A DNA stretch of 64,000 nucleotides from Stigmatella aurantiaca DW4/3-1 (lineage in GTDB: Bacteria > Myxococcota > Myxococcia > Myxococcales > Myxococcaceae): positions 5,846,893 through 5,910,892 of the forward strand of contig NC_014623.1 in the NCBI RefSeq assembly GCF_000165485.1. The letters run 5' to 3'. Of this stretch, positions 1 to 64,000 are shown piece by piece. Under the pieces are notes generated by a model, which did not search any database, was not told where the DNA came from, and worked only from the letters and a program-made list of their open reading frames with translations. The position numbers and the translations under genes were made by a program. The stretch's first letter is position 1, and the number at the start of each line of letters is the position of its first letter.

Positions 1-1652
1 AGCAGGTGGACGACCTTGCCGCGCACGAGCAGCGGGAGAATCACCGCGGTCTTCGGGTAAGTGGGGTCGGGCCGCTTGTCCGCACCCAGCAGCCGGTAGA
101 AGACGGCCATGGCCGCATCCCGGCGGACGGGGCCCACGTAGTGCGACCGCGTGTCGCGCACCAGGCGGAAGGTGCTCTGCTCGCGCAGCGCGACGCCGAT
201 GCGGCGCACCGCCCCCTCGCGGACCCCCTTGCCCATGCCGTGCCAACCGGTCACCAGGCTGCCCTGGACGGACAGCAGCAGGCACCGCCGCCACTTGCCC
301 ATGGCATAGCGAAGCACCGTGGTGGCCACGTCCTCGCGATCGATGCTCTGGGTGAGCTGCGCTTGGGCCTCGGCGAAGGAAAGCTTCGGAGGGGGCGCTG
401 GCTTGGCGGCCGCCTCCTTGCGGGGCGCGGCCTTGCCGGGCACCGCGGGCAAGGGCTTCGCGACGGGAGGAATGGGCGCCCGCGGCCGGGGCGCTTGAGC
501 CACGGGCGGCACCACGGGCGCCACCACTGGTGCCACGGGCGGAAGCGACAGCGGCTGAGCAGACGGGGGCGGGGCCACATCCGAGGGCACCGGGATGAAG
601 GAGAGCGTCTGACGGCGCGGGGCGGGCACCTCCGCGGGGCCCGGAATGTAGGGGATGTGCTCGGGGGGCGCGGACGGCTCGGGCGGCTCGTACCGCGGCG
701 CCGGGAGATCCGGGACGGGCGGGGCACTGACGGAGGGGTCGCCCTCCAGGACGAGCTCCGCGGGCAACGTCCACATGGGGATGGTCGTCCGCTGAGGCGA
801 GGACGGAGCCTCCTCCTCGGGCACGTACTCTTCCGTGGGCTCGTAGACCTCCTCGCCGGTGATGACCTCTTCCTCAGCGCTCGGTGCCTCGAACGAAGCG
901 GCCTGGGCCTCCAGAACGGGCGCGGCCTCCAGAACGGGCGCGGCCTCAGCCTCGGCCCCGGCTTCCATCGCGGGCGCCGCCTCGGCCTCCACGGCGGGCG
1001 CGGCCACCGGCTCGAGGCTCACCTCCTCGCCGGTGATGACTTCTTCCTCTTCTTCGAGAAGATCAATGAGGTGATCCGACCGGGCCCCTCCGGTGAGCGC
1101 CTGGGCGTAGACCGACTGAAACTCCTCCTCGCTGATGAGCTCCGCGGCCTTGATCGGCTTGACCGGCTCGCCCGACGCCTCTTGCAGCGTCTTCGAGGGG
1201 CGCACGGCATTCATGTCGATGGCGCGCAGCGGCCGGAACGCCTTGCAGTACCGGCGCAGCAGCTGGTTCATCCGGAACTCGGGGACGACCACCGGCACCA
1301 CCCGCTTGCCCGTCTTGAACGCGAGCGCATCGAGCATCGCGTAGTCGTGCGGGTTCATGACCGCGACGCTCAGCCGCGTCGCGTCCACCCGCATGGGCAG
1401 GTAGTCCCTCTTGTCCGCGTCGTTGAGGTTCACCAGCTTCAACGCCTGGGGCTCCGGTGTCAGCTCCCCGGAGGCGTGGGCACACCCGTGGAGTTGCCCG
1501 AGCAGCCGCGCCAGGTCCTTCTCGGAGAGCAGCCCCAGTTCCAGCAGGTTGGTTCCCAGGCGCCCACCGTGGACAACCTGGGACTCCAGCGCCTCCTCGA
1601 GCCCCTGGCGCGTGATGAGCTTCTCCTGGATGAGCAGTTCCCCGAGGCGCAT
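1..1652 (-). CDS. MshEN (GspE N-terminal)-domain protein with GAF-like C-terminus, 3' end outside window
   Basis: The protein opens with MRLGELLIQEKLI and residues 1 to about 150 match the MshEN / type II secretion GspE N-terminal fold (LGELL, RLGTNLLELGLLSEKDLARLL, then a VAVMNPHD segment), a fold that in some relatives binds c-di-GMP. A Pro/Ala/Glu-rich linker of about 250 residues follows, with EEVITGEEV twice, and from about residue 415 a compact alpha/beta part (LRYAMGKWRRCLLLSVQGSLVTGW) resembles the GAF-like sensor seen after such linkers in myxobacteria. No ATPase domain is visible, so this is not a pilus or secretion ATPase; a signalling or scaffold role is inferred. The gene runs off the left edge of the window, so the C-terminus is missing. 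The start is the ATG complementary to 1650-1652. Confidence 0.8.
   Translation of the reverse strand, partial: MRLGELLIQEKLITRQGLEEALESQVVHGGRLGTNLLELGLLSEKDLARLLGQLHGCAHASGELTPEPQALKLVNLNDADKRDYLPMRVDATRLSVAVMNPHDYAMLDALAFKTGKRVVPVVVPEFRMNQLLRRYCKAFRPLRAIDMNAVRPSKTLQEASGEPVKPIKAAELISEEEFQSVYAQALTGGARSDHLIDLLEEEEEVITGEEVSLEPVAAPAVEAEAAPAMEAGAEAEAAPVLEAAPVLEAQAASFEAPSAEEEVITGEEVYEPTEEYVPEEEAPSSPQRTTIPMWTLPAELVLEGDPSVSAPPVPDLPAPRYEPPEPSAPPEHIPYIPGPAEVPAPRRQTLSFIPVPSDVAPPPSAQPLSLPPVAPVVAPVVPPVAQAPRPRAPIPPVAKPLPAVPGKAAPRKEAAAKPAPPPKLSFAEAQAQLTQSIDREDVATTVLRYAMGKWRRCLLLSVQGSLVTGWHGMGKGVREGAVRRIGVALREQSTFRLVRDTRSHYVGPVRRDAAMAVFYRLLGADKRPDPTYPKTAVILPLLVRGKVVHL
906..941. repeat. Perfect 18-bp tandem duplication in the linker of the MshEN protein
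   Basis: Two adjacent identical 18-bp copies (906-923 and 924-941) encode a repeated six-residue Ala/Pro/Val/Leu/Glu unit. The repeat keeps the frame, so it changes only linker length. Confidence 0.85.
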
Positions 1653-1716
1653 GTCGCACCTTGATACCCGTGGGCACTCGCCTTGTGCAAGGCGGCCCTC
1701 CCTGCCCGGTAGGGGG

Positions 1717-2103
1717 TTAGTCCTCTGGGTGATGGCTCAGCGCCACCCGGTTGCCCTCCGGGTCCCGGACGTACACGGTCCACCGCGTCTCGTGCTCCAG
1801 CGGCACCCCCGCCCGGGCGAACGTCTCCACCACCCCCGCCCGCGACGCGCGGGCCATCCGGAAGGCCAGCAGCAGCAGCCCCGGCTGCTCGTGACGGAAC
1901 GGTGACGCCTCGGGGGGGCCCGAAACGGCCTCGATGGCCAGAAAGCCTCCCCCGGGCACCCCAACCCAGATGCTCCTCAGGGTGCCATCCGGCCGGAGGT
2001 GCCGGGTCAATTCGGGAAAGCCAAGCAGGTCCCGGTAGAAGGCGGTCACCCGCTCCACATCCCTCGCCTGAATGGCCACATGGTGGAAGCCCTGAACGTC
2101 CAT
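1717..2103 (-). CDS. VOC (glyoxalase/bleomycin-resistance) superfamily protein
   Basis: This is a 128-residue single VOC unit pair: the N-terminal half has FHHVAIQARDVERVTAFYRDLLGF and the C-terminal half has TVYVRDPEGNRVAL. VOC proteins are metal-dependent lyases, dioxygenases or binding proteins. The usual metal-binding Glu after the DPxGN motif (as in NRIEL) is Ala here, so a lyase of the classical glyoxalase I type is doubtful and a binding role is possible. The start ATG (2101-2103) was chosen because the fold begins immediately; the longer open frame upstream overlaps the divergent receiver gene. No substrate can be named. Confidence 0.85.
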   Translation of the reverse strand: MDVQGFHHVAIQARDVERVTAFYRDLLGFPELTRHLRPDGTLRSIWVGVPGGGFLAIEAVSGPPEASPFRHEQPGLLLLAFRMARASRAGVVETFARAGVPLEHETRWTVYVRDPEGNRVALSHHPED

Positions 2104-2131
2104 GACGCGAATGCTATGGTCTTGCCCCCCC

Positions 2132-3559
2132 ATGGCGCGACTGCTCATCATCGAGGACAACCCCGAACTCGCCTCCCTGATGGTGGCGGCCGCCCAGAGC
2201 CGGGGCCACCATGCGCAGGCTGTCCATACCGGCGAGGCCGCGCTCGCGCTGCTGCGCCCCCGCGCCTTTGACGCGGCCGTGGTGGACCTGCTGCTGCCCG
2301 ACATCCGCGGCTCCGAGGTGCTCACCGCCCTGGTGCCCAACGACATCCCCGCCATCGCCATCAGCGGTGTGTTCAAGGGTGACCGCTTCGCCCAGGAGGC
2401 CGTCAACGTCCATGGCGCCCGGGCCTTCTTCGAGAAGCCCTTCGAGCTGGATGCCCTGCTGGATGCCCTCGAACAGAAGTGTGGGCTGCCCTCCGTCGCG
2501 CTCCCCCCTCCCCCTCCGCCCGAGGCCCACGAGACCGAGGAGGCCGTTCTCGATCTGATGGACCTGCTGGTGCCGGAGGATGAGGTGGAGGAGCTGGTGC
2601 CCCTCGCGGTGACGCCCCCGCCCCTGCCCCCTCGCCCCCGGGAGGTGACCTCCCTGCCGGAGCCCCACGAGGCCGTCGAACCGGGCGTCCCCTCCGTGCC
2701 CGAAGCCCCTCCCGAGCCGGAGATGGTCCTGCCCTTCGGAGAGCGCGAGAAGGTCTGGACGAAGACCGCCCCGGTGGAGGCCGCCCCCGCCCCCCGGACC
2801 CGCCGCCGCGTCCTGCCCGAGTGGTCGCTCGAGGGGGAAATCAAGGAAGCCACCGTTCCCCGGCTCCTCAACGCGTATTACGAGGCCCGCCACAACGGCG
2901 AGCTCAAGCTCAAGCAGGGCCAAGTCCTCAAGGTCATCTACTTCGAGGCGGGCCGCCCCGTGTACGCCGCCTCCAACCTGGCCAACGAGCGCTTCGCCCG
3001 CTTCGCCCTGCGCCGCGGCGTGCTGAATGGCGAAGGGCTCCAGGCGGTAACGGCCCTCGCGAAGGAGAACGTGCGCACCGGCGAGGCGATGATCCGCCTG
3101 GGCTTCGTCGACGCCGAGCGGCACCGCCAGCTCGTCGAGGAGCAGGTGAAGGAGATCCTCTGGTCCACCTTCGGCTGGACGGAGGGCGGCTACGGCTTCA
3201 GCCCCATGCGCCTGCAACGCTCGGGGCGGGTGAAGCTGTCCATCTTCCCCGGGGACCTCCTGCTGGAGGGCGTGCTCAAGATGGAGACGCTGGTGACGCT
3301 GCGGCAGAAGATGGCCGCCCAGCGGCGGCTCTTTCCCACGGCCAACCCGCCCTATGCCCTGCACGAGCTGCGGCTGTCGGGCCCCCAGGCGATGCTGCTG
3401 GCGTACTCGGATGGCAGCAAGACGGTGGAGGACCTGCTCACCCTCACGGACCTCTCCGAGCGCGAGACGCTCGCCACGCTGCGGGGCCTGGAGCTGATGG
3501 GCGTCCTGGAGGAGCGGCGCGAGGAGCCCAGCCGGCGCCGCATCACCTTCGGACTTTGA
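2132..3559 (+). CDS. Receiver-DUF4388 protein
   Basis: A 475-residue cytoplasmic regulator. Residues 1-115 are a receiver domain (LLIIEDN acidic pocket, likely phosphoacceptor D52 in AAVVDLLLP, K102 in FFEKPF). A Pro/Glu-rich linker covers about residues 120-228. From about residue 230 comes a DUF4388 (PATAN-like) domain starting WSLEGEIKEATVPRLL, with the GELKL and GRPVYA signatures, followed by a winged-helix-like tail (LRGLELMGVLEE). DUF4388 proteins are common in myxobacterial motility and polarity signalling, but no specific role is inferred. The ATG at 2132 is preferred over upstream in-frame ATGs at 2102 and 2111 because the domain starts there and it avoids overlap with the divergent VOC gene. 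Confidence 0.88.
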   Translation: MARLLIIEDNPELASLMVAAAQSRGHHAQAVHTGEAALALLRPRAFDAAVVDLLLPDIRGSEVLTALVPNDIPAIAISGVFKGDRFAQEAVNVHGARAFFEKPFELDALLDALEQKCGLPSVALPPPPPPEAHETEEAVLDLMDLLVPEDEVEELVPLAVTPPPLPPRPREVTSLPEPHEAVEPGVPSVPEAPPEPEMVLPFGEREKVWTKTAPVEAAPAPRTRRRVLPEWSLEGEIKEATVPRLLNAYYEARHNGELKLKQGQVLKVIYFEAGRPVYAASNLANERFARFALRRGVLNGEGLQAVTALAKENVRTGEAMIRLGFVDAERHRQLVEEQVKEILWSTFGWTEGGYGFSPMRLQRSGRVKLSIFPGDLLLEGVLKMETLVTLRQKMAAQRRLFPTANPPYALHELRLSGPQAMLLAYSDGSKTVEDLLTLTDLSERETLATLRGLELMGVLEERREEPSRRRITFGL

Positions 3560-3579
3560 CGGAGGCCCCGCCCGGAGCG

Positions 3580-5757
3580 TCAGCGGCTCCGGCGGCGGTG
3601 GCGGAGTGCCACCGCCAGGGCAGCCAGTCCGAGTCCCGCGATCCCCGGGCCCGCCCCCTCACAGCCAAAGCCCGAGGGCCCTTCGTCCTCCCCATCGAAG
3701 GAGATGGGAATGTCCCGCAGGGAGGAGCCCCCCGTGAACCGCGTCTGCCCGAGCAGGTGGGGACGCACCACATAGGTGAGCGTCCGGGTGGCGCCGCCTT
3801 CCAGGGCCAGACCCTTCACCGTCAGCGCGCCCCCTTCCCACTTCACCTCCACGGGCGCCCCATCGACGCGGGCACTGCCAGCGACGTAGTCGAGCCCTTC
3901 CAGCCGCTCCACGTGCTGGATCTCCGCGACACCGCAGGCCGTGGTGTTGCGCAGCGCCACGGCCACGCCGAACAGGTTCGTCTCGGAGTTGGAGCGGTTC
4001 TCGCTGATCCGGCGGACCTCCACGAAAGGCGCCGCGGTGATGCCCACGGTCTGGCGGCGTGGCTGGCCACCCGGGGTATTCGCCCGGACGATCAACGCCA
4101 CATGGCTGCCAATGAGCCCTCCGAAATCCTTTTCCTGGGTGGACACGCTGACTTCCTGTCCCCGGAGCAGGGGCTGGGTGAGGGCGGGGCCTCCCTCCTG
4201 CGCCCAGACGACGTCCGCCGCGGAGCAGGGCCCCGTGGGAAGTGGCTGCCGCAACACCCCGCGCGCCGCCTCGCCACAGGAGATCGTCAGCTGGGAGTCC
4301 TCCAGGGGCCCCAGGATGACGTCGAGCGGCAGCGCCGTCACCTCCAGAAGCACTTCCATGTCATTGCCCACCTCGCCCGGACCCTGGCTGTTTCCGCTCC
4401 GCCAGTCGTCGAGGTTCCGCTCCAGGCGGCCCGAGACCTGGTAGGTGGACCCCTCGCAGTTGTCCTTTAGATCGAACCGCCATGCACCGGGAGCCTCGAC
4501 AGGGACTTCAACCGTCTGCTCCTCCGAGGTGCCCTCCACCGGCGTCCCGTCCACCACGCGGGTCAAGCGCAGCCTCGCCGCCACCCCCCCGCGCTGGCCC
4601 ACACAGTCGAGGGCATTCGTCGTCGTGGCCACGCCCGACACGTAGGTGGACGTGGTGAGCGACTCGCTCAACGACAGCTGGCCAGGACCAAAGGACTTCC
4701 ACTGGGGATCGATCGTCACCTGGCAGGTGGAGGCGGCCCCCTCGAGCCCCGAGCCATCCCGCATGCGGTTGGTCACGGAGAACAACAACTGGGTGCCGAC
4801 ACACGCCTCCGAGCGGATCTGCAGATACGGGGTGACGACGGATGGCTGGGCGACCTTCTTTCCGTTCTCGTCGAGCACGTACAGCCCCTCGCGGTTCAAC
4901 GAACCCTCCACGAGCCTCCAGACCGTGTCCACCGGCGCCAAGGAGCAGGCATGCCGCTGGCTGGGCCCCACCAGCGTGAGGTCTGGCTGCGGCTCCAGGT
5001 GAAAGGCCCCCGTGCCGGGCGGAAACGCCTCGAGCGGCTTGCCCCAGGGCTTCACCTGGATGAGGAAGGAGGACGGCGCCGAGAGGAGCCCCGCCTGGTC
5101 TTTGACACGCACATCATAGCGGTAGCTCTTGCCCCCCAAGTCGCACAAAAACGCATAGGGAGGGGTGAAGATGGCCGCCAGCCGTCCATCCTTGACCAGG
5201 GCCGGCGCCCCCTGCGTTATCCCCTTCCATTCATACTCCTCGAGCTCGCATTCGGGATTCGCGGGAGGCTGCACCTCGATGCGGCCCTGGCGGTCCTCTC
5301 CGAGCTTCACGACGATGTTCGAGACGGCCAGCTGGGGCCTCGGAGGCGGTGCCGTGTGGATAATCCAGACAATGAGCTGGGCCTCGGCCTTGCTTCCCGG
5401 GTGTCCATCCGACGCGGTGATGAGCACCGTGTAGCTGGTGTCCTCGCACACCACGCCGGTGGTGAGCTCCAGGGTGTATCGGCCGTTCTGCTCCCGGACA
5501 TTCACCTTCAAGGCGGCCACGCCGGACGACTCGATGATGCTCGCGTTCACCGTGACCGGTTCCGACTCCGGATCCACCACGGACATGCTGACCGAGGTGG
5601 GCGCCACGATCCTCTCGGAGATGTAGTAGGGCTCGCCGTTATTCACCTGGATGACGGGCGGCGCCGCATGGGCCGCGGGGAGGTACCCCAGCAAGCCCGA
5701 GACGACCGCAAGCCGCAGCAGGAAGCTGGGCCTAATAAGCCACTTCCGCCCGCACAT
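3580..5757 (-). CDS. Exported Ig/cadherin-like repeat protein with MYXO-CTERM-like tail
   Basis: About 725 residues. A signal peptide (basic RK, then FLLRLAVVSGLLGYLPAAHA) is followed by beta-rich repeats (VNNGEPYYISERIVAPTSVSMSVVDPESEPVTV and TSYTVLITASDGHPGS are cadherin/PKD-like). The last 35 residues have the order Cys, hydrophobic helix, Arg cluster (GFGCEG, IAGLGLAALAVAL, RHRRRSR), which resembles the MYXO-CTERM sorting signal that anchors proteins at the myxobacterial surface. The frame is open upstream to 5799; I chose the ATG at 5757, which leaves a 26-nt overlap with the preceding gene and a compact signal peptide. It is the last gene of a co-directional run and probably acts as a surface or periplasmic partner of the barrel protein before it. 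Function unknown. Confidence 0.82.
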   Translation of the reverse strand: MCGRKWLIRPSFLLRLAVVSGLLGYLPAAHAAPPVIQVNNGEPYYISERIVAPTSVSMSVVDPESEPVTVNASIIESSGVAALKVNVREQNGRYTLELTTGVVCEDTSYTVLITASDGHPGSKAEAQLIVWIIHTAPPPRPQLAVSNIVVKLGEDRQGRIEVQPPANPECELEEYEWKGITQGAPALVKDGRLAAIFTPPYAFLCDLGGKSYRYDVRVKDQAGLLSAPSSFLIQVKPWGKPLEAFPPGTGAFHLEPQPDLTLVGPSQRHACSLAPVDTVWRLVEGSLNREGLYVLDENGKKVAQPSVVTPYLQIRSEACVGTQLLFSVTNRMRDGSGLEGAASTCQVTIDPQWKSFGPGQLSLSESLTTSTYVSGVATTTNALDCVGQRGGVAARLRLTRVVDGTPVEGTSEEQTVEVPVEAPGAWRFDLKDNCEGSTYQVSGRLERNLDDWRSGNSQGPGEVGNDMEVLLEVTALPLDVILGPLEDSQLTISCGEAARGVLRQPLPTGPCSAADVVWAQEGGPALTQPLLRGQEVSVSTQEKDFGGLIGSHVALIVRANTPGGQPRRQTVGITAAPFVEVRRISENRSNSETNLFGVAVALRNTTACGVAEIQHVERLEGLDYVAGSARVDGAPVEVKWEGGALTVKGLALEGGATRTLTYVVRPHLLGQTRFTGGSSLRDIPISFDGEDEGPSGFGCEGAGPGIAGLGLAALAVALRHRRRSR

Positions 5758-8700
5758 AGAACCGGTCCGCCTCATCCTGCGCATCTCCAGACAACCCAAG
5801 ACCCTTGAATCCCAACACCGTGTAGCCTGCGGCGAACCGCAGGCCCGCGTCCACCTGGTACCCCAGCTCGCCCCGGACAGACGACAGAGACTCCCCTTCG
5901 CGCGCGGAGGTGCGGCGTGCGACTTCTGCCCCTACTTCCAGACCTCCCACCACTCGCACGGAGGGCCGAAGCGTTCCGGTGCCCACCCACGCCGCCTCGC
6001 GCCCCAACTGGGAGCGCCCCAGGTGCACGCCCGCCGCCACGGAGAGCCGGTCTCCCAACCGGACCGCGGGCAGGAGCGAAACCACCTGAAGGACACGCTC
6101 GCCAAACGCGGACCGTTCCCCAGGCACCTGCTCGCGGAGGATGCTGTAGCGCGCCACGAGCAACCAAGGGCCTGGCCGCCAGGCAACCCCGGAGGAACCC
6201 TCCAGCAAGCGTCCTCGCAGCCCATCGACCCCTCCGGTCCGGGCGAAGTTCACGCGGCCCGAGAGGGTCAGGTTCTCACGCAGCAGCGTCTCCGCCGCCA
6301 GGGCCACCAGCGTCTGCACCCGGTTCACGGCCACCGGCGGACCCCGGACCGGCGTGCCTCGCTCGTGGCGCAGCTCCGCCCGCCCCTCCAGCCGGAAGCG
6401 CTCCCGGACCCACTGCCCGAAGAGGCTCGCCGTGTCGCGCTTGAGGGAAGACGGCACATCGAGCGGATGGCGAACCCCCCGCTCATACCGACCGCCCACC
6501 TGGAACCCGCCGAAGAGGATTTGCTGGAAGCCCACCGCCCGCGCCAGACGCACCGCGTTGGCATCGTGCGCGCTGACGTCCTCCACGAAGACGCTCGTTC
6601 CGTCCTCCAGGTCCGTCCGGGCCCCCGTCACCGCCCGGCCCATCCCGAAGTCTGGCCCATCCACGTCCACCGAATAGCCGCCGTAATAGACATCGGGGCC
6701 GCGGTGCATGGCCGTATTCGCCCACACCTGAGGGCCCAGCTCGGGGCCCCAACCGCCCCGGAGCCCCACGGTGGTGTCCGGGTCGAGCGTCACGTCCACC
6801 CCCGCCGAGGCGAACGTGTCATCCACCCGGCCAAGCCCCTCGCCCCGCTGGACGAGCGCTTGCCGGTGCCCCGCGGAGAGCACCACCCGCTCGTGAACCT
6901 GCAACCGCCCCTGGAGCCCCACCGAGGTCCGTCCCCCTTCCAGGAGGGGATCCGCGCCCGCCACCTCGGCAGCGCGCAGCCAGCTGTCCCGGACCTCCAC
7001 GCGCACGCCCCACGCCTTGTGCTCGTACCCGACCCCTGCCCCAAGTGTCCGGGCCGCAATGGCCCCCGCATCGAACGGCTGGCGGGGATCCGCCGAGCGG
7101 CGGTCATCCCCGAGCAACGTGAGGCGAAAGGGCCCCAGCGGTTGGGAGGCCCGCAGCGAGAGCTGCCGGAAGAACGCGGACTCCACGTGGGCGCCATCCG
7201 AGAAGCCCTGGCTCCGCCAGCGGAAGGCCGCGTCCACCGAGCCCCCTCCCAGGGGACCGGGGCCGTGCGCCCGCAGGCCGAGCGCCTCCCCCTCCGCGCT
7301 GCTGTCCCCGGAGGGCCGCAAGTAGGACAGGCCTCCATCGTCCGAGACGCCGAACACGTCCGAGCCCACCGCCCACCCGCTGCTGCTCGCCACCTCGGCT
7401 TGCAGCGCATAGCCTCCCAGGGTGCCCTGGGCCCGCCCGGAGAGCAGCTGATACGGCGCCCCCGCGCGCCGCTCCCGGACACCGCCCAGGGTCAGCCGCA
7501 CACTCCCGGGCCACTCCGCCCAGGCCTCACCGCCCACCGCATCCCGCGCGCCCGAGAACTCGATCGCGGCGTAGTCGGCGACGAGCACGGGCTCCGGCGC
7601 CGCCGTGAGCGCATCGGTGCCGAGCCAGGAGGCGCCTGACAGGAACGACAGCGGCTTGGCCAGGAGGATGCGCCCCGAGAAGGTATCCAACTCGTAGTCA
7701 CGCCCCCGCACCAGGTGGTGCTCCGAGAGCGGCAGGCCCGTGAGGCCATCGCGATATTCCACGCGCAGCAACTCGGAGCCCTCCACGATGGAGGAGGCCC
7801 CCAGGAAGTAGAGGCTGCCCCCCGTGGCCCGCAGCTCCTCGTGCGCGGGCCGCGTGGACACGCCCCGGACCGGCTCGCTCATCCCGCCAGCGAACGCGTC
7901 CACCCCCACCTGGAGAGAGCCCGCCTTCGCCTTCACCTCCGCGAAGGGGCCGAACAGGGGATGGTGGTAGCGGCCAATCTCCCCCTCCGCCATCAAGGCC
8001 CGGTACGTCCCGAAGCCAACGCGCCCATGCGTGTCATGCTGCACTTCCAGCCGCAGGCGCCCCTCCGCGGCGTTGGGCGTCAGGCTCACCGAGTCATCTG
8101 CCCACTCCTCGATGGAGAACTCCGGATCCGGGCTGCGCTCGAAGCGCTCGGGCAACCGGGGCCGCAGCCAGCCCGAAGCGGTGTCTTCCGAGTGAAGCGT
8201 CCGGAAGTCCGTGTCCCTCAGGTCCACCTCGCCCAGGAGATGGAAGGCGCCCCACCGCGCCTCGCCATGCGCCGCCCCGCGCCCCAGGAGCTGAAAAGTG
8301 CCATTCCCGGGCGAATACGTCCCTTCCAGATCCAGCAATCCCACGAAGAAGGGACGCGCCGTGGCCACCAGCTCCACCGCGTACGTCCAGAAGAGCTCTC
8401 CGGGACGCATCAACTCCAGCTCCACCCTATTGGGCCCTGGGACAAGCGTGAAGGGAACCTCCACGCTGCCCTGGGGGCCCACCACCCACTCGCCCTTCGG
8501 CAGACGGACCCGAGTCCCTTCCGCCGCCTCCACATGCAACGAAACGGTGCCGCTGGGCACCGGCTCGCCCCGGCCCGCGGGCAGCCGCACCTGGCCCAAG
8601 GGCTCGAGGGCTCGGGGGGCGATGAGCCAGCGCCCTTCGCCCTGCTTCACCACGTCGAACCGCTGGCGGAAGAGGCGCACCGAGCCGCCCGGGGAGGACG

Positions 8701-9322
8701 CGACGATGTGCAAGAGGTTCTCTCCCGGACGCAGCGCCACCGCCGCGCGGTAGAGCCCTGCCGCATCCACCTGAGCCTCCTGGCCAGCGACCCGGACTTC
8801 ATCTCCCGGCGAGGCCTGTCCCGAGACGGTGAAGGAGACCCCACCCTCCCGCACTTCGGCCTGGGGCGGCGCCTCCGGAGAGGGCGCCAGCGCGCCCACG
8901 GACTCCTGGCTCAAGCGGACCGCGAAGTCCTGGAGCACCGCCGCGCCCCAGGGAACCTCCACGGTGGCGGCCTCGGGGCTCACACGGCCACGGGCGGGAA
9001 TCGTCCGGAGATCCACCCGCAGCCGGTGCCGGCCCGGGCGCAGGTGAATGCCTCCCGTCACTTCCGGGGCCCGGGCATCCACCCCCGTGAGGTGGTAGCG
9101 GCCCTGGGCATCCGTGAGCACCTCCCGCCCCGTGGCGAGCACCACCCGGACGCCCAAGAGGCCGGGCTCTCCCCCGCCGCACTGACCATCTCCGTCTTGG
9201 TCGTCGCACACCCTGCCCGCGATGGAGGATGCGAGCGCCACCGGATCCGCCCCGGGAACCTGGCCCCTCACGATCCCAGGGAACAGGGCCAACACGAGCA
9301 CCCAGGCCATCCATCCCCTCAC
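5732..9322 (-). CDS. Large outer-membrane beta-barrel protein with SdrD-B-like N-terminus
   Basis: A 1196-residue protein with a signal peptide (MAWVLVLALFPGIVRG). Residues about 38-110 hold a DxDxDG calcium-loop-like and SdrD-B/carboxypeptidase-regulatory fold (DQDGDGQCGGGEPGLLGVRV, YHLTGVDA). A second beta-sandwich region lies at about 150-330. From about residue 400 to the end there are alternating amphipathic strands with many G-x-aromatic turns, and the final residue is aromatic (RAEVAY), as in outer-membrane barrels. It overlaps the upstream Ig-like gene by 4 nt (ATGA) and the downstream gene by 26 nt, so the three are probably made together. A surface display, adhesion or transport role is inferred; the substrate is unknown. 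Confidence 0.85.
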   Translation of the reverse strand: MRGWMAWVLVLALFPGIVRGQVPGADPVALASSIAGRVCDDQDGDGQCGGGEPGLLGVRVVLATGREVLTDAQGRYHLTGVDARAPEVTGGIHLRPGRHRLRVDLRTIPARGRVSPEAATVEVPWGAAVLQDFAVRLSQESVGALAPSPEAPPQAEVREGGVSFTVSGQASPGDEVRVAGQEAQVDAAGLYRAAVALRPGENLLHIVASSPGGSVRLFRQRFDVVKQGEGRWLIAPRALEPLGQVRLPAGRGEPVPSGTVSLHVEAAEGTRVRLPKGEWVVGPQGSVEVPFTLVPGPNRVELELMRPGELFWTYAVELVATARPFFVGLLDLEGTYSPGNGTFQLLGRGAAHGEARWGAFHLLGEVDLRDTDFRTLHSEDTASGWLRPRLPERFERSPDPEFSIEEWADDSVSLTPNAAEGRLRLEVQHDTHGRVGFGTYRALMAEGEIGRYHHPLFGPFAEVKAKAGSLQVGVDAFAGGMSEPVRGVSTRPAHEELRATGGSLYFLGASSIVEGSELLRVEYRDGLTGLPLSEHHLVRGRDYELDTFSGRILLAKPLSFLSGASWLGTDALTAAPEPVLVADYAAIEFSGARDAVGGEAWAEWPGSVRLTLGGVRERRAGAPYQLLSGRAQGTLGGYALQAEVASSSGWAVGSDVFGVSDDGGLSYLRPSGDSSAEGEALGLRAHGPGPLGGGSVDAAFRWRSQGFSDGAHVESAFFRQLSLRASQPLGPFRLTLLGDDRRSADPRQPFDAGAIAARTLGAGVGYEHKAWGVRVEVRDSWLRAAEVAGADPLLEGGRTSVGLQGRLQVHERVVLSAGHRQALVQRGEGLGRVDDTFASAGVDVTLDPDTTVGLRGGWGPELGPQVWANTAMHRGPDVYYGGYSVDVDGPDFGMGRAVTGARTDLEDGTSVFVEDVSAHDANAVRLARAVGFQQILFGGFQVGGRYERGVRHPLDVPSSLKRDTASLFGQWVRERFRLEGRAELRHERGTPVRGPPVAVNRVQTLVALAAETLLRENLTLSGRVNFARTGGVDGLRGRLLEGSSGVAWRPGPWLLVARYSILREQVPGERSAFGERVLQVVSLLPAVRLGDRLSVAAGVHLGRSQLGREAAWVGTGTLRPSVRVVGGLEVGAEVARRTSAREGESLSSVRGELGYQVDAGLRFAAGYTVLGFKGLGLSGDAQDEADRFYVRAEVAY

Positions 9323-11223
9323 GGCTTCACCTCGGCCAGCGCCGTCACTCCCGTGGCCACGTCCGCCACCGAGACGCTCACCCGCTCGGCCTGGCTGCCC
9401 GTCAGGGTGAACCGCGTCCGCCCCTCACGAACCTCCTGCGCCGACGGGTGTCCCGAGGACAGCGCCACGTGAACGGCCCGGTCCATGAGCACCTGTCCCT
9501 TCAGATCCTCGACCCAGTACGTCACCCGCGCCCCTTCCACCTGAAGCTGGACGATGACGGGGATGGCGGGCTGGAGCTGGACCTTGCGCACCACGGGCGC
9601 GGCCACCAGCGGAGGATCCTGCGGGTACACGAGGCTGCCCTGCGCGAGCACGTGGAGCGTCTTGCGGAGGCCCGGCCAGACGCCGTGCACCACTTCGATC
9701 TTCCCGGAGCTGGGCGCGCCCACGCTCACCGTTCCATCGTCGCCCGTGAGCCACTGCTTTCCGCCCACGAGCAGCGGCTGCTGGGCAATGGGCAGCCCCG
9801 CGAGGTCCGAAACCCCGAGGAAGAGCGCGCCCTCCGAGACCCAGGCGGAGATGCGCGCGGGCTCGGATCCCATCGGCCCCACCGCGCGCGCCGTCACGGA
9901 GACTTCCTCCAGCGGCCCGCGCGGGGGCAGCGCCCAGGTGGCCCGGAACTGCCCGGGAGGCTCCTCGCGCAGAGGAGACATTTCGCCCAGGGGCACCCCG
10001 AGCAGCACCTGCGCCCCGGGACGCGGCTGTCCGGAGGCGTCCTTCACGGACACCGACACGGGCACCTCGGCGCCCAGATAGGCCTGCGCCTGCCCCAGGG
10101 ACAACGTGAGCTGTTCGGCGGGGCCTTGCACGAGTTGCAGCGACATCTCCTCCAGGGAGTTCCTTCCCCCCTTCGACCAGGACGCCAGGATGCGCTCGGA
10201 CTCGGAGGGCCGCTGCCGGGGCGCGGTGTAGAGCCACTCGAGCAGTCCTCCCTCGGCACGCCGAGGCCCCTGGAGCGTTCCGTAGCGTGCCTTCGCGGTG
10301 GCCCGCGCGTCCGGCTCGGGCCGCCCCATCGAATCGCTCGCCGCGCAGAGAATGCGCGCCCGCGAGCGTCCATCCGCGGGGAGCCGCTGGGGGTTGAGCA
10401 CACAGGCCAACCCATCCGTCTGGGGCAACCCCAGATCGATGGCCCGGCGCTGGATGTTGCCCGCCGGATCCACGATGAGCCCCTGGCCAATGCGGTGCCC
10501 CGGGGGAACCACCACCGGCACCCGGAAGCTCCCGTTGCGGGCCGCCTGCACCGGGCCGTACTTCACCCCCGCGATGACGATGGAGATGTTCGCCTCCGGC
10601 TCGGTCTCACCGGGCAGGTTCACCGCCGCCGCCAGGGGGACGACCACCCGGCCGAACGCCCCATGAATGGACTGCGGGTGCGGCCAGGAGGAGAGCGCCA
10701 CCAGGATGGCCACCTCCGGGTAGTTCGTCTTCGGCAGCAGGTAGCGGGCACGGTAGGTGCCTGGGCCGCTCCGGGACAGCTCTTCCACCCGGCCGACGCT
10801 GGCCCGCACGACCGGAGGGGCGCCCGAGTCCTCGGGGGATCCATCGGGCCGGAGCATCCGCACCGTGAGCGTCGCCTCGGTGTCCCGCCCCTTCACGGGC
10901 GCGGCCGGCTCCAGCGCCATCTCCACCCGGGAGGCGGGCGGCCCAATGGAATACTGGGCCTGCGCTTGCAGCGGACCCGCGCTGGCCCGCAGCACCACGC
11001 TCCGGGCGCCCGGCTTGGGGAGGATCAGGAAGGAGCGCAGCGGCGGAGGCGCCGGCTCTGGACGCACCTCGGCCTCATCGGCCACCAGGGTGGGCGATGC
11101 CAGAGGGCCAGGCACACCCGCGGCGTCGCGGCGCACGAGGGCCACGGAAAAGCCCTCCGGCGGCACGGCCTCGGAGGGCCCGAGAATGTCGAGCGTCTCC
11201 GCCAGCGCGGCGGGACCGAGCAA
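9319..11223 (-). CDS. Exported Ig-like/invasin-like repeat protein
   Basis: About 634 residues of beta-rich Ig/invasin-like repeats (for example PVSVSVKDASGQPRPGAQVLLGVPLGEM, typical of bacterial Ig-like group 1 domains). The start is uncertain. The first conventional start is TTG at 11221-11223, which cuts through the hydrophobic core of what looks like a signal peptide. The same frame reads upstream as NRLVPVLLLLLGPAALAE, so translation may begin at CTG 11251-11253; an in-frame TAG closes the frame further up. The stop overlaps the start of the barrel gene (ATGA). Together with its neighbours it looks like one exported surface system. No enzymatic motif was seen. Confidence 0.78.
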   Translation of the reverse strand: MLGPAALAETLDILGPSEAVPPEGFSVALVRRDAAGVPGPLASPTLVADEAEVRPEPAPPPLRSFLILPKPGARSVVLRASAGPLQAQAQYSIGPPASRVEMALEPAAPVKGRDTEATLTVRMLRPDGSPEDSGAPPVVRASVGRVEELSRSGPGTYRARYLLPKTNYPEVAILVALSSWPHPQSIHGAFGRVVVPLAAAVNLPGETEPEANISIVIAGVKYGPVQAARNGSFRVPVVVPPGHRIGQGLIVDPAGNIQRRAIDLGLPQTDGLACVLNPQRLPADGRSRARILCAASDSMGRPEPDARATAKARYGTLQGPRRAEGGLLEWLYTAPRQRPSESERILASWSKGGRNSLEEMSLQLVQGPAEQLTLSLGQAQAYLGAEVPVSVSVKDASGQPRPGAQVLLGVPLGEMSPLREEPPGQFRATWALPPRGPLEEVSVTARAVGPMGSEPARISAWVSEGALFLGVSDLAGLPIAQQPLLVGGKQWLTGDDGTVSVGAPSSGKIEVVHGVWPGLRKTLHVLAQGSLVYPQDPPLVAAPVVRKVQLQPAIPVIVQLQVEGARVTYWVEDLKGQVLMDRAVHVALSSGHPSAQEVREGRTRFTLTGSQAERVSVSVADVATGVTALAEVKP

Positions 11224-11292
11224 CAGAAGCAGGACAGGGACGAGCCGGTTCAGAGCCTTGGACTCTACAAGCTCTCCGGGATCATCGAAATC

Positions 11293-12945
11293 CTATCGTG
11301 CGATCCGCGAGGATCTCCTGGACCGCGCGGGCACCTGTACGCGCCGGGGCCACGCGAGAAACACCATCCCCAGCAACACGCCCAGAGTGAACACGCCGCT
11401 GCCGCCCTGGCTGCATCCGGCATGGGCAACCTCAGGGGTTTCCTCCAGGACAACCGTCCCCCTGGGTTCGGAAGACACCCACACCTGGGGCACGACGCTC
11501 TGGCCCGGCAGGCGCTCCTCGCCCTCGAACGGATCCTGGCCGCGCGGGACGCCGCTCACGTCCGAATAGAGGCGCATGCGGAAGCTCCCCCCCGAGGGCC
11601 CATCGATGATCGCCTCCAGCTGAACGCGGCCCTCCAGCTGAACGCGCTGGGCCGTGAGCGGAGAACCCGTCTGGAACGCCTCGGGCGCCAACACCACGGC
11701 GCCGTTGATCTTCACCCAGCCCAGCGACGTCGCCGTCCCGCCAAAGCCATTGTCCACGCACAGCAAGCCCTTGCCGGAGGCGGGAAACAAGGCCTGGAAC
11801 TTCTGGGGGGCACCGCTGAAGCGCCTCAGCGTCACGGATGAGAGCAACGAGAGCCCTCCGGGCTCCGCACACACTTCCTCCGGTGTCGGTAAGAGCGGGG
11901 AAGCATCCTCTCCCGTGCGATCCGGCAACTGCAAGGTCAGGGCGCGCACATCGAACCCGTTCTCCTGCGTGCTCCACACCACGTGGACCAGACCGGTCTC
12001 GTCCACGCCGATGTCGTTGAGGTGCTCGTTGCGCAGCGTGCGGGTGAGCGCATAGAGCGTCTGCGTCTTCATGTCGAAGAGCACGACCTCGGTGTTGAGG
12101 GTCCGCCCCGAGGGATCCTGCCGCTCGAAGACGAGCAACGAACCGCTGAGCAGGGGGTTGGCATCCAGGCCTGGCAACGCCAGACGGTACTCGGGTCCGC
12201 CCTCGACCGCCTGCCAGTAGATGTCCTGGGTGGGCTTGCCCTGCTCGAGGCGGGTGCTGGTGTAAACCACCACCTGGCCATTGGTCTGGGGCTGAGACTC
12301 ATCTCCCTGAGCGCCCGTCAGCGCCCGCGTCTCGAAGCCATCCTTCCCCGCCACCGCCATCCAGATGTCACAGTCGAACTCCCGGGCACACTTCGTCCAG
12401 ACGATCACCCTGCCGTCCGCGCTCACCGCGGGCGAGCGGTCCAGCAGATCATCTTGCGTCAGGCGCGTGAGGACACCGCTCTCCAGATCGAAGGTGGTGA
12501 TCTCTGGCTGCGAGCGCGACCCGAAGGAGTAGTCCTGCCACACCAAGGTGTGGTGGCCGATGACCGCCCCTCGCCGGTGCGCCCCCGGCTGAGGAGCAAC
12601 TTCCACCGCGGGGCCCCCCTTCTTCAGATCGTAGGTAAAGATGGCGCTCGTCGACAGCATCCGCGTGAAGACCACCGAGTCGCCGCTCACGTCGGCGATG
12701 ACGTCATACCCGCGGCTGTCGGGAATGGTTCCGTGAAGGCCGGTGGACAGATCATGCCAGCGGACCTCGCCCACGCCCCCGGCCTTGTGCGTGTACACCA
12801 CCCGCGAGCCGCTCACGTGGGGCTCGAACTGATTTCCGGGCCCCGCATTCACCACCCGGCGCAGGCCCAGCAACGGGGCGCCCACGCCTCCGGCCAGGGC
12901 CACACCCGGCAACACGCTCAGCAACGCCACCAACAGTCTAAACAT
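11293..12945 (-). CDS. Exported beta-propeller (TolB/WD40-like) protein with MYXO-CTERM-like anchor
   Basis: A 550-residue protein: signal peptide (LLVALLSVLPGVALA), then TolB-like blades at about 30-330 with recurring patterns such as DRSPAVSADGRVIVWTK, DESQPQTNGQVVVYTS and NPLLSGSLLVFER. A beta-sandwich C-terminal part follows, ending in a Cys (HAGCSQGGSG), a hydrophobic helix and several Arg (WPRRVQVPARSRRSSR), which fits MYXO-CTERM sorting. The basic tail after the helix is longer than usual. It lies 63 bp downstream of the FecR-domain gene and about 70 bp upstream of the Ig-like gene on the same strand. It is probably displayed at the cell surface; the ligand is unknown. Confidence 0.85.
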   Translation of the reverse strand: MFRLLVALLSVLPGVALAGGVGAPLLGLRRVVNAGPGNQFEPHVSGSRVVYTHKAGGVGEVRWHDLSTGLHGTIPDSRGYDVIADVSGDSVVFTRMLSTSAIFTYDLKKGGPAVEVAPQPGAHRRGAVIGHHTLVWQDYSFGSRSQPEITTFDLESGVLTRLTQDDLLDRSPAVSADGRVIVWTKCAREFDCDIWMAVAGKDGFETRALTGAQGDESQPQTNGQVVVYTSTRLEQGKPTQDIYWQAVEGGPEYRLALPGLDANPLLSGSLLVFERQDPSGRTLNTEVVLFDMKTQTLYALTRTLRNEHLNDIGVDETGLVHVVWSTQENGFDVRALTLQLPDRTGEDASPLLPTPEEVCAEPGGLSLLSSVTLRRFSGAPQKFQALFPASGKGLLCVDNGFGGTATSLGWVKINGAVVLAPEAFQTGSPLTAQRVQLEGRVQLEAIIDGPSGGSFRMRLYSDVSGVPRGQDPFEGEERLPGQSVVPQVWVSSEPRGTVVLEETPEVAHAGCSQGGSGVFTLGVLLGMVFLAWPRRVQVPARSRRSSRIAR

Positions 12946-13008
12946 GGAAAACCTCTACAACGAGGCATCCATTACAGCCTAGGCGTTTCTTTTTCGCTGA
13001 GCAATACT

Positions 13009-13995
13009 TTATGGACTCTCCGTCTGTGCGGGGACTTCGGGAGAAGAGGAACTGCCCCAAGGGAGATCCACCTTGAGCTTTTTGGGAGGGCTTGTGTCGA
13101 CCTTGTAATTCTGAGCCGCCTCTTGCTGCGTCCCCATCACGGAGGAGGCGCGGAGCTGCACGAGGTTCTCGCCCTCCTTGAGGTCCACGGTGCGCTCGAA
13201 CTTCCCATCCGGCCCCGGGAAGAAATGCTGGCCGCCCATCTCCAGGCGGCTGCCGGGCACGGCCTCCCCGGAGATCTTGATGCGGCGCTGGTTTCGCCGG
13301 CTGTCGGGCCAGGCGACCTTGCGCAGCAGGCTGCTCGGCACCGGCGCGGGCTCGGACGGGCCGGTGCTGGTGGGCGTCACCACGGACTGCTGGCCGGCCC
13401 GGACGATGACCACCTTGCCCTTGCCAAGGAATGTCACCTCGCCCTCGCGGGCCCCCACCGCCACGGTGCCAGCCCCGTCATTGCTCATGCTGAAGGTACC
13501 GGCGGTGGTGCGCGCCAGCGCGTCACTGTTCGCCGCCTTCACCTCGAAGGTGTGCCGCTTGCCGGGACGCACGGTGGCCGTCGCGATACCGGTCTCGAGC
13601 AAGACGCGGGACAGCTCGTCCGTCAGCGAGTCCACGGACACCTCGGTGCCCGCCCCCACGAGGACCTCCACCGCCTCGTCACCGATGATGACCGCCGAGG
13701 AAGCGGCCTGGGTGCGCACCGCGTCCGAAGGATGAAGCGCCGCGCCGGGCTGGGCCACCTCCCAGGCGCCCTTGCCCCGCCGCACCTCCACCGTGCCCTC
13801 CACCTTCTGGAGGGACAGCTGCACTGGCTTGCTCGGTGGGGGGACCTCCACGACGGGCGGTGGAGGCGGAACCCGGACCGGAGGCGGGGGCGGCTCACGC
13901 AAGAAGACGAAATACCCGATCGGCAGGGCTGCCAGAATCAGCGCGAGTCCGAGGAGGAAGGGCGCCTGGCGCCTGACGTTCTGAGATCCAGCCAT
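13009..13995 (-). CDS. FecR-domain membrane protein
   Basis: A 328-residue protein with one N-terminal transmembrane segment (FLLGLALILAALPIGYFVFL) after a short basic cytoplasmic start, a Pro-rich spacer (PPPPPVRVPPPPPVVEVPPP), then a FecR/LysM-associated beta domain at about 60-200 (VEGTVEVRRGKGAWEVAQPGAALHPSDAVRT, then GTEVSVDSL). The C-terminal third has a carbohydrate-binding-like module (GEAVPGSRLEMGGQHFFPGPDGKFERTVDLKEGENLVQLRA). In iron uptake FecR relays a signal from an outer-membrane barrel to a sigma factor. Here no sigma factor is adjacent, so a structural periplasmic role beside the large barrel proteins is more likely. It follows the histidine kinase gene by 35 bp. Confidence 0.85.
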   Translation of the reverse strand: MAGSQNVRRQAPFLLGLALILAALPIGYFVFLREPPPPPVRVPPPPPVVEVPPPSKPVQLSLQKVEGTVEVRRGKGAWEVAQPGAALHPSDAVRTQAASSAVIIGDEAVEVLVGAGTEVSVDSLTDELSRVLLETGIATATVRPGKRHTFEVKAANSDALARTTAGTFSMSNDGAGTVAVGAREGEVTFLGKGKVVIVRAGQQSVVTPTSTGPSEPAPVPSSLLRKVAWPDSRRNQRRIKISGEAVPGSRLEMGGQHFFPGPDGKFERTVDLKEGENLVQLRASSVMGTQQEAAQNYKVDTSPPKKLKVDLPWGSSSSPEVPAQTESP

Positions 13996-14030
13996 TGCGT
14001 GTCGCAGGGTATCTCACGAAACCGCGTGGC

Positions 14031-15869
14031 TCACGCCTTCGTGAGCCATACGGTGAAGCACGAGCCCTTGCCCGGCTCGCTCCGCACATCAATGGAGCCT
14101 CCCGCCTCGGTCACGACCCGATAAGTCACCGACAAGCCCAGGCCCACATTGGACCACACATCTTTGGTGGTGAAGAAGGGCTCGAAGATGCGGGAGCGGT
14201 GCTCGGGCGCGATGCCTTTGCCGGTGTCCTCCACCTCGAAGTACCCCTTGCCGTCGCGTTCTCCCGTCCGCACGGTGAGGGTCTTGGCGGAGGTCTTCTG
14301 CATCGCGGTGCGCGCGTTGGAGACCAGCGCCAGGATGGCCTGCGAGGTCTGACCCGAGTCGGCCATCACGCGCACCCCACTGCTGGCCAGCTCCAGCACG
14401 AGGGAGATGCCCTCGGCCTTCACCTGGTTCTCGGTGAGCGTGAGCGCATCACGCACCACGACGTTGAGATTCACGGCGCGCAGGTCCGTCCGCTCGCGCT
14501 GCTGGGAGAAGCGCAGCAGGTTCTGGGTGATCTCCTTGCAGCGCTTGGCACTGCCCTCGATCTTCCGGAGCATGTCGAGGTCCGGATCGCTGTCCGGGCG
14601 GCTCATCAGCATGAGCTGCACGTAGCCCAGGATGCCTGCCAAGGGGTTGTTGAGCTCGTGCGCCACGCCCGCGCCGAGCTGCCCCACCGCCGCCAGCTTC
14701 TGCGTCTCGACGAGCTGGGCCTGGGCGGTCCGCAATTCCGCCAAGGCCTCATCCACCCGGATGCGCAAATCGTCGTTCCAGCGCATCAACCGGGCGCGCG
14801 CCGTCTCCAGCTCGGCGCCCATGTGGTTGAAGGTCGTGGCCAGCTCGCTCAGCTCGTCACCGCCCTCGACCTTCACGCGCCGGTCGAGCTCTCCGCGGCC
14901 GAAGGCCTGCGCGCCCGCCATCACCTCCGAGAGCCGCCGGTTGATGCGGCGGGTGAAGAGGCCTCCCAGCCCCAGCAGCACCAGCAAGGCCCCGCCGATG
15001 GATATCAGGACGGTGCGCCGCATGGACCGCACGGGCGCGAGCGCATCCGCCTCGGACACGGACAGCACCACATCGAACCCGAGCCCCTCGGGGACGCGGG
15101 CCACGCTCACCCGGAGGACGGGATCACCCGCCCGGAAGCTGTGCGCGGCCAGGGCGCCGCCCGGCGTCAGCCGCGTGGCGATGGCGGCATCCAGGCCCTT
15201 CATCCGCCGCTGCGGGTCGGAGCTGGCCAGGATGCGGCCGGAGGGATCCACCAGATCGATGGTCCCGAGCACGCCCTCGGCCCTGCGCCGCAGCAGGTCC
15301 TCCAGGTTGCGGAAGACGATCTCCGCCAGGACAAAGGAGGCGCCCTCGCCCTGGTCCAGCTTGACGGCCACCGCGACGGCGGCCATGCCGCTGCTCTCGT
15401 GGGCGTAGACCCGTCCGAGGGCCGCCTCGCCCTTGCCGCCATGCCGCAGGGGTTGAACGGGGACCGCCTTCGTCAGCAGCTCCACTTGCTGGGGGTCGAA
15501 CCCCGGGTGGCCCCCACCGCCCTCCGCCTGGAAGACGGGCTGTCCTTGGGGACGGCCCTCCGAATCCAGCCTCAGCACGGCGCTCAGGGCGGAAGACTGG
15601 TTGTAGAGCAAGGCCAGGGCGCCCCGGGCCTCCTCCTCGGTGGCGCTCTGCCAGTCGATGAGCTCCGCCACGCGCGCCACCGCGTCCACCGTCTCCATCA
15701 GCTCGGCGGCCACACCCTCGGCGGTGGCCGTTGCCAGCGCCCGCTGCTCGGCGGAGATGCGCTCGGCCAGCTCCCGCTCCGCGCGAGACAGCACCAGGAA
15801 GCCCACCGCCGCCAGGGGCAGGACGGTGGCCGCCAACATGAAGAGAACGAGCTGTTGGTACAGCCTCAT
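14031..15869 (-). CDS. Membrane sensor histidine kinase
   Basis: A 612-residue kinase: TM1 at about 7-29 (LVLFMLAATVLPLAAVGFLVL), a periplasmic sensor domain to about 280, TM2 (VLISIGGALLVLLGLGGLF), a HAMP region with RRINRRLSEVMAGAQAFGRGELDRRV, a coiled coil, the dimerisation helix with phospho-His at about 404 (VAHELNNPLAGILGYVQLM) and an HATPase_c domain (FEVEDTGKGIAPEHRSRIFEPFFTTK, VGLGLSVTYRVV). There is no attached receiver. Its ATG overlaps the stop of the giant hybrid kinase gene by 4 nt, so the two are translationally coupled and the hybrid protein is the obvious signalling partner. Confidence 0.93.
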   Translation of the reverse strand: MRLYQQLVLFMLAATVLPLAAVGFLVLSRAERELAERISAEQRALATATAEGVAAELMETVDAVARVAELIDWQSATEEEARGALALLYNQSSALSAVLRLDSEGRPQGQPVFQAEGGGGHPGFDPQQVELLTKAVPVQPLRHGGKGEAALGRVYAHESSGMAAVAVAVKLDQGEGASFVLAEIVFRNLEDLLRRRAEGVLGTIDLVDPSGRILASSDPQRRMKGLDAAIATRLTPGGALAAHSFRAGDPVLRVSVARVPEGLGFDVVLSVSEADALAPVRSMRRTVLISIGGALLVLLGLGGLFTRRINRRLSEVMAGAQAFGRGELDRRVKVEGGDELSELATTFNHMGAELETARARLMRWNDDLRIRVDEALAELRTAQAQLVETQKLAAVGQLGAGVAHELNNPLAGILGYVQLMLMSRPDSDPDLDMLRKIEGSAKRCKEITQNLLRFSQQRERTDLRAVNLNVVVRDALTLTENQVKAEGISLVLELASSGVRVMADSGQTSQAILALVSNARTAMQKTSAKTLTVRTGERDGKGYFEVEDTGKGIAPEHRSRIFEPFFTTKDVWSNVGLGLSVTYRVVTEAGGSIDVRSEPGKGSCFTVWLTKA

Positions 15870-18800
15870 CCGGTGATGATCCGGCTCTCCTGCTCGCGAT
15901 CGCTGCGCAGGTAGATGGAGCCCTGAATGGCCTTCGCCCGCTTCTTCATGTCCGCGGCGCGGCGGGCCAGCTCGGCATGGTCATGACTCGACCCGTCGCT
16001 CATCACCGCGACGATGGAGACGCTCATGATGGGGAACTTCCGCTTCTCGCCGAAGCGGTCCTCCGCCTCGATGTGCCCCCGCTCGCGGTCCTGCCGGTCG
16101 TAGTAGAGCGGGATGATCCGATCGAAGGCCTCGATGGCCCGCTGACAGATGCGGTCCACGGACTCCGGGGACGTGATGAAGACGAAGTCATCGCCCGCGA
16201 CATGGCCCAGGAAGTCTCCCTGGACGCCCTCCTGCGCGAAGATCTCCCGCAGCAGATCGCCCGTCTGACGGACCACCCCGTCGGCCTTCGCGAACCCGTA
16301 GTAGTCGTTGTAGGCCTTGAGGTTGTCCAGGTCGAGGTAGCAGAACGCGAAGGGCCGGCGGGCCATCAACCGGCGCTGCACCTCGCGCTCGATGGCGTTG
16401 GAGCCCGGCAGCTGCGTGGTGGGCGAGGCGCTCAACTCCTGCTCCTTGCGCCGCAGCACGCTCTCCACACGCGCCCCCAGTTCCAGGGCGTCGAAAGGCT
16501 TGGTGATGTAATCGTCCCCGCCCAGCTTCAGGGCACGGATCTTCAGGGCCGTTTCCGCGCGGGCGGAGATGAAGATGACGGAGATGTGGCCGCTGGCGCG
16601 CTCGGCCTTGATCTCCTCGATGAAGACGAACCCGTCCCCGTCCGGCAGCCCCACGTCCAGGAGGATGACATCCGGGCGGCGCTCGCGCAGGGAGCGCCGG
16701 GCCTCCTCCAGCGAGCCGGCCACCGCCACCTCGAAGCCGAGGCTGGCCAGCACCTCGGAGCAGATGCTGCCGATCTTCGGATCGTCGTCCACGACCAGCA
16801 CGCGCCCGTGCTGCTGACCCGTCCGGCCCCGCACCAGCGAATCCACCGTGGCCAGGAGCTTGTCGGCCATCAACGGACGCAGCAGGAAGGCATCCGCGCC
16901 CGAGCGGAACGCGCGCTGCCGCTCGTCGAACGAGGACGTCACGAGCAGCGGGGTCCGCCGCGTCTCCGGATCGTGCCGGAGGATCTCCGCCAGCCGCAGC
17001 CCATCCACGTCCGGCAGCCGCACCGCCACCATGATGGCGTCCGGGTGCGAGGTGCGGGCCGCGCTGATGCCCTCCTCCGCGGAGCCCGCCAGGCGCACGG
17101 CATAGCCGCGGCTCAGCAGCAGGCCCTTCATGATGAAGGCCAGCTCGCCCTCGCCCTCGATGACGAGCACCCGCCCGCGCGGCTCGGGGCGCTTGGGGGC
17201 CCCTTGGGTGAGGGGCGGCGCCTCGCTGCCCTCGGGCTTGAGGTACTCGGCCGGCGGCTCCACCGGCATCACGGTGACGAAGCGCACCCCCTCGGTGCTG
17301 GGCTCGCACCAGATGTGCCCCCCGTGGGCCTCGACGATGTGGCGGCAGATGGCCAGCCCCAGCCCCGTGCCCCGCACGGTGCGGTTGGACGGGGTACGGG
17401 CTTGCTCGAAGCGGTCGAAGATGCGCTCCAGGCTCTCCTCGGCGATGGGCTCACCGCTGTTCCAACACGAGAGCGCCACGTGGCCGGGCAGCGCCGAGGT
17501 GGCCTTCAGCTCCAACCGGACCTCGCCTCCCTCCGGGGTGAACTTCACCGCGTTGGTCAGCAGGTTGTTGAGCACCTGGTTGACGCGGGAGGGGTCCGCC
17601 AGCACGCGCAAGCCGTGCTGGGGCAGCGTCATGAGCACCTTCACCCGCCGCTCCTGGAAGGCGGGCCCGTACTTCTCGGCCGCCCGGCGCACCAGTTCGT
17701 CCAGGTACGTCAGCTCGAAGTTCATCCGCAGCCGGCCCTTGGCGAACTTCGCCAGGTCCAGCAGGTCATCCACGAGCGAGTTGAGCTTCTCCGTGGATTC
17801 GCGCGCCATGAACAGATAGCGCTGCTGCTTCTCGTTGATGTCCCCGGCCAGGAAGTTGAGCACCAGGTCCAGCGCGCCGGAGATGGAGGTGAGCGGGGTG
17901 CGCAACTCGTGGCTCACCATGGAGACGAACTCGTCCTTGCGCTCCTCCAGCATCTTCTGCTCGGTGACGTCGCGAAGCACGACGCACACGCCCTTGAGCG
18001 TGCCGCGCGCATCGTTCACCGGCGTCACCGTACATTGGATGTGCCGGTCGAACAGCTCCACCTCTTCCTGGAGCATCTGCGAGCCGCTGTACTCCCAGCC
18101 GCGGATGAGCTCCGAGGGCTGGAAGCCCAGGCGCTCCTCGAGCATCTGCCCGGTGAGCGCCGACACCTCCTCGGTCACGCGCAACAGGCGCCGCGCCGCG
18201 GGGTTGATGACGACGATGGCGTTCTGCTCATCGGTGAGCAGCACGCCGTCGGCCATGGCCTCCACCATGCGCTCGATGCGTCGGCGGGCCTCTTCCTCGA
18301 CCGCGCGCAAGGACTGGATGGCGTCCGCGGTCTGGTTGGCCAGCGTGTCCAGCAGCACCCCGTCGTCCTCGGTGAACGCCTGGAGGCGCTGGGAGAACAG
18401 GGACAGCATGCCCACGGGCCGGCCGCCGGCCACCAGGGACACGGTGAGCTGGCTGGGGTACACGGCCGGCGCGCTGGCATCCTGGGAGATGGTGCCCGTC
18501 ACCCGCGTGGTGAGCCGATCCTCGGGCAGGAGCTGGCCCGAGCTGCGCCGGTAGGCCCCCAGCATGGACTCCTTGACGCCCAACAGGGCCTTCTCGCCCA
18601 CCGTGCCCAGACAGCGCAGGCGCAGGATGGCGCTGCGCGAGTCGTCCGGGGCGATCAGCGCCGCGCCGCAGTCGTACGGCAGCACCCGCGCCACCGCGCT
18701 CAGCACCCGATCGATGATGGCCTCGTAGCTCGGCGGGTCCGAGGCGCTCGCCCGGCTGACCTCATAGAGGACGAAGAGGGCCTCCACGCGCTGGTGGAGC

Positions 18801-19207
18801 TGGCGCAGCAGCCGCTCCTTGTCGCGGCGCAGCTGGGTGTACTCCACCGCGTTCTTCACGGTGATGAGGAGGTCGTTCACCTCCCAGGGCTTGGTGATGT
18901 AGCGGTACACCTGCCCCTGGTTGATGGCGGCGATGATGTCCTCGGGATCCGTGTACCCGGTGAGCAGCAGCGCGGTGACATCCACCCCCTCTGCCCGGGC
19001 GGCGGCCACCAGCTCGATGCCCGTCATCTCGGGCATTCGCTGATCCGTGACGAGGACGTCTACCGTCTGGGTCCTCAAAATAGACAGCGCTTCCTGGCCG
19101 GAAGTGGCTGTGAGGACGCGGTACTGGCGCTGGAACATCCGCACGAGGATGTCCAGCACGTCCGCCTCGTCATCGACGAGAAGCAGGGTGTGTCGGAGTT
19201 CGGACAA
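15866..19207 (-). CDS. Giant hybrid histidine kinase, REC-GAF-PAS-HisKA-HATPase-REC-REC-GGDEF-like
   Basis: A 1113-residue cytoplasmic protein. Order of domains: REC1 (1-120, D55 in VDVLVTDQRMP), GAF (about 155-320), PAS (about 325-430), HisKA with phospho-His near 432 (VSHELRTPLTSIS), HATPase_c (about 540-650, RGTGLGLAICRHIV), REC2 (about 690-805), REC3 (about 815-930, DVILLDVGLPDGDG) and a GGDEF-like domain. REC2 lacks the phosphoacceptor Asp (AIMVAVRLPD) and its acidic pocket is VIEGEGE, so it is a pseudo-receiver. The GGDEF signature reads AGDDF and the upstream I-site lacks its Arg, so cyclase activity is doubtful and nucleotide binding or scaffolding is possible. It heads a minus-strand run of seven genes ending with surface proteins, and its promoter must lie in 19208-19411 opposite lexA. 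Confidence 0.92.
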   Translation of the reverse strand: MSELRHTLLLVDDEADVLDILVRMFQRQYRVLTATSGQEALSILRTQTVDVLVTDQRMPEMTGIELVAAARAEGVDVTALLLTGYTDPEDIIAAINQGQVYRYITKPWEVNDLLITVKNAVEYTQLRRDKERLLRQLHQRVEALFVLYEVSRASASDPPSYEAIIDRVLSAVARVLPYDCGAALIAPDDSRSAILRLRCLGTVGEKALLGVKESMLGAYRRSSGQLLPEDRLTTRVTGTISQDASAPAVYPSQLTVSLVAGGRPVGMLSLFSQRLQAFTEDDGVLLDTLANQTADAIQSLRAVEEEARRRIERMVEAMADGVLLTDEQNAIVVINPAARRLLRVTEEVSALTGQMLEERLGFQPSELIRGWEYSGSQMLQEEVELFDRHIQCTVTPVNDARGTLKGVCVVLRDVTEQKMLEERKDEFVSMVSHELRTPLTSISGALDLVLNFLAGDINEKQQRYLFMARESTEKLNSLVDDLLDLAKFAKGRLRMNFELTYLDELVRRAAEKYGPAFQERRVKVLMTLPQHGLRVLADPSRVNQVLNNLLTNAVKFTPEGGEVRLELKATSALPGHVALSCWNSGEPIAEESLERIFDRFEQARTPSNRTVRGTGLGLAICRHIVEAHGGHIWCEPSTEGVRFVTVMPVEPPAEYLKPEGSEAPPLTQGAPKRPEPRGRVLVIEGEGELAFIMKGLLLSRGYAVRLAGSAEEGISAARTSHPDAIMVAVRLPDVDGLRLAEILRHDPETRRTPLLVTSSFDERQRAFRSGADAFLLRPLMADKLLATVDSLVRGRTGQQHGRVLVVDDDPKIGSICSEVLASLGFEVAVAGSLEEARRSLRERRPDVILLDVGLPDGDGFVFIEEIKAERASGHISVIFISARAETALKIRALKLGGDDYITKPFDALELGARVESVLRRKEQELSASPTTQLPGSNAIEREVQRRLMARRPFAFCYLDLDNLKAYNDYYGFAKADGVVRQTGDLLREIFAQEGVQGDFLGHVAGDDFVFITSPESVDRICQRAIEAFDRIIPLYYDRQDRERGHIEAEDRFGEKRKFPIMSVSIVAVMSDGSSHDHAELARRAADMKKRAKAIQGSIYLRSDREQESRIITG

Positions 19208-19315
19208 GGGCCTGTAATTCTACGCTCAGATCACCAACGCGTCTCAAGAGATCTCACGCCTCACACGGCGGAGGGAGAGATGCGAGGGGTGGGCTCGCCT
19301 ACCTGCCAGAAGGGG

Positions 19316-19344
19316 TTGACTCTACACGTCTGTTCAGGAAGCAT
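19316..19344 (+). promoter_or_regulatory. Probable lexA promoter, -35 element TTGACT overlapped by LexA box
   Basis: TTGACT (19316-19321) is a good -35 element. A weak -10 (AAGCAT, 19339-19344) lies 17 bp downstream, and the LexA box fills the spacer, so bound LexA would block RNA polymerase. Confidence 0.5.
19322..19338 (+). promoter_or_regulatory. LexA (SOS) box upstream of lexA
   Basis: The 17-bp site CTACACGTCTGTTCAGG fits at every position the degenerate consensus CTRHAMRYBYGTTCAGS that I recall for Myxococcus xanthus LexA. It lies 73 bp before the lexA start codon and between candidate -35 and -10 elements, which implies autorepression. No second exact copy was noticed elsewhere in the window. 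Confidence 0.85.
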
Positions 19345-19411
19345 GGACACTGAAAGCCTGTTGCCCTCATGAGGCACTGAGCCAGGGACCGGCCGAGGAA
19401 GGGAGCGGGGC

Positions 19412-20077
19412 ATGGAAGAGCTGACCGACCGCCAGCGCGAGATACTGTCCTTCATCGTCAAGGAGACGGAGTTACGGGGGTTTCCGCCCACCATCCGCGA
19501 GATTGGCGAGCAGATGGACATCCGTTCGACCAACGGCGTGAACGATCACCTCAAGGCGCTGGAGCGCAAGGGGTACCTCAACCGGGGGGAGCAGCAGAGC
19601 CGCTCCCTGGTGCCCACCAAGCGGGCCCGGATGCTGCTGGGCCTGGGAACCAAGAAGGACTCGGGCATGGTGGAGGTGCCGCTCCTGGGCAAAGTGGCCG
19701 CGGGCGCGCCGCTGCTGGCCCAGGAGAACATGGAGGACTCGGTCAAGATCGACAGCTTCCTGCTCGGGGGCGCCGGGGGCCGCGAGGTCTTCGCCCTTCG
19801 GGTGAAGGGGCAGTCGATGATCGACGACGGCATCCACGACGGGGACTACCTCTTCGTGCGCAAGACGCCCGCGGCACAGCCGGGTGACATTGTCGTGGCG
19901 CTCATCGAGGACGAAGCGACGGTGAAGCGCTACTACCCGGAGGGCGAGCGCATCCGGTTCCAGCCAGCCAACGCCACCATGTCGCCCATCTACGTGAACA
20001 AGGCCGATTTCCGCTCGACCATGCTGCTGGGCCTCGTCGTCGGGGTGTACCGGAAGCTGCCGGGCGGCCGAGGCTAA
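19412..20077 (+). CDS. lexA: LexA SOS repressor
   Basis: A 221-residue LexA: winged-helix DNA-binding domain ([46 protein letters not shown]), Ala-Gly self-cleavage site in [10 protein letters not shown], catalytic Ser in [15 protein letters not shown] and catalytic Lys in [11 protein letters not shown]. It represses DNA-damage genes until RecA filaments trigger its autocleavage. The start is supported by a purine-rich Shine-Dalgarno (GAAGGGAG) upstream of the ATG. A LexA box lies 73 bp upstream. The gene is convergent with the TPR lipoprotein gene, with only 13 bp between stops. Confidence 0.97.
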
Positions 20078-20090
20078 GCGCCGCTTCGCG

Positions 20091-21227
20091 TCAGGGGCAG
20101 CTCACCGCGCTGCTCCCTTTGCTGGCCACCCGGGCACAGGCCGCCTTCACCAGCTCGGCGTCCTTCAGCTCGCTGGCCAGGCGGGCGGTGCGCAGTTGCA
20201 GGGGCACCTCGCCCGCGTTGTCCGGCTCGGCGGCGAGGGCGCTCAGGATGCGCAGCGCATCCGGCTTGCGGCCAAAGGTGACGAGCAACTCGGCCAGTTC
20301 GCTCAGCTCCCGCACATCCGAGCCCGACACGCTCTCCAGGGCGAGCGCCAGCTCCTCCTCGGCGGCCTTCCGGTCCTGCCGGGCCAGGTGCAGGCGGGCC
20401 AACGACACGTGGACGATGGCGCGGTTCTTCACCCGCAGAGACTCTCGGAAGGCGGCCAGGGCGTCATCGGTCTTCCCCTGGCGCAGGCGAATCTCGCCCA
20501 CGAGTTCCCAAAGGGACGGATCCTTGGGCGAGCGGGTGGCGGCGTCGCGATAGGCGGTGGCGGCCTCGTCGAGGTGGCCGGCGCGGACCTGCTCATCCCC
20601 CAATGTGGTGAGCACCTCCGGGGAGCGGATGCCTTGCACCGTGGACTTCTGGAGCAGGGCGAGGGCCTCGGCGTGCCGGTTACCGCTCTGGAGGACGTCC
20701 ACGGCGCGCATCAGCAGCGCGGGCTTCAGGGTGTCGGGGCTGGCCTGGGCGGCGAGCGTGAAGTGGCGCACGGCCTCCTCTTGCTCCTGGCGCTTGAGGT
20801 GAAGTTCGCCGAGCTGTTCCAGCGCATTGAAGTCCTGGGGGTAGAGGGCCACGGCCTTGAGCAGCGAGGCGCGGGCCTCTTCGTCCTTGCCGAGCTGGGC
20901 CTGGATGAAGCCCAGGCGGCTCCAGGTGGTGGAGCGCTTGGGATCGATCAGGAGCGCGGCTTCGAAGCTGGCGAGGGCCTCCTCGAACTTGCCCATGGAG
21001 AGGTAGATCTCCCCGATGGCGGCGGGCAGGCGGGGATCATCCGGGGCGTACTGCTTCATCTCGTTGAAGGACAGAAGCGCCTGATCGAACTGGCCCTGAA
21101 GGTACTCGGTGGAGCCCTTGACGTAGAGCCCCTCGGCCCGGTCCTTCGCGGAAATCTTGGGGGTGTCGTCGCAGGCGGTGGCGGCGAGCAGGGCGAGCAG
21201 CGGCAGGAGGAGCGAACGTGAGGACAT
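20091..21227 (-). CDS. TPR-repeat lipoprotein
   Basis: A 378-residue protein with a lipoprotein-type signal (LLLPLLALLAATACDD; acylated Cys at about 19) followed by tandem tetratricopeptide repeats over nearly its whole length (AEGLYVKGSTEYLQGQFDQALLSF, IGEIYLSMGKFEEALASFEAAL and others). Such proteins act as periplasmic or outer-membrane scaffolds for secretion, pilus or envelope assembly. It is the last gene of the eno-surE run, 15 bp after the FlgO/CsgG-like gene, which suggests a shared envelope function. The specific partner is unknown. Confidence 0.88.
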   Translation of the reverse strand: MSSRSLLLPLLALLAATACDDTPKISAKDRAEGLYVKGSTEYLQGQFDQALLSFNEMKQYAPDDPRLPAAIGEIYLSMGKFEEALASFEAALLIDPKRSTTWSRLGFIQAQLGKDEEARASLLKAVALYPQDFNALEQLGELHLKRQEQEEAVRHFTLAAQASPDTLKPALLMRAVDVLQSGNRHAEALALLQKSTVQGIRSPEVLTTLGDEQVRAGHLDEAATAYRDAATRSPKDPSLWELVGEIRLRQGKTDDALAAFRESLRVKNRAIVHVSLARLHLARQDRKAAEEELALALESVSGSDVRELSELAELLVTFGRKPDALRILSALAAEPDNAGEVPLQLRTARLASELKDAELVKAACARVASKGSSAVSCP

Positions 21228-21242
21228 GGAGAGGCTCCGGAC

Positions 21243-22313
21243 TCAGAAATGGAATGAGACGCCGGCGGTGAGATCGAGGTTGAGCCCATCCCCGAGCCCA
21301 TCTCCGGCGAGGCCCAGCGTGGCCTGGGCCAGGTTGGTGCCCAGCTCGAAGTTCAGCCCCACCCTGCCCGCGATGAGATACTCGGCCCCAAAGAAACCGA
21401 TGACGGTCGGCAGCGGGCCGGTGGACTGAAAAATGCCGAACTGCCCGAAGGACAACTGGACGCCGAGACCGAGCCCCCAGTAGGGGCGAAAGGCGGACGA
21501 CAGCCGGTGGTAGTGGCGCGCGCCCAGGACGCTCGGCACCACCTTGAGACGGCCCTCACGCCCCTCCTCGTTGGAGCGGATGAAGGTGAGGCCAATCTGC
21601 ACGAAGGCGATCCACTCCGGGTGGAAGGAGTAGCCCAGCTCCACATCCGCTCCGGGGTTGAGGGCCTCCAGGTTGGAGATGAAGCTGTTGTTGATGCGCA
21701 GGCCCAGCACCAGGCCTTCTCCGGGCGTTTCCCGGGCGCTGCCAAACAGCGGCCGACTCGAGTAGGACTTCGTGGCGGAGACCAGCTCGGCCACGAGCTG
21801 AGCCCCGACCGCCTTGGCCATGGGCAGCAGCTCCTCGGTGGACGATGCCTCCGCCCGGGGCTTGGCCAGACTGCGCTCGAGCACGGCATCGCTCAGGTTC
21901 ACCGTGAGCAGGTATGTGTCCCCGAAGCGGTCCAACCGGCCCGTCACGATGTAGCGGGCCCCGGTGGCGCGCGCCAACGCCTCCAGACACTCCGCCTGGA
22001 CACACGTGTCGGGGGCCACGAGCCGGGCCGGGTCTCCCTCCCTCAAGGTGGCCTCGACGTCCCACTGGGCCAGCACGTGGAGCTGCGAAATCTCGGAGAG
22101 CTGGCTCGCGAGGAGCGAGGCGATGCCCGGCGCGGCCTCCTGGGCGGCACTGTTGGACTCCAACGGGAAGATCGCCACGGCCGGAAGGCCCGGTGCGCCC
22201 GGCACGGGCGCCTGGGCGCGCACCCCCAGCGGGGCGAGCAGGCAAGCGGCGAGCACGGTGAGCAGGAGGCACTTCACCGGCGACACTCTAGGAGAATCGC
22301 CACGGGAGGCCAT
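21243..22313 (-). CDS. Exported FlgO/CsgG-like plus beta-barrel protein
   Basis: A 356-residue protein. A long N-terminal signal (VKCLLLTVLAACLLAPLGVRAQ) precedes a domain of about 140 residues of the FlgO/CsgG/TolB N-terminal type (AVAIFPLESNSAAQEAAPGIASLLASQLSEI, ATGARYIVTGRLDRFGDTYLLTVNLSDA). Residues about 190-356 alternate amphipathic strands and end in VSFHF, as in outer-membrane barrels. The ATG at 22313 has a strong GGAAGG-type ribosome site; a GTG 12 codons later would give a shorter signal peptide. It follows the M23 lipoprotein gene by 18 bp. A role in the outer envelope is inferred; function unknown. Confidence 0.82.
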   Translation of the reverse strand: MASRGDSPRVSPVKCLLLTVLAACLLAPLGVRAQAPVPGAPGLPAVAIFPLESNSAAQEAAPGIASLLASQLSEISQLHVLAQWDVEATLREGDPARLVAPDTCVQAECLEALARATGARYIVTGRLDRFGDTYLLTVNLSDAVLERSLAKPRAEASSTEELLPMAKAVGAQLVAELVSATKSYSSRPLFGSARETPGEGLVLGLRINNSFISNLEALNPGADVELGYSFHPEWIAFVQIGLTFIRSNEEGREGRLKVVPSVLGARHYHRLSSAFRPYWGLGLGVQLSFGQFGIFQSTGPLPTVIGFFGAEYLIAGRVGLNFELGTNLAQATLGLAGDGLGDGLNLDLTAGVSFHF

Positions 22314-22331
22314 CCCCCCTTCCTTGCCAGC

Positions 22332-23243
22332 TCAGGAAGAGGGGAGCGGCCCGAGATAGTCCAGTGGCTCCACGGGCTTGCCCTCCACACGGACTTCGAA
22401 GTGCAGGTGGGGGCCTGACGTGCGGCCGGACTCTCCCACGGTGGCGATGACCTGGGAGCGGCGAACGGCCTGTCCTGTCTTCACCCGCAGATCCCGGTTG
22501 TGGGCATAGAGCGTCACCAGCCCCTCCGAGTGCTGCACGATGACGATCAACCCATAGCCCTGCTGCTCCCCCGCGTAGAGGACCGTCCCCTCCTGAGCGG
22601 TCTTTACTGGCGTGCTCGCGGGGGCGGCCAGATCGATGCCGTCGTGAGGCTCCCGACCCTTCTTGCCAAAGCGGCCATAGAGCACGCCGCGCAAGGGCCA
22701 ATCGAGCATCCCCTTGGTCGCCGGGACGGGACGGGACGTTCCTTTGCCGGGGCGAGGAGCAGGCCGGGAGGGGGGCCGCGGCGGGGGCTCCTCGCGGGCG
22801 GCCACGCGGGGTCGGCCGGTCTTGGGATCCGGCGAAACATCGGGTTCCGAGTGAGGAGAGTCCGGAGCCTCCGCGCCGGGAATGAGCAACTCCTGGCCCA
22901 CGGAGAGGCTCCGGGGATCCGAGATGCCATTGGCCGAGGACAGCTCCTGCACGGTGATGCCGTAGGTGCGCGCGATGCGAAAAACCGTCTCGCCGGGAGC
23001 CACGCGGTGGCGCACGGTGACGAGCTCTGGCTCGGGGTGGGCCGCCGTCAGCGTGAAGGGCAAGGCGGGCGCCTTCGTGGAGGAGGCTGGACGCACGGCC
23101 ATCCGCGAGTCCTCCCCTGCCCCGAAGGACGCCTCGGACTCAGAGGGAAGCGAGGCGGCCCGGGAGGCCGCGCAACCGGCGGTCCCGAGAACCCACAGGA
23201 GCATCACGGCCCCCGTGCTGAGACTCCGCCCCGCCAACCTCAC
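22332..23243 (-). CDS. NlpD-like lipoprotein, LysM plus M23 peptidase domain
   Basis: A 303-residue lipoprotein (lipobox LGTAGC near residue 24), one LysM motif at about 77-120 (VRHRVAPGETVFRIARTYGITVQELSSANGISDP), a Pro/Arg-rich linker, and a C-terminal LytM/M23 domain (HDGIDLAAP, LVTLYAHN, HLHFEVRVEGKPVEPLDYL). The zinc ligands H...D and HxH are present, so it may be an active glycyl endopeptidase, unlike E. coli NlpD, which is an amidase activator. Its start overlaps the surE stop by 4 nt, the classical surE-nlpD order. It probably acts in cell-wall remodelling at division or under stress. Confidence 0.93.
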   Translation of the reverse strand: MRLAGRSLSTGAVMLLWVLGTAGCAASRAASLPSESEASFGAGEDSRMAVRPASSTKAPALPFTLTAAHPEPELVTVRHRVAPGETVFRIARTYGITVQELSSANGISDPRSLSVGQELLIPGAEAPDSPHSEPDVSPDPKTGRPRVAAREEPPPRPPSRPAPRPGKGTSRPVPATKGMLDWPLRGVLYGRFGKKGREPHDGIDLAAPASTPVKTAQEGTVLYAGEQQGYGLIVIVQHSEGLVTLYAHNRDLRVKTGQAVRRSQVIATVGESGRTSGPHLHFEVRVEGKPVEPLDYLGPLPSS

Positions 23244-24028
23244 CTACCATCCGGAATGAAACGCTGGAAGCCATCGAGGGCCCACCCGGCGAGGTCGGTC
23301 ATCCGGTGGACATCCGTCAGATCCAGGTGCAGCGGCGTCACCGAGGCACGCTTCTCCAGGTGGACCGCGTTGCAGTCGCTGCCGGGGATGTCCTCGTGCT
23401 CGTACTCGTTGCCCCCGATCCAGTAGTACTTGCGCCCCCGGGGATCGATGTTCTCGGACACGGCATACCCGTAGGTGTGCCGTCCGAGCCGGGTGATGGC
23501 ATAGCCGTCCGGCTCCACGCCGCCGGGGATGTTCACGTTGAGGAGCATCCTCGGAGGCAAGGGCCGGGAGAGCGCGGAGGCCACCAGCGAGCGGGCGAAG
23601 CGCGCCGCGGGCCCGAAGTCGAAGGGCGCCCGGGAGACGAGGCTGAAGGCAATGGCGGGGACGCCCAGCAGGGCGCCCTCCATGGCCGCCGCCACCGTTC
23701 CCGAGTACATGACGTCGTCGGCCAAGTTGGGGCCGTGGTTGATGCCGGAGACCATGAGATGGGGGCGATCCTCCTTGAGGATGTGGTTGATCGCCAGATA
23801 AGCGCTGTCCGCGGGGGTGCCATCCACCGCGTACCAGCGCTCACGGATCTCCTGGATGCGCAGGGGCCGGTGCAGGGAGATGGCGTGCGAGGTGGCACTC
23901 TGCTCGCGATCCGGCGCCACCACCCAGACCTCCCCCAATGGGGTAACGGCTTCCACGAGGGCCCGGAGGCCCTCGGAGAAGTACCCGTCATCATTGGAGA
24001 CCAGGATGCGAGGTCGTGCCTGAGACAC
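23240..24028 (-). CDS. surE: 5'/3'-nucleotidase SurE
   Basis: A 262-residue SurE: N-terminal metal site ILVSNDDGYFSEG, the SATSHAISL segment, and the signature VSGINHGPNLADDVMYSGTVAAAMEGALLG. It removes phosphate from nucleoside monophosphates and short polyphosphate and helps stationary-phase survival. The C-terminal VTPLHLDLTD is also family-typical. It lies 6 bp downstream of eno and overlaps the LysM/M23 gene by 4 nt, so all are in one transcript. Confidence 0.97.
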   Translation of the reverse strand: MSQARPRILVSNDDGYFSEGLRALVEAVTPLGEVWVVAPDREQSATSHAISLHRPLRIQEIRERWYAVDGTPADSAYLAINHILKEDRPHLMVSGINHGPNLADDVMYSGTVAAAMEGALLGVPAIAFSLVSRAPFDFGPAARFARSLVASALSRPLPPRMLLNVNIPGGVEPDGYAITRLGRHTYGYAVSENIDPRGRKYYWIGGNEYEHEDIPGSDCNAVHLEKRASVTPLHLDLTDVHRMTDLAGWALDGFQRFIPDGR

Positions 24029-24034
24029 GTCGCC

Positions 24035-25441
<1,407 letters not shown>

Positions 25442-25477
25442 GTCGTTCCGTGACGTCCCTCTTCCCTCATTGCCGCC

Positions 25478-26620
25478 ATGCCCCCTCCCCGCCGTCCAAG
25501 CCCCGCAGGGCCTGATCCCCTCCCAGGCCTGCGCAGCCGGGGGGCCTTGCTCGGCCTGGCCATCGGGGACGCGCTGGGCGCGCCGCTGCGAGGGCGGAAC
25601 CTCGTGGCTCCGCCCTTCCCCCAGCTGGCCGATGGCATGCGCCGCCACCTCTCGCAGGGCCGCATGCAGTCCCGCCTGCCTCCGAACCCGTTCGAGGATC
25701 CTCCGGCAGGTTCTCTGGACGACAGTGAGCTGGAGCCAGCGATCGTGGACATGCGCAAGGGCCAGGTCACCGACGAGACCCACATGGCCTGCTGCATCGC
25801 GTGGAGCCTGCGGGAGCTCAAGCGCTACGACGCCGCCGACGTGGCCCGGCGGTACCGGGCCTGGAAGCCCCATGCCTTCGACATGACCGACACGGTCCGG
25901 GAGGCCCTGGAGGAAATGGGCTCGGGCCTGCCCGCGCTCACCGCCGGGCGCCGCCTCTGGCTGCGCCACCACCGCAAGGTGTTCTCCCACGGCAGCCTCA
26001 CCCGTACCGCCCCCATCGGCGTCTTCTTCTCCGGCAACGAGCAGGCCCGCATCCAGGCGTCCCTCGAGGACTCGGCGCTCACCCACTATGATCCCCGGTG
26101 CCAACTGGCTTGCGCCGCCCTCAATGCCGCCATCGCCCGGGCCATTACCGGCGGCGCATCCCTGGAAAAAACGGAAATCATCACCGCCGCGAAGACCGGG
26201 CTGTCCGTGGGCGCGGCCACCCTGGCACGCATCGCGCCGGACATCGTGAACGAAACCACGAGCGCCAAGGCCCTGCTCTGGGAGGACCTGGACACGGCCC
26301 AGCAGCCGGACCCAATGCTCTATGGGCCAGAGTTGCACCTGCACCGCAACCTGGGCCACGTGCGCGTCGCCTTCCGGCTCGCCTTCTGGGAGTTCTTTCA
26401 TGCCCCCAGCGCCGAGGCCGGGCTGGTGGACGTGGTGAACCGGGGGGCCGACGCGGACGCGCACGGCGCCCTCACGGGCGCGCTCCTGGGGGCCTTCCAC
26501 GGTGAGGAGGCCCTTCCGCTGGAGTGGCGGCGCATGGTGCTGGAGGCGATGAACACGGTGCGCGGCCCCCTTTGGAACACCTACCACCCACGTCACCTGC
26601 TGGCGCTCGTGACCGACTGA
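25478..26620 (+). CDS. ADP-ribosylglycohydrolase family protein
   Basis: A 380-residue protein of the DraG/ADP-ribosylglycohydrolase fold: N-terminal GALLGLAIGDALGAP, the first metal motif TDETHMA (usually TDDT), and the C-terminal metal motif NRGADADAHGALTGALLGA (usually GGDxDTxGAIxGA, so one Thr is replaced). The family removes ADP-ribose from Arg or other residues using two Mg ions. The loop changes leave activity likely but not certain. It stands alone, divergent from eno, and is followed by a strong hairpin. No ADP-ribosyltransferase partner is in the window. The ATG at 25478 is the first in frame before the conserved N-terminal helix. Confidence 0.92.
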   Translation: MPPPRRPSPAGPDPLPGLRSRGALLGLAIGDALGAPLRGRNLVAPPFPQLADGMRRHLSQGRMQSRLPPNPFEDPPAGSLDDSELEPAIVDMRKGQVTDETHMACCIAWSLRELKRYDAADVARRYRAWKPHAFDMTDTVREALEEMGSGLPALTAGRRLWLRHHRKVFSHGSLTRTAPIGVFFSGNEQARIQASLEDSALTHYDPRCQLACAALNAAIARAITGGASLEKTEIITAAKTGLSVGAATLARIAPDIVNETTSAKALLWEDLDTAQQPDPMLYGPELHLHRNLGHVRVAFRLAFWEFFHAPSAEAGLVDVVNRGADADAHGALTGALLGAFHGEEALPLEWRRMVLEAMNTVRGPLWNTYHPRHLLALVTD

Positions 26621-26653
26621 GCCCTCCCCAGGCAGGCACCCGCCAAATGAAGC

Positions 26654-26694
26654 AAGCCCGCGAAGTCACCCCCAGGGGATGACATCGCGGGCTT
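26654..26694. terminator. Bidirectional hairpin terminator
   Basis: A near-perfect inverted repeat (AAGCCCGCGAAGTCA pairing with TGACATCGCGGGCTT, with one mismatch) and a short C/G loop lies between the convergent hydrolase and 59-aa genes. It has no strong T-run but is the most stable hairpin in the gap. Confidence 0.75.
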
Positions 26695-26725
26695 CTCGAT
26701 GGCCGTCCGGACAGACGGCCTGACC

Positions 26726-26905
26726 TCACGCGAGGAGGTCGATAATGACCACACCGCGTGGGGGCTTGTCTTCGTCTTCCGTTTCCGTGCGCTGGCGTGG
26801 ACGATCCACGGGCACGGGCAGCGGCAGCTCGATTCCGGGGCGTTCACGCTCCTCTCGGCTGCGCTCACGGCGCTTGATTTCTTCGATGATGAAGGCGTCC
26901 AGCAT
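26726..26905 (-). CDS. 59-aa conserved-looking small protein (MLDAFIIEEIKRRE...VVIIDL)
   Basis: A 59-residue protein starting MLDAFIIEEIKRRERSREE, Pro-rich in the middle (PLPVPVDRPR), acidic near the end, and finishing GVVIIDLLA. I recall similar small myxobacterial proteins that share the first helix and the VVIIDL ending, but no function is known to me. The ATG (26903-26905) is preceded by a good Shine-Dalgarno AGGGAG. The longer open frame to 27310 is not protein-like and its DNA folds as a structured leader. It is preceded by a putative promoter more than 200 bp away. The charged helix plus hydrophobic tail peptide suggest a protein-binding adaptor (inference). Confidence 0.72.
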   Translation of the reverse strand: MLDAFIIEEIKRRERSREERERPGIELPLPVPVDRPRQRTETEDEDKPPRGVVIIDLLA

Positions 26906-26936
26906 GGGTTCGCTCTCCCTCGGCCCTACATACCCC

Positions 26937-27027
26937 GGTGTGTACGCCCAGCGCCCTACCCCTGCCCTACGATCCTGGCTTTCCTTGAAGCTAAGCCAGG
27001 AACCCACCGGCCTCATCGGTACACACC
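26937..27027 (-). ncRNA. Candidate structured 5' leader RNA of the 59-aa gene
   Basis: On the minus strand the leader contains a closing 9-bp perfect inverted repeat (GGTGTGTAC at 27027-27019 pairing with GTACACACC at 26945-26937). Enclosed within it is a second perfect 8-bp hairpin (CCTGGCTT with AAGCCAGG, 26974-26981/26993-27000, 11-nt loop). The 3' arm includes a purine-rich AGGGCAGGGGTAGGG stretch, and the element ends about 30 nt before the start codon. This layout resembles a riboswitch or protein-binding leader, but I do not recognise the class. Confidence 0.45.
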
Positions 27028-27080
27028 TTCGGTGAGACCGGCCACTTATCCACCATCCGACGAGGGAAGCTTCTCCCTGT

Positions 27081-27107
27081 GTCAGGAATGTCACGGTGGT
27101 GCCTGAC
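27081..27107 (-). promoter_or_regulatory. Upstream leader hairpin
   Basis: GTCAGG pairs with CCTGAC over a loop that contains a further CAC/GTG pairing. It would be the first hairpin of the transcript from the promoter at 27130-27157, ahead of the larger structured element. Confidence 0.4.
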
Positions 27108-27129
27108 GTGGCCGTCCGATACAAGATGA

Positions 27130-27157
27130 TTGTAATGCAGTCTGCGCGGCCCGCAAG
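27130..27157 (-). promoter_or_regulatory. Putative sigma-70-type promoter for the 59-aa gene
   Basis: On the minus strand TTGCGG (27157-27152), a 16-bp spacer and TACAAT (27135-27130) form a good housekeeping-type promoter. It would give a leader of about 220 nt. The 370-bp gap 26906-27275 holds this promoter and the hairpins but no other gene that I can support. Confidence 0.5.
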
Positions 27158-27275
27158 CCGTCCGAAGTGCATCCCTGTCATGGCCCGTCCCCGCCGCAAG
27201 GGGCGCCGCCCCGGCTCGGCCTCCCGCCTGCCCAGGTAGGCTAAGGTGCCCCCTTGCCTGGACGCACTGAAGCGG

Positions 27276-27701
27276 TCAGGTGTTCTCAGCCCGGCGCTTG
27301 AAAGCCTCAAGCAGTTTGGGCAGCGACGATTCCACCAGGGTGTTGACGATGCTCTTGGGGACCAGGGCGCCGAGCACCATCTCCGCCGTATAGGTGGCCT
27401 TGGTCTGTCCCTCGCCCGCGGGCTCCAGCACCCAGCTGCCCTTGTTGTCCTTCATGAATTCGCCGTCCACGAAGCTCCAGCTCATCCGGGTGGGGCGCTC
27501 TTCCTTGACGCGGATGGTGTACCGGATGGTCTTCACGATATCGACCTTGTAGTGGACGTTGACCTCGTTGCCTTGCCGGTTCGAGGTGCGGACCTCCTTC
27601 ACCTCGGGGAGGAACTCCGCGTACTTCTCGTACTGGGTGACGATGTCGAACACCTTCTCCACGGGGGCATTGATGACGATCGATCGGCTGGCGCCTGGCA
27701 T
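27276..27701 (-). CDS. SRPBCC / coenzyme Q-binding (COQ10)-like protein
   Basis: A 141-residue helix-grip (START-like) protein: SRSIVINAPVEKVFDIVTQYEKYAEFLPEVKEVR is typical of the COQ10/RatA-like polyketide-cyclase superfamily, and SWVLEPAGEGQTKATYTAEM matches the later strands. Members bind ubiquinone or other hydrophobic ligands in an internal cavity. The family is broad and no polyketide genes are adjacent, so a ubiquinone chaperone or lipid-binding role is the best guess. It follows glpX by 36 bp on the same strand and may be the last gene of that transcript. Confidence 0.88.
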   Translation of the reverse strand: MPGASRSIVINAPVEKVFDIVTQYEKYAEFLPEVKEVRTSNRQGNEVNVHYKVDIVKTIRYTIRVKEERPTRMSWSFVDGEFMKDNKGSWVLEPAGEGQTKATYTAEMVLGALVPKSIVNTLVESSLPKLLEAFKRRAENT

Positions 27702-27737
27702 GACACTCTCCGGGATGATTCAGCAGGGTGAACGGGC

Positions 27738-28703
27738 TCAGGGAGCGTAGCCCGGCTTCTTGTCGAACTTGTGGACGGACTGCACGAAACGCACGGTCCC
27801 CGTCTTGCTGCGCATGACCACCGAGTGCGTCTCGCAGCCGCCGCCGAAGAAGCGCACGCCCTTGAGGAAATCCCCCGAAGTGACCCCCGTGGCGGCGAAC
27901 ATCACCTCGCCCTGCGCGAGTTCCTCTGCTGTGTAGATCTTCCCGATGTCGGAGATGCCCATCTTCTTCGCGCGGTCGATCTCCTCGGCGTTGCGCGGCA
28001 CGAGGCGGCCTTGCATGTCCCCACCCACGCAGCGGATGGCCGCCGCGGCGATGACGCCCTCGGGCGCGCCGCCGATGCCCATCAGCACCTCCACACCCGT
28101 GTCCTCGAAGCAGGTCGAGATGGCGCCCGCCACGTCCCCATCCTCGATGAGGCGGATGCGCGCCCCCGCGTGCCGCACCTCCTTGATGAGGTCCACGTGC
28201 CGCTCCCGGTCGAGGATGACGACGGTGAGATCCTCCACGTAGACCTTCATCCGCTCCGCGATGGAGCGGAGGTTCTCCGTGGGGCTCTTGCGCAGATCAA
28301 TGGCCCCCCGGGCCCGGGGCCCTACCGCCAGCTTCTCCATGTACGTGTCCGGGGCGTTGAGCAACCCGCCCCTGCCCGCCATGGCCACCACGGAGATGGA
28401 GCCGGGGCGGCCATAGGCACAGAGGTTGGTGCCCTCGAGCGGATCCAGGGCAATGTCCACCTCGGGGGCCCCGGCGTCCCGCCGCCCCACCCGCTCACCG
28501 ATGTAGAGCATGGGCGCCTCGTCGCGCTCGCCTTCCCCAATGACGACGGTGCCATCGATGTGCAGTGCGTCAAAGGCCCGGCGCATGGCATCCACCGCCG
28601 CCTGGTCCGACTCGTTCTTGGTGCCACGGCCCATCAGGCGGGCGGAGGCGATGGCCGCCATCTCGGTGACGCGCACAGCCTCGATTGCCAGGTTGCGATC
28701 CAT
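27738..28703 (-). CDS. glpX: Fructose-1,6-bisphosphatase class II
   Basis: A 321-residue GlpX: MDRNLAIEAVRVTEMAAIASARLMGRG, the metal-binding VVIGEGERDEAPML and DPLEGTNLCAYGRPGSISVVAM, and GIGGAPEGVIAAAAIRCVGGDMQGRL. It hydrolyses fructose-1,6-bisphosphate in gluconeogenesis and is lithium-sensitive in characterised members. The ATG at 28703 is preceded by AAGGAG at ideal spacing; the frame extends upstream to 28727 but lacks that site. It sits between the thioesterase (33 bp) and SRPBCC (36 bp) genes. Confidence 0.97.
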   Translation of the reverse strand: MDRNLAIEAVRVTEMAAIASARLMGRGTKNESDQAAVDAMRRAFDALHIDGTVVIGEGERDEAPMLYIGERVGRRDAGAPEVDIALDPLEGTNLCAYGRPGSISVVAMAGRGGLLNAPDTYMEKLAVGPRARGAIDLRKSPTENLRSIAERMKVYVEDLTVVILDRERHVDLIKEVRHAGARIRLIEDGDVAGAISTCFEDTGVEVLMGIGGAPEGVIAAAAIRCVGGDMQGRLVPRNAEEIDRAKKMGISDIGKIYTAEELAQGEVMFAATGVTSGDFLKGVRFFGGGCETHSVVMRSKTGTVRFVQSVHKFDKKPGYAP

Positions 28704-28736
28704 GTCGGGACTCCTTGGGGTAAGCACGGCGGGCCT

Positions 28737-29138
28737 TCAACGAACCTCTTCGAAAAACCGCGTGAGGAGCTCCGGCATGCGCCGGGGCTTGCCGTCACGC
28801 CCCACACAGGCGTGCACGGTGCGGCCCGTGCACAGCAGCGAAGGGGAGTCCCCCTCCCGGAACACCTCATAGGTGAAGGTCAGCGAGGCGTGGCGCAGCT
28901 CGCTCACCGTGGGGCGAATGAGCAGCACATCGTCATAGCGCGCCGAGGCCTTGTACCGGCAGGAGGCCTCGATGACGGGCAACAGAAACCCCTCTTTTTC
29001 CACCTCGCGGTAGCTGCCACCGCGCGCTCGGAAGTATTCGCTGCGAGCGAACTCGAAGTAGCGGAAATAGTTGGCGTAATACACCACGCCCATCTGGTCC
29101 GTATCGCCGTAGATGACCCTCAGCCGCGCCTCGACCAT
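28737..29138 (-). CDS. YbgC/FadM-type acyl-CoA thioesterase
   Basis: A 133-residue single hotdog domain with the YbgC signature GDTDQMGVVYYANYFRYFEFARSEYFR, which contains the catalytic Asp. Family members hydrolyse acyl-CoA thioesters and some accompany the Tol-Pal system or phospholipid metabolism. No tol genes are nearby. The ATG at 29138 was chosen because MVEARLRVIYGDTDQ begins the first strand; the open frame continues upstream to 29366 but overlaps the divergent phosphatase gene. It is probably the first gene of a thioesterase-glpX-SRPBCC transcript. Confidence 0.92.
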   Translation of the reverse strand: MVEARLRVIYGDTDQMGVVYYANYFRYFEFARSEYFRARGGSYREVEKEGFLLPVIEASCRYKASARYDDVLLIRPTVSELRHASLTFTYEVFREGDSPSLLCTGRTVHACVGRDGKPRRMPELLTRFFEEVR

Positions 29139-29223
29139 GCGGGCGCGGACCGTAACAGGGCGGTATTTCACCTCCAAGCAGAAGGGGGCCGGTTTGATTG
29201 CTTCTGACCACCTGGCGGCGAAG

Positions 29224-30879
29224 ATGCGTCTCATGGTGCGCACCCTCGCCCTGATCCTGGTCCTGGTCTCCTTGCCCGCGACCGCCAAGCCGCCCCGGCT
29301 GGCCCTGCTCATCTCCGTGGATGCGCTCGGCACGGACCTGCTGCTGCGCACACGTCCCAAGTTCAAGGGTGGGTTTCGCCAGCTGCTCGATGGGGGCGCC
29401 TTCCACCCCTATGGCCGCTACGAGTACGCCGCGCCCCGCACGGCGGCGGGCCACGCCACCCTCGTCACCGGCGCCAACCCCTGGCGCCACGGCATCATCG
29501 ACAACCGGGTGGTGGATCGCACCACGGGCCAGCCCATGCCCGCCTTCCGCGACGAAACCCACCCAGCCCTGGAGGTCCCCTTGGCCCAGGCGATCTCGGG
29601 CGATGTCAGTCCCCTCAACCTGATGGTGGAGACCGTGGGCGATCGCCTGCGGGACACCACCACCGGACGGGCCAAGGTGGTGGCGCTGTCGGGCAAGGGG
29701 CGCGCCGCCATCCCCATGGCGGGCCGGCTCGGCCAGGCGTACTGGTTCGACGAGACGGTGGGCAAGTTCGTCACCGGCACCTGGTACACGAAGGAGTTCC
29801 CGGCGTGGCTCAAGTCCTTCAACGCGCGCGCGCTTCCGGCAAGCTACTTTTCCGAGCAGTGGACGCTGCTGCTGCCACGGACCGAGTACACGGGAGAAGA
29901 TGAGCGCCCCTTCGAGGGGGACGACGCCGGCCTGGGCCGCACCTTCCCGCATCCGCTCAACGGAGGGCTGGAGGCGCCCGGACCGCGCTCGTATTCGGCC
30001 CTGGGGGGCTCGCCTTTCTCCAATGATCTGCTCGTCCAGGCCGCCAAGGCCGCCATCGCGGGCGAAGGGCTGGGCCGGGACGACGTGCCGGACCTGCTCG
30101 CGGTGAGCTTCAGCGGCACGGACCGGGCCTTCCACACCTATGGGCCTCATTCCTGGGAGATGCAGGACACGCTCTACCGGCTGGATCGCGCGCTGGCGGA
30201 ACTCATCACGGCGGCGGAGCGGGCGGCGGGGGGCCGCGCCAACCTGGTCATCGTGCTCAGCGCGGACCATGGCGGCGCGTCGGTGCCCGAGTCCTGGGCT
30301 TCCGAGGGCGTGGAGTCCCGGCGGCTGAACATGCAACCACTGATGGAGCAACTCGCCCAGGAGCTGCGCGCCCGCTTTGCGCAAACGGACCTGACCACCG
30401 CCCAGGAAGAACTGAACGTGTACCTGCTGGGCAAGGGGCTGGAGACGGGCAAGGTCGAGGGGGCCGCGGTGCGCCGGGCAGCGGCGGAGTGGCTCGCCCG
30501 GCAACCTGGCATCGCCGTGGCGGTGGCGCGGGACGACCTCTTCACGGTGCCGGACGTGGCGGGGATGATGGCCCCGCTTCAGCGCGGCTACTACGCCGGG
30601 CGCAGCGGGGATGTGCTCTTCATCCCCAAGCCCTTCCACGTCATGAGCACCCAGCTGATAGGCACCAACCATGGCGTCCCCTACAGCTACGACCAGCTCG
30701 TCCCCGTGCTCTTCGCGGGCAAGGGGGTGAAGGCAGGAACGTACATGAACGAGATGCCCATGACGGACGTGGCGCCCACACTGGCAGCCCTGCTGGAGCT
30801 GGGCCTGCCCGCCTCCGCCGAGGGCAAACCACGTCCTGAGATCTTCGCGGCGGGACGCAGTGGAGCCGCCGCCCCCTGA
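29224..30879 (+). CDS. Exported PafA-like alkaline phosphatase / phosphodiesterase superfamily protein
   Basis: A 551-residue secreted protein: signal peptide (LALILVLVSLPATA), then an alkaline phosphatase-superfamily core with ALLISVDALGTDLLL (metal Asp), the nucleophile region TAAGHATLVTGANPWRHGI with a Thr nucleophile as in PafA, LAVSFSGTDRAFHTYGPHS (metal Asp and His), LSADHGGASVPESW and TNHGVPYSYDQLVPVLFAG. The domain order matches PafA-type phosphomonoesterases that release phosphate in the periplasm. The start could be ATG 29224 or ATG 29233; both keep the signal peptide. It is divergent from the thioesterase gene and followed by a perfect hairpin. Confidence 0.9.
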   Translation: MRLMVRTLALILVLVSLPATAKPPRLALLISVDALGTDLLLRTRPKFKGGFRQLLDGGAFHPYGRYEYAAPRTAAGHATLVTGANPWRHGIIDNRVVDRTTGQPMPAFRDETHPALEVPLAQAISGDVSPLNLMVETVGDRLRDTTTGRAKVVALSGKGRAAIPMAGRLGQAYWFDETVGKFVTGTWYTKEFPAWLKSFNARALPASYFSEQWTLLLPRTEYTGEDERPFEGDDAGLGRTFPHPLNGGLEAPGPRSYSALGGSPFSNDLLVQAAKAAIAGEGLGRDDVPDLLAVSFSGTDRAFHTYGPHSWEMQDTLYRLDRALAELITAAERAAGGRANLVIVLSADHGGASVPESWASEGVESRRLNMQPLMEQLAQELRARFAQTDLTTAQEELNVYLLGKGLETGKVEGAAVRRAAAEWLARQPGIAVAVARDDLFTVPDVAGMMAPLQRGYYAGRSGDVLFIPKPFHVMSTQLIGTNHGVPYSYDQLVPVLFAGKGVKAGTYMNEMPMTDVAPTLAALLELGLPASAEGKPRPEIFAAGRSGAAAP

Positions 30880-30889
30880 TCAGTCCTGG

Positions 30890-30909
30890 CCTCGCGGCCC
30901 GCCGCGAGG
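30890..30909. terminator. Bidirectional hairpin between convergent genes
   Basis: A perfect 8-bp inverted repeat CCTCGCGG/CCGCGAGG with a 4-nt loop lies 10 bp after the phosphatase stop and 21 bp before the nadC stop. It is not followed by a T-run. Confidence 0.65.
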
Positions 30910-30930
30910 CGGGTCCAGAGACCGCGGAAT

Positions 30931-31815
30931 TCAGGCCCGGGACGCGCGGGCGGAACGCCGGCGCTTCGGCGCTCGAGCCGTGGCGATCTCCAGCGACAAG
31001 TCCATGGACCGTGCCGAGTGGGTGAGAGCGCCCAGCGACACGAAATCCACGCCCAACTTGGCCAGACGGGGCAGCCGCTCCAGGGTGACGCCTCCGGAGA
31101 CTTCCAGGGGAACCCGGCCCGCGGAGAGCTGCACCGACTGACGGATCAGTTCATCGTCCATGTTGTCGAGCATCACCACGTCCGCCCCCTCCGCGACGGC
31201 TTCGGCCAACTGCTGGAGGTTGGTGACTTCGATCTCGATCTTCACCAGGCGGGGCGCGTTGGCACGGGCGCGGCGCAGGGCCTCCTGGATGGAGCCGCCC
31301 ACGGCGGCGATGTGGTTGTCCTTGATGAGGATTCCATCGAAGAGGCCAAACCGGTGGTTGGAGGCCCCTCCCAAGCGGACCGCCTCCTTCGAGAGGCCCC
31401 GCAGTCCAGGGGTGGTCTTCCGAGTATCCAGAATCTGAAGCTTCGAGCCTCGCACGGCCGCGACCGCCTGCCGGGCGAGGGTGGCAATGCCCGACATGCG
31501 TTGAACGATGTTGAGCGCTGTGCGCTCGGCAGCCAGCAACGACCGCAAACGCCCGGAGACCCGCGCCGTCACGGTCTTCGGCTTGACCTCTTCCCCGTCG
31601 TGCCGGAGGAACTCGACCTTCACCTCCGGATCCACGTGGTGGAACACGCGGGCGAATGCACCCAGGCCCGCAAGCACCATCTGTTCCTTGGCCACCAGCT
31701 CTCCGGACCCCAGAGCCTCCGGAGGCACCAAGGCGTTCGAGGTGACATCCCCCGCCGCCCCGAGGTCCTCATCCAACGCGAGGTGAATGAGGCGGTCGAG
31801 GTAGTCATCCTTCAA
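30931..31815 (-). CDS. nadC: Quinolinate phosphoribosyltransferase (decarboxylating)
   Basis: A 294-residue NadC: N-terminal DYLDRLIHLALDEDLGAAGDVTSNALVP, ERTALNIVQRMSGIATLARQ, the PRPP/quinolinate motif ILDTRKTTPGLRGLSKEAVRLGG, HRFGLFDGILIKDNH, KIEIEV, and the C-terminal EVSGGVTLERLPRLAKLGVDFVSLGALTHS. It makes nicotinate mononucleotide from quinolinate and PRPP in NAD synthesis. The extra C-terminus is basic (APKRRRSARASRA). It follows valS by 11 bp and is probably cotranscribed with it. Confidence 0.97.
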   Translation of the reverse strand: MKDDYLDRLIHLALDEDLGAAGDVTSNALVPPEALGSGELVAKEQMVLAGLGAFARVFHHVDPEVKVEFLRHDGEEVKPKTVTARVSGRLRSLLAAERTALNIVQRMSGIATLARQAVAAVRGSKLQILDTRKTTPGLRGLSKEAVRLGGASNHRFGLFDGILIKDNHIAAVGGSIQEALRRARANAPRLVKIEIEVTNLQQLAEAVAEGADVVMLDNMDDELIRQSVQLSAGRVPLEVSGGVTLERLPRLAKLGVDFVSLGALTHSARSMDLSLEIATARAPKRRRSARASRA

Positions 31816-31826
31816 GTCGAGTCTCC

Positions 31827-34800
31827 TTACCGCCTGGCGCGGGCCGGGCTTTTCTTCCCGGCCTTCTTCGCCGCGGCTTTCCGAGCGACTGGCTTCTTCG
31901 GGGCCCCCTTCTTCACGGCGGCCTTCTTGGCCACCGCACCCTTCTTCGCTGCGGCGCCCTTCTTGGAAGCCGTACCCTTCTTCGCTGCGGCACCCTTCTT
32001 GGCGGGAGCACTCTTCTTGGCCACCGCGCCCTTCTTGGCGGGAGCGCTCTTCTTGGAAGCAGCGGCCTTCTTGGCGGGAGCGCTCTTCTTGGCGGCGGAA
32101 GCCTTCTGGGCGACGGGCTTCTTCACGGCCGCGGCCTTGCGGGCGGGAGGCTTGGCGGCGGCGGGAGCCTTGCGCGGGGCAGGCTTCTTCGTGGACCGGC
32201 CTTCGGCTACCGAGGGGGTTGGCGCGGAGCGCTCGTCGCCACCTTGCTTGGCCTTGTCGAACTCGCGCATGGCGTCGTCCACAAGCCCCATGCTCATGTA
32301 CGCAACGCCCAGATCATGGTGGTCCTTCGCGGACAACCCTTCCTTCGTGCCTTCACGCAGCCGGTTCAAGGCGTCCTGAACCTGGGGGTCCACCGCCGCG
32401 GGCGGAGCGTCTCTCTCGAGGTCTCCCTTGAGTTCCTTGCCCAGATCCACGCCGCCATCCGAGGGCGCCGACGGGATCACCTTCACGTGAGCCGTCGCGG
32501 AGGCCTCTGGCGGGATTTCCTCTTCTTCGGGTCGAATCTCTTCGGGCATGGCTGCCTCCGGGGCAATCCGGCTGAGGTGCTCCTGCAACTTCGCCTTACG
32601 AGCCTTCAACTCCTCGACCCGCGCCCGATCTTTCTCCACGACCTCGGGAGGAGCCTTGGCGACGAAGTTCGGGTTCTCCAGCTTGCGCAGCACACCGGCC
32701 AGTTCCTGCTCCGCCCGGGCGATCTCCTTGCTCAAACGTTCTTGCTCGGCATCCACGTCAATGAGCCCGGCCAGCGGCACGTAGATCTCCATCTCCGGGC
32801 CGACGATGGCCGCGGACTGGGGCGGCTTGCGTCCGGGCGCATCCACGTGAATCGAGGCCAACCCCGCCAGGGGCATCAGGTAGCCACGCCACCGGTCCAG
32901 CGTGTCGCGCAAGGCGGCGTTGGGGCTCTGGATGTGCGCCACGAGCCGGGCCGAAGGCGACAGGTTGCTCTCGCCGCGGATGGTGCGGATCCCCTCGATG
33001 GCGGAGATGACGGGCGCCATCTCGGCCTCGGCGGCGGCATCCTCCAGCCGCGAGTCCGGTTCCGGATACGGCGAGAGCATGATCGAATCCACCGTCCGGG
33101 GCAGCGGCAGCTTCTGCCAGATCTCCTCCGTGATGAACGGCATGATCGGATGGAGCAACCGCAGGATGCGATCCAGGCAGAAGATGAGCACCGCGCGGGT
33201 GCTGTCCTTGGCGCGCTCGTCATCTCCGTAGAGCGCCCCCTTGGACAGCTCGATGTACCAGTCACAGAACTCGGACCAGAGGAACTGATACAGCGTGGAG
33301 GCCGCCTCGGAGAAGGCGAACGCCTCCAGGGCCTGCCGGGTGTCCACGATGGCGCGCTGGAGCCGGGCGAGGATCCACCGGTCCGCCAGCGTCAGCTCGC
33401 GCTGCTTGATGGGCCGGGTGTCGAGCTGGAAGCCGCCGAGGTTCATCAGCGCGAAACGGCTGGCATTCCACAGCTTGTTGCAGAAGGCCTTGTAGCCCCC
33501 CACACGCTCCATCGAGAGCCGGATGTCACGGCCCTGCTGGGTGAGCGAGGCCAGCGTGAAGCGCAGCGCGTCCGCGCCAAAAGCGGGCATTCCCTGGGGG
33601 AACTTGTTACGCAGGGTGGGAGAGAGCGTCTCCAGGGTAGCGCCATGAATGATGTCGAGGGGATCGATGACGTTCCCCTTGGTCTTCGACATCTTCTCGC
33701 CCTTCTCGTCCCGCACCATGGCGTGCAGGTAGACGGTGCGGAAGGGCACATCGCCCATGAAGTGCAGGCCCATCATCATCATCCGGGCGACCCAGAAGAA
33801 GATGATGTCGTGGCCCGTCTCCATGACGGACGTGGGATAGAAGGTCTTCAGTTCGGGGGTCTTCTCCGGCCAGCCCAAGGTGGAAAAGGGCCACAGCGCG
33901 GACGAGAACCACGTGTCCAGCACGTCCGGATCTTGCGTGAAGGCATGTCCGGCGCACTGGGGACACGCCGTGGGCTGCTGGCGCGCCACGATGGGCGTGG
34001 CCCGGGCGTAATCGATGCCCCCCACCCGCACCGTCGGAGCATCCTCGGGAAGGTCCGTGTCGTCCCCCACCCGAGGGCTGCAAGCGTTGCAGTAGTAGGC
34101 GGGCACCTGGTGGCCCCACCAGAGCTGGCGGCTGATGCACCAGTCATGGATGTTGCGCATCCACTGGAAGTAGGTGTTCGTCCACGTCTCGGGAACGAAC
34201 TTCGTGCGCCCCTGTTCCACCGCCTCGATGGCCGGCTTCGCCAGCGGCTCGATCTTCACGAACCACTGCGGAGACAGCCGCGGCTCGACCACCGTGGAGC
34301 AGCGCTGGCAGATGCCGATGGAGAGCGCGTGCGGCTCTTCCTTCTCCAGCAGCCCCTGGAGCGACAGATCCTCGAGCACCCGCTTGCGCGCCTCGTAGCG
34401 GTCCAGCCCCGCGTATGAGCCGGTCTCCTTATTGGTGCGCGCCTGATCGTCGAAGATGGAGATCATCGGCAGGTTGTGCCGGAGCCCCGTCTGGTAGTCG
34501 TTGAAGTCGTGCGCCGGCGTCACCTTCACCACGCCCGTGCCGAACTCCATGCTCACCAGTTCCGCATCGGCGACGATGGGAATCTCCCGTTCGACGAGCG
34601 GCAGCAGGACGGTGCCACCCGCGAGCCCCTGATAGCGCGGATCCTCCGGGTGGACGGCCACCGCGGTGTCTCCCAGCATCGTCTCCGGGCGGGTGGTGGC
34701 CACGGTCAAGGCCCGGTCCGTGCCCTTGACCGGATAGCGGATGTGCCAGATCGAGCCCTTCTTCTCCTCGTGCTCGACCTCCAGATCGCTTAACGCGGTG

Positions 34801-35357
34801 TGGCACGAGGGGCACCAGTTGATGAGCTTCTGGGCCCGGTAGATGAGCCCCTCCTCGTGCAACCGGACGAAGACCTCCCGCACCGCGGCCGAGGACTTCT
34901 CGTCCATCGTGAAGCGCTCGCGGTCCCAGTCCAGCGAGGCCCCCAGGAACTTGTGCTGATCCCCGATGCGCCGGCCGTACTTGTCCTTCCACTGCCAGAC
35001 GCGCTTGAGGAACTCCTGGCGCCCCAGATCGTGACGGCTCTTCTTCTCCGTCTTCTTCAGCTCCTTCTCCACCACCATCTGGGTGGCGATGCCCGCATGG
35101 TCGATGCCGGGCATCCAGAGGGCGTTGTAGCCGCTCATCCGCTTCCACCGGATGAGGATGTCCTCGATGGTGGCGGTCAGCGCGTGGCCCAGGTGCAGGC
35201 TGCCCGTCACGTTGGTCGGCGGCAGCACGATGCTGAAGGGAGGTTTGTCGGAGGTGGCTTCGGCGTGGAAGTAGTTGCGCTCCAGCCACCAGGCGTACCA
35301 GCGGTTCTCGACCTCGGTGGGCTCGTAAGCCTTGGACAATTCGATGGGATCGGTCAT
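31827..35357 (-). CDS. valS: Valyl-tRNA synthetase with TPR-like insert and Lys/Ala-rich tail
   Basis: A 1176-residue protein. Residues 1 to about 930 are a complete ValRS: HIGH-type motif in PPTNVTGSLHLGHAL, KMSKTKGNVIDP (KMSKS), WCISRQLWWGHQVPAYYC, and the C-terminal coiled-coil arm (DAEQERLSKEIARAEQELAGVLRKLENPNF). It charges tRNA-Val and edits Thr. About 246 residues are extra: an acidic Pro/Glu linker, a TPR-like helix pair (HHDLGVAYMSMGLVDDAMREFDKAKQ, about 1009-1037), and a 124-residue tail (about 1053-1176) of repeated AAAKK, SAPAKK and KGAAAKK units, like histone H1 or AlgP. The tail sets it apart from standard ValRS (about 900-950 residues). It is flanked by romR upstream (53 bp) and nadC downstream (11 bp). 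Confidence 0.96.
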   Translation of the reverse strand: MTDPIELSKAYEPTEVENRWYAWWLERNYFHAEATSDKPPFSIVLPPTNVTGSLHLGHALTATIEDILIRWKRMSGYNALWMPGIDHAGIATQMVVEKELKKTEKKSRHDLGRQEFLKRVWQWKDKYGRRIGDQHKFLGASLDWDRERFTMDEKSSAAVREVFVRLHEEGLIYRAQKLINWCPSCHTALSDLEVEHEEKKGSIWHIRYPVKGTDRALTVATTRPETMLGDTAVAVHPEDPRYQGLAGGTVLLPLVEREIPIVADAELVSMEFGTGVVKVTPAHDFNDYQTGLRHNLPMISIFDDQARTNKETGSYAGLDRYEARKRVLEDLSLQGLLEKEEPHALSIGICQRCSTVVEPRLSPQWFVKIEPLAKPAIEAVEQGRTKFVPETWTNTYFQWMRNIHDWCISRQLWWGHQVPAYYCNACSPRVGDDTDLPEDAPTVRVGGIDYARATPIVARQQPTACPQCAGHAFTQDPDVLDTWFSSALWPFSTLGWPEKTPELKTFYPTSVMETGHDIIFFWVARMMMMGLHFMGDVPFRTVYLHAMVRDEKGEKMSKTKGNVIDPLDIIHGATLETLSPTLRNKFPQGMPAFGADALRFTLASLTQQGRDIRLSMERVGGYKAFCNKLWNASRFALMNLGGFQLDTRPIKQRELTLADRWILARLQRAIVDTRQALEAFAFSEAASTLYQFLWSEFCDWYIELSKGALYGDDERAKDSTRAVLIFCLDRILRLLHPIMPFITEEIWQKLPLPRTVDSIMLSPYPEPDSRLEDAAAEAEMAPVISAIEGIRTIRGESNLSPSARLVAHIQSPNAALRDTLDRWRGYLMPLAGLASIHVDAPGRKPPQSAAIVGPEMEIYVPLAGLIDVDAEQERLSKEIARAEQELAGVLRKLENPNFVAKAPPEVVEKDRARVEELKARKAKLQEHLSRIAPEAAMPEEIRPEEEEIPPEASATAHVKVIPSAPSDGGVDLGKELKGDLERDAPPAAVDPQVQDALNRLREGTKEGLSAKDHHDLGVAYMSMGLVDDAMREFDKAKQGGDERSAPTPSVAEGRSTKKPAPRKAPAAAKPPARKAAAVKKPVAQKASAAKKSAPAKKAAASKKSAPAKKGAVAKKSAPAKKGAAAKKGTASKKGAAAKKGAVAKKAAVKKGAPKKPVARKAAAKKAGKKSPARARR
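31830..32201 (-). repeat. Lys/Ala-rich degenerate repeat in the 3' end of valS
   Basis: The DNA encoding the ValRS tail consists of imperfect copies of units encoding Ala-Pro-Ala-Lys-Lys and Lys-Gly-Ala-Ala-Ala-Lys-Lys, seen on the plus strand as repeated GGCGGGAGCGCTCTTCTTGG and GCACCCTTCTTCG blocks. It is repeat-prone, so length may vary between strains. Confidence 0.8.
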
Positions 35358-35410
35358 TGCGAAGGGCCGGCCTCAGGACCGGCAGGCAATCAGGGTCGTG
35401 GGAGATGAAT

Positions 35411-36652
35411 CTAGTGCTGCGTCTCTCGGTCCTTGATCAGCCGCTCCAGCTCCTCGCGGATGATCGTCTCGGCAAGCTGCGGTACCACTTCCCAAGCGAT
35501 CTTCTCGATGACCTCTCGTGAGGCCTTCGAGAGGGCCTCGCGAAGCTGCGCCTCGCCTCCATCCGACGAGGCGGCAGGCAACGACGCCTCCTCCTGCCCC
35601 CGTTGCTCGGGCATGGCGTCATCGAGGGAGAAAGCAGCCTCTGCCGGACGTGCGGGCTGGGCCGGCGGCTTCGCGGGAGCGCCCAGGCCAAACGGATCCC
35701 TGCCCCGGGTCGCGGGCTGAGCACCCGGGGGACCTGGCGGCAGCGGGGCGCCTCCGGGAGGAGGACGCGGAAGCCCTCCACCGGGGCCACCCGGAGCCGG
35801 CGGAATCCCGGCGCCTGGAGGACGGGCCATGCCGGGAGGTGGGGCGCCAGGCCCCGGAGGACGCGCTCCCGGAGGCGGGGCACCAGGTCCCGGAGGACGG
35901 GCCATGCCGGGAGGTGGGGCGCCAGGCCCCGGAGGGCGCGCTCCCGGAGGCGGAGCGCCAGGCCCCGGCGGCATCCCAGGTCCCGGAGGACGGGCCATGC
36001 CGGGAGGTGGGGCGCCAGGCCCCGGAGGACGCGCTCCCGGAGGCGGGGCACCAGGTCCCGGAGGACGGGCCATGCCGGGGGGCGGGGCACCAGGTCCCGG
36101 AGGGCGCGCTCCCGGAGGCGGGGCGCCAGGCCCCGGCGGCATCCCAGGTCCCGGAGGACGCGGAACAGCCCCGGGAGGAGGACGCGGCCCAGCGGCGGCG
36201 GCAGGCGGCGGCGGTTGGGGAGCCGCCCCAGGGCCTGCCGGACGCATGACCTGCGTGGCCGCCGAGGCGGGCATCGTGTTCGCCTTCTGACCCACCAGCG
36301 CCTTCACCTTGTCGAGCAGCACCTGGCTCTCGAAGGGCTTGGTGATGTGGTCATCCGCCTTGGCGGCGCGGGCGCGGTTCTCGTCAAACGCCTCGAAGGT
36401 TCCGGCCAGCAGCAGCACGGGGATGTGCTGGGTGGAGGGGTCGCTCTTGATCGCCTCGCAAACCTCGTAACCGCTCTTGCCGGGCATCATCACATCGGCA
36501 AGCACCACATCCGGGCGCAGCTCGCGGGACCGGGCGAGCGCATCCAACCCGTTGTCCACTGCGGTCACCTGGAAGTCCTCGGTCGCGAAGATCATTCCGA
36601 TGACCTTGCGGATGGTGAGGGAGTCATCGGCGACCAGCAGGTTCTTGGGCAT
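35411..36652 (-). CDS. romR: Polarity response regulator RomR
   Basis: A 413-residue protein: an N-terminal receiver (1-118; LLVADDSLTIRKVIG, likely phosphoacceptor Asp in DVVLADVMMPGKSGYEV, Lys in DDHITKPFES), a linker of about 200 residues made of Pro-Gly repeats (units of MARPPG and APPPG), an acidic part, and a C-terminal helical tail (LREALSKASREVIEKIAWEVV, LAETIIREELERLI). This is the architecture of M. xanthus RomR (about 420 aa), which localises to the cell poles, regulates A-motility and recruits MglA. The position between valS and a CheW-like gene, with encC and groEL beyond, matches my memory of the romR locus. The C-terminal helices also resemble the PopZ-type helical motif. Start is the ATG at 36650-36652. 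Confidence 0.9.
   Translation of the reverse strand: MPKNLLVADDSLTIRKVIGMIFATEDFQVTAVDNGLDALARSRELRPDVVLADVMMPGKSGYEVCEAIKSDPSTQHIPVLLLAGTFEAFDENRARAAKADDHITKPFESQVLLDKVKALVGQKANTMPASAATQVMRPAGPGAAPQPPPPAAAAGPRPPPGAVPRPPGPGMPPGPGAPPPGARPPGPGAPPPGMARPPGPGAPPPGARPPGPGAPPPGMARPPGPGMPPGPGAPPPGARPPGPGAPPPGMARPPGPGAPPPGARPPGPGAPPPGMARPPGAGIPPAPGGPGGGLPRPPPGGAPLPPGPPGAQPATRGRDPFGLGAPAKPPAQPARPAEAAFSLDDAMPEQRGQEEASLPAASSDGGEAQLREALSKASREVIEKIAWEVVPQLAETIIREELERLIKDRETQH
35814..36167. repeat. Tandem Pro-Gly coding repeat in romR
   Basis: The linker is encoded by near-identical 75-nt units (25 residues each, beginning MARPPG) interspersed with shorter GMPPGPG units. The DNA is so regular that the antisense strand also encodes a Gly/Pro-rich open frame. 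Unit number is likely to vary by slippage. Confidence 0.9.
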
Positions 36653-36769
36653 CTGTGTCGGGCCTCGGGGGTATCAACCCCCAGAATTCGTTGAGGAAAC
36701 AGGGACGTCTGGAAACGTAATACACCCTGCTGTCAATCGGGGCAGCTTAGGATTTGCGCTCCTGACCGA

Positions 36770-37582
36770 TCAAGAAAACATGCGCGGCAGATCCAGGAAG
36801 AGCGCAGGACCCGTCAATCCGGGGGCGACGAACTCCCCACGCGCCTCGGTGGCCTCGAAGCGCTGGAGCACGCCCAGCACCCGATTGGCGCACCACCCTA
36901 CATTCTGACCCGCGGGCTCGGTCAGCACAAAGAAGGATTCCGCCTGGGCGGGCTCGCCGAGCATCGCGGGGGCCGAAAAGGCCGGCCAGAGGATCTGCAT
37001 ATGGGGGAAAATTCCCGCCACAGGCCCCCCCCGAGACGGCAGCATGCTAAAGGACTCCCCGCGCGCCACCACCTGGGAGACCAGCGCCAAGGGCAGGCCG
37101 AACAGACGCCCCTGGGACTCGAAGACGAGCGCCCGCTCGGGAGGCGTCTGGGCGAGGTGGATAGACCGCAGCAGGGGCTGGAGCAAGGGGCCTACCCCCT
37201 GGGGGAGCGCCTCCGGGATGAGCTCCAGATAGAGCCGATCCTTGTGCACCACGGCCCCCCGGCTGAGGGGGGCCAGCGTGTCCCCCAACCCGGAGGGCAG
37301 GAGGAAGAAGGGGGCGCGGGCCACATCGGCCACCTCGACCACGGAACGGACCCGGACCGCCAGCGTGGGGCTGACATCGAGCACCACCACCATCCCCGGC
37401 AGGCGCTCGGGCAGCCCCCCCAGAATCACGGACAGGTCCTTCACGTCCCACATCCCGCGCAGGTTGGAGCCATCCTCCCCCGGCAGGGCGACCTCCATGA
37501 CGGAGGTCGCCTCGATGGCATAACGCGTCTCACCTGCCTCCACGAGCAGGCACAACCGCCGGCCGCTTTCAAAAGGAGCCAC
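36770..37582 (-). CDS. Double CheW-like domain protein
   Basis: A 270-residue protein with two weak CheW-like SH3-type halves: residues about 8-130 (LCLLVEAGETRYAIEATSVMEVALPG, then MVVVLDVSPTLAVRVRSVVEVADV) and about 148-270 (ALVFESQGRLFGLPLALVSQVVAR, then SFFVLTEPAGQNVGWCANRVLGVLQRFEA). CheW couples receptors to CheA kinases; here no CheA or receptor is adjacent, so the protein may act as a scaffold in polarity or motility signalling beside romR. It is divergent from the diguanylate cyclase gene with 48 bp between starts. The family match is remote. Confidence 0.75.
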   Translation of the reverse strand: MAPFESGRRLCLLVEAGETRYAIEATSVMEVALPGEDGSNLRGMWDVKDLSVILGGLPERLPGMVVVLDVSPTLAVRVRSVVEVADVARAPFFLLPSGLGDTLAPLSRGAVVHKDRLYLELIPEALPQGVGPLLQPLLRSIHLAQTPPERALVFESQGRLFGLPLALVSQVVARGESFSMLPSRGGPVAGIFPHMQILWPAFSAPAMLGEPAQAESFFVLTEPAGQNVGWCANRVLGVLQRFEATEARGEFVAPGLTGPALFLDLPRMFS

Positions 37583-37630
37583 GGCCCGGAGGCTAGCAGC
37601 CTCCTGCCGTTTGATGCTAAGCCACGTTCA

Positions 37631-38992
37631 ATGGCGCACATCCTCCTCGTCGACGACGAAAAGATGGCCCGGACCCTCTATGGTGACTACCTCAATGCCG
37701 CAGGGCATTCCGTCACCGCCGTGAGCGGTCTGCAGGAAGCCCAAGAGGCCCTCGCTTCCTCTCACTTCGACGCCGTGGTGACGGATCTGATCCTCCCCGG
37801 CGGCGACGGCATGGAGGTGCTCCGGCATACCAAGGAGCGCTATCCCGGCATCGAAGTGGTGGTGATCACCGGCCTGGACAAGGTGGATCCTGCGGTGCGC
37901 GCCATCAAGAGCGGCGCGGCCGAGTACCTCGTCAAGCCCGTGGCCCCGGAGGCGCTCCAGCACGCGGTGCGCCGGGCGCTCACCACGCGGGATCTGCTGC
38001 ACGAGAACGCCTCCCTGCGCCAGTACGTCTCCCTGCTGGAGATGGGGCAGCGCATCGCCACCACGCTGGACCGGGAGCGGCTCATCCAGACCACCGCCAA
38101 TGCCCTGGATGGACAGACGGGCGCCAGCGCGGTGCTGCTGATGATGTACGAGGGTTCCACCCTGCGGCTGCACGGCACCAGCGGGCTGGACGAAAAGGAC
38201 GTCACCACGCTCGAGCCCCTGTTCACCACGCACCTTCAGGAAGTCCGCACCCCGCGCGCCCTGGATGGGCTGCCGTGCGACTATCCGCACGTGCTCGCCT
38301 TCCCGGCCAGCGACGGCGAGACGGTGCTCGGCCATGCCGTCCTGTTCTTCGCCTCGGCGCCGCCCGAGAACGTGGCGGAGGTCGCCGGCTACCTCTCGCG
38401 GCACTACGCCCTGGCGCTGCGCAACCTGGGCCGCTTCTCCGAAGTGGAGGATCTGGCCTACATGGATGATCTCACCCACCTCTTCAACATGCGCTACCTG
38501 CACCTGGTGCTGGACCGCGAGGTGAAGAGCGCGCTGCAGACCGAGAGCAGCTTCAGCCTGCTCTTCCTGGACCTGGATCACTTCAAGGCCGTCAACGACA
38601 CGCACGGCCACCTGGTGGGCTCCAAGCTGCTGGTGGAGGTGGGCCGGGTGCTCAAGAGCTGCGTGCGCGAGCGGGACGTCGTCGTGCGCTACGGCGGAGA
38701 TGAGTACGTGGTGCTGCTGCGCAGCAGCGACTCGGGCGGAGCCCTCAAGGTCGCGGAGCGCGTGCGGCGCACCATGGAGAGCCACCCCTTCCTGCACCGC
38801 GAGGGGCTGTCGCTCTCGCTCACCACGTGCGTTGGAGTGGCCAGCTTCCCCGAGCACGCCCGGGACAAGGCCTCGCTCCTGGACATGGCGGATCGGGCCA
38901 TGTACCGCGGCAAGCGCGGCCCCCGAAATGTTGTCTATGTGGCAGCGCAGGATCTCGAGGCCCCTCCCTCCGAGCGCAAGGCCACGGGCTGA
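37631..38992 (+). CDS. Diguanylate cyclase, receiver-GAF-GGDEF
   Basis: A 453-residue protein: receiver (1-118; VDDEKMARTL, phosphoacceptor D52 in AVVTDLILPGGDG, Lys in AEYLVKPVAP), a coiled coil, a GAF-like domain (about 130-290; LLEMGQRIATTLDRERLIQTTANAL), and a GGDEF domain (about 300-440) with FLDLDHFKAVNDTHGH, an intact GGDEY at about 355 and an intact inhibitory I-site RERD five residues earlier. It should make c-di-GMP with product inhibition, under control of an unknown histidine kinase. Its location near romR suggests a link to motility or polarity (inference). Confidence 0.95.
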   Translation: MAHILLVDDEKMARTLYGDYLNAAGHSVTAVSGLQEAQEALASSHFDAVVTDLILPGGDGMEVLRHTKERYPGIEVVVITGLDKVDPAVRAIKSGAAEYLVKPVAPEALQHAVRRALTTRDLLHENASLRQYVSLLEMGQRIATTLDRERLIQTTANALDGQTGASAVLLMMYEGSTLRLHGTSGLDEKDVTTLEPLFTTHLQEVRTPRALDGLPCDYPHVLAFPASDGETVLGHAVLFFASAPPENVAEVAGYLSRHYALALRNLGRFSEVEDLAYMDDLTHLFNMRYLHLVLDREVKSALQTESSFSLLFLDLDHFKAVNDTHGHLVGSKLLVEVGRVLKSCVRERDVVVRYGGDEYVVLLRSSDSGGALKVAERVRRTMESHPFLHREGLSLSLTTCVGVASFPEHARDKASLLDMADRAMYRGKRGPRNVVYVAAQDLEAPPSERKATG

Positions 38993-39010
38993 CGGCGCGC
39001 CCTCCCCCCT

Positions 39011-39400
39011 TCAGCGGCGCAGGCTGCCCACGGTCAGCTGCCGGGGCAGTGGGGCATCGGCGGCTGCCTCCTCACCCTCCTTGCCGACGGCCTCCACCGC
39101 CTCGTGGGGAGCACCAGAGGCAATGAGGCGGTATTTTTCCGAAGCCTCGCGATCATGCTGGGCCTGGGCCGGATCCAACCGGGCGATGAGCTGCCAAAAG
39201 AGCGCGGCATGCTCTTTTTCCTCGTCCATGACGTGGCGCAGGACGGCCTTGGCCTCCTCGTTGTCGGTGGCATCGAGGTGGGCGGCATAGAGATTGATGG
39301 CATCCAGCTCCGCCTCGATGTTCAGGCGGATGGAGCGGGCCAGCTCCGAGTCGGTGAGCTTCCGGGGCACCAGCGAGTGGAACGGGTTGGTTTGCGGCAT
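39011..39400 (-). CDS. encC: Encapsulin cargo ferritin-like protein EncC
   Basis: A 129-residue encapsulated-ferritin protein. Helices carry the ferroxidase ligands at E31, E61 and H64 (NIEAELDAINLYAA, DEEKEHAALFW), in almost the same positions as the founding EncFtn (E32, E62, H65). The C-terminus LTVGSLRR (122-129) is the cargo-loading peptide known from M. xanthus EncB and EncC. It oxidises iron inside the encapsulin shell. The shell gene encA is not in the window, as in M. xanthus, where encC is unlinked. The ATG at 39398-39400 has GGGAGG at good spacing; the frame extends upstream to 39523 without support. It converges on the cyclase gene with 18 bp between stops. Confidence 0.93.
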   Translation of the reverse strand: MPQTNPFHSLVPRKLTDSELARSIRLNIEAELDAINLYAAHLDATDNEEAKAVLRHVMDEEKEHAALFWQLIARLDPAQAQHDREASEKYRLIASGAPHEAVEAVGKEGEEAAADAPLPRQLTVGSLRR

Positions 39401-39534
39401 GTCAGCCTCCCGGCGAGCACGGCCGAGGTTCACGAAGGTAGGCCAGAGAGCATCCGCAGGCTTCCTCCTGGGGTCAACGGAATCCGGCGACGGTGCGTTG
39501 CACACAGACACAGGGTCCGCCATGCTCCGGGGGC

Positions 39535-41046
39535 ATGGAGACTCCCGCCCCGCTCGTCCACCTCCTGCAAGCCCTGGAGGTCGGGGACCTGTCGGCCGCG
39601 AGGGCCGCTGCGGCGGCCCTTCAGCGATCCGACCCAGGAACGAGCCAACTCGCCGCCGAGGTATTCCACGAGCTGCGCCAGCCGCTGCTCGGCGTGAAGG
39701 CCTACGCCCAACTGCTGGCGGAAGAAAACGGCCCCATGGGTCCGCTGAAGCTGCTGCTCGCGCAGGTGGAGCGCATGGAGCAGATCATCTCGGATTTCGT
39801 GCGCCTCTCCAGTGATCGCCCAGCGCCCCAGCAGCGCCTGGTGCTGGCGAGCGCCATCTGGGCCGCCGCCAAGCTCTTCACCCTCAACCCCGACTCGGCC
39901 CGCATCTCCCTGGAGGTGGATGCCCCGGAGAACATCGCCGTCCAGGGCAACGCCCGGCTCCTGGAGCAGCTCACCCTCAACCTGCTCAACAACGCCCGGG
40001 ACGCCATGTCCGGCCGGGGGCGCGTGAAGGTGCTCGTGACCCAGGAGGGCCCCGTCACGGTGATGTACGTGGCGGACTGGGGACCCGGCATTCCCGCGGA
40101 CATGCGCGAGCGCATCTTCGAGCCCTACGTCTCCAACAGCAAACGCGGCACCGGCCTGGGACTGGCCGTGTGCAAGCGCATTGCCCAGGAGCACCGCGCG
40201 ACGATCGATCTCGCCCAGCCGAACGTGCTCCCGGATCAACCGCCTCCGGCCACGGTGTTCCGGGTGGCCTTCCCCGCCACGGCGGAGACCACGTCGGGGA
40301 CGCGCAAGCGGCTGCTCATCGTGGACGACGAGACCATCATCCGGATGGTCTTCCGCGACCTGATGGGCAAGGAGTGCGAGGTGCTGGAAGCCTCCACCGC
40401 CGAGGAGGGCCTCTCCATCTTGAAGCAGGGGCCGGTGGACCTCATCGTCACCGACAAGAACCTGCCCGGCATCTCCGGCTTGGCCCTGGCCCAGCAGGCC
40501 CGCACCTTGAGCCCCGGAGCCCGCATCATCCTGATGACGGGCTACCCCTCGCTGGGCACCACGCAAGAGGCGCTGGAGCTGGGGGTGATGGACTACCTGC
40601 TCAAGCCCTTCGACGACATCCGCCAAGTGCGCGCCCTGCTCCGCTCGGCGCTCTCGGCGGCACCCATGCCGCCGCGCTCCGTCAGCGCCCGGCGCGTGGA
40701 CGTCATCGACGACAACCCCACCTCCACACGCACCATCATCGAGGCGCTGGCACGGATGGGGCTGGAGGCGCGCGTCATCCAAACGCCCGAGGTGGTGGCC
40801 CTGGATGCGCCGCTCGCCGTGGTGGTGAGCTGGGACTTCACCCCCGCCAGCGGCCGCAAGGCGCTCGAGCTGGGAAAAGCCCTCGCCCAGGGGGCGCCCT
40901 TCGTGGTGATGGTCGAGCACCTCACCATGGAGACGACGCTGGACTCGCTCCGTGCGGGCGCGGTCGGGTGTCTGCCCCGGCTTCTCTTCGATCCGCCCGC
41001 GCTCAGCCGAGAGCTGTCGCGCGCCCTGAAGATGGTCACCACCTGA
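39535..41046 (+). CDS. Hybrid histidine kinase, HisKA-HATPase-REC-pseudoREC
   Basis: A 503-residue cytoplasmic protein without membrane segments: HisKA-type dimerisation helix with phospho-His H45 (FHELRQPLLGVKAYAQLL), HATPase_c (N-box LNLLNNARDAM, G boxes DWGPGIP and GTGLGLAVCKRI), a full receiver (about 260-380; LLIVDDETIIRMVF, DLIVTDKNLPG, DYLLKPF) and a second, degenerate receiver (about 390-500; VDVIDDNPTSTRTII) in which the phosphoacceptor site reads VVVSWDF. The N-terminal residues before the His helix are short, so the input is probably a partner protein. The start ATG at 39535 is chosen over the GTG at 39493 because it begins the acidic helix directly. It is divergent from encC. Confidence 0.9.
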   Translation: METPAPLVHLLQALEVGDLSAARAAAAALQRSDPGTSQLAAEVFHELRQPLLGVKAYAQLLAEENGPMGPLKLLLAQVERMEQIISDFVRLSSDRPAPQQRLVLASAIWAAAKLFTLNPDSARISLEVDAPENIAVQGNARLLEQLTLNLLNNARDAMSGRGRVKVLVTQEGPVTVMYVADWGPGIPADMRERIFEPYVSNSKRGTGLGLAVCKRIAQEHRATIDLAQPNVLPDQPPPATVFRVAFPATAETTSGTRKRLLIVDDETIIRMVFRDLMGKECEVLEASTAEEGLSILKQGPVDLIVTDKNLPGISGLALAQQARTLSPGARIILMTGYPSLGTTQEALELGVMDYLLKPFDDIRQVRALLRSALSAAPMPPRSVSARRVDVIDDNPTSTRTIIEALARMGLEARVIQTPEVVALDAPLAVVVSWDFTPASGRKALELGKALAQGAPFVVMVEHLTMETTLDSLRAGAVGCLPRLLFDPPALSRELSRALKMVTT

Positions 41047-41055
41047 AAAGACAAC

Positions 41056-41089
41056 GGCCCCGGCGCCTCTCGCGAGGCGATCCGGGGCC
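41056..41089. terminator. Hairpin terminator 1 between the hybrid kinase and groEL
   Basis: GGCCCCGG (41056-41063) pairs with CCGGGGCC (41082-41089) around an inner CGCCTC/GAGGCG stem, a stable hairpin in the 90-bp gap between convergent genes. Confidence 0.7.
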
Positions 41090-41095
41090 GCGTTC

Positions 41096-41124
41096 CGGGG
41101 CGGCCGGAGTGACCGGCCGTCCCG
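41096..41124. terminator. Hairpin terminator 2 between the hybrid kinase and groEL
   Basis: CGGGGCGGCCGG pairs with CCGGCCGTCCCG, one mismatch, around a 5-nt loop. It lies directly after the first hairpin, so each gene may have its own terminator. Confidence 0.7.
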
Positions 41125-41136
41125 AAGCCCGAGGGC

Positions 41137-42780
<1,644 letters not shown>

Positions 42781-42822
42781 CGCAACCTCCTGGAATGATT
42801 GAAAAAGGGAACTCTCAGGCCG

Positions 42823-42849
42823 TTAGCACTCGGCCATGGCGAGCGCCAA
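42823..42849 (-). promoter_or_regulatory. CIRCE operator (HrcA-type) upstream of groEL
   Basis: Read on the plus strand, TTAGCACTC, a 9-bp spacer and GAGCGCCAA form an imperfect CIRCE inverted repeat (consensus TTAGCACTC-N9-GAGTGCTAA, two mismatches in the second arm). It overlaps the 3' end of the -10 element and lies 42 bp before the start codon, so it would block transcription when HrcA is bound. Confidence 0.75.
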
Positions 42850-42875
42850 AATAAGGGCCAGCCCGGGGTTGTCAA
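42848..42875 (-). promoter_or_regulatory. groEL promoter (TTGACA-16 bp-TATTTT)
   Basis: On the minus strand a perfect -35 TTGACA (42875-42870), a 16-bp spacer and a -10 TATTTT (42853-42848) directly precede the CIRCE element. This is the cleanest housekeeping-type promoter in the window. Confidence 0.75.
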
Positions 42876-42913
42876 CACGGAAGGTGGTGCGCGTGTTCGC
42901 GCGGACGGCCGAC

Positions 42914-42939
42914 CCCCCCTCGAAACACCCAGGAGGGGG
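42914..42939 (-). terminator. Hairpin downstream of the receiver gene
   Basis: CCCCCCTC pairs with GGAGGGGG around a loop of about 10 nt, just after the stop of the single-domain receiver gene and before the groEL promoter. No T-run follows. Confidence 0.6.
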
Positions 42940-42947
42940 CCGCCAGG

Positions 42948-43304
42948 CTACTCGGCGAAGCGCACGAGGTTCAGCAGTTGACCCATGTCCACCGGCTTCT
43001 GGAGGGTCAGCGCCACCCCCTTGCGCAGACTCTTGTCGGTGACCGAGCCATCGACGACGGCGGTGATGAGCAGAACCGGAATAGACCGGAAGCGGGGATC
43101 CGCCTTCACGATCTCGGTGAAGTGGATGCCGTCCAGGTGAGGCATGAGGTAGTCGGTGATGACGAATCCTACGGGATGGCGCTCGAGGACATCGAGCGCC
43201 TGCAAGGCGTCCGAAGCGGAGTGGACGGTGTAGCCATGCCTCTCGAGGTAGTACGAGAGGCTGGTACACAACGAGGAATCATCATCGATGACGAGAATGT
43301 GCAC
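42948..43304 (-). CDS. Single-domain response regulator
   Basis: A 118-residue stand-alone receiver: VHILVIDDDSSLCTSLSYYLERHG, phosphoacceptor D51 in GFVITDYLMPHLDGI, switch Thr in PVLLITAVVDG, Lys in LTLQKPVDM. With no output domain it acts by protein-protein contact, as CheY does, or as a phosphorelay link. No ATG exists at a sensible place. I chose the GTG complementary to 43302-43304, where the domain starts; the frame is open up to an ATG at 43400, which would overlap the promoter of the divergent TPR gene. A partner kinase cannot be assigned. Confidence 0.83.
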   Translation of the reverse strand: MHILVIDDDSSLCTSLSYYLERHGYTVHSASDALQALDVLERHPVGFVITDYLMPHLDGIHFTEIVKADPRFRSIPVLLITAVVDGSVTDKSLRKGVALTLQKPVDMGQLLNLVRFAE

Positions 43305-43405
43305 GGTGCAGACCGTGTGGGGTGAATGCAGCAGTGAGGCAGGAAAGTAACCATCGCCTCGTGCGTTGACAACGCACTGCGGGCCTCCCATATGTGCCAT
43401 TTCAT

Positions 43406-44479
43406 ATGGTGAAGCGGACGGAGAAGCGCGCGGAGCCGGAGGGAGTGAAGGAGCAGTTGAGGGCGGTGGAGGCGGCGTTCGAGGCCGAGGACTTCACCCA
43501 GGCGCTGGCGCAAGTGAACACCCTGCTGGAGGCGGCGCCAAAACTGCCCGAAGCCCTGCACTACCGGGCCGCCTGCCTGGTGGAACTCGGACATTTCGAG
43601 GACGCCGCGCGGGCCTACCGGCATGCCGTGAAGAGTCATCCCGAGGACCTGGAGTTCCTCCTGGGCGCGGCGGACTTCCTCATCTGCCGGATGGGCGAGG
43701 ACCGAGAGGCGGTAGAGGAAGGTCTGGAGTTGTGCGCCCGGGGCCGGAAGCTGGCGCACCGCATGGACGATGCGGAGTGGGTGTACGAGTTCCTGCTCCT
43801 GGAGGGGATGGGACTGAACCAGCTCGGCGAGTGCGCGCAGGCCCTCGTCAGCCTGGATGCGGCGCTCGTCCACGTGCCCCGGTCGGTGGATGCGCTCGTG
43901 GAGCGGAGCATCGCGCTGTTCGAGTTGTGCCAGTTCGAGGATGCGCGGGTGGCATTCGAAGAGGTGCTGGAGGATGCACCGGACGAAGGGTGGGCCTATC
44001 ACTACCTGGGGCTGATCGCCGAGCGGCGGGGGGATACGCGCGAGGCGAAGAAGCGCTTCGCGAAGGCGCAAGCCCTGCTGCCGCGGGAGTTCCCGCCGCC
44101 CGTGGCGCTGGCGGAGGAGGAGTTCGACCAGGCGCTGGAGGCAGCGGTGAAGGCCCTGCCCGAGCACGTGAAGGGCTACCTGGACAACGTCACCATCTCG
44201 GTGGAGGACATCCCGTCGAACGACGACCTGCTGGCGCAGTCCCCTCCCCTGTCACCCTCCATCCTGGGGGTGTTCCGGGGAACGCCGGTGGGCGAGCGCA
44301 GCGTGACGAATGCGTATGATCACTTCCCTGCTGCGATCGTGCTGTACCAGAAGAACCTGGAGCGCTTTGCGCGGACGCGCGAGGAGCTTATCGAGCAGAT
44401 CGGCATCACCGTGATGCACGAAGTCGGGCACTTGGTGGGGCTGGACGAAGATGACTTGTGGGAACGTGGGTTGGACTGA
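43406..44479 (+). CDS. TPR protein with C-terminal zincin-like metallopeptidase domain
   Basis: About 357 residues. Residues about 15-230 are tetratricopeptide repeats (AEDFTQALAQVNTLLEAAPKLPEALHYRAACL, AWHY-type ends, GWAYHYLGLIAERRGDTREAKKRF). The last 120 residues match the small metallopeptidase family once called DUF1025/Zincin_1, with the zinc motif in ITVMHEVGHLVGLDEDDL (HExxH, then the Glu/Asp that fits the family's HExGHxxGxxExDL). Substrate unknown; the TPR part may recruit it. The start is ATG 43406 or GTG 43394. It is 16 bp upstream of tRNA-Sec on the same strand. Confidence 0.88.
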   Translation: MVKRTEKRAEPEGVKEQLRAVEAAFEAEDFTQALAQVNTLLEAAPKLPEALHYRAACLVELGHFEDAARAYRHAVKSHPEDLEFLLGAADFLICRMGEDREAVEEGLELCARGRKLAHRMDDAEWVYEFLLLEGMGLNQLGECAQALVSLDAALVHVPRSVDALVERSIALFELCQFEDARVAFEEVLEDAPDEGWAYHYLGLIAERRGDTREAKKRFAKAQALLPREFPPPVALAEEEFDQALEAAVKALPEHVKGYLDNVTISVEDIPSNDDLLAQSPPLSPSILGVFRGTPVGERSVTNAYDHFPAAIVLYQKNLERFARTREELIEQIGITVMHEVGHLVGLDEDDLWERGLD

Positions 44480-44495
44480 GGGGAGCCGACGTTAT

Positions 44496-44591
44496 GGTAG
44501 GGCCTCCGGATCTGGTGGCCGGCCCGGTCTTCAAAACCGGTGAGGGGCCGTGAGAGCGGTCCCTGGTGAGTTCGATTCTCATGCCCTACCG
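44496..44591 (+). tRNA. selC: tRNA-Sec, anticodon TCA
   Basis: An unusually long tRNA (96 nt) with an 8-bp acceptor stem (GGTAGGGC with GCCCTACC), a D stem CCGG/CCGG, an anticodon stem CCGGT/ACCGG holding the 7-nt loop CTTCAAA with anticodon TCA at 44531-44533, a long variable arm (AGGGGCCG with CGGTCCCT), and a T arm GTGAG-TTCGATT-CTCAT. These are the defining features of selenocysteine tRNA; no ordinary tRNA has TCA with this shape. CCA is not encoded. It implies that the organism makes selenoproteins; selA, selB and selD are not in the window. Confidence 0.95.
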
Positions 44592-44616
44592 ACATGTTTT
44601 CATCGGGGTTTTCTGA
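44588..44616 (+). terminator. Possible terminator after tRNA-Sec
   Basis: CCG and ATG pair with CAT and CGG around TTTT (a 2-nt bulge in the 5' arm), followed by GGTTTTCT, just past the tRNA 3' end. Confidence 0.45.
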
Positions 44617-44712
44617 CGCGGCCCTGTTCGGGTTGCGGGATGCCCCGCCCTCCTTACCGGACACCGGCATGGCGGGCGCCCTCCTCCGGTAGAGAGGCAC
44701 CCACCGGCTCCC

Positions 44713-45681
44713 TCAGGGCGGGGGCCCTTCTGGGCGGACGAACAGCTCGTGCGCGTCCAGCCCCTCCGGGAAGATGCCCTCCTGCGGGAGTTCCAACCGG
44801 TCACGGTGAGCGCTGGCATCGGAGATCAGCTGCAAGACCTCCTCGTGGACTTCCTTCCGTCCGTATGGCCGGGGCATCTGCGCGAGAGCTCCGAGCAGAG
44901 CATCACGCATCTCGGCGGCCGTGACGTACCGCTGAGCAGGATCCCGCCTGAGTGCTTTGTGGATGATGGCCTTGACTGATTCCGGCAGACCCCTCACGGC
45001 CTTCTCCACGTCGTCAGGCTCATAGTGCTCGATCAGGTTCCGCATCAGCGCAAAGGGGAGTGAAGGCGACTCCTCTGGCTTGGGCACTTGCTCACCAGGG
45101 CGCAGGAAGAGCGATCGCGCCTCTCCAGCATCGTCTACGTTAAACAGGTGGCGACCTGTCAGCAGCTCCACGAGAACGAGCCCCAGGGCGAACACGTCCG
45201 ATGAGGGTGCCAGGTGCTCGCGGCGCAGATACTCGGGAGATGCGTACGCTACATCTCCCTTGAGCAGCAGGTGAGGCGTCTCCTCCCTTCCCACGATGAG
45301 CGAGTAGGCAGCACCAAAATGGGTCAGCTTCACTGCCCCGTACGCATCCAGGTAGATGTTCCGCGGGCTCACGTCGCGATGGATGATCCCCAGAGGCGTC
45401 CCCTGCTCGCCTGGGAGGGTGTGCGCATGGTGGAGCGCATCAGCCACCTCGACAGTGACGTAAAGGGCAAATGCCGACGACACCGGCCGCTCGAGCATTG
45501 CCACAAGGTTGAGAACGGTGTCCAAGGAGGGGCCGTCCACGTGCTCCATGATCACGTGCGGCTCTCCCTGATGGATCTTCAGATGGTGGACCTGGGCGAT
45601 GGCCGGATGGTGAAGCAAGAAGGCCAGTCTCACCTGATCCACGAACCGCTGGCGATTCATGAACTCGCTCGGACTGCGCAA
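44713..45681 (-). CDS. Degenerate Ser/Thr protein kinase (pseudokinase), N-lobe start missing
   Basis: About 322 residues from the first possible start (TTG 45681). Clear Hanks-kinase C-lobe: IIHRDVSPRNIYLDAYG (catalytic loop), KGDVAYASPEYL (APE region) and SSDVFALGLVLVELLTGRHLF. However the DFG motif is THFG (Asp to His). Reading upstream in frame, the subdomain II motif is QVAIRTL (Lys to Arg), and a Gly-rich GLSGRA precedes it. This N-lobe lies between the TTG and the in-frame TGA that ends the XRE gene, with no start codon. The protein therefore either lacks the ATP loop or is reached by read-through. Activity is unlikely. It may be a decayed kinase or a pseudokinase scaffold paired with the XRE regulator. 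Confidence 0.72.
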   Translation of the reverse strand: MRSPSEFMNRQRFVDQVRLAFLLHHPAIAQVHHLKIHQGEPHVIMEHVDGPSLDTVLNLVAMLERPVSSAFALYVTVEVADALHHAHTLPGEQGTPLGIIHRDVSPRNIYLDAYGAVKLTHFGAAYSLIVGREETPHLLLKGDVAYASPEYLRREHLAPSSDVFALGLVLVELLTGRHLFNVDDAGEARSLFLRPGEQVPKPEESPSLPFALMRNLIEHYEPDDVEKAVRGLPESVKAIIHKALRRDPAQRYVTAAEMRDALLGALAQMPRPYGRKEVHEEVLQLISDASAHRDRLELPQEGIFPEGLDAHELFVRPEGPPP

Positions 45682-45762
45682 GGTTCTAATGGCGACCTGG
45701 CCCGCAGGCCCACTCTCTGCTCGACGTGCGCGTCCTGAGAGGCCTCTGCTCCGCCCTACGCC
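45682..45762 (-). pseudogene. Untranslated or read-through kinase N-lobe between XRE stop and TTG
   Basis: The 27 codons between the XRE stop (TGA, 45763-45765) and the TTG at 45681 are free of stops and encode GLSGRARRAESGPAGQVAIRTL-like kinase N-lobe sequence. They contain no ATG, GTG or TTG in this frame. They are kept here as a separate entry because they are conserved-looking but not reachable by normal initiation. Confidence 0.55.
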
Positions 45763-46122
45763 TCACCTCAACAGCACTTGGGCGACGGTCACCAAGGCAT
45801 GGAGTTTGTCCTCGTCCATCTTGCGAGCGAGTCCCAGAAGCTGGCGCACTTGGGGTAACTCCGACTGACCGCGCGATCCATGTGCTGGCCGAGACACCTC
45901 CTGTGTTCCTGAATTTCCCAAGAGTTCGTCCGCGGAGATGTGCAGGACGGAGCACATTCGCAGAAGCGTGGGGACGCTGGGCAGCATCTTCCCGCGTTCC
46001 AGGCGGCTGTAGACCATGTGCGCGATGCCCAACTTCCCGGCCACCTCCGCCTGGGTGAGCCCCAGATGCGTCCGGGCCTCACGAGCGGCGCTTCCGATCT
46101 GATTTGCCAACTCTTCATTCAT
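45763..46122 (-). CDS. XRE-family transcriptional regulator
   Basis: A 119-residue protein with an N-terminal helix-turn-helix (LGLTQAEVAGKLGIAHMVYSRLERGKMLPSVPTLLRMCSVL, residues about 20-60) and a helical C-terminal part (LPQVRQLLGLARKMDEDKLHALVTVAQVLLR). It binds DNA, targets unknown. Its stop codon is TGA, and the same reading frame continues with kinase sequence. The position at the edge of the polyketide cluster makes it a candidate cluster regulator. A GGGAAGGGG Shine-Dalgarno precedes the ATG. Confidence 0.88.
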   Translation of the reverse strand: MNEELANQIGSAAREARTHLGLTQAEVAGKLGIAHMVYSRLERGKMLPSVPTLLRMCSVLHISADELLGNSGTQEVSRPAHGSRGQSELPQVRQLLGLARKMDEDKLHALVTVAQVLLR

Positions 46123-46540
46123 GGGTCACCCCTTCCCTACAGCGCCAAGCTCTTTTGAAGCCCCGCCTTGACCGGACAGGAGACCCTCCACGGATATGAG
46201 CATCATCCCTCCAAGGTCTATCCCAGCATGAGTTCCAACCCATTCAGAGAACTTCGCGGACATATCAGGACCACCCAGAAAGAGGAGACAACCTCGCTTG
46301 CGACTTCAGAGCATCTACCCCGTGAAGTACACATATAGTCACCCTTTCAGGTTTACTACAAGAGATGAGCGCGAGGCTTTGGCATTTGGTCCTGATCCGG
46401 CGTGGAGGCCCGTGCGCGAAAGCCTGGAATTCACGCGACCGTGAAGAAGGAGCAATAACGGGCTCCCACCAGGCAACGTGCGATAGCATGCCTCGGTGCA
46501 CCCGGCCGTTCATGCTGGGCGTCCCTCCTTGAGCCGCCGA
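46123..46540. other. Intergenic region between XRE and thioesterase genes; small ORF remnant
   Basis: This 418-bp gap has lower GC than its surroundings. It must hold the divergent promoters of the XRE and thioesterase genes, but I could not pick convincing -35/-10 pairs. A 36-codon frame at 46228-46338 (MSSNPFRELRGHIRTTQKE...) resembles the first helices of an XRE regulator and may be a decayed fragment. No repeat or RNA gene was seen. Confidence 0.45.
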
Positions 46541-47326
46541 ATGAAGCCCGACTCCTCCCCACCTCCGATCAACTCCCCCTGGCTCGTTCAGCGGAAGCCC
46601 CCCACCTCCTCTGGGGTCCGGCTCTTCTGCTTCCCCTACGCGGGCGCAGGCAGCCTCCCGTACTTCAAATGGCCGGATCTGCTTCCTGGGGGCATCGACT
46701 TGTGCGCTGTCCAGCTTCCCGGCCGGGAAAACCGCCTCCGCGAGCCTGCCTTGCGAGATCTCCACCAGTTGATAACGAAGCTGGTGGAGGCGCTCTCTCC
46801 TCATCTGGGGGGAGAGTTCGCCTTCTTTGGTCACAGCTTCGGAGCGCTCGTCGCATTCGAGCTGATCCGCGAACTGCGCCGACGCGGATTGCCTCTTCCG
46901 AAGGTATTGTTCGCTTCAGGCTCTGAGTCCCCGTCTCTCCGGACCAAGCTCCCTGCTTTGAGCGGGCTCGAACGCGACGATTTCGTGCGCGAGGTCGCGG
47001 CCCGGTATGGCGGCCTTCCCCGCCATATCATGGAGCAGCGCGAGCTCCTCGATCTCGTCCTCCCAACCCTTCGCGCCGATCTGAAGATCTTGGAAGATTA
47101 CGTGTACCGCCCAGAGCCTCCGCTCCCCTTGCGGATCTGTGCCTTCGGCGGCACCGAGGATCCCCGGGTCGCCGAGGCTGCGCTCGACGCGTGGCGCCGG
47201 GAGACGAACGTTGCCTTCAAGCTGCAGATCTTTCCCGGCGGGCACTTCTTCATCAATGAGGTCACCCGTCAGGTGCTCCAGACCCTTAGCAACGAACTCA
47301 TCGCCGGTTCCCATCCCTCCCCATGA
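46541..47326 (+). CDS. Type II thioesterase (GrsT-like)
   Basis: A 261-residue alpha/beta hydrolase of the GrsT/RifR type: VRLFCFPYAGAG, the nucleophile motif FFGHSFGALVAFEL (Ser), the acid region CAFGGTEDPRV (Asp) and GGHFFINE (His). Such enzymes remove stalled or wrong acyl groups from carrier proteins in polyketide and peptide synthesis. The ATG at 46541 is preferred; an in-frame GTG at 46496 would add a 15-residue Arg-rich leader. The stop overlaps the ACP start by 4 nt (ATGA), so it and the ACP are translationally coupled. Confidence 0.93.
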   Translation: MKPDSSPPPINSPWLVQRKPPTSSGVRLFCFPYAGAGSLPYFKWPDLLPGGIDLCAVQLPGRENRLREPALRDLHQLITKLVEALSPHLGGEFAFFGHSFGALVAFELIRELRRRGLPLPKVLFASGSESPSLRTKLPALSGLERDDFVREVAARYGGLPRHIMEQRELLDLVLPTLRADLKILEDYVYRPEPPLPLRICAFGGTEDPRVAEAALDAWRRETNVAFKLQIFPGGHFFINEVTRQVLQTLSNELIAGSHPSP

Positions 47327-47586
47327 ACAAGGCCCAGCTTCTCGCTGATCTGACCCGGTACATCACCGAAGAAATTCTCGAGGGCAATGCGGAGGACCTC
47401 GAGCCTTCCACGCCACTGCTCGAACTCGGTATCTTGAACTCACTGGAGACGGCCCGGATGATGCGATTCATCGAGAAGCAGTACGGCATCACCGTCCCGG
47501 CCGATGCCATGCGGGTCGAGAACCTCCAAACTCTCTCCGCGATCACGGATCTGGTACACAGCCTGCAACCTCAGGGGCCCGGGTAA
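47323..47586 (+). CDS. Discrete acyl carrier protein
   Basis: An 87-residue carrier protein with the phosphopantetheine site LELGILNSLETARMMRF (Ser in LNSLE, Asn replacing the usual Asp before it). Acidic helices and the length fit a free-standing ACP. It is coupled to the thioesterase upstream and convergent with the KS-AT gene, which lacks its own ACP. A trans role for this ACP is therefore plausible. Which enzyme loads it is unknown. Confidence 0.93.
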   Translation: MNKAQLLADLTRYITEEILEGNAEDLEPSTPLLELGILNSLETARMMRFIEKQYGITVPADAMRVENLQTLSAITDLVHSLQPQGPG

Positions 47587-47598
47587 CGGCCCCCGAGG
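47568..47598. terminator. Hairpin overlapping the ACP stop codon
   Basis: CCTCAGGGGCC pairs with GGCCCCCGAGG (one mismatch) around CGGGTAAC, spanning the ACP stop. It lies between convergent genes and may stop both transcripts. Confidence 0.6.
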
Positions 47599-47629
47599 CG
47601 GCTCCCAGGCACGCCCCCCCCTCGGTGGC

Positions 47630-50479
47630 TCAGCTCGTTCCCTTCAAGCTCTCCAGGAGCGCCTGGGCCTGCTCATCCGAAAGCCCCTCGAGCAGCTCCA
47701 GTTGTCCCGCGAGTGCATCGAGATCTCCCTCCAGGATCTCCGCAGAAGCGCCCTGTTTCTTCGGGGCGGAGGCCTGAGGCGGATCAAACCAGTAGCGGCT
47801 TCGCTGGAAACAACTGGTCGGCAACACGGCCTTGGCGTGTTGTTGACCACGGTAGAAGTCCGGCCACGCCACATCGGTCCCCGCGGCGACGAGTTCCGCG
47901 AAGCCCTCCAGCAGCTCCGTCCGGCCGTCGCTGTCCGCTCTCAGACTGGGAACCCAGTGCAGCTCCGGAGCAGGGCGAACGCGCTTTCCCCATGCCGTCA
48001 GGCCTGCTCCTGGGCCGATTTCTATATGTGCCCCCACGCCCATCTCGCCCAGGGCCTGCAACGCCGCGGCCGGACGTGACGGCACTCCCGGCGATCCCAG
48101 CCAATACTCCGCCCCCGGGGACTCCAACAACTGCCCGGTGACTGTCGAGAACCATGGCACCTGGGGCCGCTGATGAACCACCCCGCGCGCGGCGGCACCG
48201 GAGGCCTCTCGCACGCCCTTCCAGCCCGCCAGGCTCATCGCATGGGGCACGCTGCTCAACTCGGAGCGCACACCCAGCCGGGTCAGCTCGGCCTGCAACG
48301 CCTCGACAGAAACCCGTGCCCCCGAAAACACGCCCCGCCCTCCGCCATCGATCCCCACCAGGCACACCTCTGGAAAGCCCAGCAACACTTCCCCGAGACG
48401 CGCGAACTCCTCGACGGCGAGTTCGGCTCCTGGAGGCAAGCGTTCGAGCTGCGCGCCCAAGGAGGCAACGAGCTTGACCCCCTCTTCCCAGGAGAACACT
48501 CCCGCGGCACACGCCGCCGCGTACTCCCCAGTCCCGGAGCCCAGCACCCCGGAAGGCTCGATCCCCCACCCCTTCCACAAGTGGACGAGACCACACTGCA
48601 GGGCCAGCAGCCCTGGAAGCGCAATGCCCGGAGCAAGCGGAGCGAAGTCCTTCCCCTCCTGAGGAAACAGCCCAGAAACAAGCGGACGCGCGAGCGCGCG
48701 CTCACACTTCAGCACGGCATCACGGAAGGTGGGCTCGGACTCGAAGAGCTGTTTTCCCCACCCCACCGGCACTGTCCCCTGCCCGCCAAAAAGGAACGCG
48801 ACGCGAGGCCGCTGCCGCCCAGAGCCAGCCCGGACTCCCGGCGTCTCCTCCTCCCTCAGGAACCCGGAAAGACGGCGGCTCGCCTCCTCATGGCTCGATG
48901 CCACGACGGCAACCCGGTGAGGGAACGCGACCCGGCCCGTGCTGGCCGTAAAGCAGATGTCCGGGAACGGAGCGTGGCGCAGGGCGCCTGCGGACAAGCC
49001 GTTCACGTACTGCTGGGCCAGCTCACGAAGTGCAGGCTGCGTCTTCGCCGAGAGCACCAGCACTTGTGCGGAAGACGTGCTGCTCGAGGGTTCGCGTTCG
49101 CCGGCCGGCGCCTCCTCGATCAAGACGTGCGCATTCGTTCCGTTGAAGCCGAACGCGGTCACGCCCGCGATCCGCCGTTTCTGACCGCGAGGCCAGGCCA
49201 CCCGGCCCTTGGGAACGGTGACCGGCAGCTCGTCCCAGCGAATGTTCGGGTTGGGGGTCTCCAGGTTCAAGTGCGCGGGGATCTCTTCGTTCTGTAGGGC
49301 GAGCACCACCTTGATGATGCCGGCTACGCCCGCAGCTCCCTCGGTGTGACCAATGTTGGTCTTCACAGAGCCAACGACGATCGGCTCCTCGCGAGGACGC
49401 TCCTGTCCGTAGACCCGGCCCAGCGCCTCCATCTCAATGGGGTCTCCGATGGCCGTTCCCGTCCCGTGCGCCTCGAGGTAACTCAGCTGCCCGGGTTCCA
49501 CCCCTCCGGCCCGCAGCGCCGCCCGCATCACCTTCGCCAGGGCGTTGCCATTGGGAACCGTCAACCCGCTCGACTGGCCGCTGTGGTTGGTCGCGGACCC
49601 TCGGATCAGCGCCAGGATCGGGTCCCTGTCCGCAATCGCATCCGACAGGCGCTTGAGCACCAGCATGCCGCAGCCCTCACCCCGGACGAAGCCATCCGCC
49701 GCCGCGTCGAACGTGCTGCAGCGCCCCTTCTGGGAGAGCATCCGCATCGCGCAGTTCACCACGGCGGTGAGCGGAGAGAGGATCAGGCTGATCCCTCCCG
49801 CCAGGGCCAAGTCACATTCGTAGGTGCGCAGGCTCTGACAAGCGAGGTGCACGGTCACCAGGGACGAGGAGCAGGCCGCATCCACTGCCATCGCCGGTCC
49901 CTGAAGCCCAAGAATGTAGGCCAGCCTCCCTGCCGCGACGCTCAGCCCTGATCCCGAAGCCGTGTGGAGATCGATCTGAGTCGCATCGGTCATCAGGTGC
50001 GAGAAGTCCTCGTTCATCATCCCGACGAAGACCCCCGTCGAGCTCCCCTTGAGACCGGTCGCCGCGATGCCTGCCCGCTCCAGGGCTTCCCAGGTAACCT
50101 CCAGGAGCAGCCGCTGGTGCGGATCCATCCGGGCAGCCTCGCGGGGGGAAATACCGAAGAAGCCCGGATCGAAGTCCTCGATCCCCCGGATGAAGGCACC
50201 ATGCCGCGTGTACATCTTCCCCGGAGTCCCCGGGGTGGGGTCGTAGTAGTCGTCGATGTTCCAACGCGAGGAAGGGATGGTCGAGATCGCGTCCTTCCCA
50301 TCCCTGAGCAATTCCCAGAACGCCTCTGGGGTGTCTCCCCCTCCTGGAAAACGATGGGCCATTCCCACAATGGCGATGGGCTCGCTCAAGGCCAGGGCCA
50401 ACTTGGGTTGCAGCTTGCGCGCCACCAGCGCCAGCTTGATAGGCGCCAGTTCGGAGACACGGGGAGATTGATCCGTCAT
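47630..50479 (-). CDS. Polyketide synthase KS-AT protein with degenerate AT and no ACP
   Basis: A 949-residue protein. KS (about 33-455) is complete: C203 in VDAACSSSLV, His in EAHGTGTAIGDP and His in KTNIGHTEGAAG. The AT (about 550-860) is broken: FLFGGQGTVPVGWG replaces FLFTGQGxQ, and the nucleophile motif reads G647-S-G-T-G651 instead of GHSxG, so the Ser is Gly; the malonyl motif HAFHS reads HAMSL. No DH, KR or ACP follows. The C-terminus is a docking-like helix (LDALAGQLELLEGLSDEQAQALLESL) and the N-terminus a short helix (SELAPIKLALVARKL). It is the last gene of the operon, 21 bp after the main PKS module. It must work with an AT and ACP in trans, perhaps the discrete ACP (47323-47586). 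Confidence 0.93.
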   Translation of the reverse strand: MTDQSPRVSELAPIKLALVARKLQPKLALALSEPIAIVGMAHRFPGGGDTPEAFWELLRDGKDAISTIPSSRWNIDDYYDPTPGTPGKMYTRHGAFIRGIEDFDPGFFGISPREAARMDPHQRLLLEVTWEALERAGIAATGLKGSSTGVFVGMMNEDFSHLMTDATQIDLHTASGSGLSVAAGRLAYILGLQGPAMAVDAACSSSLVTVHLACQSLRTYECDLALAGGISLILSPLTAVVNCAMRMLSQKGRCSTFDAAADGFVRGEGCGMLVLKRLSDAIADRDPILALIRGSATNHSGQSSGLTVPNGNALAKVMRAALRAGGVEPGQLSYLEAHGTGTAIGDPIEMEALGRVYGQERPREEPIVVGSVKTNIGHTEGAAGVAGIIKVVLALQNEEIPAHLNLETPNPNIRWDELPVTVPKGRVAWPRGQKRRIAGVTAFGFNGTNAHVLIEEAPAGEREPSSSTSSAQVLVLSAKTQPALRELAQQYVNGLSAGALRHAPFPDICFTASTGRVAFPHRVAVVASSHEEASRRLSGFLREEETPGVRAGSGRQRPRVAFLFGGQGTVPVGWGKQLFESEPTFRDAVLKCERALARPLVSGLFPQEGKDFAPLAPGIALPGLLALQCGLVHLWKGWGIEPSGVLGSGTGEYAAACAAGVFSWEEGVKLVASLGAQLERLPPGAELAVEEFARLGEVLLGFPEVCLVGIDGGGRGVFSGARVSVEALQAELTRLGVRSELSSVPHAMSLAGWKGVREASGAAARGVVHQRPQVPWFSTVTGQLLESPGAEYWLGSPGVPSRPAAALQALGEMGVGAHIEIGPGAGLTAWGKRVRPAPELHWVPSLRADSDGRTELLEGFAELVAAGTDVAWPDFYRGQQHAKAVLPTSCFQRSRYWFDPPQASAPKKQGASAEILEGDLDALAGQLELLEGLSDEQAQALLESLKGTS

Positions 50480-50500
50480 GGTGATTTCACAAACCTCGGC

Positions 50501-53500
50501 TCAACGGCCACGGCGCAGCATGGCCTGGACCTGGTCGTCATCCAGATCGTCCACGTCCGCCAGGAGCGCATCCAGTTCCTGATCCTCGCCGGCGTCCCAG
50601 GCGGCAGCAGGAGCGGCCTCATCGTCCTTGAGTCCCAGGACCTCGGCCGCCAGGTAATTCACCAGTTCGTTGACGTTGGGGTTGTCGAACGCCACGGTCG
50701 CGGGCAGCGAGGCGCCCAGGCTCCGCTGAAGGACGTTTCGCAGTTCCACGGACATCAGCGAGTCCATTCCGAGCGCGAAGAAGCCCTGATTGGGATCGAG
50801 CGCCTCCGCCGGGGGCCGGCCCAGCACACCGTTCACGAGCTCACCCACGTGCGCACGCAACGCGGCACGCTGGCCTTCGGCAGAGAGCGGCTCGAGCTTC
50901 CGCCGGATTCCCCCACTCTCGGCCGGGGCAGCCTTCTCGATGAAGGCCTCGAACAATGGAGAGCTCCCCCGCCGCCCGAGCATCGCCCAATCCACCGGAA
51001 GAATGCCCAACTGGCCTCCCAGCCCAAGTGCCTGCTCGAAGAGCTGGAGCCCATCGGCAGGGGGAATTACCCCGAAGCCGAGCTGCTCCATCCGGCGCTG
51101 GAGCTGTGCCTCCGCAGCCACACCGATCTCCGCCCAAGCGCCCCAGTTGAGGCTCAGGCCCGGCAACCCCGCCGAGCGTCGAAGATGGGCCAGTCCGTCC
51201 AGGAAAGCATTGGCGGCCACGTAGTTGGCCTGTCCACTGGAGCCGATCAGCGACGACGCCGACGAGAAGAGCACGAAGAAGTCGAGTTCCACCCCCTGAA
51301 GCACGTGGTGGAGATTCCACCCGCCAAAGACCTTGGCGGCGAACACCCGGGCGAAACGCTCCGGTGTCATCTGAATCAAAAGCCCATCGTCGATGACCGC
51401 CGCGGAGTGGACGACGCCCCGGATGGGCGGCAGCCGTCCACCGATCTCCGACATCGCGCGCTCGAGATCGGATGAAACGGACACATCGCATTGCAGGCTC
51501 TGAACTTCCACGCCTCGCGCGGTCAGCGCGGCCAGCCGGGACCGAGCCTCCGCTCCTGGCTCGCTTCGCCCGATCAACACCAGGTGGCGAGCGCCCTTCT
51601 CGGCCAACCTCTCGGCCACGGCCAGACCCAATCCACCCAATCCACCCGTGACAACGTAGGTTGCGTCTGGACGCAGGGAAGCGCTGGTCTCGCCGCCCGG
51701 AGACCGGAGCCGGTGGCTGCGAGCCAAGCGGGCCACACGGCGGGTATCTCCCCGCAGCGCGATCTCGTCCTCGCTGCTCTCGCCGAGAATTTCCCCAGCG
51801 AGCTGCTCGAGTTCGTAAGGAGACGAACCGGGATCCAGATCCACGCGCCGACAATGGAGTTCCGGATGCTCGCGCGTGATGGCCTTGCCAAGACCCCAGA
51901 GGGCCGAGCCACTCAAGCCAGCGAGCGGCTCCCCCTCAGTGACCGCCTGAGCCCCCCGCGTCACCAGCCAGAGCGAGGCCGTCCGGCCTTTCGAACCTCG
52001 GACGAGCGCCTGCGCGAGCTCAAGCACGCGGGTACTGTGACGAAGGGCATCCCTGGAGACATCTGGGCCTGCCGTGGCCCCACCAAGGCTCCACAGATCG
52101 ATGACGTGGATCGGGCACGGCACCGCACTCTCCAAAAGCGCCAGAAGCGCCTCGGCACGCGCGCGATCCACGCCGGAGCCTTCCTCCCCTGCTCCGACCG
52201 TCACCGTGTTCCAGCCGCTCGCCTGGAGGCGCTCGGCGAGGCGGTGACCTACACCCGTTTCATCGGCGAGGATCAGACACTGAGGCGCTGCCCCCGAGGT
52301 CGTGCCGGAAGTGCCATCGCCGGGGGTGCCGGACTGCGCAGCCAGCGGTCTGACCTGCCACTCCAGCTCATAGAGCCAGTTCTGCAAACGCTTGCTCCTC
52401 GCTCCAAAGAGGCCCTCCCGGGTCACCCGCCGGAGCAACAGCTGCTCGACGGACGCCACGAGCGCCCCTTCGGAAGACAACAGCTTGATGTCACACGTGT
52501 AAACAGGGCCCTTCGGATCCTCGTCCCGAGAGATCCGGGCGTGGGCCCACACTTCCCGCAAGCCCGCCCTGAACACCCGGACCTTCCCAACTCCCACGGG
52601 AAGGTAGGCAGTCTCTCCCGCCTCATCGAGCACAGCCCCCACCATCTGGAAGCACGCGTCCAAAAGCGAGGGAGGCAGCAAGTAGCGCTCGGCCTCGGTC
52701 AGCGCGGCACCGGCCAGGCCAAGCTGGCCAAGCACCTCGTTCTGGCCGCGCCAAAGACCCCGGATCGCGCGGAAGCTGGGACCGTACGAGAGCCCCGCCT
52801 GACCCAGCTTCTCATAATAAGCCTCCACGGGGACTTCCTGAACGAACTCAGCCCGGAGGCCTTGAAGATCCAGGCGCTCGCCAGGGACAGACGCCGCCGA
52901 GGCCAGCTTCCCATGGGCGTGCAAAGTCCAGGAGGGTTCCGCTCCGCCGTCGCCCGCCTCCTCATCCTGGCTGAAGATCTCGAACCTCCCCGAGCGCTCT
53001 CCTTCCGGCGTGTAGAGCAGATGCACGCGACGATCCCCTTCCTCGGGCAGGAAGAGGGCCTGTGAGAAAGCAAGAGCGTCCACGGTGCTACTGGCCTCTC
53101 CAAAGAGCGCCGCACCCGCGGCAAGCCCCATCTCCACATAGGCGGCGCCCGGCATGACGATCTGCCCGTAGACACCATGATCCCGGAGGAAAGGCAGCTT
53201 CGAAGGCCCCAAGGAAGACTCGAACTGCCGCACCTGCGCTGGAGACGCTTGGCGCCGACCGAGGAGCGGGTGGACGCGCTCATCACGAGCGGTGCCCTGC
53301 CCCCGCGTTCCCTGCCGGTCCCAGGCCGTGCCAGTCAGCTCCATCCAGTACGCCCGCCGCTGGAAAGGGTAGCTGGGGAGCGAGACCTTGCGCCGGTCAA
53401 TGCCCTCCTCCAGGCCCCTCCATTTCACCTGTGCTCCCGCGACGTAGAGGGACGCGAGCCCCTCCAACATCTGCCGCCAATCCGAGTGCTCGGGCCGCAG

Positions 53501-56101
53501 GCTCGCCAGCCAGCGTTTGTCATCTCCTGAGACGCAGGCCTGGCCCATTGCCACGAGGGTCGGCTTGGGACCTGCTTCCAGAAAGACCTGCACCCCCGCT
53601 TGCGCCAGGGTCTCCATTCCCTGCGCGAACATCACGGGCTTGCGGAGATGATCCACCCAGTACCGGGGGCTCACGATCTCCGCCCCAGCCTCTTTTCCAC
53701 TCAGGTTCGAGATGAGGGGAATCCCCGGTGGCTGAAACCGCACTTTCTCCACGGCCCGAGAGAACGCGTCGAGGATGGGATCCATCAAGGCCGAGTGGAA
53801 AGCATGGGAGACGCGCAATGGCGTGCAGCGGACCCCTTTCTTGGCCAGCTCGCCAAGACAGTCGCTCAATGCGCCTTCACGGCCCGAGAGCACAACGCTG
53901 CGAGGACCATTGAGTGCAGCGATGGACACCTGCCCCTCGTACTTTGGAAGCAGGGCCTCTACCTCCGGTGAAGCAGCGGAGACGGCCGCCATCCCTCCAC
54001 CAGCAGGCAGGGACTGCATCAGTCGCGCACGCGTGGCAATGAGTTCTAGGCCTTCCTCCAGCGTGAACACGCCCGCCACGCACGCCGCCACGAACTCACC
54101 GACGGAGTGTCCCATCACAAAGTCCGGGACAATTCCCCACTGCATCCACAGCTGGGCCAGGGCGTATTCCAGCGCGAACAGTGCCGGCTGGGTGTACCCC
54201 GTCTCATCCAGCCGGACACGCGCGTTGTCGTCACGCTCTGGCGGATAGAGCAGCGAGATGAGTGACACGCCCATCAGCGGACGCAGCACCTCATCACAGC
54301 GAAGAAGCGTCCGGCGGAAGGTGGGTTCAGTCCGGAAAAGTTCCTCGCCCATGCCGAGCCACTGAGCCCCTTGGCCGGTAAACAAGAAAGCAATCCGCGG
54401 CTGTCCCTCGGCTTTCCCGCTCAGCATGGGCTGAGCGCCATGCCCCGCTTGGAACGCACGCAATTGCTCGCGCATGGCCCCCTGCGAGTCACCGACGAAC
54501 GCAAGCCGATGCTTGAAATGGGCGCGCCCGGTATTGGCGGTGAAACAGATGTCCGCGAGAGCCTCCGAAGCAAGCTCGGGCCCTCCGAGGACTTGCTCGT
54601 AACGCTGGGCAAGCGCTCCCAGCGCTTCCTGACTCTTGGCCGACAACGCCAAGAGGTGAAGCGGCCGAGGAGCTTCCTCCGGGGCCCGGGGCAACACCGG
54701 AGGAGCCTCCTCAATGAGGACATGCGCGTTGACGCCACTGAGCCCGAAGCCGCTGATGCCCGCGATCCGGGACTTGGCACCTGACGGCCAACCCGTCACC
54801 TGCGTGGGAATGGAGAGCCGAAGTTGCTCCCAGTCAATGGCCGGCGTGGGCTGGCGGAAGTGCAAGTGGGGGGGGAGTTCTCCATGCCGCAAGGACTGAA
54901 CGACCTTGATCATGCCCGCCGCACCCGCAGCGGACTCGAGGTGGCCGAGGTTTGTCTTCGCTGAACCGACAAGCAGTGGCTCGTCCGGACGCCGGCCCTG
55001 CCCGAACACCGCATCGAGTGCCCGGAGTTCAATGGGATCCCCCAACGGAGTTCCGGTTCCGTGGGCCTCCACGTAGCGAACGTCGGACGGAGACAGGCCA
55101 GAGGTCTCCAGGGCCTTTCGCAGCAGCTTTTCCTGCGCGGGACCGTTGGGAACCGTCAGGCCACCACTGGGCCCATCATGGTTCACCGCGGAGCCGCGGA
55201 TGACGGCGAGGATGCGGTCCTTGTCCCGCTGTGCATCCGAGAGCCGCTTGAGCACCAGGACGCCGCATCCCTCGCCCCGCCCGTAACCATTCGCGGAAGC
55301 ATCGAAGGTCTTCGAACGGCCGTCTGGCGCCAGTGCCCGCATCTTGGACAGGACGATGTTGTTGTCCGGATGGAGGATCAGATTCACACCGCCGGCGAGG
55401 GCCAGCGAGCACTCCCCCAGCCGCAGCGCCTGACAGGCGAGATGGGCCGACACAAGCGCCGAGGAGCAGGCCGTCGCCACCACCATGGAGGGGCCTTGAA
55501 GGCCCAGGACATAGGAGACGCGGCCCGCCGAGAAGCTCAGCTCGTTCCCGGTCCCCATGTACGGAAGATCCCGGGTCTGGATCGCATTGAAGGGAACGCG
55601 CCCATAGTCACTGCTGAGAAAGCCGACATAAACACCGGTGTCGCTTCCAGCCAATGAGTCCGGATTGATTCCAGCATCTTCCAGAGACTCCCACGCGACC
55701 TCGAGCATCAACCGCTGCTGCGGATCTACATAGTTCGCCTCACGCGGCGAGAGACCGAAGAACTCGCAGTCGAAGGCGGCGATGGGCTGTGCGAGAAACC
55801 CTCCCTCTCGCACGACCATCTTCCAGTCGGCGCCAGGATCCTGCGCATAGTATGCATCTGCATCCCAGCGGTCCGACGGCACCTTGCCGACCGCGTCGAC
55901 CCCAGCGCGCAGCAGTTCCCAGTACAGCCCTGGATTGTCAGCCCCTCCAGGGAACCGGCAACCCATGCCGATGATGGCGATCGGCTCAGTGCGCGCCCGC
56001 TCCAGCCCGTCGATGCGCGTACGGAGGGTCTTGATTGCCAATGCCGCCCGTTGCAAGGGCGTCATCGCCTCCAGCGAGGCAGGAGTCTGATCGTTGGACA
56101 T
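50501..56101 (-). CDS. Type I polyketide synthase module KS-AT-DH-KR-ACP
   Basis: An 1866-residue module. KS (about 38-460, Cys in [36 protein letters not shown]); AT (about 560-870, GHSVGEF near 665; HAFHS indicates malonyl-CoA); DH (about 930-1190, [13 protein letters not shown] and [11 protein letters not shown]); KR (about 1480-1660, [14 protein letters not shown], catalytic Ser in FSSASSL and Tyr in [16 protein letters not shown] in SAAVIDDG suggests B-type, giving the D-hydroxyl); ACP ([11 protein letters not shown] near 1777). There is no ER or TE. It would add malonate, reduce and dehydrate, leaving a double bond. N-terminal coiled coil and acidic C-terminal tail ([18 protein letters not shown]) are docking elements. 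It starts 9 bp after the radical SAM stop. Confidence 0.96.
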
Positions 56102-56110
56102 CTCTTCGAC

Positions 56111-58132
56111 CTAGTGAGGCGATACCGCTTGCGCGGGCGCCGGGCGTCCGGCGGGTACAGCTCCGAGACGAGACCAATCGATGGTGCCAAGCTGGGCGGC
56201 CATCTTCAGATCGATGATCCGCTGACGCTCGTTCCGATCGAGCACGAGGCCCAAGTACCTGACCCCTTCGCGGATGACCCAGCCCCTCTCCAGAAACTCC
56301 GTCAACAGTGCATCGAAGGCCGCCTCCGTCACTTCGCCTTCCGTCCGTCCCTCGTTCAGCTTCGAGAACACGGCCTTGCTGCTTTGGATGGAGTCCAGGA
56401 GCTTCAAGATCCGAAGGCCATCGGCGGAGAGGGGCACCTTCTTCGAGGTTCCATCCCGCGTATCCAGGACACAAGGCACCTCACCGTCGAGTTGGAACTC
56501 GAGCGTCACGCCCCGGCTGTACCCGTCGCGCCACTGCTCGGTCCGCTGCAAGGTGTCGCGCAGGTAGAGGTGCGGCTCGCGGGCATCCTCATAGTCGTAG
56601 TCAAAGTAGTACGCGATCCGCCGACGCTCCTCGGGGGGCAGCATGGCGTAGACGTAGTCGTAGGACCATTTCTGGCGGACGTTGACCAGCTTGTACTTCT
56701 CGGGCGACTTCCAGTACGGCGCGAACCGGTCCAACCGGATGCGTCCGCAGCCTCCTGGCGGAGGCAGGTGGAACAAGGACGGCATCAACTTGGCCATGTC
56801 CTCGTACTCCTCGGGAGGCTCTCCAGGGAAGCCGAAGAGGATGTTCCAATTGACGTTGATGGCGAACTCTTCGCACCACTTGATCAGCTGGATGTTCTGC
56901 AACCGCGTGGTGCCCTTGTCCATGAGCTCGAGCACGGGCGTGCTGAGGCTTTCGATCCCAGGCTGAAGCTCGGTGACGCCCCCCGCAACCATGAGCTCCA
57001 ACTGCTCCTTCCGGAGGTTGCTCTTGGTCTCGTAGAACATCGTGATCTCGTCCCCCTGCTCGATGAGGGCGGGAAACACCGACTTGATGTACTTCAGGTC
57101 CAGAATGTTGTCGGCCATCATGAAGAAGTTGAAGCCGTAGCGCTGGGCCAGCGTGCGCAGCTCGTGGACAAACTTGCCCGCGTCCTTGCTCCGGTACGCC
57201 ATGCCCGAGCCGTTGAGGCCACAGAAGGTGCAATGCGCCTTGGCACCCCACCAGCAACCGCGAGAGGACTCAGCGGTCAGGTTGGCGCGCTTGGCCATCG
57301 GCATGTCCTTGATGGCCTGGAAGTAGTGATCGAAATCCGGCATCGGCAGCGAGTCCATGTTCTCGATCTGAGGCGCCGCCACATAGCGCGGCTGCGGCCG
57401 GTTCGTCCCAGGGTTCAGCACCCCCTTGACGAGATCGAGGATGACCCCCTCCCCCTCTCCGGAGACCACATGATCCAGGAAGGGGAAGTTGTCCGAGATC
57501 GCCTTGCCCATGTCCGCTTCGCAGTTGGCGCCCCCCATGATGATCGTCAACTCCTCACGGGGGACCAACCGACGCAGTTCCTTGGCCAGCGCCAGGGAGG
57601 CCACATTCTGTTGGAAGGTCGAGGTGAAGCCGATGACCCGCGGCTTGTCGCGGAGGAGTTCTTGCGCCCACTGCCTCACGATCCGGGGACTGTCCTCCCG
57701 GAGGGCCCGGATTTGCTCGCGGGCCTTGCCCCAATGCAGTGCCTGCTCACGGCGAGCGCCACCCGAGGTAGCACCTTCCGTGTGCTGCTTCACCTCCAGC
57801 AACGGCGTCAGCAGGTCCGCGTACGCCTCCCAATTCGAGGCGGCCTCGCCCCACAAGGCCGGAGCGAAAACCATCTCCCCGAGGAGCAAGTCAGGAGAGG
57901 CGGGAAGGAACGCCATTTCACCCGCGAGAATCTCCGGCGGCGTGGCGTACGACAGGTAGTAGTAGAGCTCCCAGCCGATCTGCCGCATGAACTGCACATT
58001 GAGGTACTGGACGCTGGCCTTGATTCCTTCTTTTTGAAGCACGCTGACCAGCGTGCTCACACCCAAAGCAGGCTGGTGCTCCGGAAGAAAAGGAGCGACG
58101 ACGAATCGGACTTGAACGGAATCAGAGGACAC
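56111..58132 (-). CDS. B12-binding-type radical SAM protein of the RiPP-maturation family 1
   Basis: A 673-residue protein. Its N-terminal 260 residues form a cobalamin-binding-like Rossmann fold (FTSTFQQNVASLALAKELRRL, IIMGGANCEADMGKAI, FLDHVVSGEGEGVI), without a clear DxHxxG. The radical SAM core has the unusual cluster motif GCWWGAKAHCTFCGLNG (Cx7CxxC, about 293-304), then the SAM-binding strands (MADNILD, ELQPGIESLS, WNILFGFPGEPPEEY). This is the motif and layout of the family annotated as RiPP maturation radical SAM protein 1 (TIGR03975), yet it sits between two PKS genes, 3 bp from one and 9 bp from the other. A methylation or other radical step on an ACP-bound chain is inferred. Confidence 0.9.
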   Translation of the reverse strand: MSSDSVQVRFVVAPFLPEHQPALGVSTLVSVLQKEGIKASVQYLNVQFMRQIGWELYYYLSYATPPEILAGEMAFLPASPDLLLGEMVFAPALWGEAASNWEAYADLLTPLLEVKQHTEGATSGGARREQALHWGKAREQIRALREDSPRIVRQWAQELLRDKPRVIGFTSTFQQNVASLALAKELRRLVPREELTIIMGGANCEADMGKAISDNFPFLDHVVSGEGEGVILDLVKGVLNPGTNRPQPRYVAAPQIENMDSLPMPDFDHYFQAIKDMPMAKRANLTAESSRGCWWGAKAHCTFCGLNGSGMAYRSKDAGKFVHELRTLAQRYGFNFFMMADNILDLKYIKSVFPALIEQGDEITMFYETKSNLRKEQLELMVAGGVTELQPGIESLSTPVLELMDKGTTRLQNIQLIKWCEEFAINVNWNILFGFPGEPPEEYEDMAKLMPSLFHLPPPGGCGRIRLDRFAPYWKSPEKYKLVNVRQKWSYDYVYAMLPPEERRRIAYYFDYDYEDAREPHLYLRDTLQRTEQWRDGYSRGVTLEFQLDGEVPCVLDTRDGTSKKVPLSADGLRILKLLDSIQSSKAVFSKLNEGRTEGEVTEAAFDALLTEFLERGWVIREGVRYLGLVLDRNERQRIIDLKMAAQLGTIDWSRLGAVPAGRPAPAQAVSPH

Positions 58133-58135
58133 AAC

Positions 58136-60961
58136 CTACTCCTTTTCGAATACCCGAGAGGCGCCAGACCGCAGCGCCTCGTAGAGAGAGTCCGCCAGCT
58201 CGACGATGCTTTTGCCCGCCAGCAGTGCCTGCAGGGGGAACTCGACCCGAAGCTCGGTGAGGAGCAACTTCTTGAGTTCCACCCCCATCAGGGAATCCAA
58301 TCCAAGCTCATGCAGTGTCTGCTCTGGCTCGGGAAGCTGCGCAGTTCCCATTTCCAGGATCCGAGCCACCCTCTCGCGGAAATAGGTGAGGACGGCGCTC
58401 CTCGCCTCCTCGCGGGAACTCCCGCGCACGCGCCTCACGAGCTCGTGGCGGATCTCAGAGCCCGCACGGCCCGGGCCCGCATCGCTCCAGAAGTCCGCGA
58501 ACAGGGGCGGCAGATCGTCTCCCGGCAGGCCTCCAAGGAACGTCGGCCAGTGAATGGGCATCACCCCCGCCACCGCGGGGACTTGCCCGAACACCTGCTC
58601 CAGAACCGCGAAGGCCTGCTGGGAATGCATCATTCCCACCCCTCGCTTGCGCATGCGCGAGTCCAGCGCCTGCGCTGCCTCGTCGCCGGGCTGCGCCCAC
58701 GCGCCCCAGCTCGAACTCTGCCCGTGCAACCCCAGAGACCGCCGGTACTCGGCCAGCCCATCCAGGAAGGCGGTGGCCGCCAGGTGGTTGCTCTGGCCCG
58801 AGGCCCCCATCAAGGAAGTGGACGAGGACAACGAAAGGAAGAAATCCAGCTCCTTGTCCGCCAGCCAGCGGTGCAGGTTCCACGCACCGGAGACCTTCGC
58901 CGTGAACACCCGGCCAAAGCGTTCCCGCGTCTGGTGGACGAGAATGCCATCGTCCACCTCGGTCGCGGCGTGAATGATTCCTCGCAACGGAGGCATGCGC
59001 TTCGAAATCCCGGCCATCACATAGTCGAGATCCGAATCCACCGAGACGCCTGCCAAGGAGACGATCGTGGCCCCACGGCCTCGCATCTCCCGCACCTCGT
59101 CGGTGGACACATCGCTGGCCCGCTTGCGTCCGAGGAGCACCAGATTTCTTGCGCCCCGCTCGACCATCCAACGGGCGACCAACAGCCCCAGCCCTCCCAG
59201 GCCCCCCGTGACCAGGTAGGTGGCGTCCGCTTTGAACTGGAGGCGCCCGGCTTGCTCCCAATCCCACTGCCGGTACCGGCCCAGCCGCAACACGTGGCGG
59301 GTTCCGTTCCGGAACGTGACTTGATCCTCACGATCATGGGCCAGGAACTCCGTCCACAGCTGGCCCGCCTCGTCCTCGCCGCGACGGGGCGTCAGATCCA
59401 CCCGGCGGCAATCGAGCTCCGGATGCTCGTAGGCGATCGCCTTCCCAAGGCCCCAAAGGGGTGAACTCAGCAGGCCAGGAAACGCCTCGTCCCCAACGCG
59501 CTGGGCTCCCCGGGTGATCACCCAGAGAGAGGGGGATACAGCGGTCCCCGCGCTCCCTTTGAGCAAGGCCTGCGTGAGGTACAGCACGCCACCACAAGCA
59601 TCCAAGGCCTCATCCTGAAGCTGCGCAACCGACAGCCCGTCGGGCTTTGGCACATCGAGGCCCCACAGGTAGACCACGTGGGAAGGCACCAGCCCCTCAC
59701 GGGATACCTCGTCCACCACGCGCAAGAAGGCTTCTGGGTTCCGGAGGGGCACCGAGTAGCTGCCGTCCTCGTTCCGGCGGAACTCATCCCCCCTGTGGAC
59801 GAGCGTGCACTTGCCACCCGCTCCCCTGACGTGCCGCGAGAGATCCTCGCTCAACCCGCCCTTGTCGGCGAAAACCAGGCAATGCACTTGCCGCACCGGG
59901 GTCTCTGGATGAACCTCCTGGGCTAGACGGGGCGGGCTCGCGACGGGCCGCCATTGCGGCGAATACAACCAGTTGTGCGGCAACTCCGAGTAGCGCTTGG
60001 CCGCCAGGAGCCGCTCACGGTTCAGCGCCTCCAGTTGCTGCGGGTCGAGTTCGCGCTGTTTCTCCGCGATCAGAAGCAGGTAGGCCGCAGCGCCTCCCCG
60101 GAGCAAACCCCCGATGGCTGCATTCGTCCGAGCCCCCTCCGCCCTCGCATCCTCCTGTTTCCACCCGAGCTGGCTCAGGTGCGTCTCGAGCGCCGGATCG
60201 TAGAGGAAGTTCGCCACCTCCTGGGCTGCATCCACGCAGTCCACGGCGAGAAAGCCATTCCCGGAGAGCAGCGCAATCAGCTCGTCCACGCTGGGAAGGG
60301 CCAGCCGATCGATGTGGGGCAGCGACAAACCCGTCTTCAGAAACAGATCGCCGATGACCAGTCGGCCGCCCTCCTTGACCCGTGAGCCCAAGGCAGCGAA
60401 GAGCTGGCCACGCTCCAGGGTGTGACCGAGCGCCTCCAGTCCAAAGGCGAGATCGAAGCCCGCCTCGGGCCCCGCTCGTCCCAGTTCTCCCGTGACGATG
60501 CCGATACGGCCTTCCAGAGAACGGGCCTTCACGGCCTCACGGGCGGCTTCTGCCTCATCGGACGAAGCGGTATGCCCGACGATCTGAAACTTCCCCAGCC
60601 GCTCCGCCAAGGCGGCCAGCTCCAAGCCCCTTCCACAGCCAAATCCGAGAACGTGCTCGCAGGCCGACAGGTCGATGCCACGAAACAACGCTCCTCGCAG
60701 TTCACGGCGGGCTTGGGCGAGGTGCCGCGCCTGCTCTGAGTCCGGAGAAGCCTGGCCCGCCATCAGCCAGGAGAACGAAGGGGTGACCTCCGGAAGCAGC
60801 GCCAATGTCCCCAAGGATGGCCGGTGGCGCTGGGCCTCGCTGGCTGGAGCCTGCGCCGGCTGGCCACGCCCCTTCAGCGCCAGCTCCAGCAGAGCCCGCT
60901 TCTCGGGAGAAAGCGCGGCGATCCTGTCCGCGAGAATGCGGCCCTGCCCCTCTTTATCCAT
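58136..60961 (-). CDS. KS-less PKS fragment MT-KR-ACP with degenerate KR
   Basis: A 941-residue protein. After an N-terminal helix (GRILADRIAALSPEKRALLELAL) comes a C-methyltransferase (about 65-330; SAM motif VLGFGCGRGLELAAL near 100). Then comes the KR pair of subdomains (LYSPQWRPV marks the structural half; NADPH motif [14 protein letters not shown] near 585). In the active site GQSNHLAATAFLD replaces GQxNYxAANAF, so the catalytic Tyr is His and the Asn is Thr: the KR is probably inactive. It ends in an ACP (LGLDSLMGVEL near 889). With no KS or AT it must take part in a split module. It lies 45 bp after the 159-aa gene and 3 bp before the radical SAM gene. Confidence 0.93.
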   Translation of the reverse strand: MDKEGQGRILADRIAALSPEKRALLELALKGRGQPAQAPASEAQRHRPSLGTLALLPEVTPSFSWLMAGQASPDSEQARHLAQARRELRGALFRGIDLSACEHVLGFGCGRGLELAALAERLGKFQIVGHTASSDEAEAAREAVKARSLEGRIGIVTGELGRAGPEAGFDLAFGLEALGHTLERGQLFAALGSRVKEGGRLVIGDLFLKTGLSLPHIDRLALPSVDELIALLSGNGFLAVDCVDAAQEVANFLYDPALETHLSQLGWKQEDARAEGARTNAAIGGLLRGGAAAYLLLIAEKQRELDPQQLEALNRERLLAAKRYSELPHNWLYSPQWRPVASPPRLAQEVHPETPVRQVHCLVFADKGGLSEDLSRHVRGAGGKCTLVHRGDEFRRNEDGSYSVPLRNPEAFLRVVDEVSREGLVPSHVVYLWGLDVPKPDGLSVAQLQDEALDACGGVLYLTQALLKGSAGTAVSPSLWVITRGAQRVGDEAFPGLLSSPLWGLGKAIAYEHPELDCRRVDLTPRRGEDEAGQLWTEFLAHDREDQVTFRNGTRHVLRLGRYRQWDWEQAGRLQFKADATYLVTGGLGGLGLLVARWMVERGARNLVLLGRKRASDVSTDEVREMRGRGATIVSLAGVSVDSDLDYVMAGISKRMPPLRGIIHAATEVDDGILVHQTRERFGRVFTAKVSGAWNLHRWLADKELDFFLSLSSSTSLMGASGQSNHLAATAFLDGLAEYRRSLGLHGQSSSWGAWAQPGDEAAQALDSRMRKRGVGMMHSQQAFAVLEQVFGQVPAVAGVMPIHWPTFLGGLPGDDLPPLFADFWSDAGPGRAGSEIRHELVRRVRGSSREEARSAVLTYFRERVARILEMGTAQLPEPEQTLHELGLDSLMGVELKKLLLTELRVEFPLQALLAGKSIVELADSLYEALRSGASRVFEKE

Positions 60962-61005
60962 CCTTGCTTCCTCCTGAACGACGGCTCTGCCTGAAGACCT
61001 GCGGT

Positions 61006-61485
61006 TTAGGTGATCTTGATCTTCTCTGGCCCCTCGGCGCTGGGCTTACCGCTGGCGTTCTCCGGAGTGGATGCCGCAGTGCTCTGTGGCGCCGCACCCT
61101 GAGCGCATGGCTTGCTGCTCGAGGTGAGGTCGGGCCGCCGGGTGTATCGGGAACCGTAATAAGCGCCTGCCCTCTCCATCATCTGCTTGATCGTCATCAC
61201 GCGCCCGGGAGGACACGCCAGCGTCCCGGGCGCCGCGCTGCTTTCGGCACGAGGCTGCGGCCCGTCCTTGATCGCCGTATCAATCTGGTCCAGCTCGTTG
61301 ATCTCAGCCTCGATCAAGTGCGAGATCCCCTTGAGCAGGTCCTTCTTTGCCCGGAAGAGCTGTTGCACGAAGCCTCGTCCTCCTGGGACCAAGGCCTCGG
61401 CCATCTCGGCCACCTGTGCGCCCTCTTCGGGCAGCGCCGTGATTCGGAAAAATCCCTGCGGGAAACGCATGTTTTGCCAGGACAT
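61006..61485 (-). CDS. 159-aa protein of unknown function in the PKS operon
   Basis: I do not recognise this protein. It begins SWQNMRFPQGFFRITALPEEG, has a charged amphipathic helix (FVQQLFRAKKDLLKGISHLIEAEINEL), then a Ser/Ala/Pro-rich region with two Cys (TLACPPGR, SKPCAQGA) and a basic ending EKIKIT. There is no signal peptide or membrane segment. It starts one nucleotide inside the ATPase stop (TGATG), so the two are coupled. Being next to a Get3-like ATPase, it could be its client or scaffold. A RiPP precursor role is possible but there is no known leader motif. Confidence 0.8.
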   Translation of the reverse strand: MSWQNMRFPQGFFRITALPEEGAQVAEMAEALVPGGRGFVQQLFRAKKDLLKGISHLIEAEINELDQIDTAIKDGPQPRAESSAAPGTLACPPGRVMTIKQMMERAGAYYGSRYTRRPDLTSSSKPCAQGAAPQSTAASTPENASGKPSAEGPEKIKIT

Positions 61486-62651
61486 CAGCCACCTCTTTCC
61501 TGTCGGAAACTCACAATGAGTCTATCACCTTCCATGCGTGCTCCCTCGGTGGGCAAGAGCGCAATCATCTTGGGAAGCAGAATGTTGCGCCTGAAGGCGC
61601 CCACCTGGATGACCAGCTCCTCCCCGCGCCGGTGGAGCTCGATCTCGTCCTTGGACACGAAGGGAAGCTTGACCTCGAACCGGTACACATCCACCGCGTC
61701 CTTGGTGAGACCCAGGGCGGGATGCACGGCCATGACCCGCGCCGGATCCTCTCCCGTGTAGAGCAGGTTCCCGAACGCCTCGAGCTGCCCCTCTCCCACC
61801 ACTTCTCCGGGGTGCAGAGGAATCTTCACCACGGGAAGGGGCGCGAAGAGGCCTTGGAGCTTCTCGACCTGGAGTTGCTGGGCGAGGTACTGGTCCGCAA
61901 GCGGCCCCTCCTGCTCCGGGAGGAGTCCGTTGATGACGAGGCAGTCGGTGGCGATTCCATAGAGGCTGAAGTAGGTGTACGCCCGCTGGGCCTCCTGGGC
62001 AGCGACCTTGTCGGCGGTCGTGACCAACCGCAGGGTTGTCACCTCTGGATTGTGAAGCAGCGCGTCCACGATCACCAGCTTGTCCCGAACCTCCCGGGCA
62101 GCGGCCGCCTCGCCGCCGTCCGCAGCCGAGGACCGGGCCCGCTGGAGCTTCCGGTGATCCTGACCCAACTGCCTCCGGAAGTACCAGCTCATGGCCGCCG
62201 TGCTACCAACGAGGCGCAGTGCCCCAGCCGTGGATGGGCAGTCCACGACGATGAGCTCGTACTGCTGCTCGCGGATGTGTTCGCCGAGCCGAAGCAGCGT
62301 GACGAGTTCCTCGAGACCCGGGGTGATCGCCACTTCCACTGCCGCCACGGCGTCCAGACCTCCACTGCCCGTGACCGCGGCAACGTAAGCATGAAGTCCA
62401 GTCCATCCGTGCCGGAGTTCTTCCTGAGCGTCGATCTCCTGGAGGTGCAGGTGGTCATTGACGCGAACAGGCCCTCCCTGGGTTGCGAACAAGGGCTCCT
62501 CGATGTCAAAGGCACCACTCAGACTTCGAGAATGATCGAACGAGAGGACCAAGGTCCGGACACCTCGGCGCGAGGCCGCCAGACCCGTGGCTGCCGCCAC
62601 CGCCGTTTTCCCTGCACCACCTTTTCCTGAGACAAGAATGATTCTGGCCAT
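61485..62651 (-). CDS. ArsA/Get3-family ATPase with C-terminal alpha-crystallin-like domain (Get3d-like)
   Basis: A 388-residue ATPase: deviant Walker A LVSGKGGAGKTAVAAATGLA at about 6-20, switch I LVLSFDHSRSLSGAFD, IVVDCPSTAGALRLVGS (Get3/ArsA switch II, usually DTAPTGHTLRLL), and VVKIPLHPGEVVGEGQLEAFGNLLY. The last 90 residues (YRFEVKLPFVSKDEIELHRRGEELVIQVGAFRRNILLP) resemble the Hsp20/alpha-crystallin-like domain of Get3d-type proteins. ArsA pumps arsenite and Get3 guides tail-anchored proteins; here no arsenic genes or membrane partner are present, so a chaperone for a PKS product or the 159-aa partner is more likely. It lies 42 bp after the patatin gene. Confidence 0.9.
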   Translation of the reverse strand: MARIILVSGKGGAGKTAVAAATGLAASRRGVRTLVLSFDHSRSLSGAFDIEEPLFATQGGPVRVNDHLHLQEIDAQEELRHGWTGLHAYVAAVTGSGGLDAVAAVEVAITPGLEELVTLLRLGEHIREQQYELIVVDCPSTAGALRLVGSTAAMSWYFRRQLGQDHRKLQRARSSAADGGEAAAAREVRDKLVIVDALLHNPEVTTLRLVTTADKVAAQEAQRAYTYFSLYGIATDCLVINGLLPEQEGPLADQYLAQQLQVEKLQGLFAPLPVVKIPLHPGEVVGEGQLEAFGNLLYTGEDPARVMAVHPALGLTKDAVDVYRFEVKLPFVSKDEIELHRRGEELVIQVGAFRRNILLPKMIALLPTEGARMEGDRLIVSFRQERGG

Positions 62652-62692
62652 CTTGTTTCGCCTTTCTTGGTGCGTTCCGTACTCGGCTTGCG

Positions 62693-63793
62693 CTAGGCGC
62701 CATCCGGCGCCGGGGGAACAGCGGGAGCGGCGTCACCCATCCAGCCTGATTTCAACAACCATCTGCGTGCGTGCGCGAGTTGATCGATACTGGACTGTGT
62801 GGCCAACAATTTTTTGAGGGCCGCTTCCACCTGCTGCAGATCGTAGGCCTCAAGACGGTCGTCGACAACAGGGTTCAGCCGGAAGTATTCCTTCCGGAGA
62901 ATCATGCGACACTGGTAGTGCACGGCATCCGAACCCGCCTCAAGCAGCATCTTCACCAGGACCATGGGGTCCCGGATGTCCAGGAGCCATTTGGAGAAGC
63001 CCCAGTTGGCCGTACCGTTGCAAAAATGGGGTGTCAGATACGTTGAGCTGCACCCGTTGCCGAATGACAGCAGCAGGATGTTGGTCAAGTCGGGCTGCTC
63101 CGACTCCATCGTTTCCACCGCCCGCCCGTCTTTCCGGCTCAAGTTATTGATGGCTTGGGCCAGCCCCACGAGTGATGGGTTGTTGGCGAAGAGGCCACCG
63201 TCCACGTAGCCACTGCCCTGCTCCGCCATCCCCTGGTAGATGGGATAAGAAAGGGGCGGCGAGCCGCTCCGCATCAAAACATCCACCACCAGCTCATCCA
63301 TGTCCGAGTCGGACGGATTGGTGGAATTATGGAAGATCTTTGCCTTCCACGTCCGGAGCCCCTTGCGCCGCCCATCGAGCTGGAATGAAGGGATGGCGAC
63401 CTTTCTCTTGAGGTCCCCGAGCTTTAGGGTCGCACCGAAATAGCTGCAGAAAAAATCGCGCATGTAGCTGGAGTCGAGCAGCGAGCTGGCCCCTGTCAGC
63501 GCCACCAGGGAACGCCCGAGGGACACCGCCTTCCTGTTCATGGCGACGACTTCTCCCCAGAAGTCGAGGATCTTGCTGAGGGCGGCGTCCGGGTTCTCCT
63601 CACTGGCCAGGAACGCTGCGTTGAATGCTCCCGCTGAAGAGCCCGTGAACAGGTCCACGTTGTTCAACAACGTCCGGCGGTCATCACTGGCGTCGAGCAT
63701 TTGCCGGAGCGTCCGGATCATGCCCGCAGTGACGTAACCCTCTCCGCCTGATACGGATGATCCATCCATCGCCAAGATTCGGAACGGCATCAC
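62693..63793 (-). CDS. Patatin-like phospholipase/acyl hydrolase
   Basis: A 366-residue patatin-fold hydrolase: oxyanion-hole region FRILAMDGSSVSGGEGYV (normally DGGGxRG), nucleophile Ser in FTGSSAGAFNAAFLA (GxSxG, about 50-54) and the Asp of the dyad in GYVDGGLFANNPSLVGLAQA (about 199). No signal peptide. Patatins cleave lipid acyl esters and some act on thioester intermediates. In this operon it may hydrolyse or trim an acyl product (inference). Its ATG overlaps the stop of the upstream thioesterase-domain gene (ATGA). Confidence 0.92.
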   Translation of the reverse strand: MMPFRILAMDGSSVSGGEGYVTAGMIRTLRQMLDASDDRRTLLNNVDLFTGSSAGAFNAAFLASEENPDAALSKILDFWGEVVAMNRKAVSLGRSLVALTGASSLLDSSYMRDFFCSYFGATLKLGDLKRKVAIPSFQLDGRRKGLRTWKAKIFHNSTNPSDSDMDELVVDVLMRSGSPPLSYPIYQGMAEQGSGYVDGGLFANNPSLVGLAQAINNLSRKDGRAVETMESEQPDLTNILLLSFGNGCSSTYLTPHFCNGTANWGFSKWLLDIRDPMVLVKMLLEAGSDAVHYQCRMILRKEYFRLNPVVDDRLEAYDLQQVEAALKKLLATQSSIDQLAHARRWLLKSGWMGDAAPAVPPAPDGA

Positions 63794-64000
63794 ATGACCC
63801 CCTTGGAGATCTGCTCTTTTAGCCCCTTGGTAGACAATTCTTCCCGGGGACTCTCTTGGATTGGTGTGGCAGACAGCACCCGATCCAGGCTTTCCTGCAA
63901 TCGCAGCGCAAGCGTCGCCACATTGCGCTCGTCCATGATGAGCGTCATGTGATTGCCTGGCACTGTTACCACTTCCACACCCGACCGGGCGAATCTGCGC
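63790..64000 (-). CDS. C-terminus of a protein ending in a thioesterase domain, cut by window edge
   Basis: Only about 70 residues are visible: RRFARSGVEVVTVPGNHMTLIMDERNVATLALRL and a variable tail. VPGNHMTLI is the catalytic-His region of the thioesterase domain at the end of PKS and NRPS assembly lines (or of a free thioesterase), and the ENVATLA-like helix follows as usual. The rest lies beyond the right edge. If it is a large synthase, it is the upstream part of this operon, and its terminal thioesterase being encoded before the KS-AT genes would break simple collinearity. Confidence 0.82.
   Translation of the reverse strand, partial: RRFARSGVEVVTVPGNHMTLIMDERNVATLALRLQESLDRVLSATPIQESPREELSTKGLKEQISKGVM

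Follow-up and report, generated by a model that had tools for sequence, protein, structure and literature searches.

Radical SAM enzymes of the TIGR03975 family, whose current model carries the name 'RiPP maturation radical SAM C-methyltransferase' (rSAM_ocin_1), usually modify ribosomal peptides. Methylation of substrates bound to pantetheine, in turn, is described for two cobalamin radical SAM enzymes of other pathways, CysS of the myxobacterial NRPS pathway to cystobactamid and TokK of the carbapenem pathway (PMC7966384, PMC12846815). DKxanthenes are described as products with an asparagine unit and a polyene bearing oxazoline and pyrrole, whose chain length and methyl branching vary (PMC4902038); their biosynthetic gene cluster is reported as conserved in Myxococcus and Stigmatella (PMC12766979) and as MXAN_4289-4305 in M. 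xanthus (PMC3986340). The gene analyzed here, referred to as rSAM, encodes a radical SAM enzyme of a RiPP family that is fixed in what is most likely a known pigment pathway. All coordinates are given in the numbering of the window, i.e., the whole stretch of 64,000 nucleotides that was analyzed (Table 1).

The rSAM gene has a predicted GTG start and encodes a protein of 673 aa that contains CWWGAKAHCTFCGLNG. The protein carries the cluster motif C293-WWGAKAH-C301-TF-C304-GLNG, which corresponds to Cx7CxxC followed by the GLN continuation, and it scores 570.2 bits against TIGR03975 (E 5e-171; residues 9-631 of the protein on positions 2-606 of the 606 in the profile) at a curated cut-off of 281.85 bits, which bears out the motif reading and the family membership proposed in an earlier note on this DNA. 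The radical SAM domain PF04055 is matched with 58.4 bits (over 29.5) and the B12-binding domain PF02310 with 23.3 bits, under its gathering score of 32.1. In the family alignment, the pattern C-W/Y-W/Y-G-x4-C-x-F-C is found in 92/92 other rows and in 11/11 rows of the clade to which rSAM belongs, hereafter the dkx clade; 32 further myxobacterial rows contain Cx7CxxC (21), Cx14CxxC (10), or Cx12CxxC (1), and Cx7CxxC-GLN is common, yet not universal, in TIGR03975. The dkx clade departs from the family at six otherwise common residues, which leave the cluster motif unaffected, and has a 13-residue insertion at 69-81 that is filled in none of 57 other full-length rows. Its C-terminal tail, ERQRIIDLK(M/I)AAQLGxxDW, recurs in 12/12 dkx proteins with one M/I change and in none of the same 57 rows. 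The insertion and the tail (632-655) may be sites at which the protein touches the synthase or its carrier protein. On the plus strand, a long ORF (56051-59464) overlaps the gene in antisense and is favored by a simple composition-based gene caller; we regard the minus-strand frame as the gene because 11 other genomes encode orthologues of 82-96% identity and keep the gene order. The source genome, a single contig of 10,260,756 bases, contains a second TIGR03975 copy at C1:5025860 (L008:9822-11822; 815 bits). G118 encodes a close orthologue of this copy (83%), next to which, at locus L092, one limited search recognized no precursor.

Table 1. Genes of the synthase operon and its surroundings (window numbering).
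Feature	Position	Strand	Remark
Type II thioesterase	46496..47326	(+)	
Free-standing carrier protein	47323..47586	(+)	
KS-AT protein, 949 aa, without ACP	47630..50479	(-)	
KS-AT-DH-KR-ACP module	50501..56101	(-)	core gene in both cluster forms
TIGR03975-family radical SAM enzyme (rSAM)	56111..58132	(-)	673 aa; Rossmann-like N domain, barrel with Cx7CxxC, C-terminal winged helix
MT-KR-ACP protein, 941 aa	58136..60961	(-)	
Small 159-aa protein	61006..61485	(-)	in both cluster forms; no family match
ArsA/Get3-family ATPase with HSP20-like C domain	61485..62651	(-)	in both cluster forms
Patatin-like phospholipase	62693..63793	(-)	in both cluster forms
Terminal NRPS gene, TubC_N-C-A-PCP-TE	63790..64000	(-)	3' end in window; whole gene to 68121
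Prolyl-PCP dehydrogenase	94869-96029	(+)	divergent, upstream of operon

As the earlier note had stated, rSAM is flanked by PKS genes, with gaps of 3 bp to the MT-KR-ACP gene and 9 bp to the KS-AT-DH-KR-ACP gene. The synthase operon is colinear in 12/12 genomes with rSAM (in one of them, G093, the contig ends just past the rSAM gene); in correction of the earlier note, the line is a PKS-NRPS hybrid that reaches beyond the window. It spans the minus strand from about 94.7 kb to 47.6 kb, and all of its intergenic gaps measure at most 44 bp. The operon starts with KS-ACP, KS-AT(partial)-KR-ACP, TubC_N-C(Cy-like)-A-PCP-KS-AT-DH-KR-ACP, a 1855-aa PKS in which KS, AT, DH, KR, and ACP motifs can be read, and KS-AT-DH-KR-ACP, and then continues with TubC_N-C-A-PCP-TE, the patatin, the ArsA ATPase, the 159-aa protein, MT-KR-ACP, rSAM, KS-AT-DH-KR-ACP, and KS-AT. 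The first synthase genes (L068:14403-16622, L068:10018-14403, L068:1106-10021) also look atypical, namely by a KS that lacks an AT and has Tyr for its second His, an AT that reads GEGTG where GHSxG is expected, and a KR with His for Tyr.

From the domain content together with the published descriptions of DKxanthenes, we identify the operon with high, though not complete, confidence as the cluster for this yellow myxobacterial pigment. The upstream dehydrogenase reaches 506.2 bits with the PigA-type prolyl-PCP model (cut-off 500) and 493.1 bits with the RedW-type model (cut-off 650), and the free-standing carrier protein probably holds the prolyl/pyrrolyl starter unit. The Cy-like domain of the NRPS-PKS protein has the motif DGTFIDGYS. 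Read by eye, the specificity code of the terminal A domain is DGTKLGEVAK and hence close to the code for asparagine, DLTKLGEVGK, which makes this domain Asn-like. The imidacin cluster was considered as an alternative identity and discarded, the published scheme showing a short PKS that has neither C nor TE domains (PMC11301661). Our literature search, which took in few subscription papers, found no paper that connects DKxanthenes with a radical SAM enzyme; the gene may nevertheless be described already, and the original cluster paper (Meiser 2008) may cover rSAM, MT-KR-ACP, and KS-AT. The trio of patatin, ArsA ATPase, and 159-aa protein (61006-63793) is present in 18/18 inspected DKxanthene-type clusters and has no obvious role in pigment synthesis; its patatin resembles a CBASS phospholipase (85.9 bits at a cut-off of 200). 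The type II thioesterase was found in all six inspected clusters that lack rSAM and in both rSAM-containing genomes of the window's genus, and was not detected at the remaining rSAM-containing loci.

Across genomes the cluster occurs in two forms, a long form with rSAM, MT-KR-ACP, and KS-AT and a short form devoid of these three genes. Orthologues of rSAM with at least 82% identity exist in 12/147 genomes of the class, the window's own included, and the next best match attains at most 43%. The terminal NRPS, at an identity of at least 68%, is encoded by 23 of the 96 genomes of the family, of which 12 possess rSAM (82-96% identity) and 11 do not. In a search scoring the top 9 candidates of most genomes, MT-KR-ACP was found in exactly the 12/96 genomes that have rSAM and is thus missing from the 11 rSAM-minus genomes as well. 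The KS-AT gene is present at 11/11 rSAM-plus loci where this region is visible (G093 ends with its contig) and absent from 6/6 rSAM-minus loci that were read directly, one of which, the stretch from G111, starts within the second gene of the line. Since only the top-ranking candidates of each genome, 8 or 9, were scored in the genome searches, absences are firmest for these six loci. All six retain the core module, the patatin, the ArsA ATPase, and the 159-aa gene, and rSAM-minus clusters have the free-standing carrier protein and the NRPS modules just as rSAM-plus clusters do. It is the pair of KS-AT and MT-KR-ACP, henceforth the cassette, that accompanies rSAM.

In a core tree drawn by midpoint for 18 genomes, the long form comes out paraphyletic and two cassette state changes suffice, be they gains or losses; the genomes therefore do not count as independent trials of this co-occurrence. 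Outside the genus of the window, rSAM is 82-84% identical, and the large synthases reach 58-77%. At 4-fold sites, four comparisons with the window genome gave identities of 48-59% for rSAM, 40-54% for six core PKS/NRPS genes, and 43-55% for the PKS genes of the cassette, which diverge like the core. Because rSAM is thereby similar to or slightly above the synthases at these sites, its conservation reflects constraint and not recent arrival, and a recent horizontal gain of the gene is unsupported. We are confident that rSAM is part of this PKS-NRPS pathway.

What the enzyme does within the pathway was approached by way of its predicted structure; a PDB sequence search with the protein returned no match at E 0.01. 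The closest solved folds to the AlphaFold2 model (pLDDT 89.6, pTM 0.91) are OxsB (Z 21.6, rmsd 3.4, 392 aligned residues), AprD4 (Z 18.8), TsrM (Z 18.2), TokK (Z 18.1), and CysS (Z 17.7), with MgmA also among the matches. Most of them are cobalamin radical SAM enzymes, and the model aligns to OxsB over residues 1-529 and to TokK over residues 3-565. OxsB and AprD4 are not known to methylate; the structures of TokK and CysS were, according to the titles of the entries, solved with pantetheinylated substrates. We consider it likely that rSAM is a cobalamin-dependent methyltransferase. Residues 532-652 form a predicted winged helix, for which leader-binding domains (5v1u, Z 7.9; 6jx3, Z 7.5) and a sactipeptide enzyme (5wgg, Z 7.4) tie with the DNA-binding MecI (Z 8.4); Pfam PqqD matched 3/55 family members with a best E of 0.025. 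The winged helix could accordingly be a peptide-binding domain of the RRE type, RRE and DNA-binding types being indistinguishable in such a comparison.

The active sites of the cassette were compared as well. In KS-AT, the Cys-His-His triad of the KS is intact in 11/11 proteins, and Ser and His of the AT are lost in 11/11. In MT-KR-ACP, the KR has exchanged Tyr for His and Asn for Thr in 12/12 proteins with its NADPH motif kept, the ACP serine is intact in 12/12, and motif I of the MT varies (GFGCG, GFGGD, SWSVG, and others) and misses its acidic residue in 11/12; judged from these residues the MT motif is eroded, and in some species the domain may have kept its activity. A station that receives the chain without extending it fits this pattern, because KS and ACP are kept and the AT and KR residues are lost beside a strongly conserved radical enzyme. 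Our best explanation, put forward tentatively, is that a RiPP-derived cobalamin radical SAM methyltransferase was recruited to the DKxanthene line and works with the co-inherited cassette. According to this proposal, rSAM would descend from TIGR03975 enzymes of the RiPP type and would have been drafted into the DKxanthene pathway, where the cassette KS would hand the pyrrole-oxazole-polyene intermediate over to the ACP of the cassette with no extension step; rSAM would then methylate the carrier-bound chain at an unactivated carbon, the methylated chain would go back to the line, and the terminal TE module would release the product with asparagine. That the cassette ACP indeed carries the substrate as part of a non-extending station is plausible and somewhat short of probable, an estimate we lowered because core modules show similar residue losses: In the window genome, the KR of the core NRPS-PKS module displays the same Tyr-to-His and Asn-to-Thr exchanges as the cassette, and the AT of the second core gene is without its serine. 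Modules with such losses may still work, and a dead KR and AT are weakened as a distinguishing mark of the cassette. A more specific version, in which rSAM has in effect replaced the decaying MT domain and acts in trans on a conserved, non-extending split module to methylate the ACP-bound polyene at a carbon beyond ordinary methyltransferases, we regard as unlikely.

For the cassette itself, the main alternative is an ordinary extending split module that receives its extender units in trans, with rSAM as a tailoring enzyme unbound to it. The retained KS triad and ACP serine suit this alternative, as do the core AT and KR with equivalent losses and the N-terminal docking sequence of KS-AT, which by eye is like that of an extending gene (68118-73631). 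Against it, the loss of the AT residues in all 11 and of the KR tyrosine in all 12 proteins, along with the missing acidic residue of the MT, means that the cassette could at most add an unreduced unit using a foreign AT, and we deem this reading rather improbable. It is possible, if somewhat doubtful, that rSAM serves the DKxanthene pathway away from the cassette ACP, acting on the pyrrolyl starter, the oxazole, or the released product, or catalyzing a non-methylation reaction. Pathway membership is strong and nothing localizes the substrate, and the fold is also like that of the non-methylating OxsB and AprD4; yet the carrier and the NRPS modules occur in rSAM-minus clusters too, and it is the cassette ACP with which rSAM co-occurs. 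The methyltransferase reading acting with the cassette, for its part, has counted against it the PF02310 score below the cut-off as well as the ordinary family motif and the modeled winged helix, which would make a peptide substrate structurally possible.

A peptide substrate leads to the remaining explanation, that rSAM matures a ribosomal peptide encoded elsewhere in the genome and sits in the operon by linkage only. The phylogeny speaks for it and agrees with the placement in a RiPP family made in the earlier note. On a tree of 103 rows, built with a quick method and SH-aLRT support only, the 11 dkx rows (G093 was left out) form one clade (support 99) inside a 14-row clade (support 100) with L120, L121, and L122. 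These nearest relatives share 40-42% identity with rSAM and are RiPP-type: L121 and L122 lie beside clear NHLP precursors (TIGR03793, 99-106 bits at a cut-off of 50.9), L121 also beside a PoyD epimerase (436 versus 325 bits), and L120 next to a weaker candidate, a short ORF resembling NHLP/Nif11 that stays under every cut-off. The possible RRE-type winged helix points in the same direction. The search for a precursor, however, gave a different picture. The small unrecognized peptide in the operon, which the earlier note had entertained, is not borne out, as gaps of at most 44 bp leave no room for such a gene; the 159-aa protein was tried as a precursor and rejected, since it is present in 6/6 inspected clusters without rSAM and matches neither Pfam nor NCBIfam at E 0.01. 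Iterated NHLP precursor models matched 0/11 dkx regions (G093 left out) at a low sensitivity, recognizing precursors in 11/95 other loci. The better test is the genome-wide search with the TIGR03793 leader model, which, for the NHLP class only, was over the cut-off in 0/12 rSAM-plus genomes with matches below it in 3/12; among 16 genomes, the sole match over the cut-off is in G034 and adjoins that genome's own TIGR03975 gene. Neither outcome that the earlier note had named as refuting its reading, a precursor in the operon or tight grouping of rSAM with known RiPP enzymes served by an unlinked precursor, emerged. Since, moreover, an rSAM orthologue is never seen apart from the MT-KR-ACP gene in the 96 genomes and the gene is spaced 3-9 bp from synthase genes, maturation of a ribosomal peptide is highly improbable.

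The genomic context of the family was surveyed at 95 other loci, 79 kept from at least 592 relatives plus 16 myxobacterial ones. By tblastn at 1e-8, a KS-like match was obtained in L193 and A-like matches in L155, L163, and L178, and C or AT domains gave no match at any of the 95. Among 32 further myxobacterial loci selected from a listing, 10 lie among NRPS genes and 22 are without such a match; in a second tree, which took in 15 of the 32, the 10 NRPS-linked loci constitute a separate, distant TIGR03975 clade (support 100) with Cx14CxxC in place of Cx7CxxC. They fall within L258-L273 and L296 (from G133, G134, G136, G004, G116, G131, G103, G108, G024, and G003), and in G131 the last 4 bp of an NRPS gene are shared with the TIGR03975 gene. 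The notion that a PKS/NRPS context is exclusive to the dkx clade had to be given up on account of these loci. A TIGR03975 member also lies beside a precursor of the pheganomycin type and DpgA-C, which are genes for a non-proteinogenic amino acid, at a locus on a Streptomyces plasmid. The changed context that the earlier note saw for the family is real, rSAM being fixed in a PKS-NRPS operon in 12/12 genomes, without being the only departure of this kind.

If the proposal is true, carrier-protein substrates are within reach of a family of leader-peptide enzymes, and the enzymology of RiPPs would be linked with that of assembly lines. It predicts that DKxanthenes differ in structure between long-form and short-form species, a difference that mass spectrometry of existing strains could trace. 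Moreover, with its MT motif eroded and its AT and KR residues lost beside a strongly conserved radical enzyme, the cassette raises the directly testable idea of a trans-acting enzyme that replaces a domain.

Set against the known systems, the operon shares with the DKxanthene cluster (dkx, BGC0000986), to which it was likened by gene content, the prolyl-PCP dehydrogenase, the carrier, the Cy-like A-PCP, the polyene PKS modules, and the Asn-like A-PCP-TE, and it exceeds this cluster by rSAM, MT-KR-ACP, and KS-AT of the long form. With the TIGR03975 family, rSAM has in common the score over the full profile, the Cx7CxxC-GLN motif, and one clade with L120-L122; it differs in being fixed in a PKS-NRPS line, in its own insertion and conserved C-tail, and in that no precursor was found in or near the operon. 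CysS and TokK are not known to be of the TIGR03975 type, and they resemble rSAM in fold (Z 17.7 and 18.1) at 14-15% identity in the structural alignment. Their substrates are an aminobenzoate and a carbapenam and not a polyene; by analogy, they nevertheless provide a precedent for rSAM acting on a substrate bound to pantetheine.
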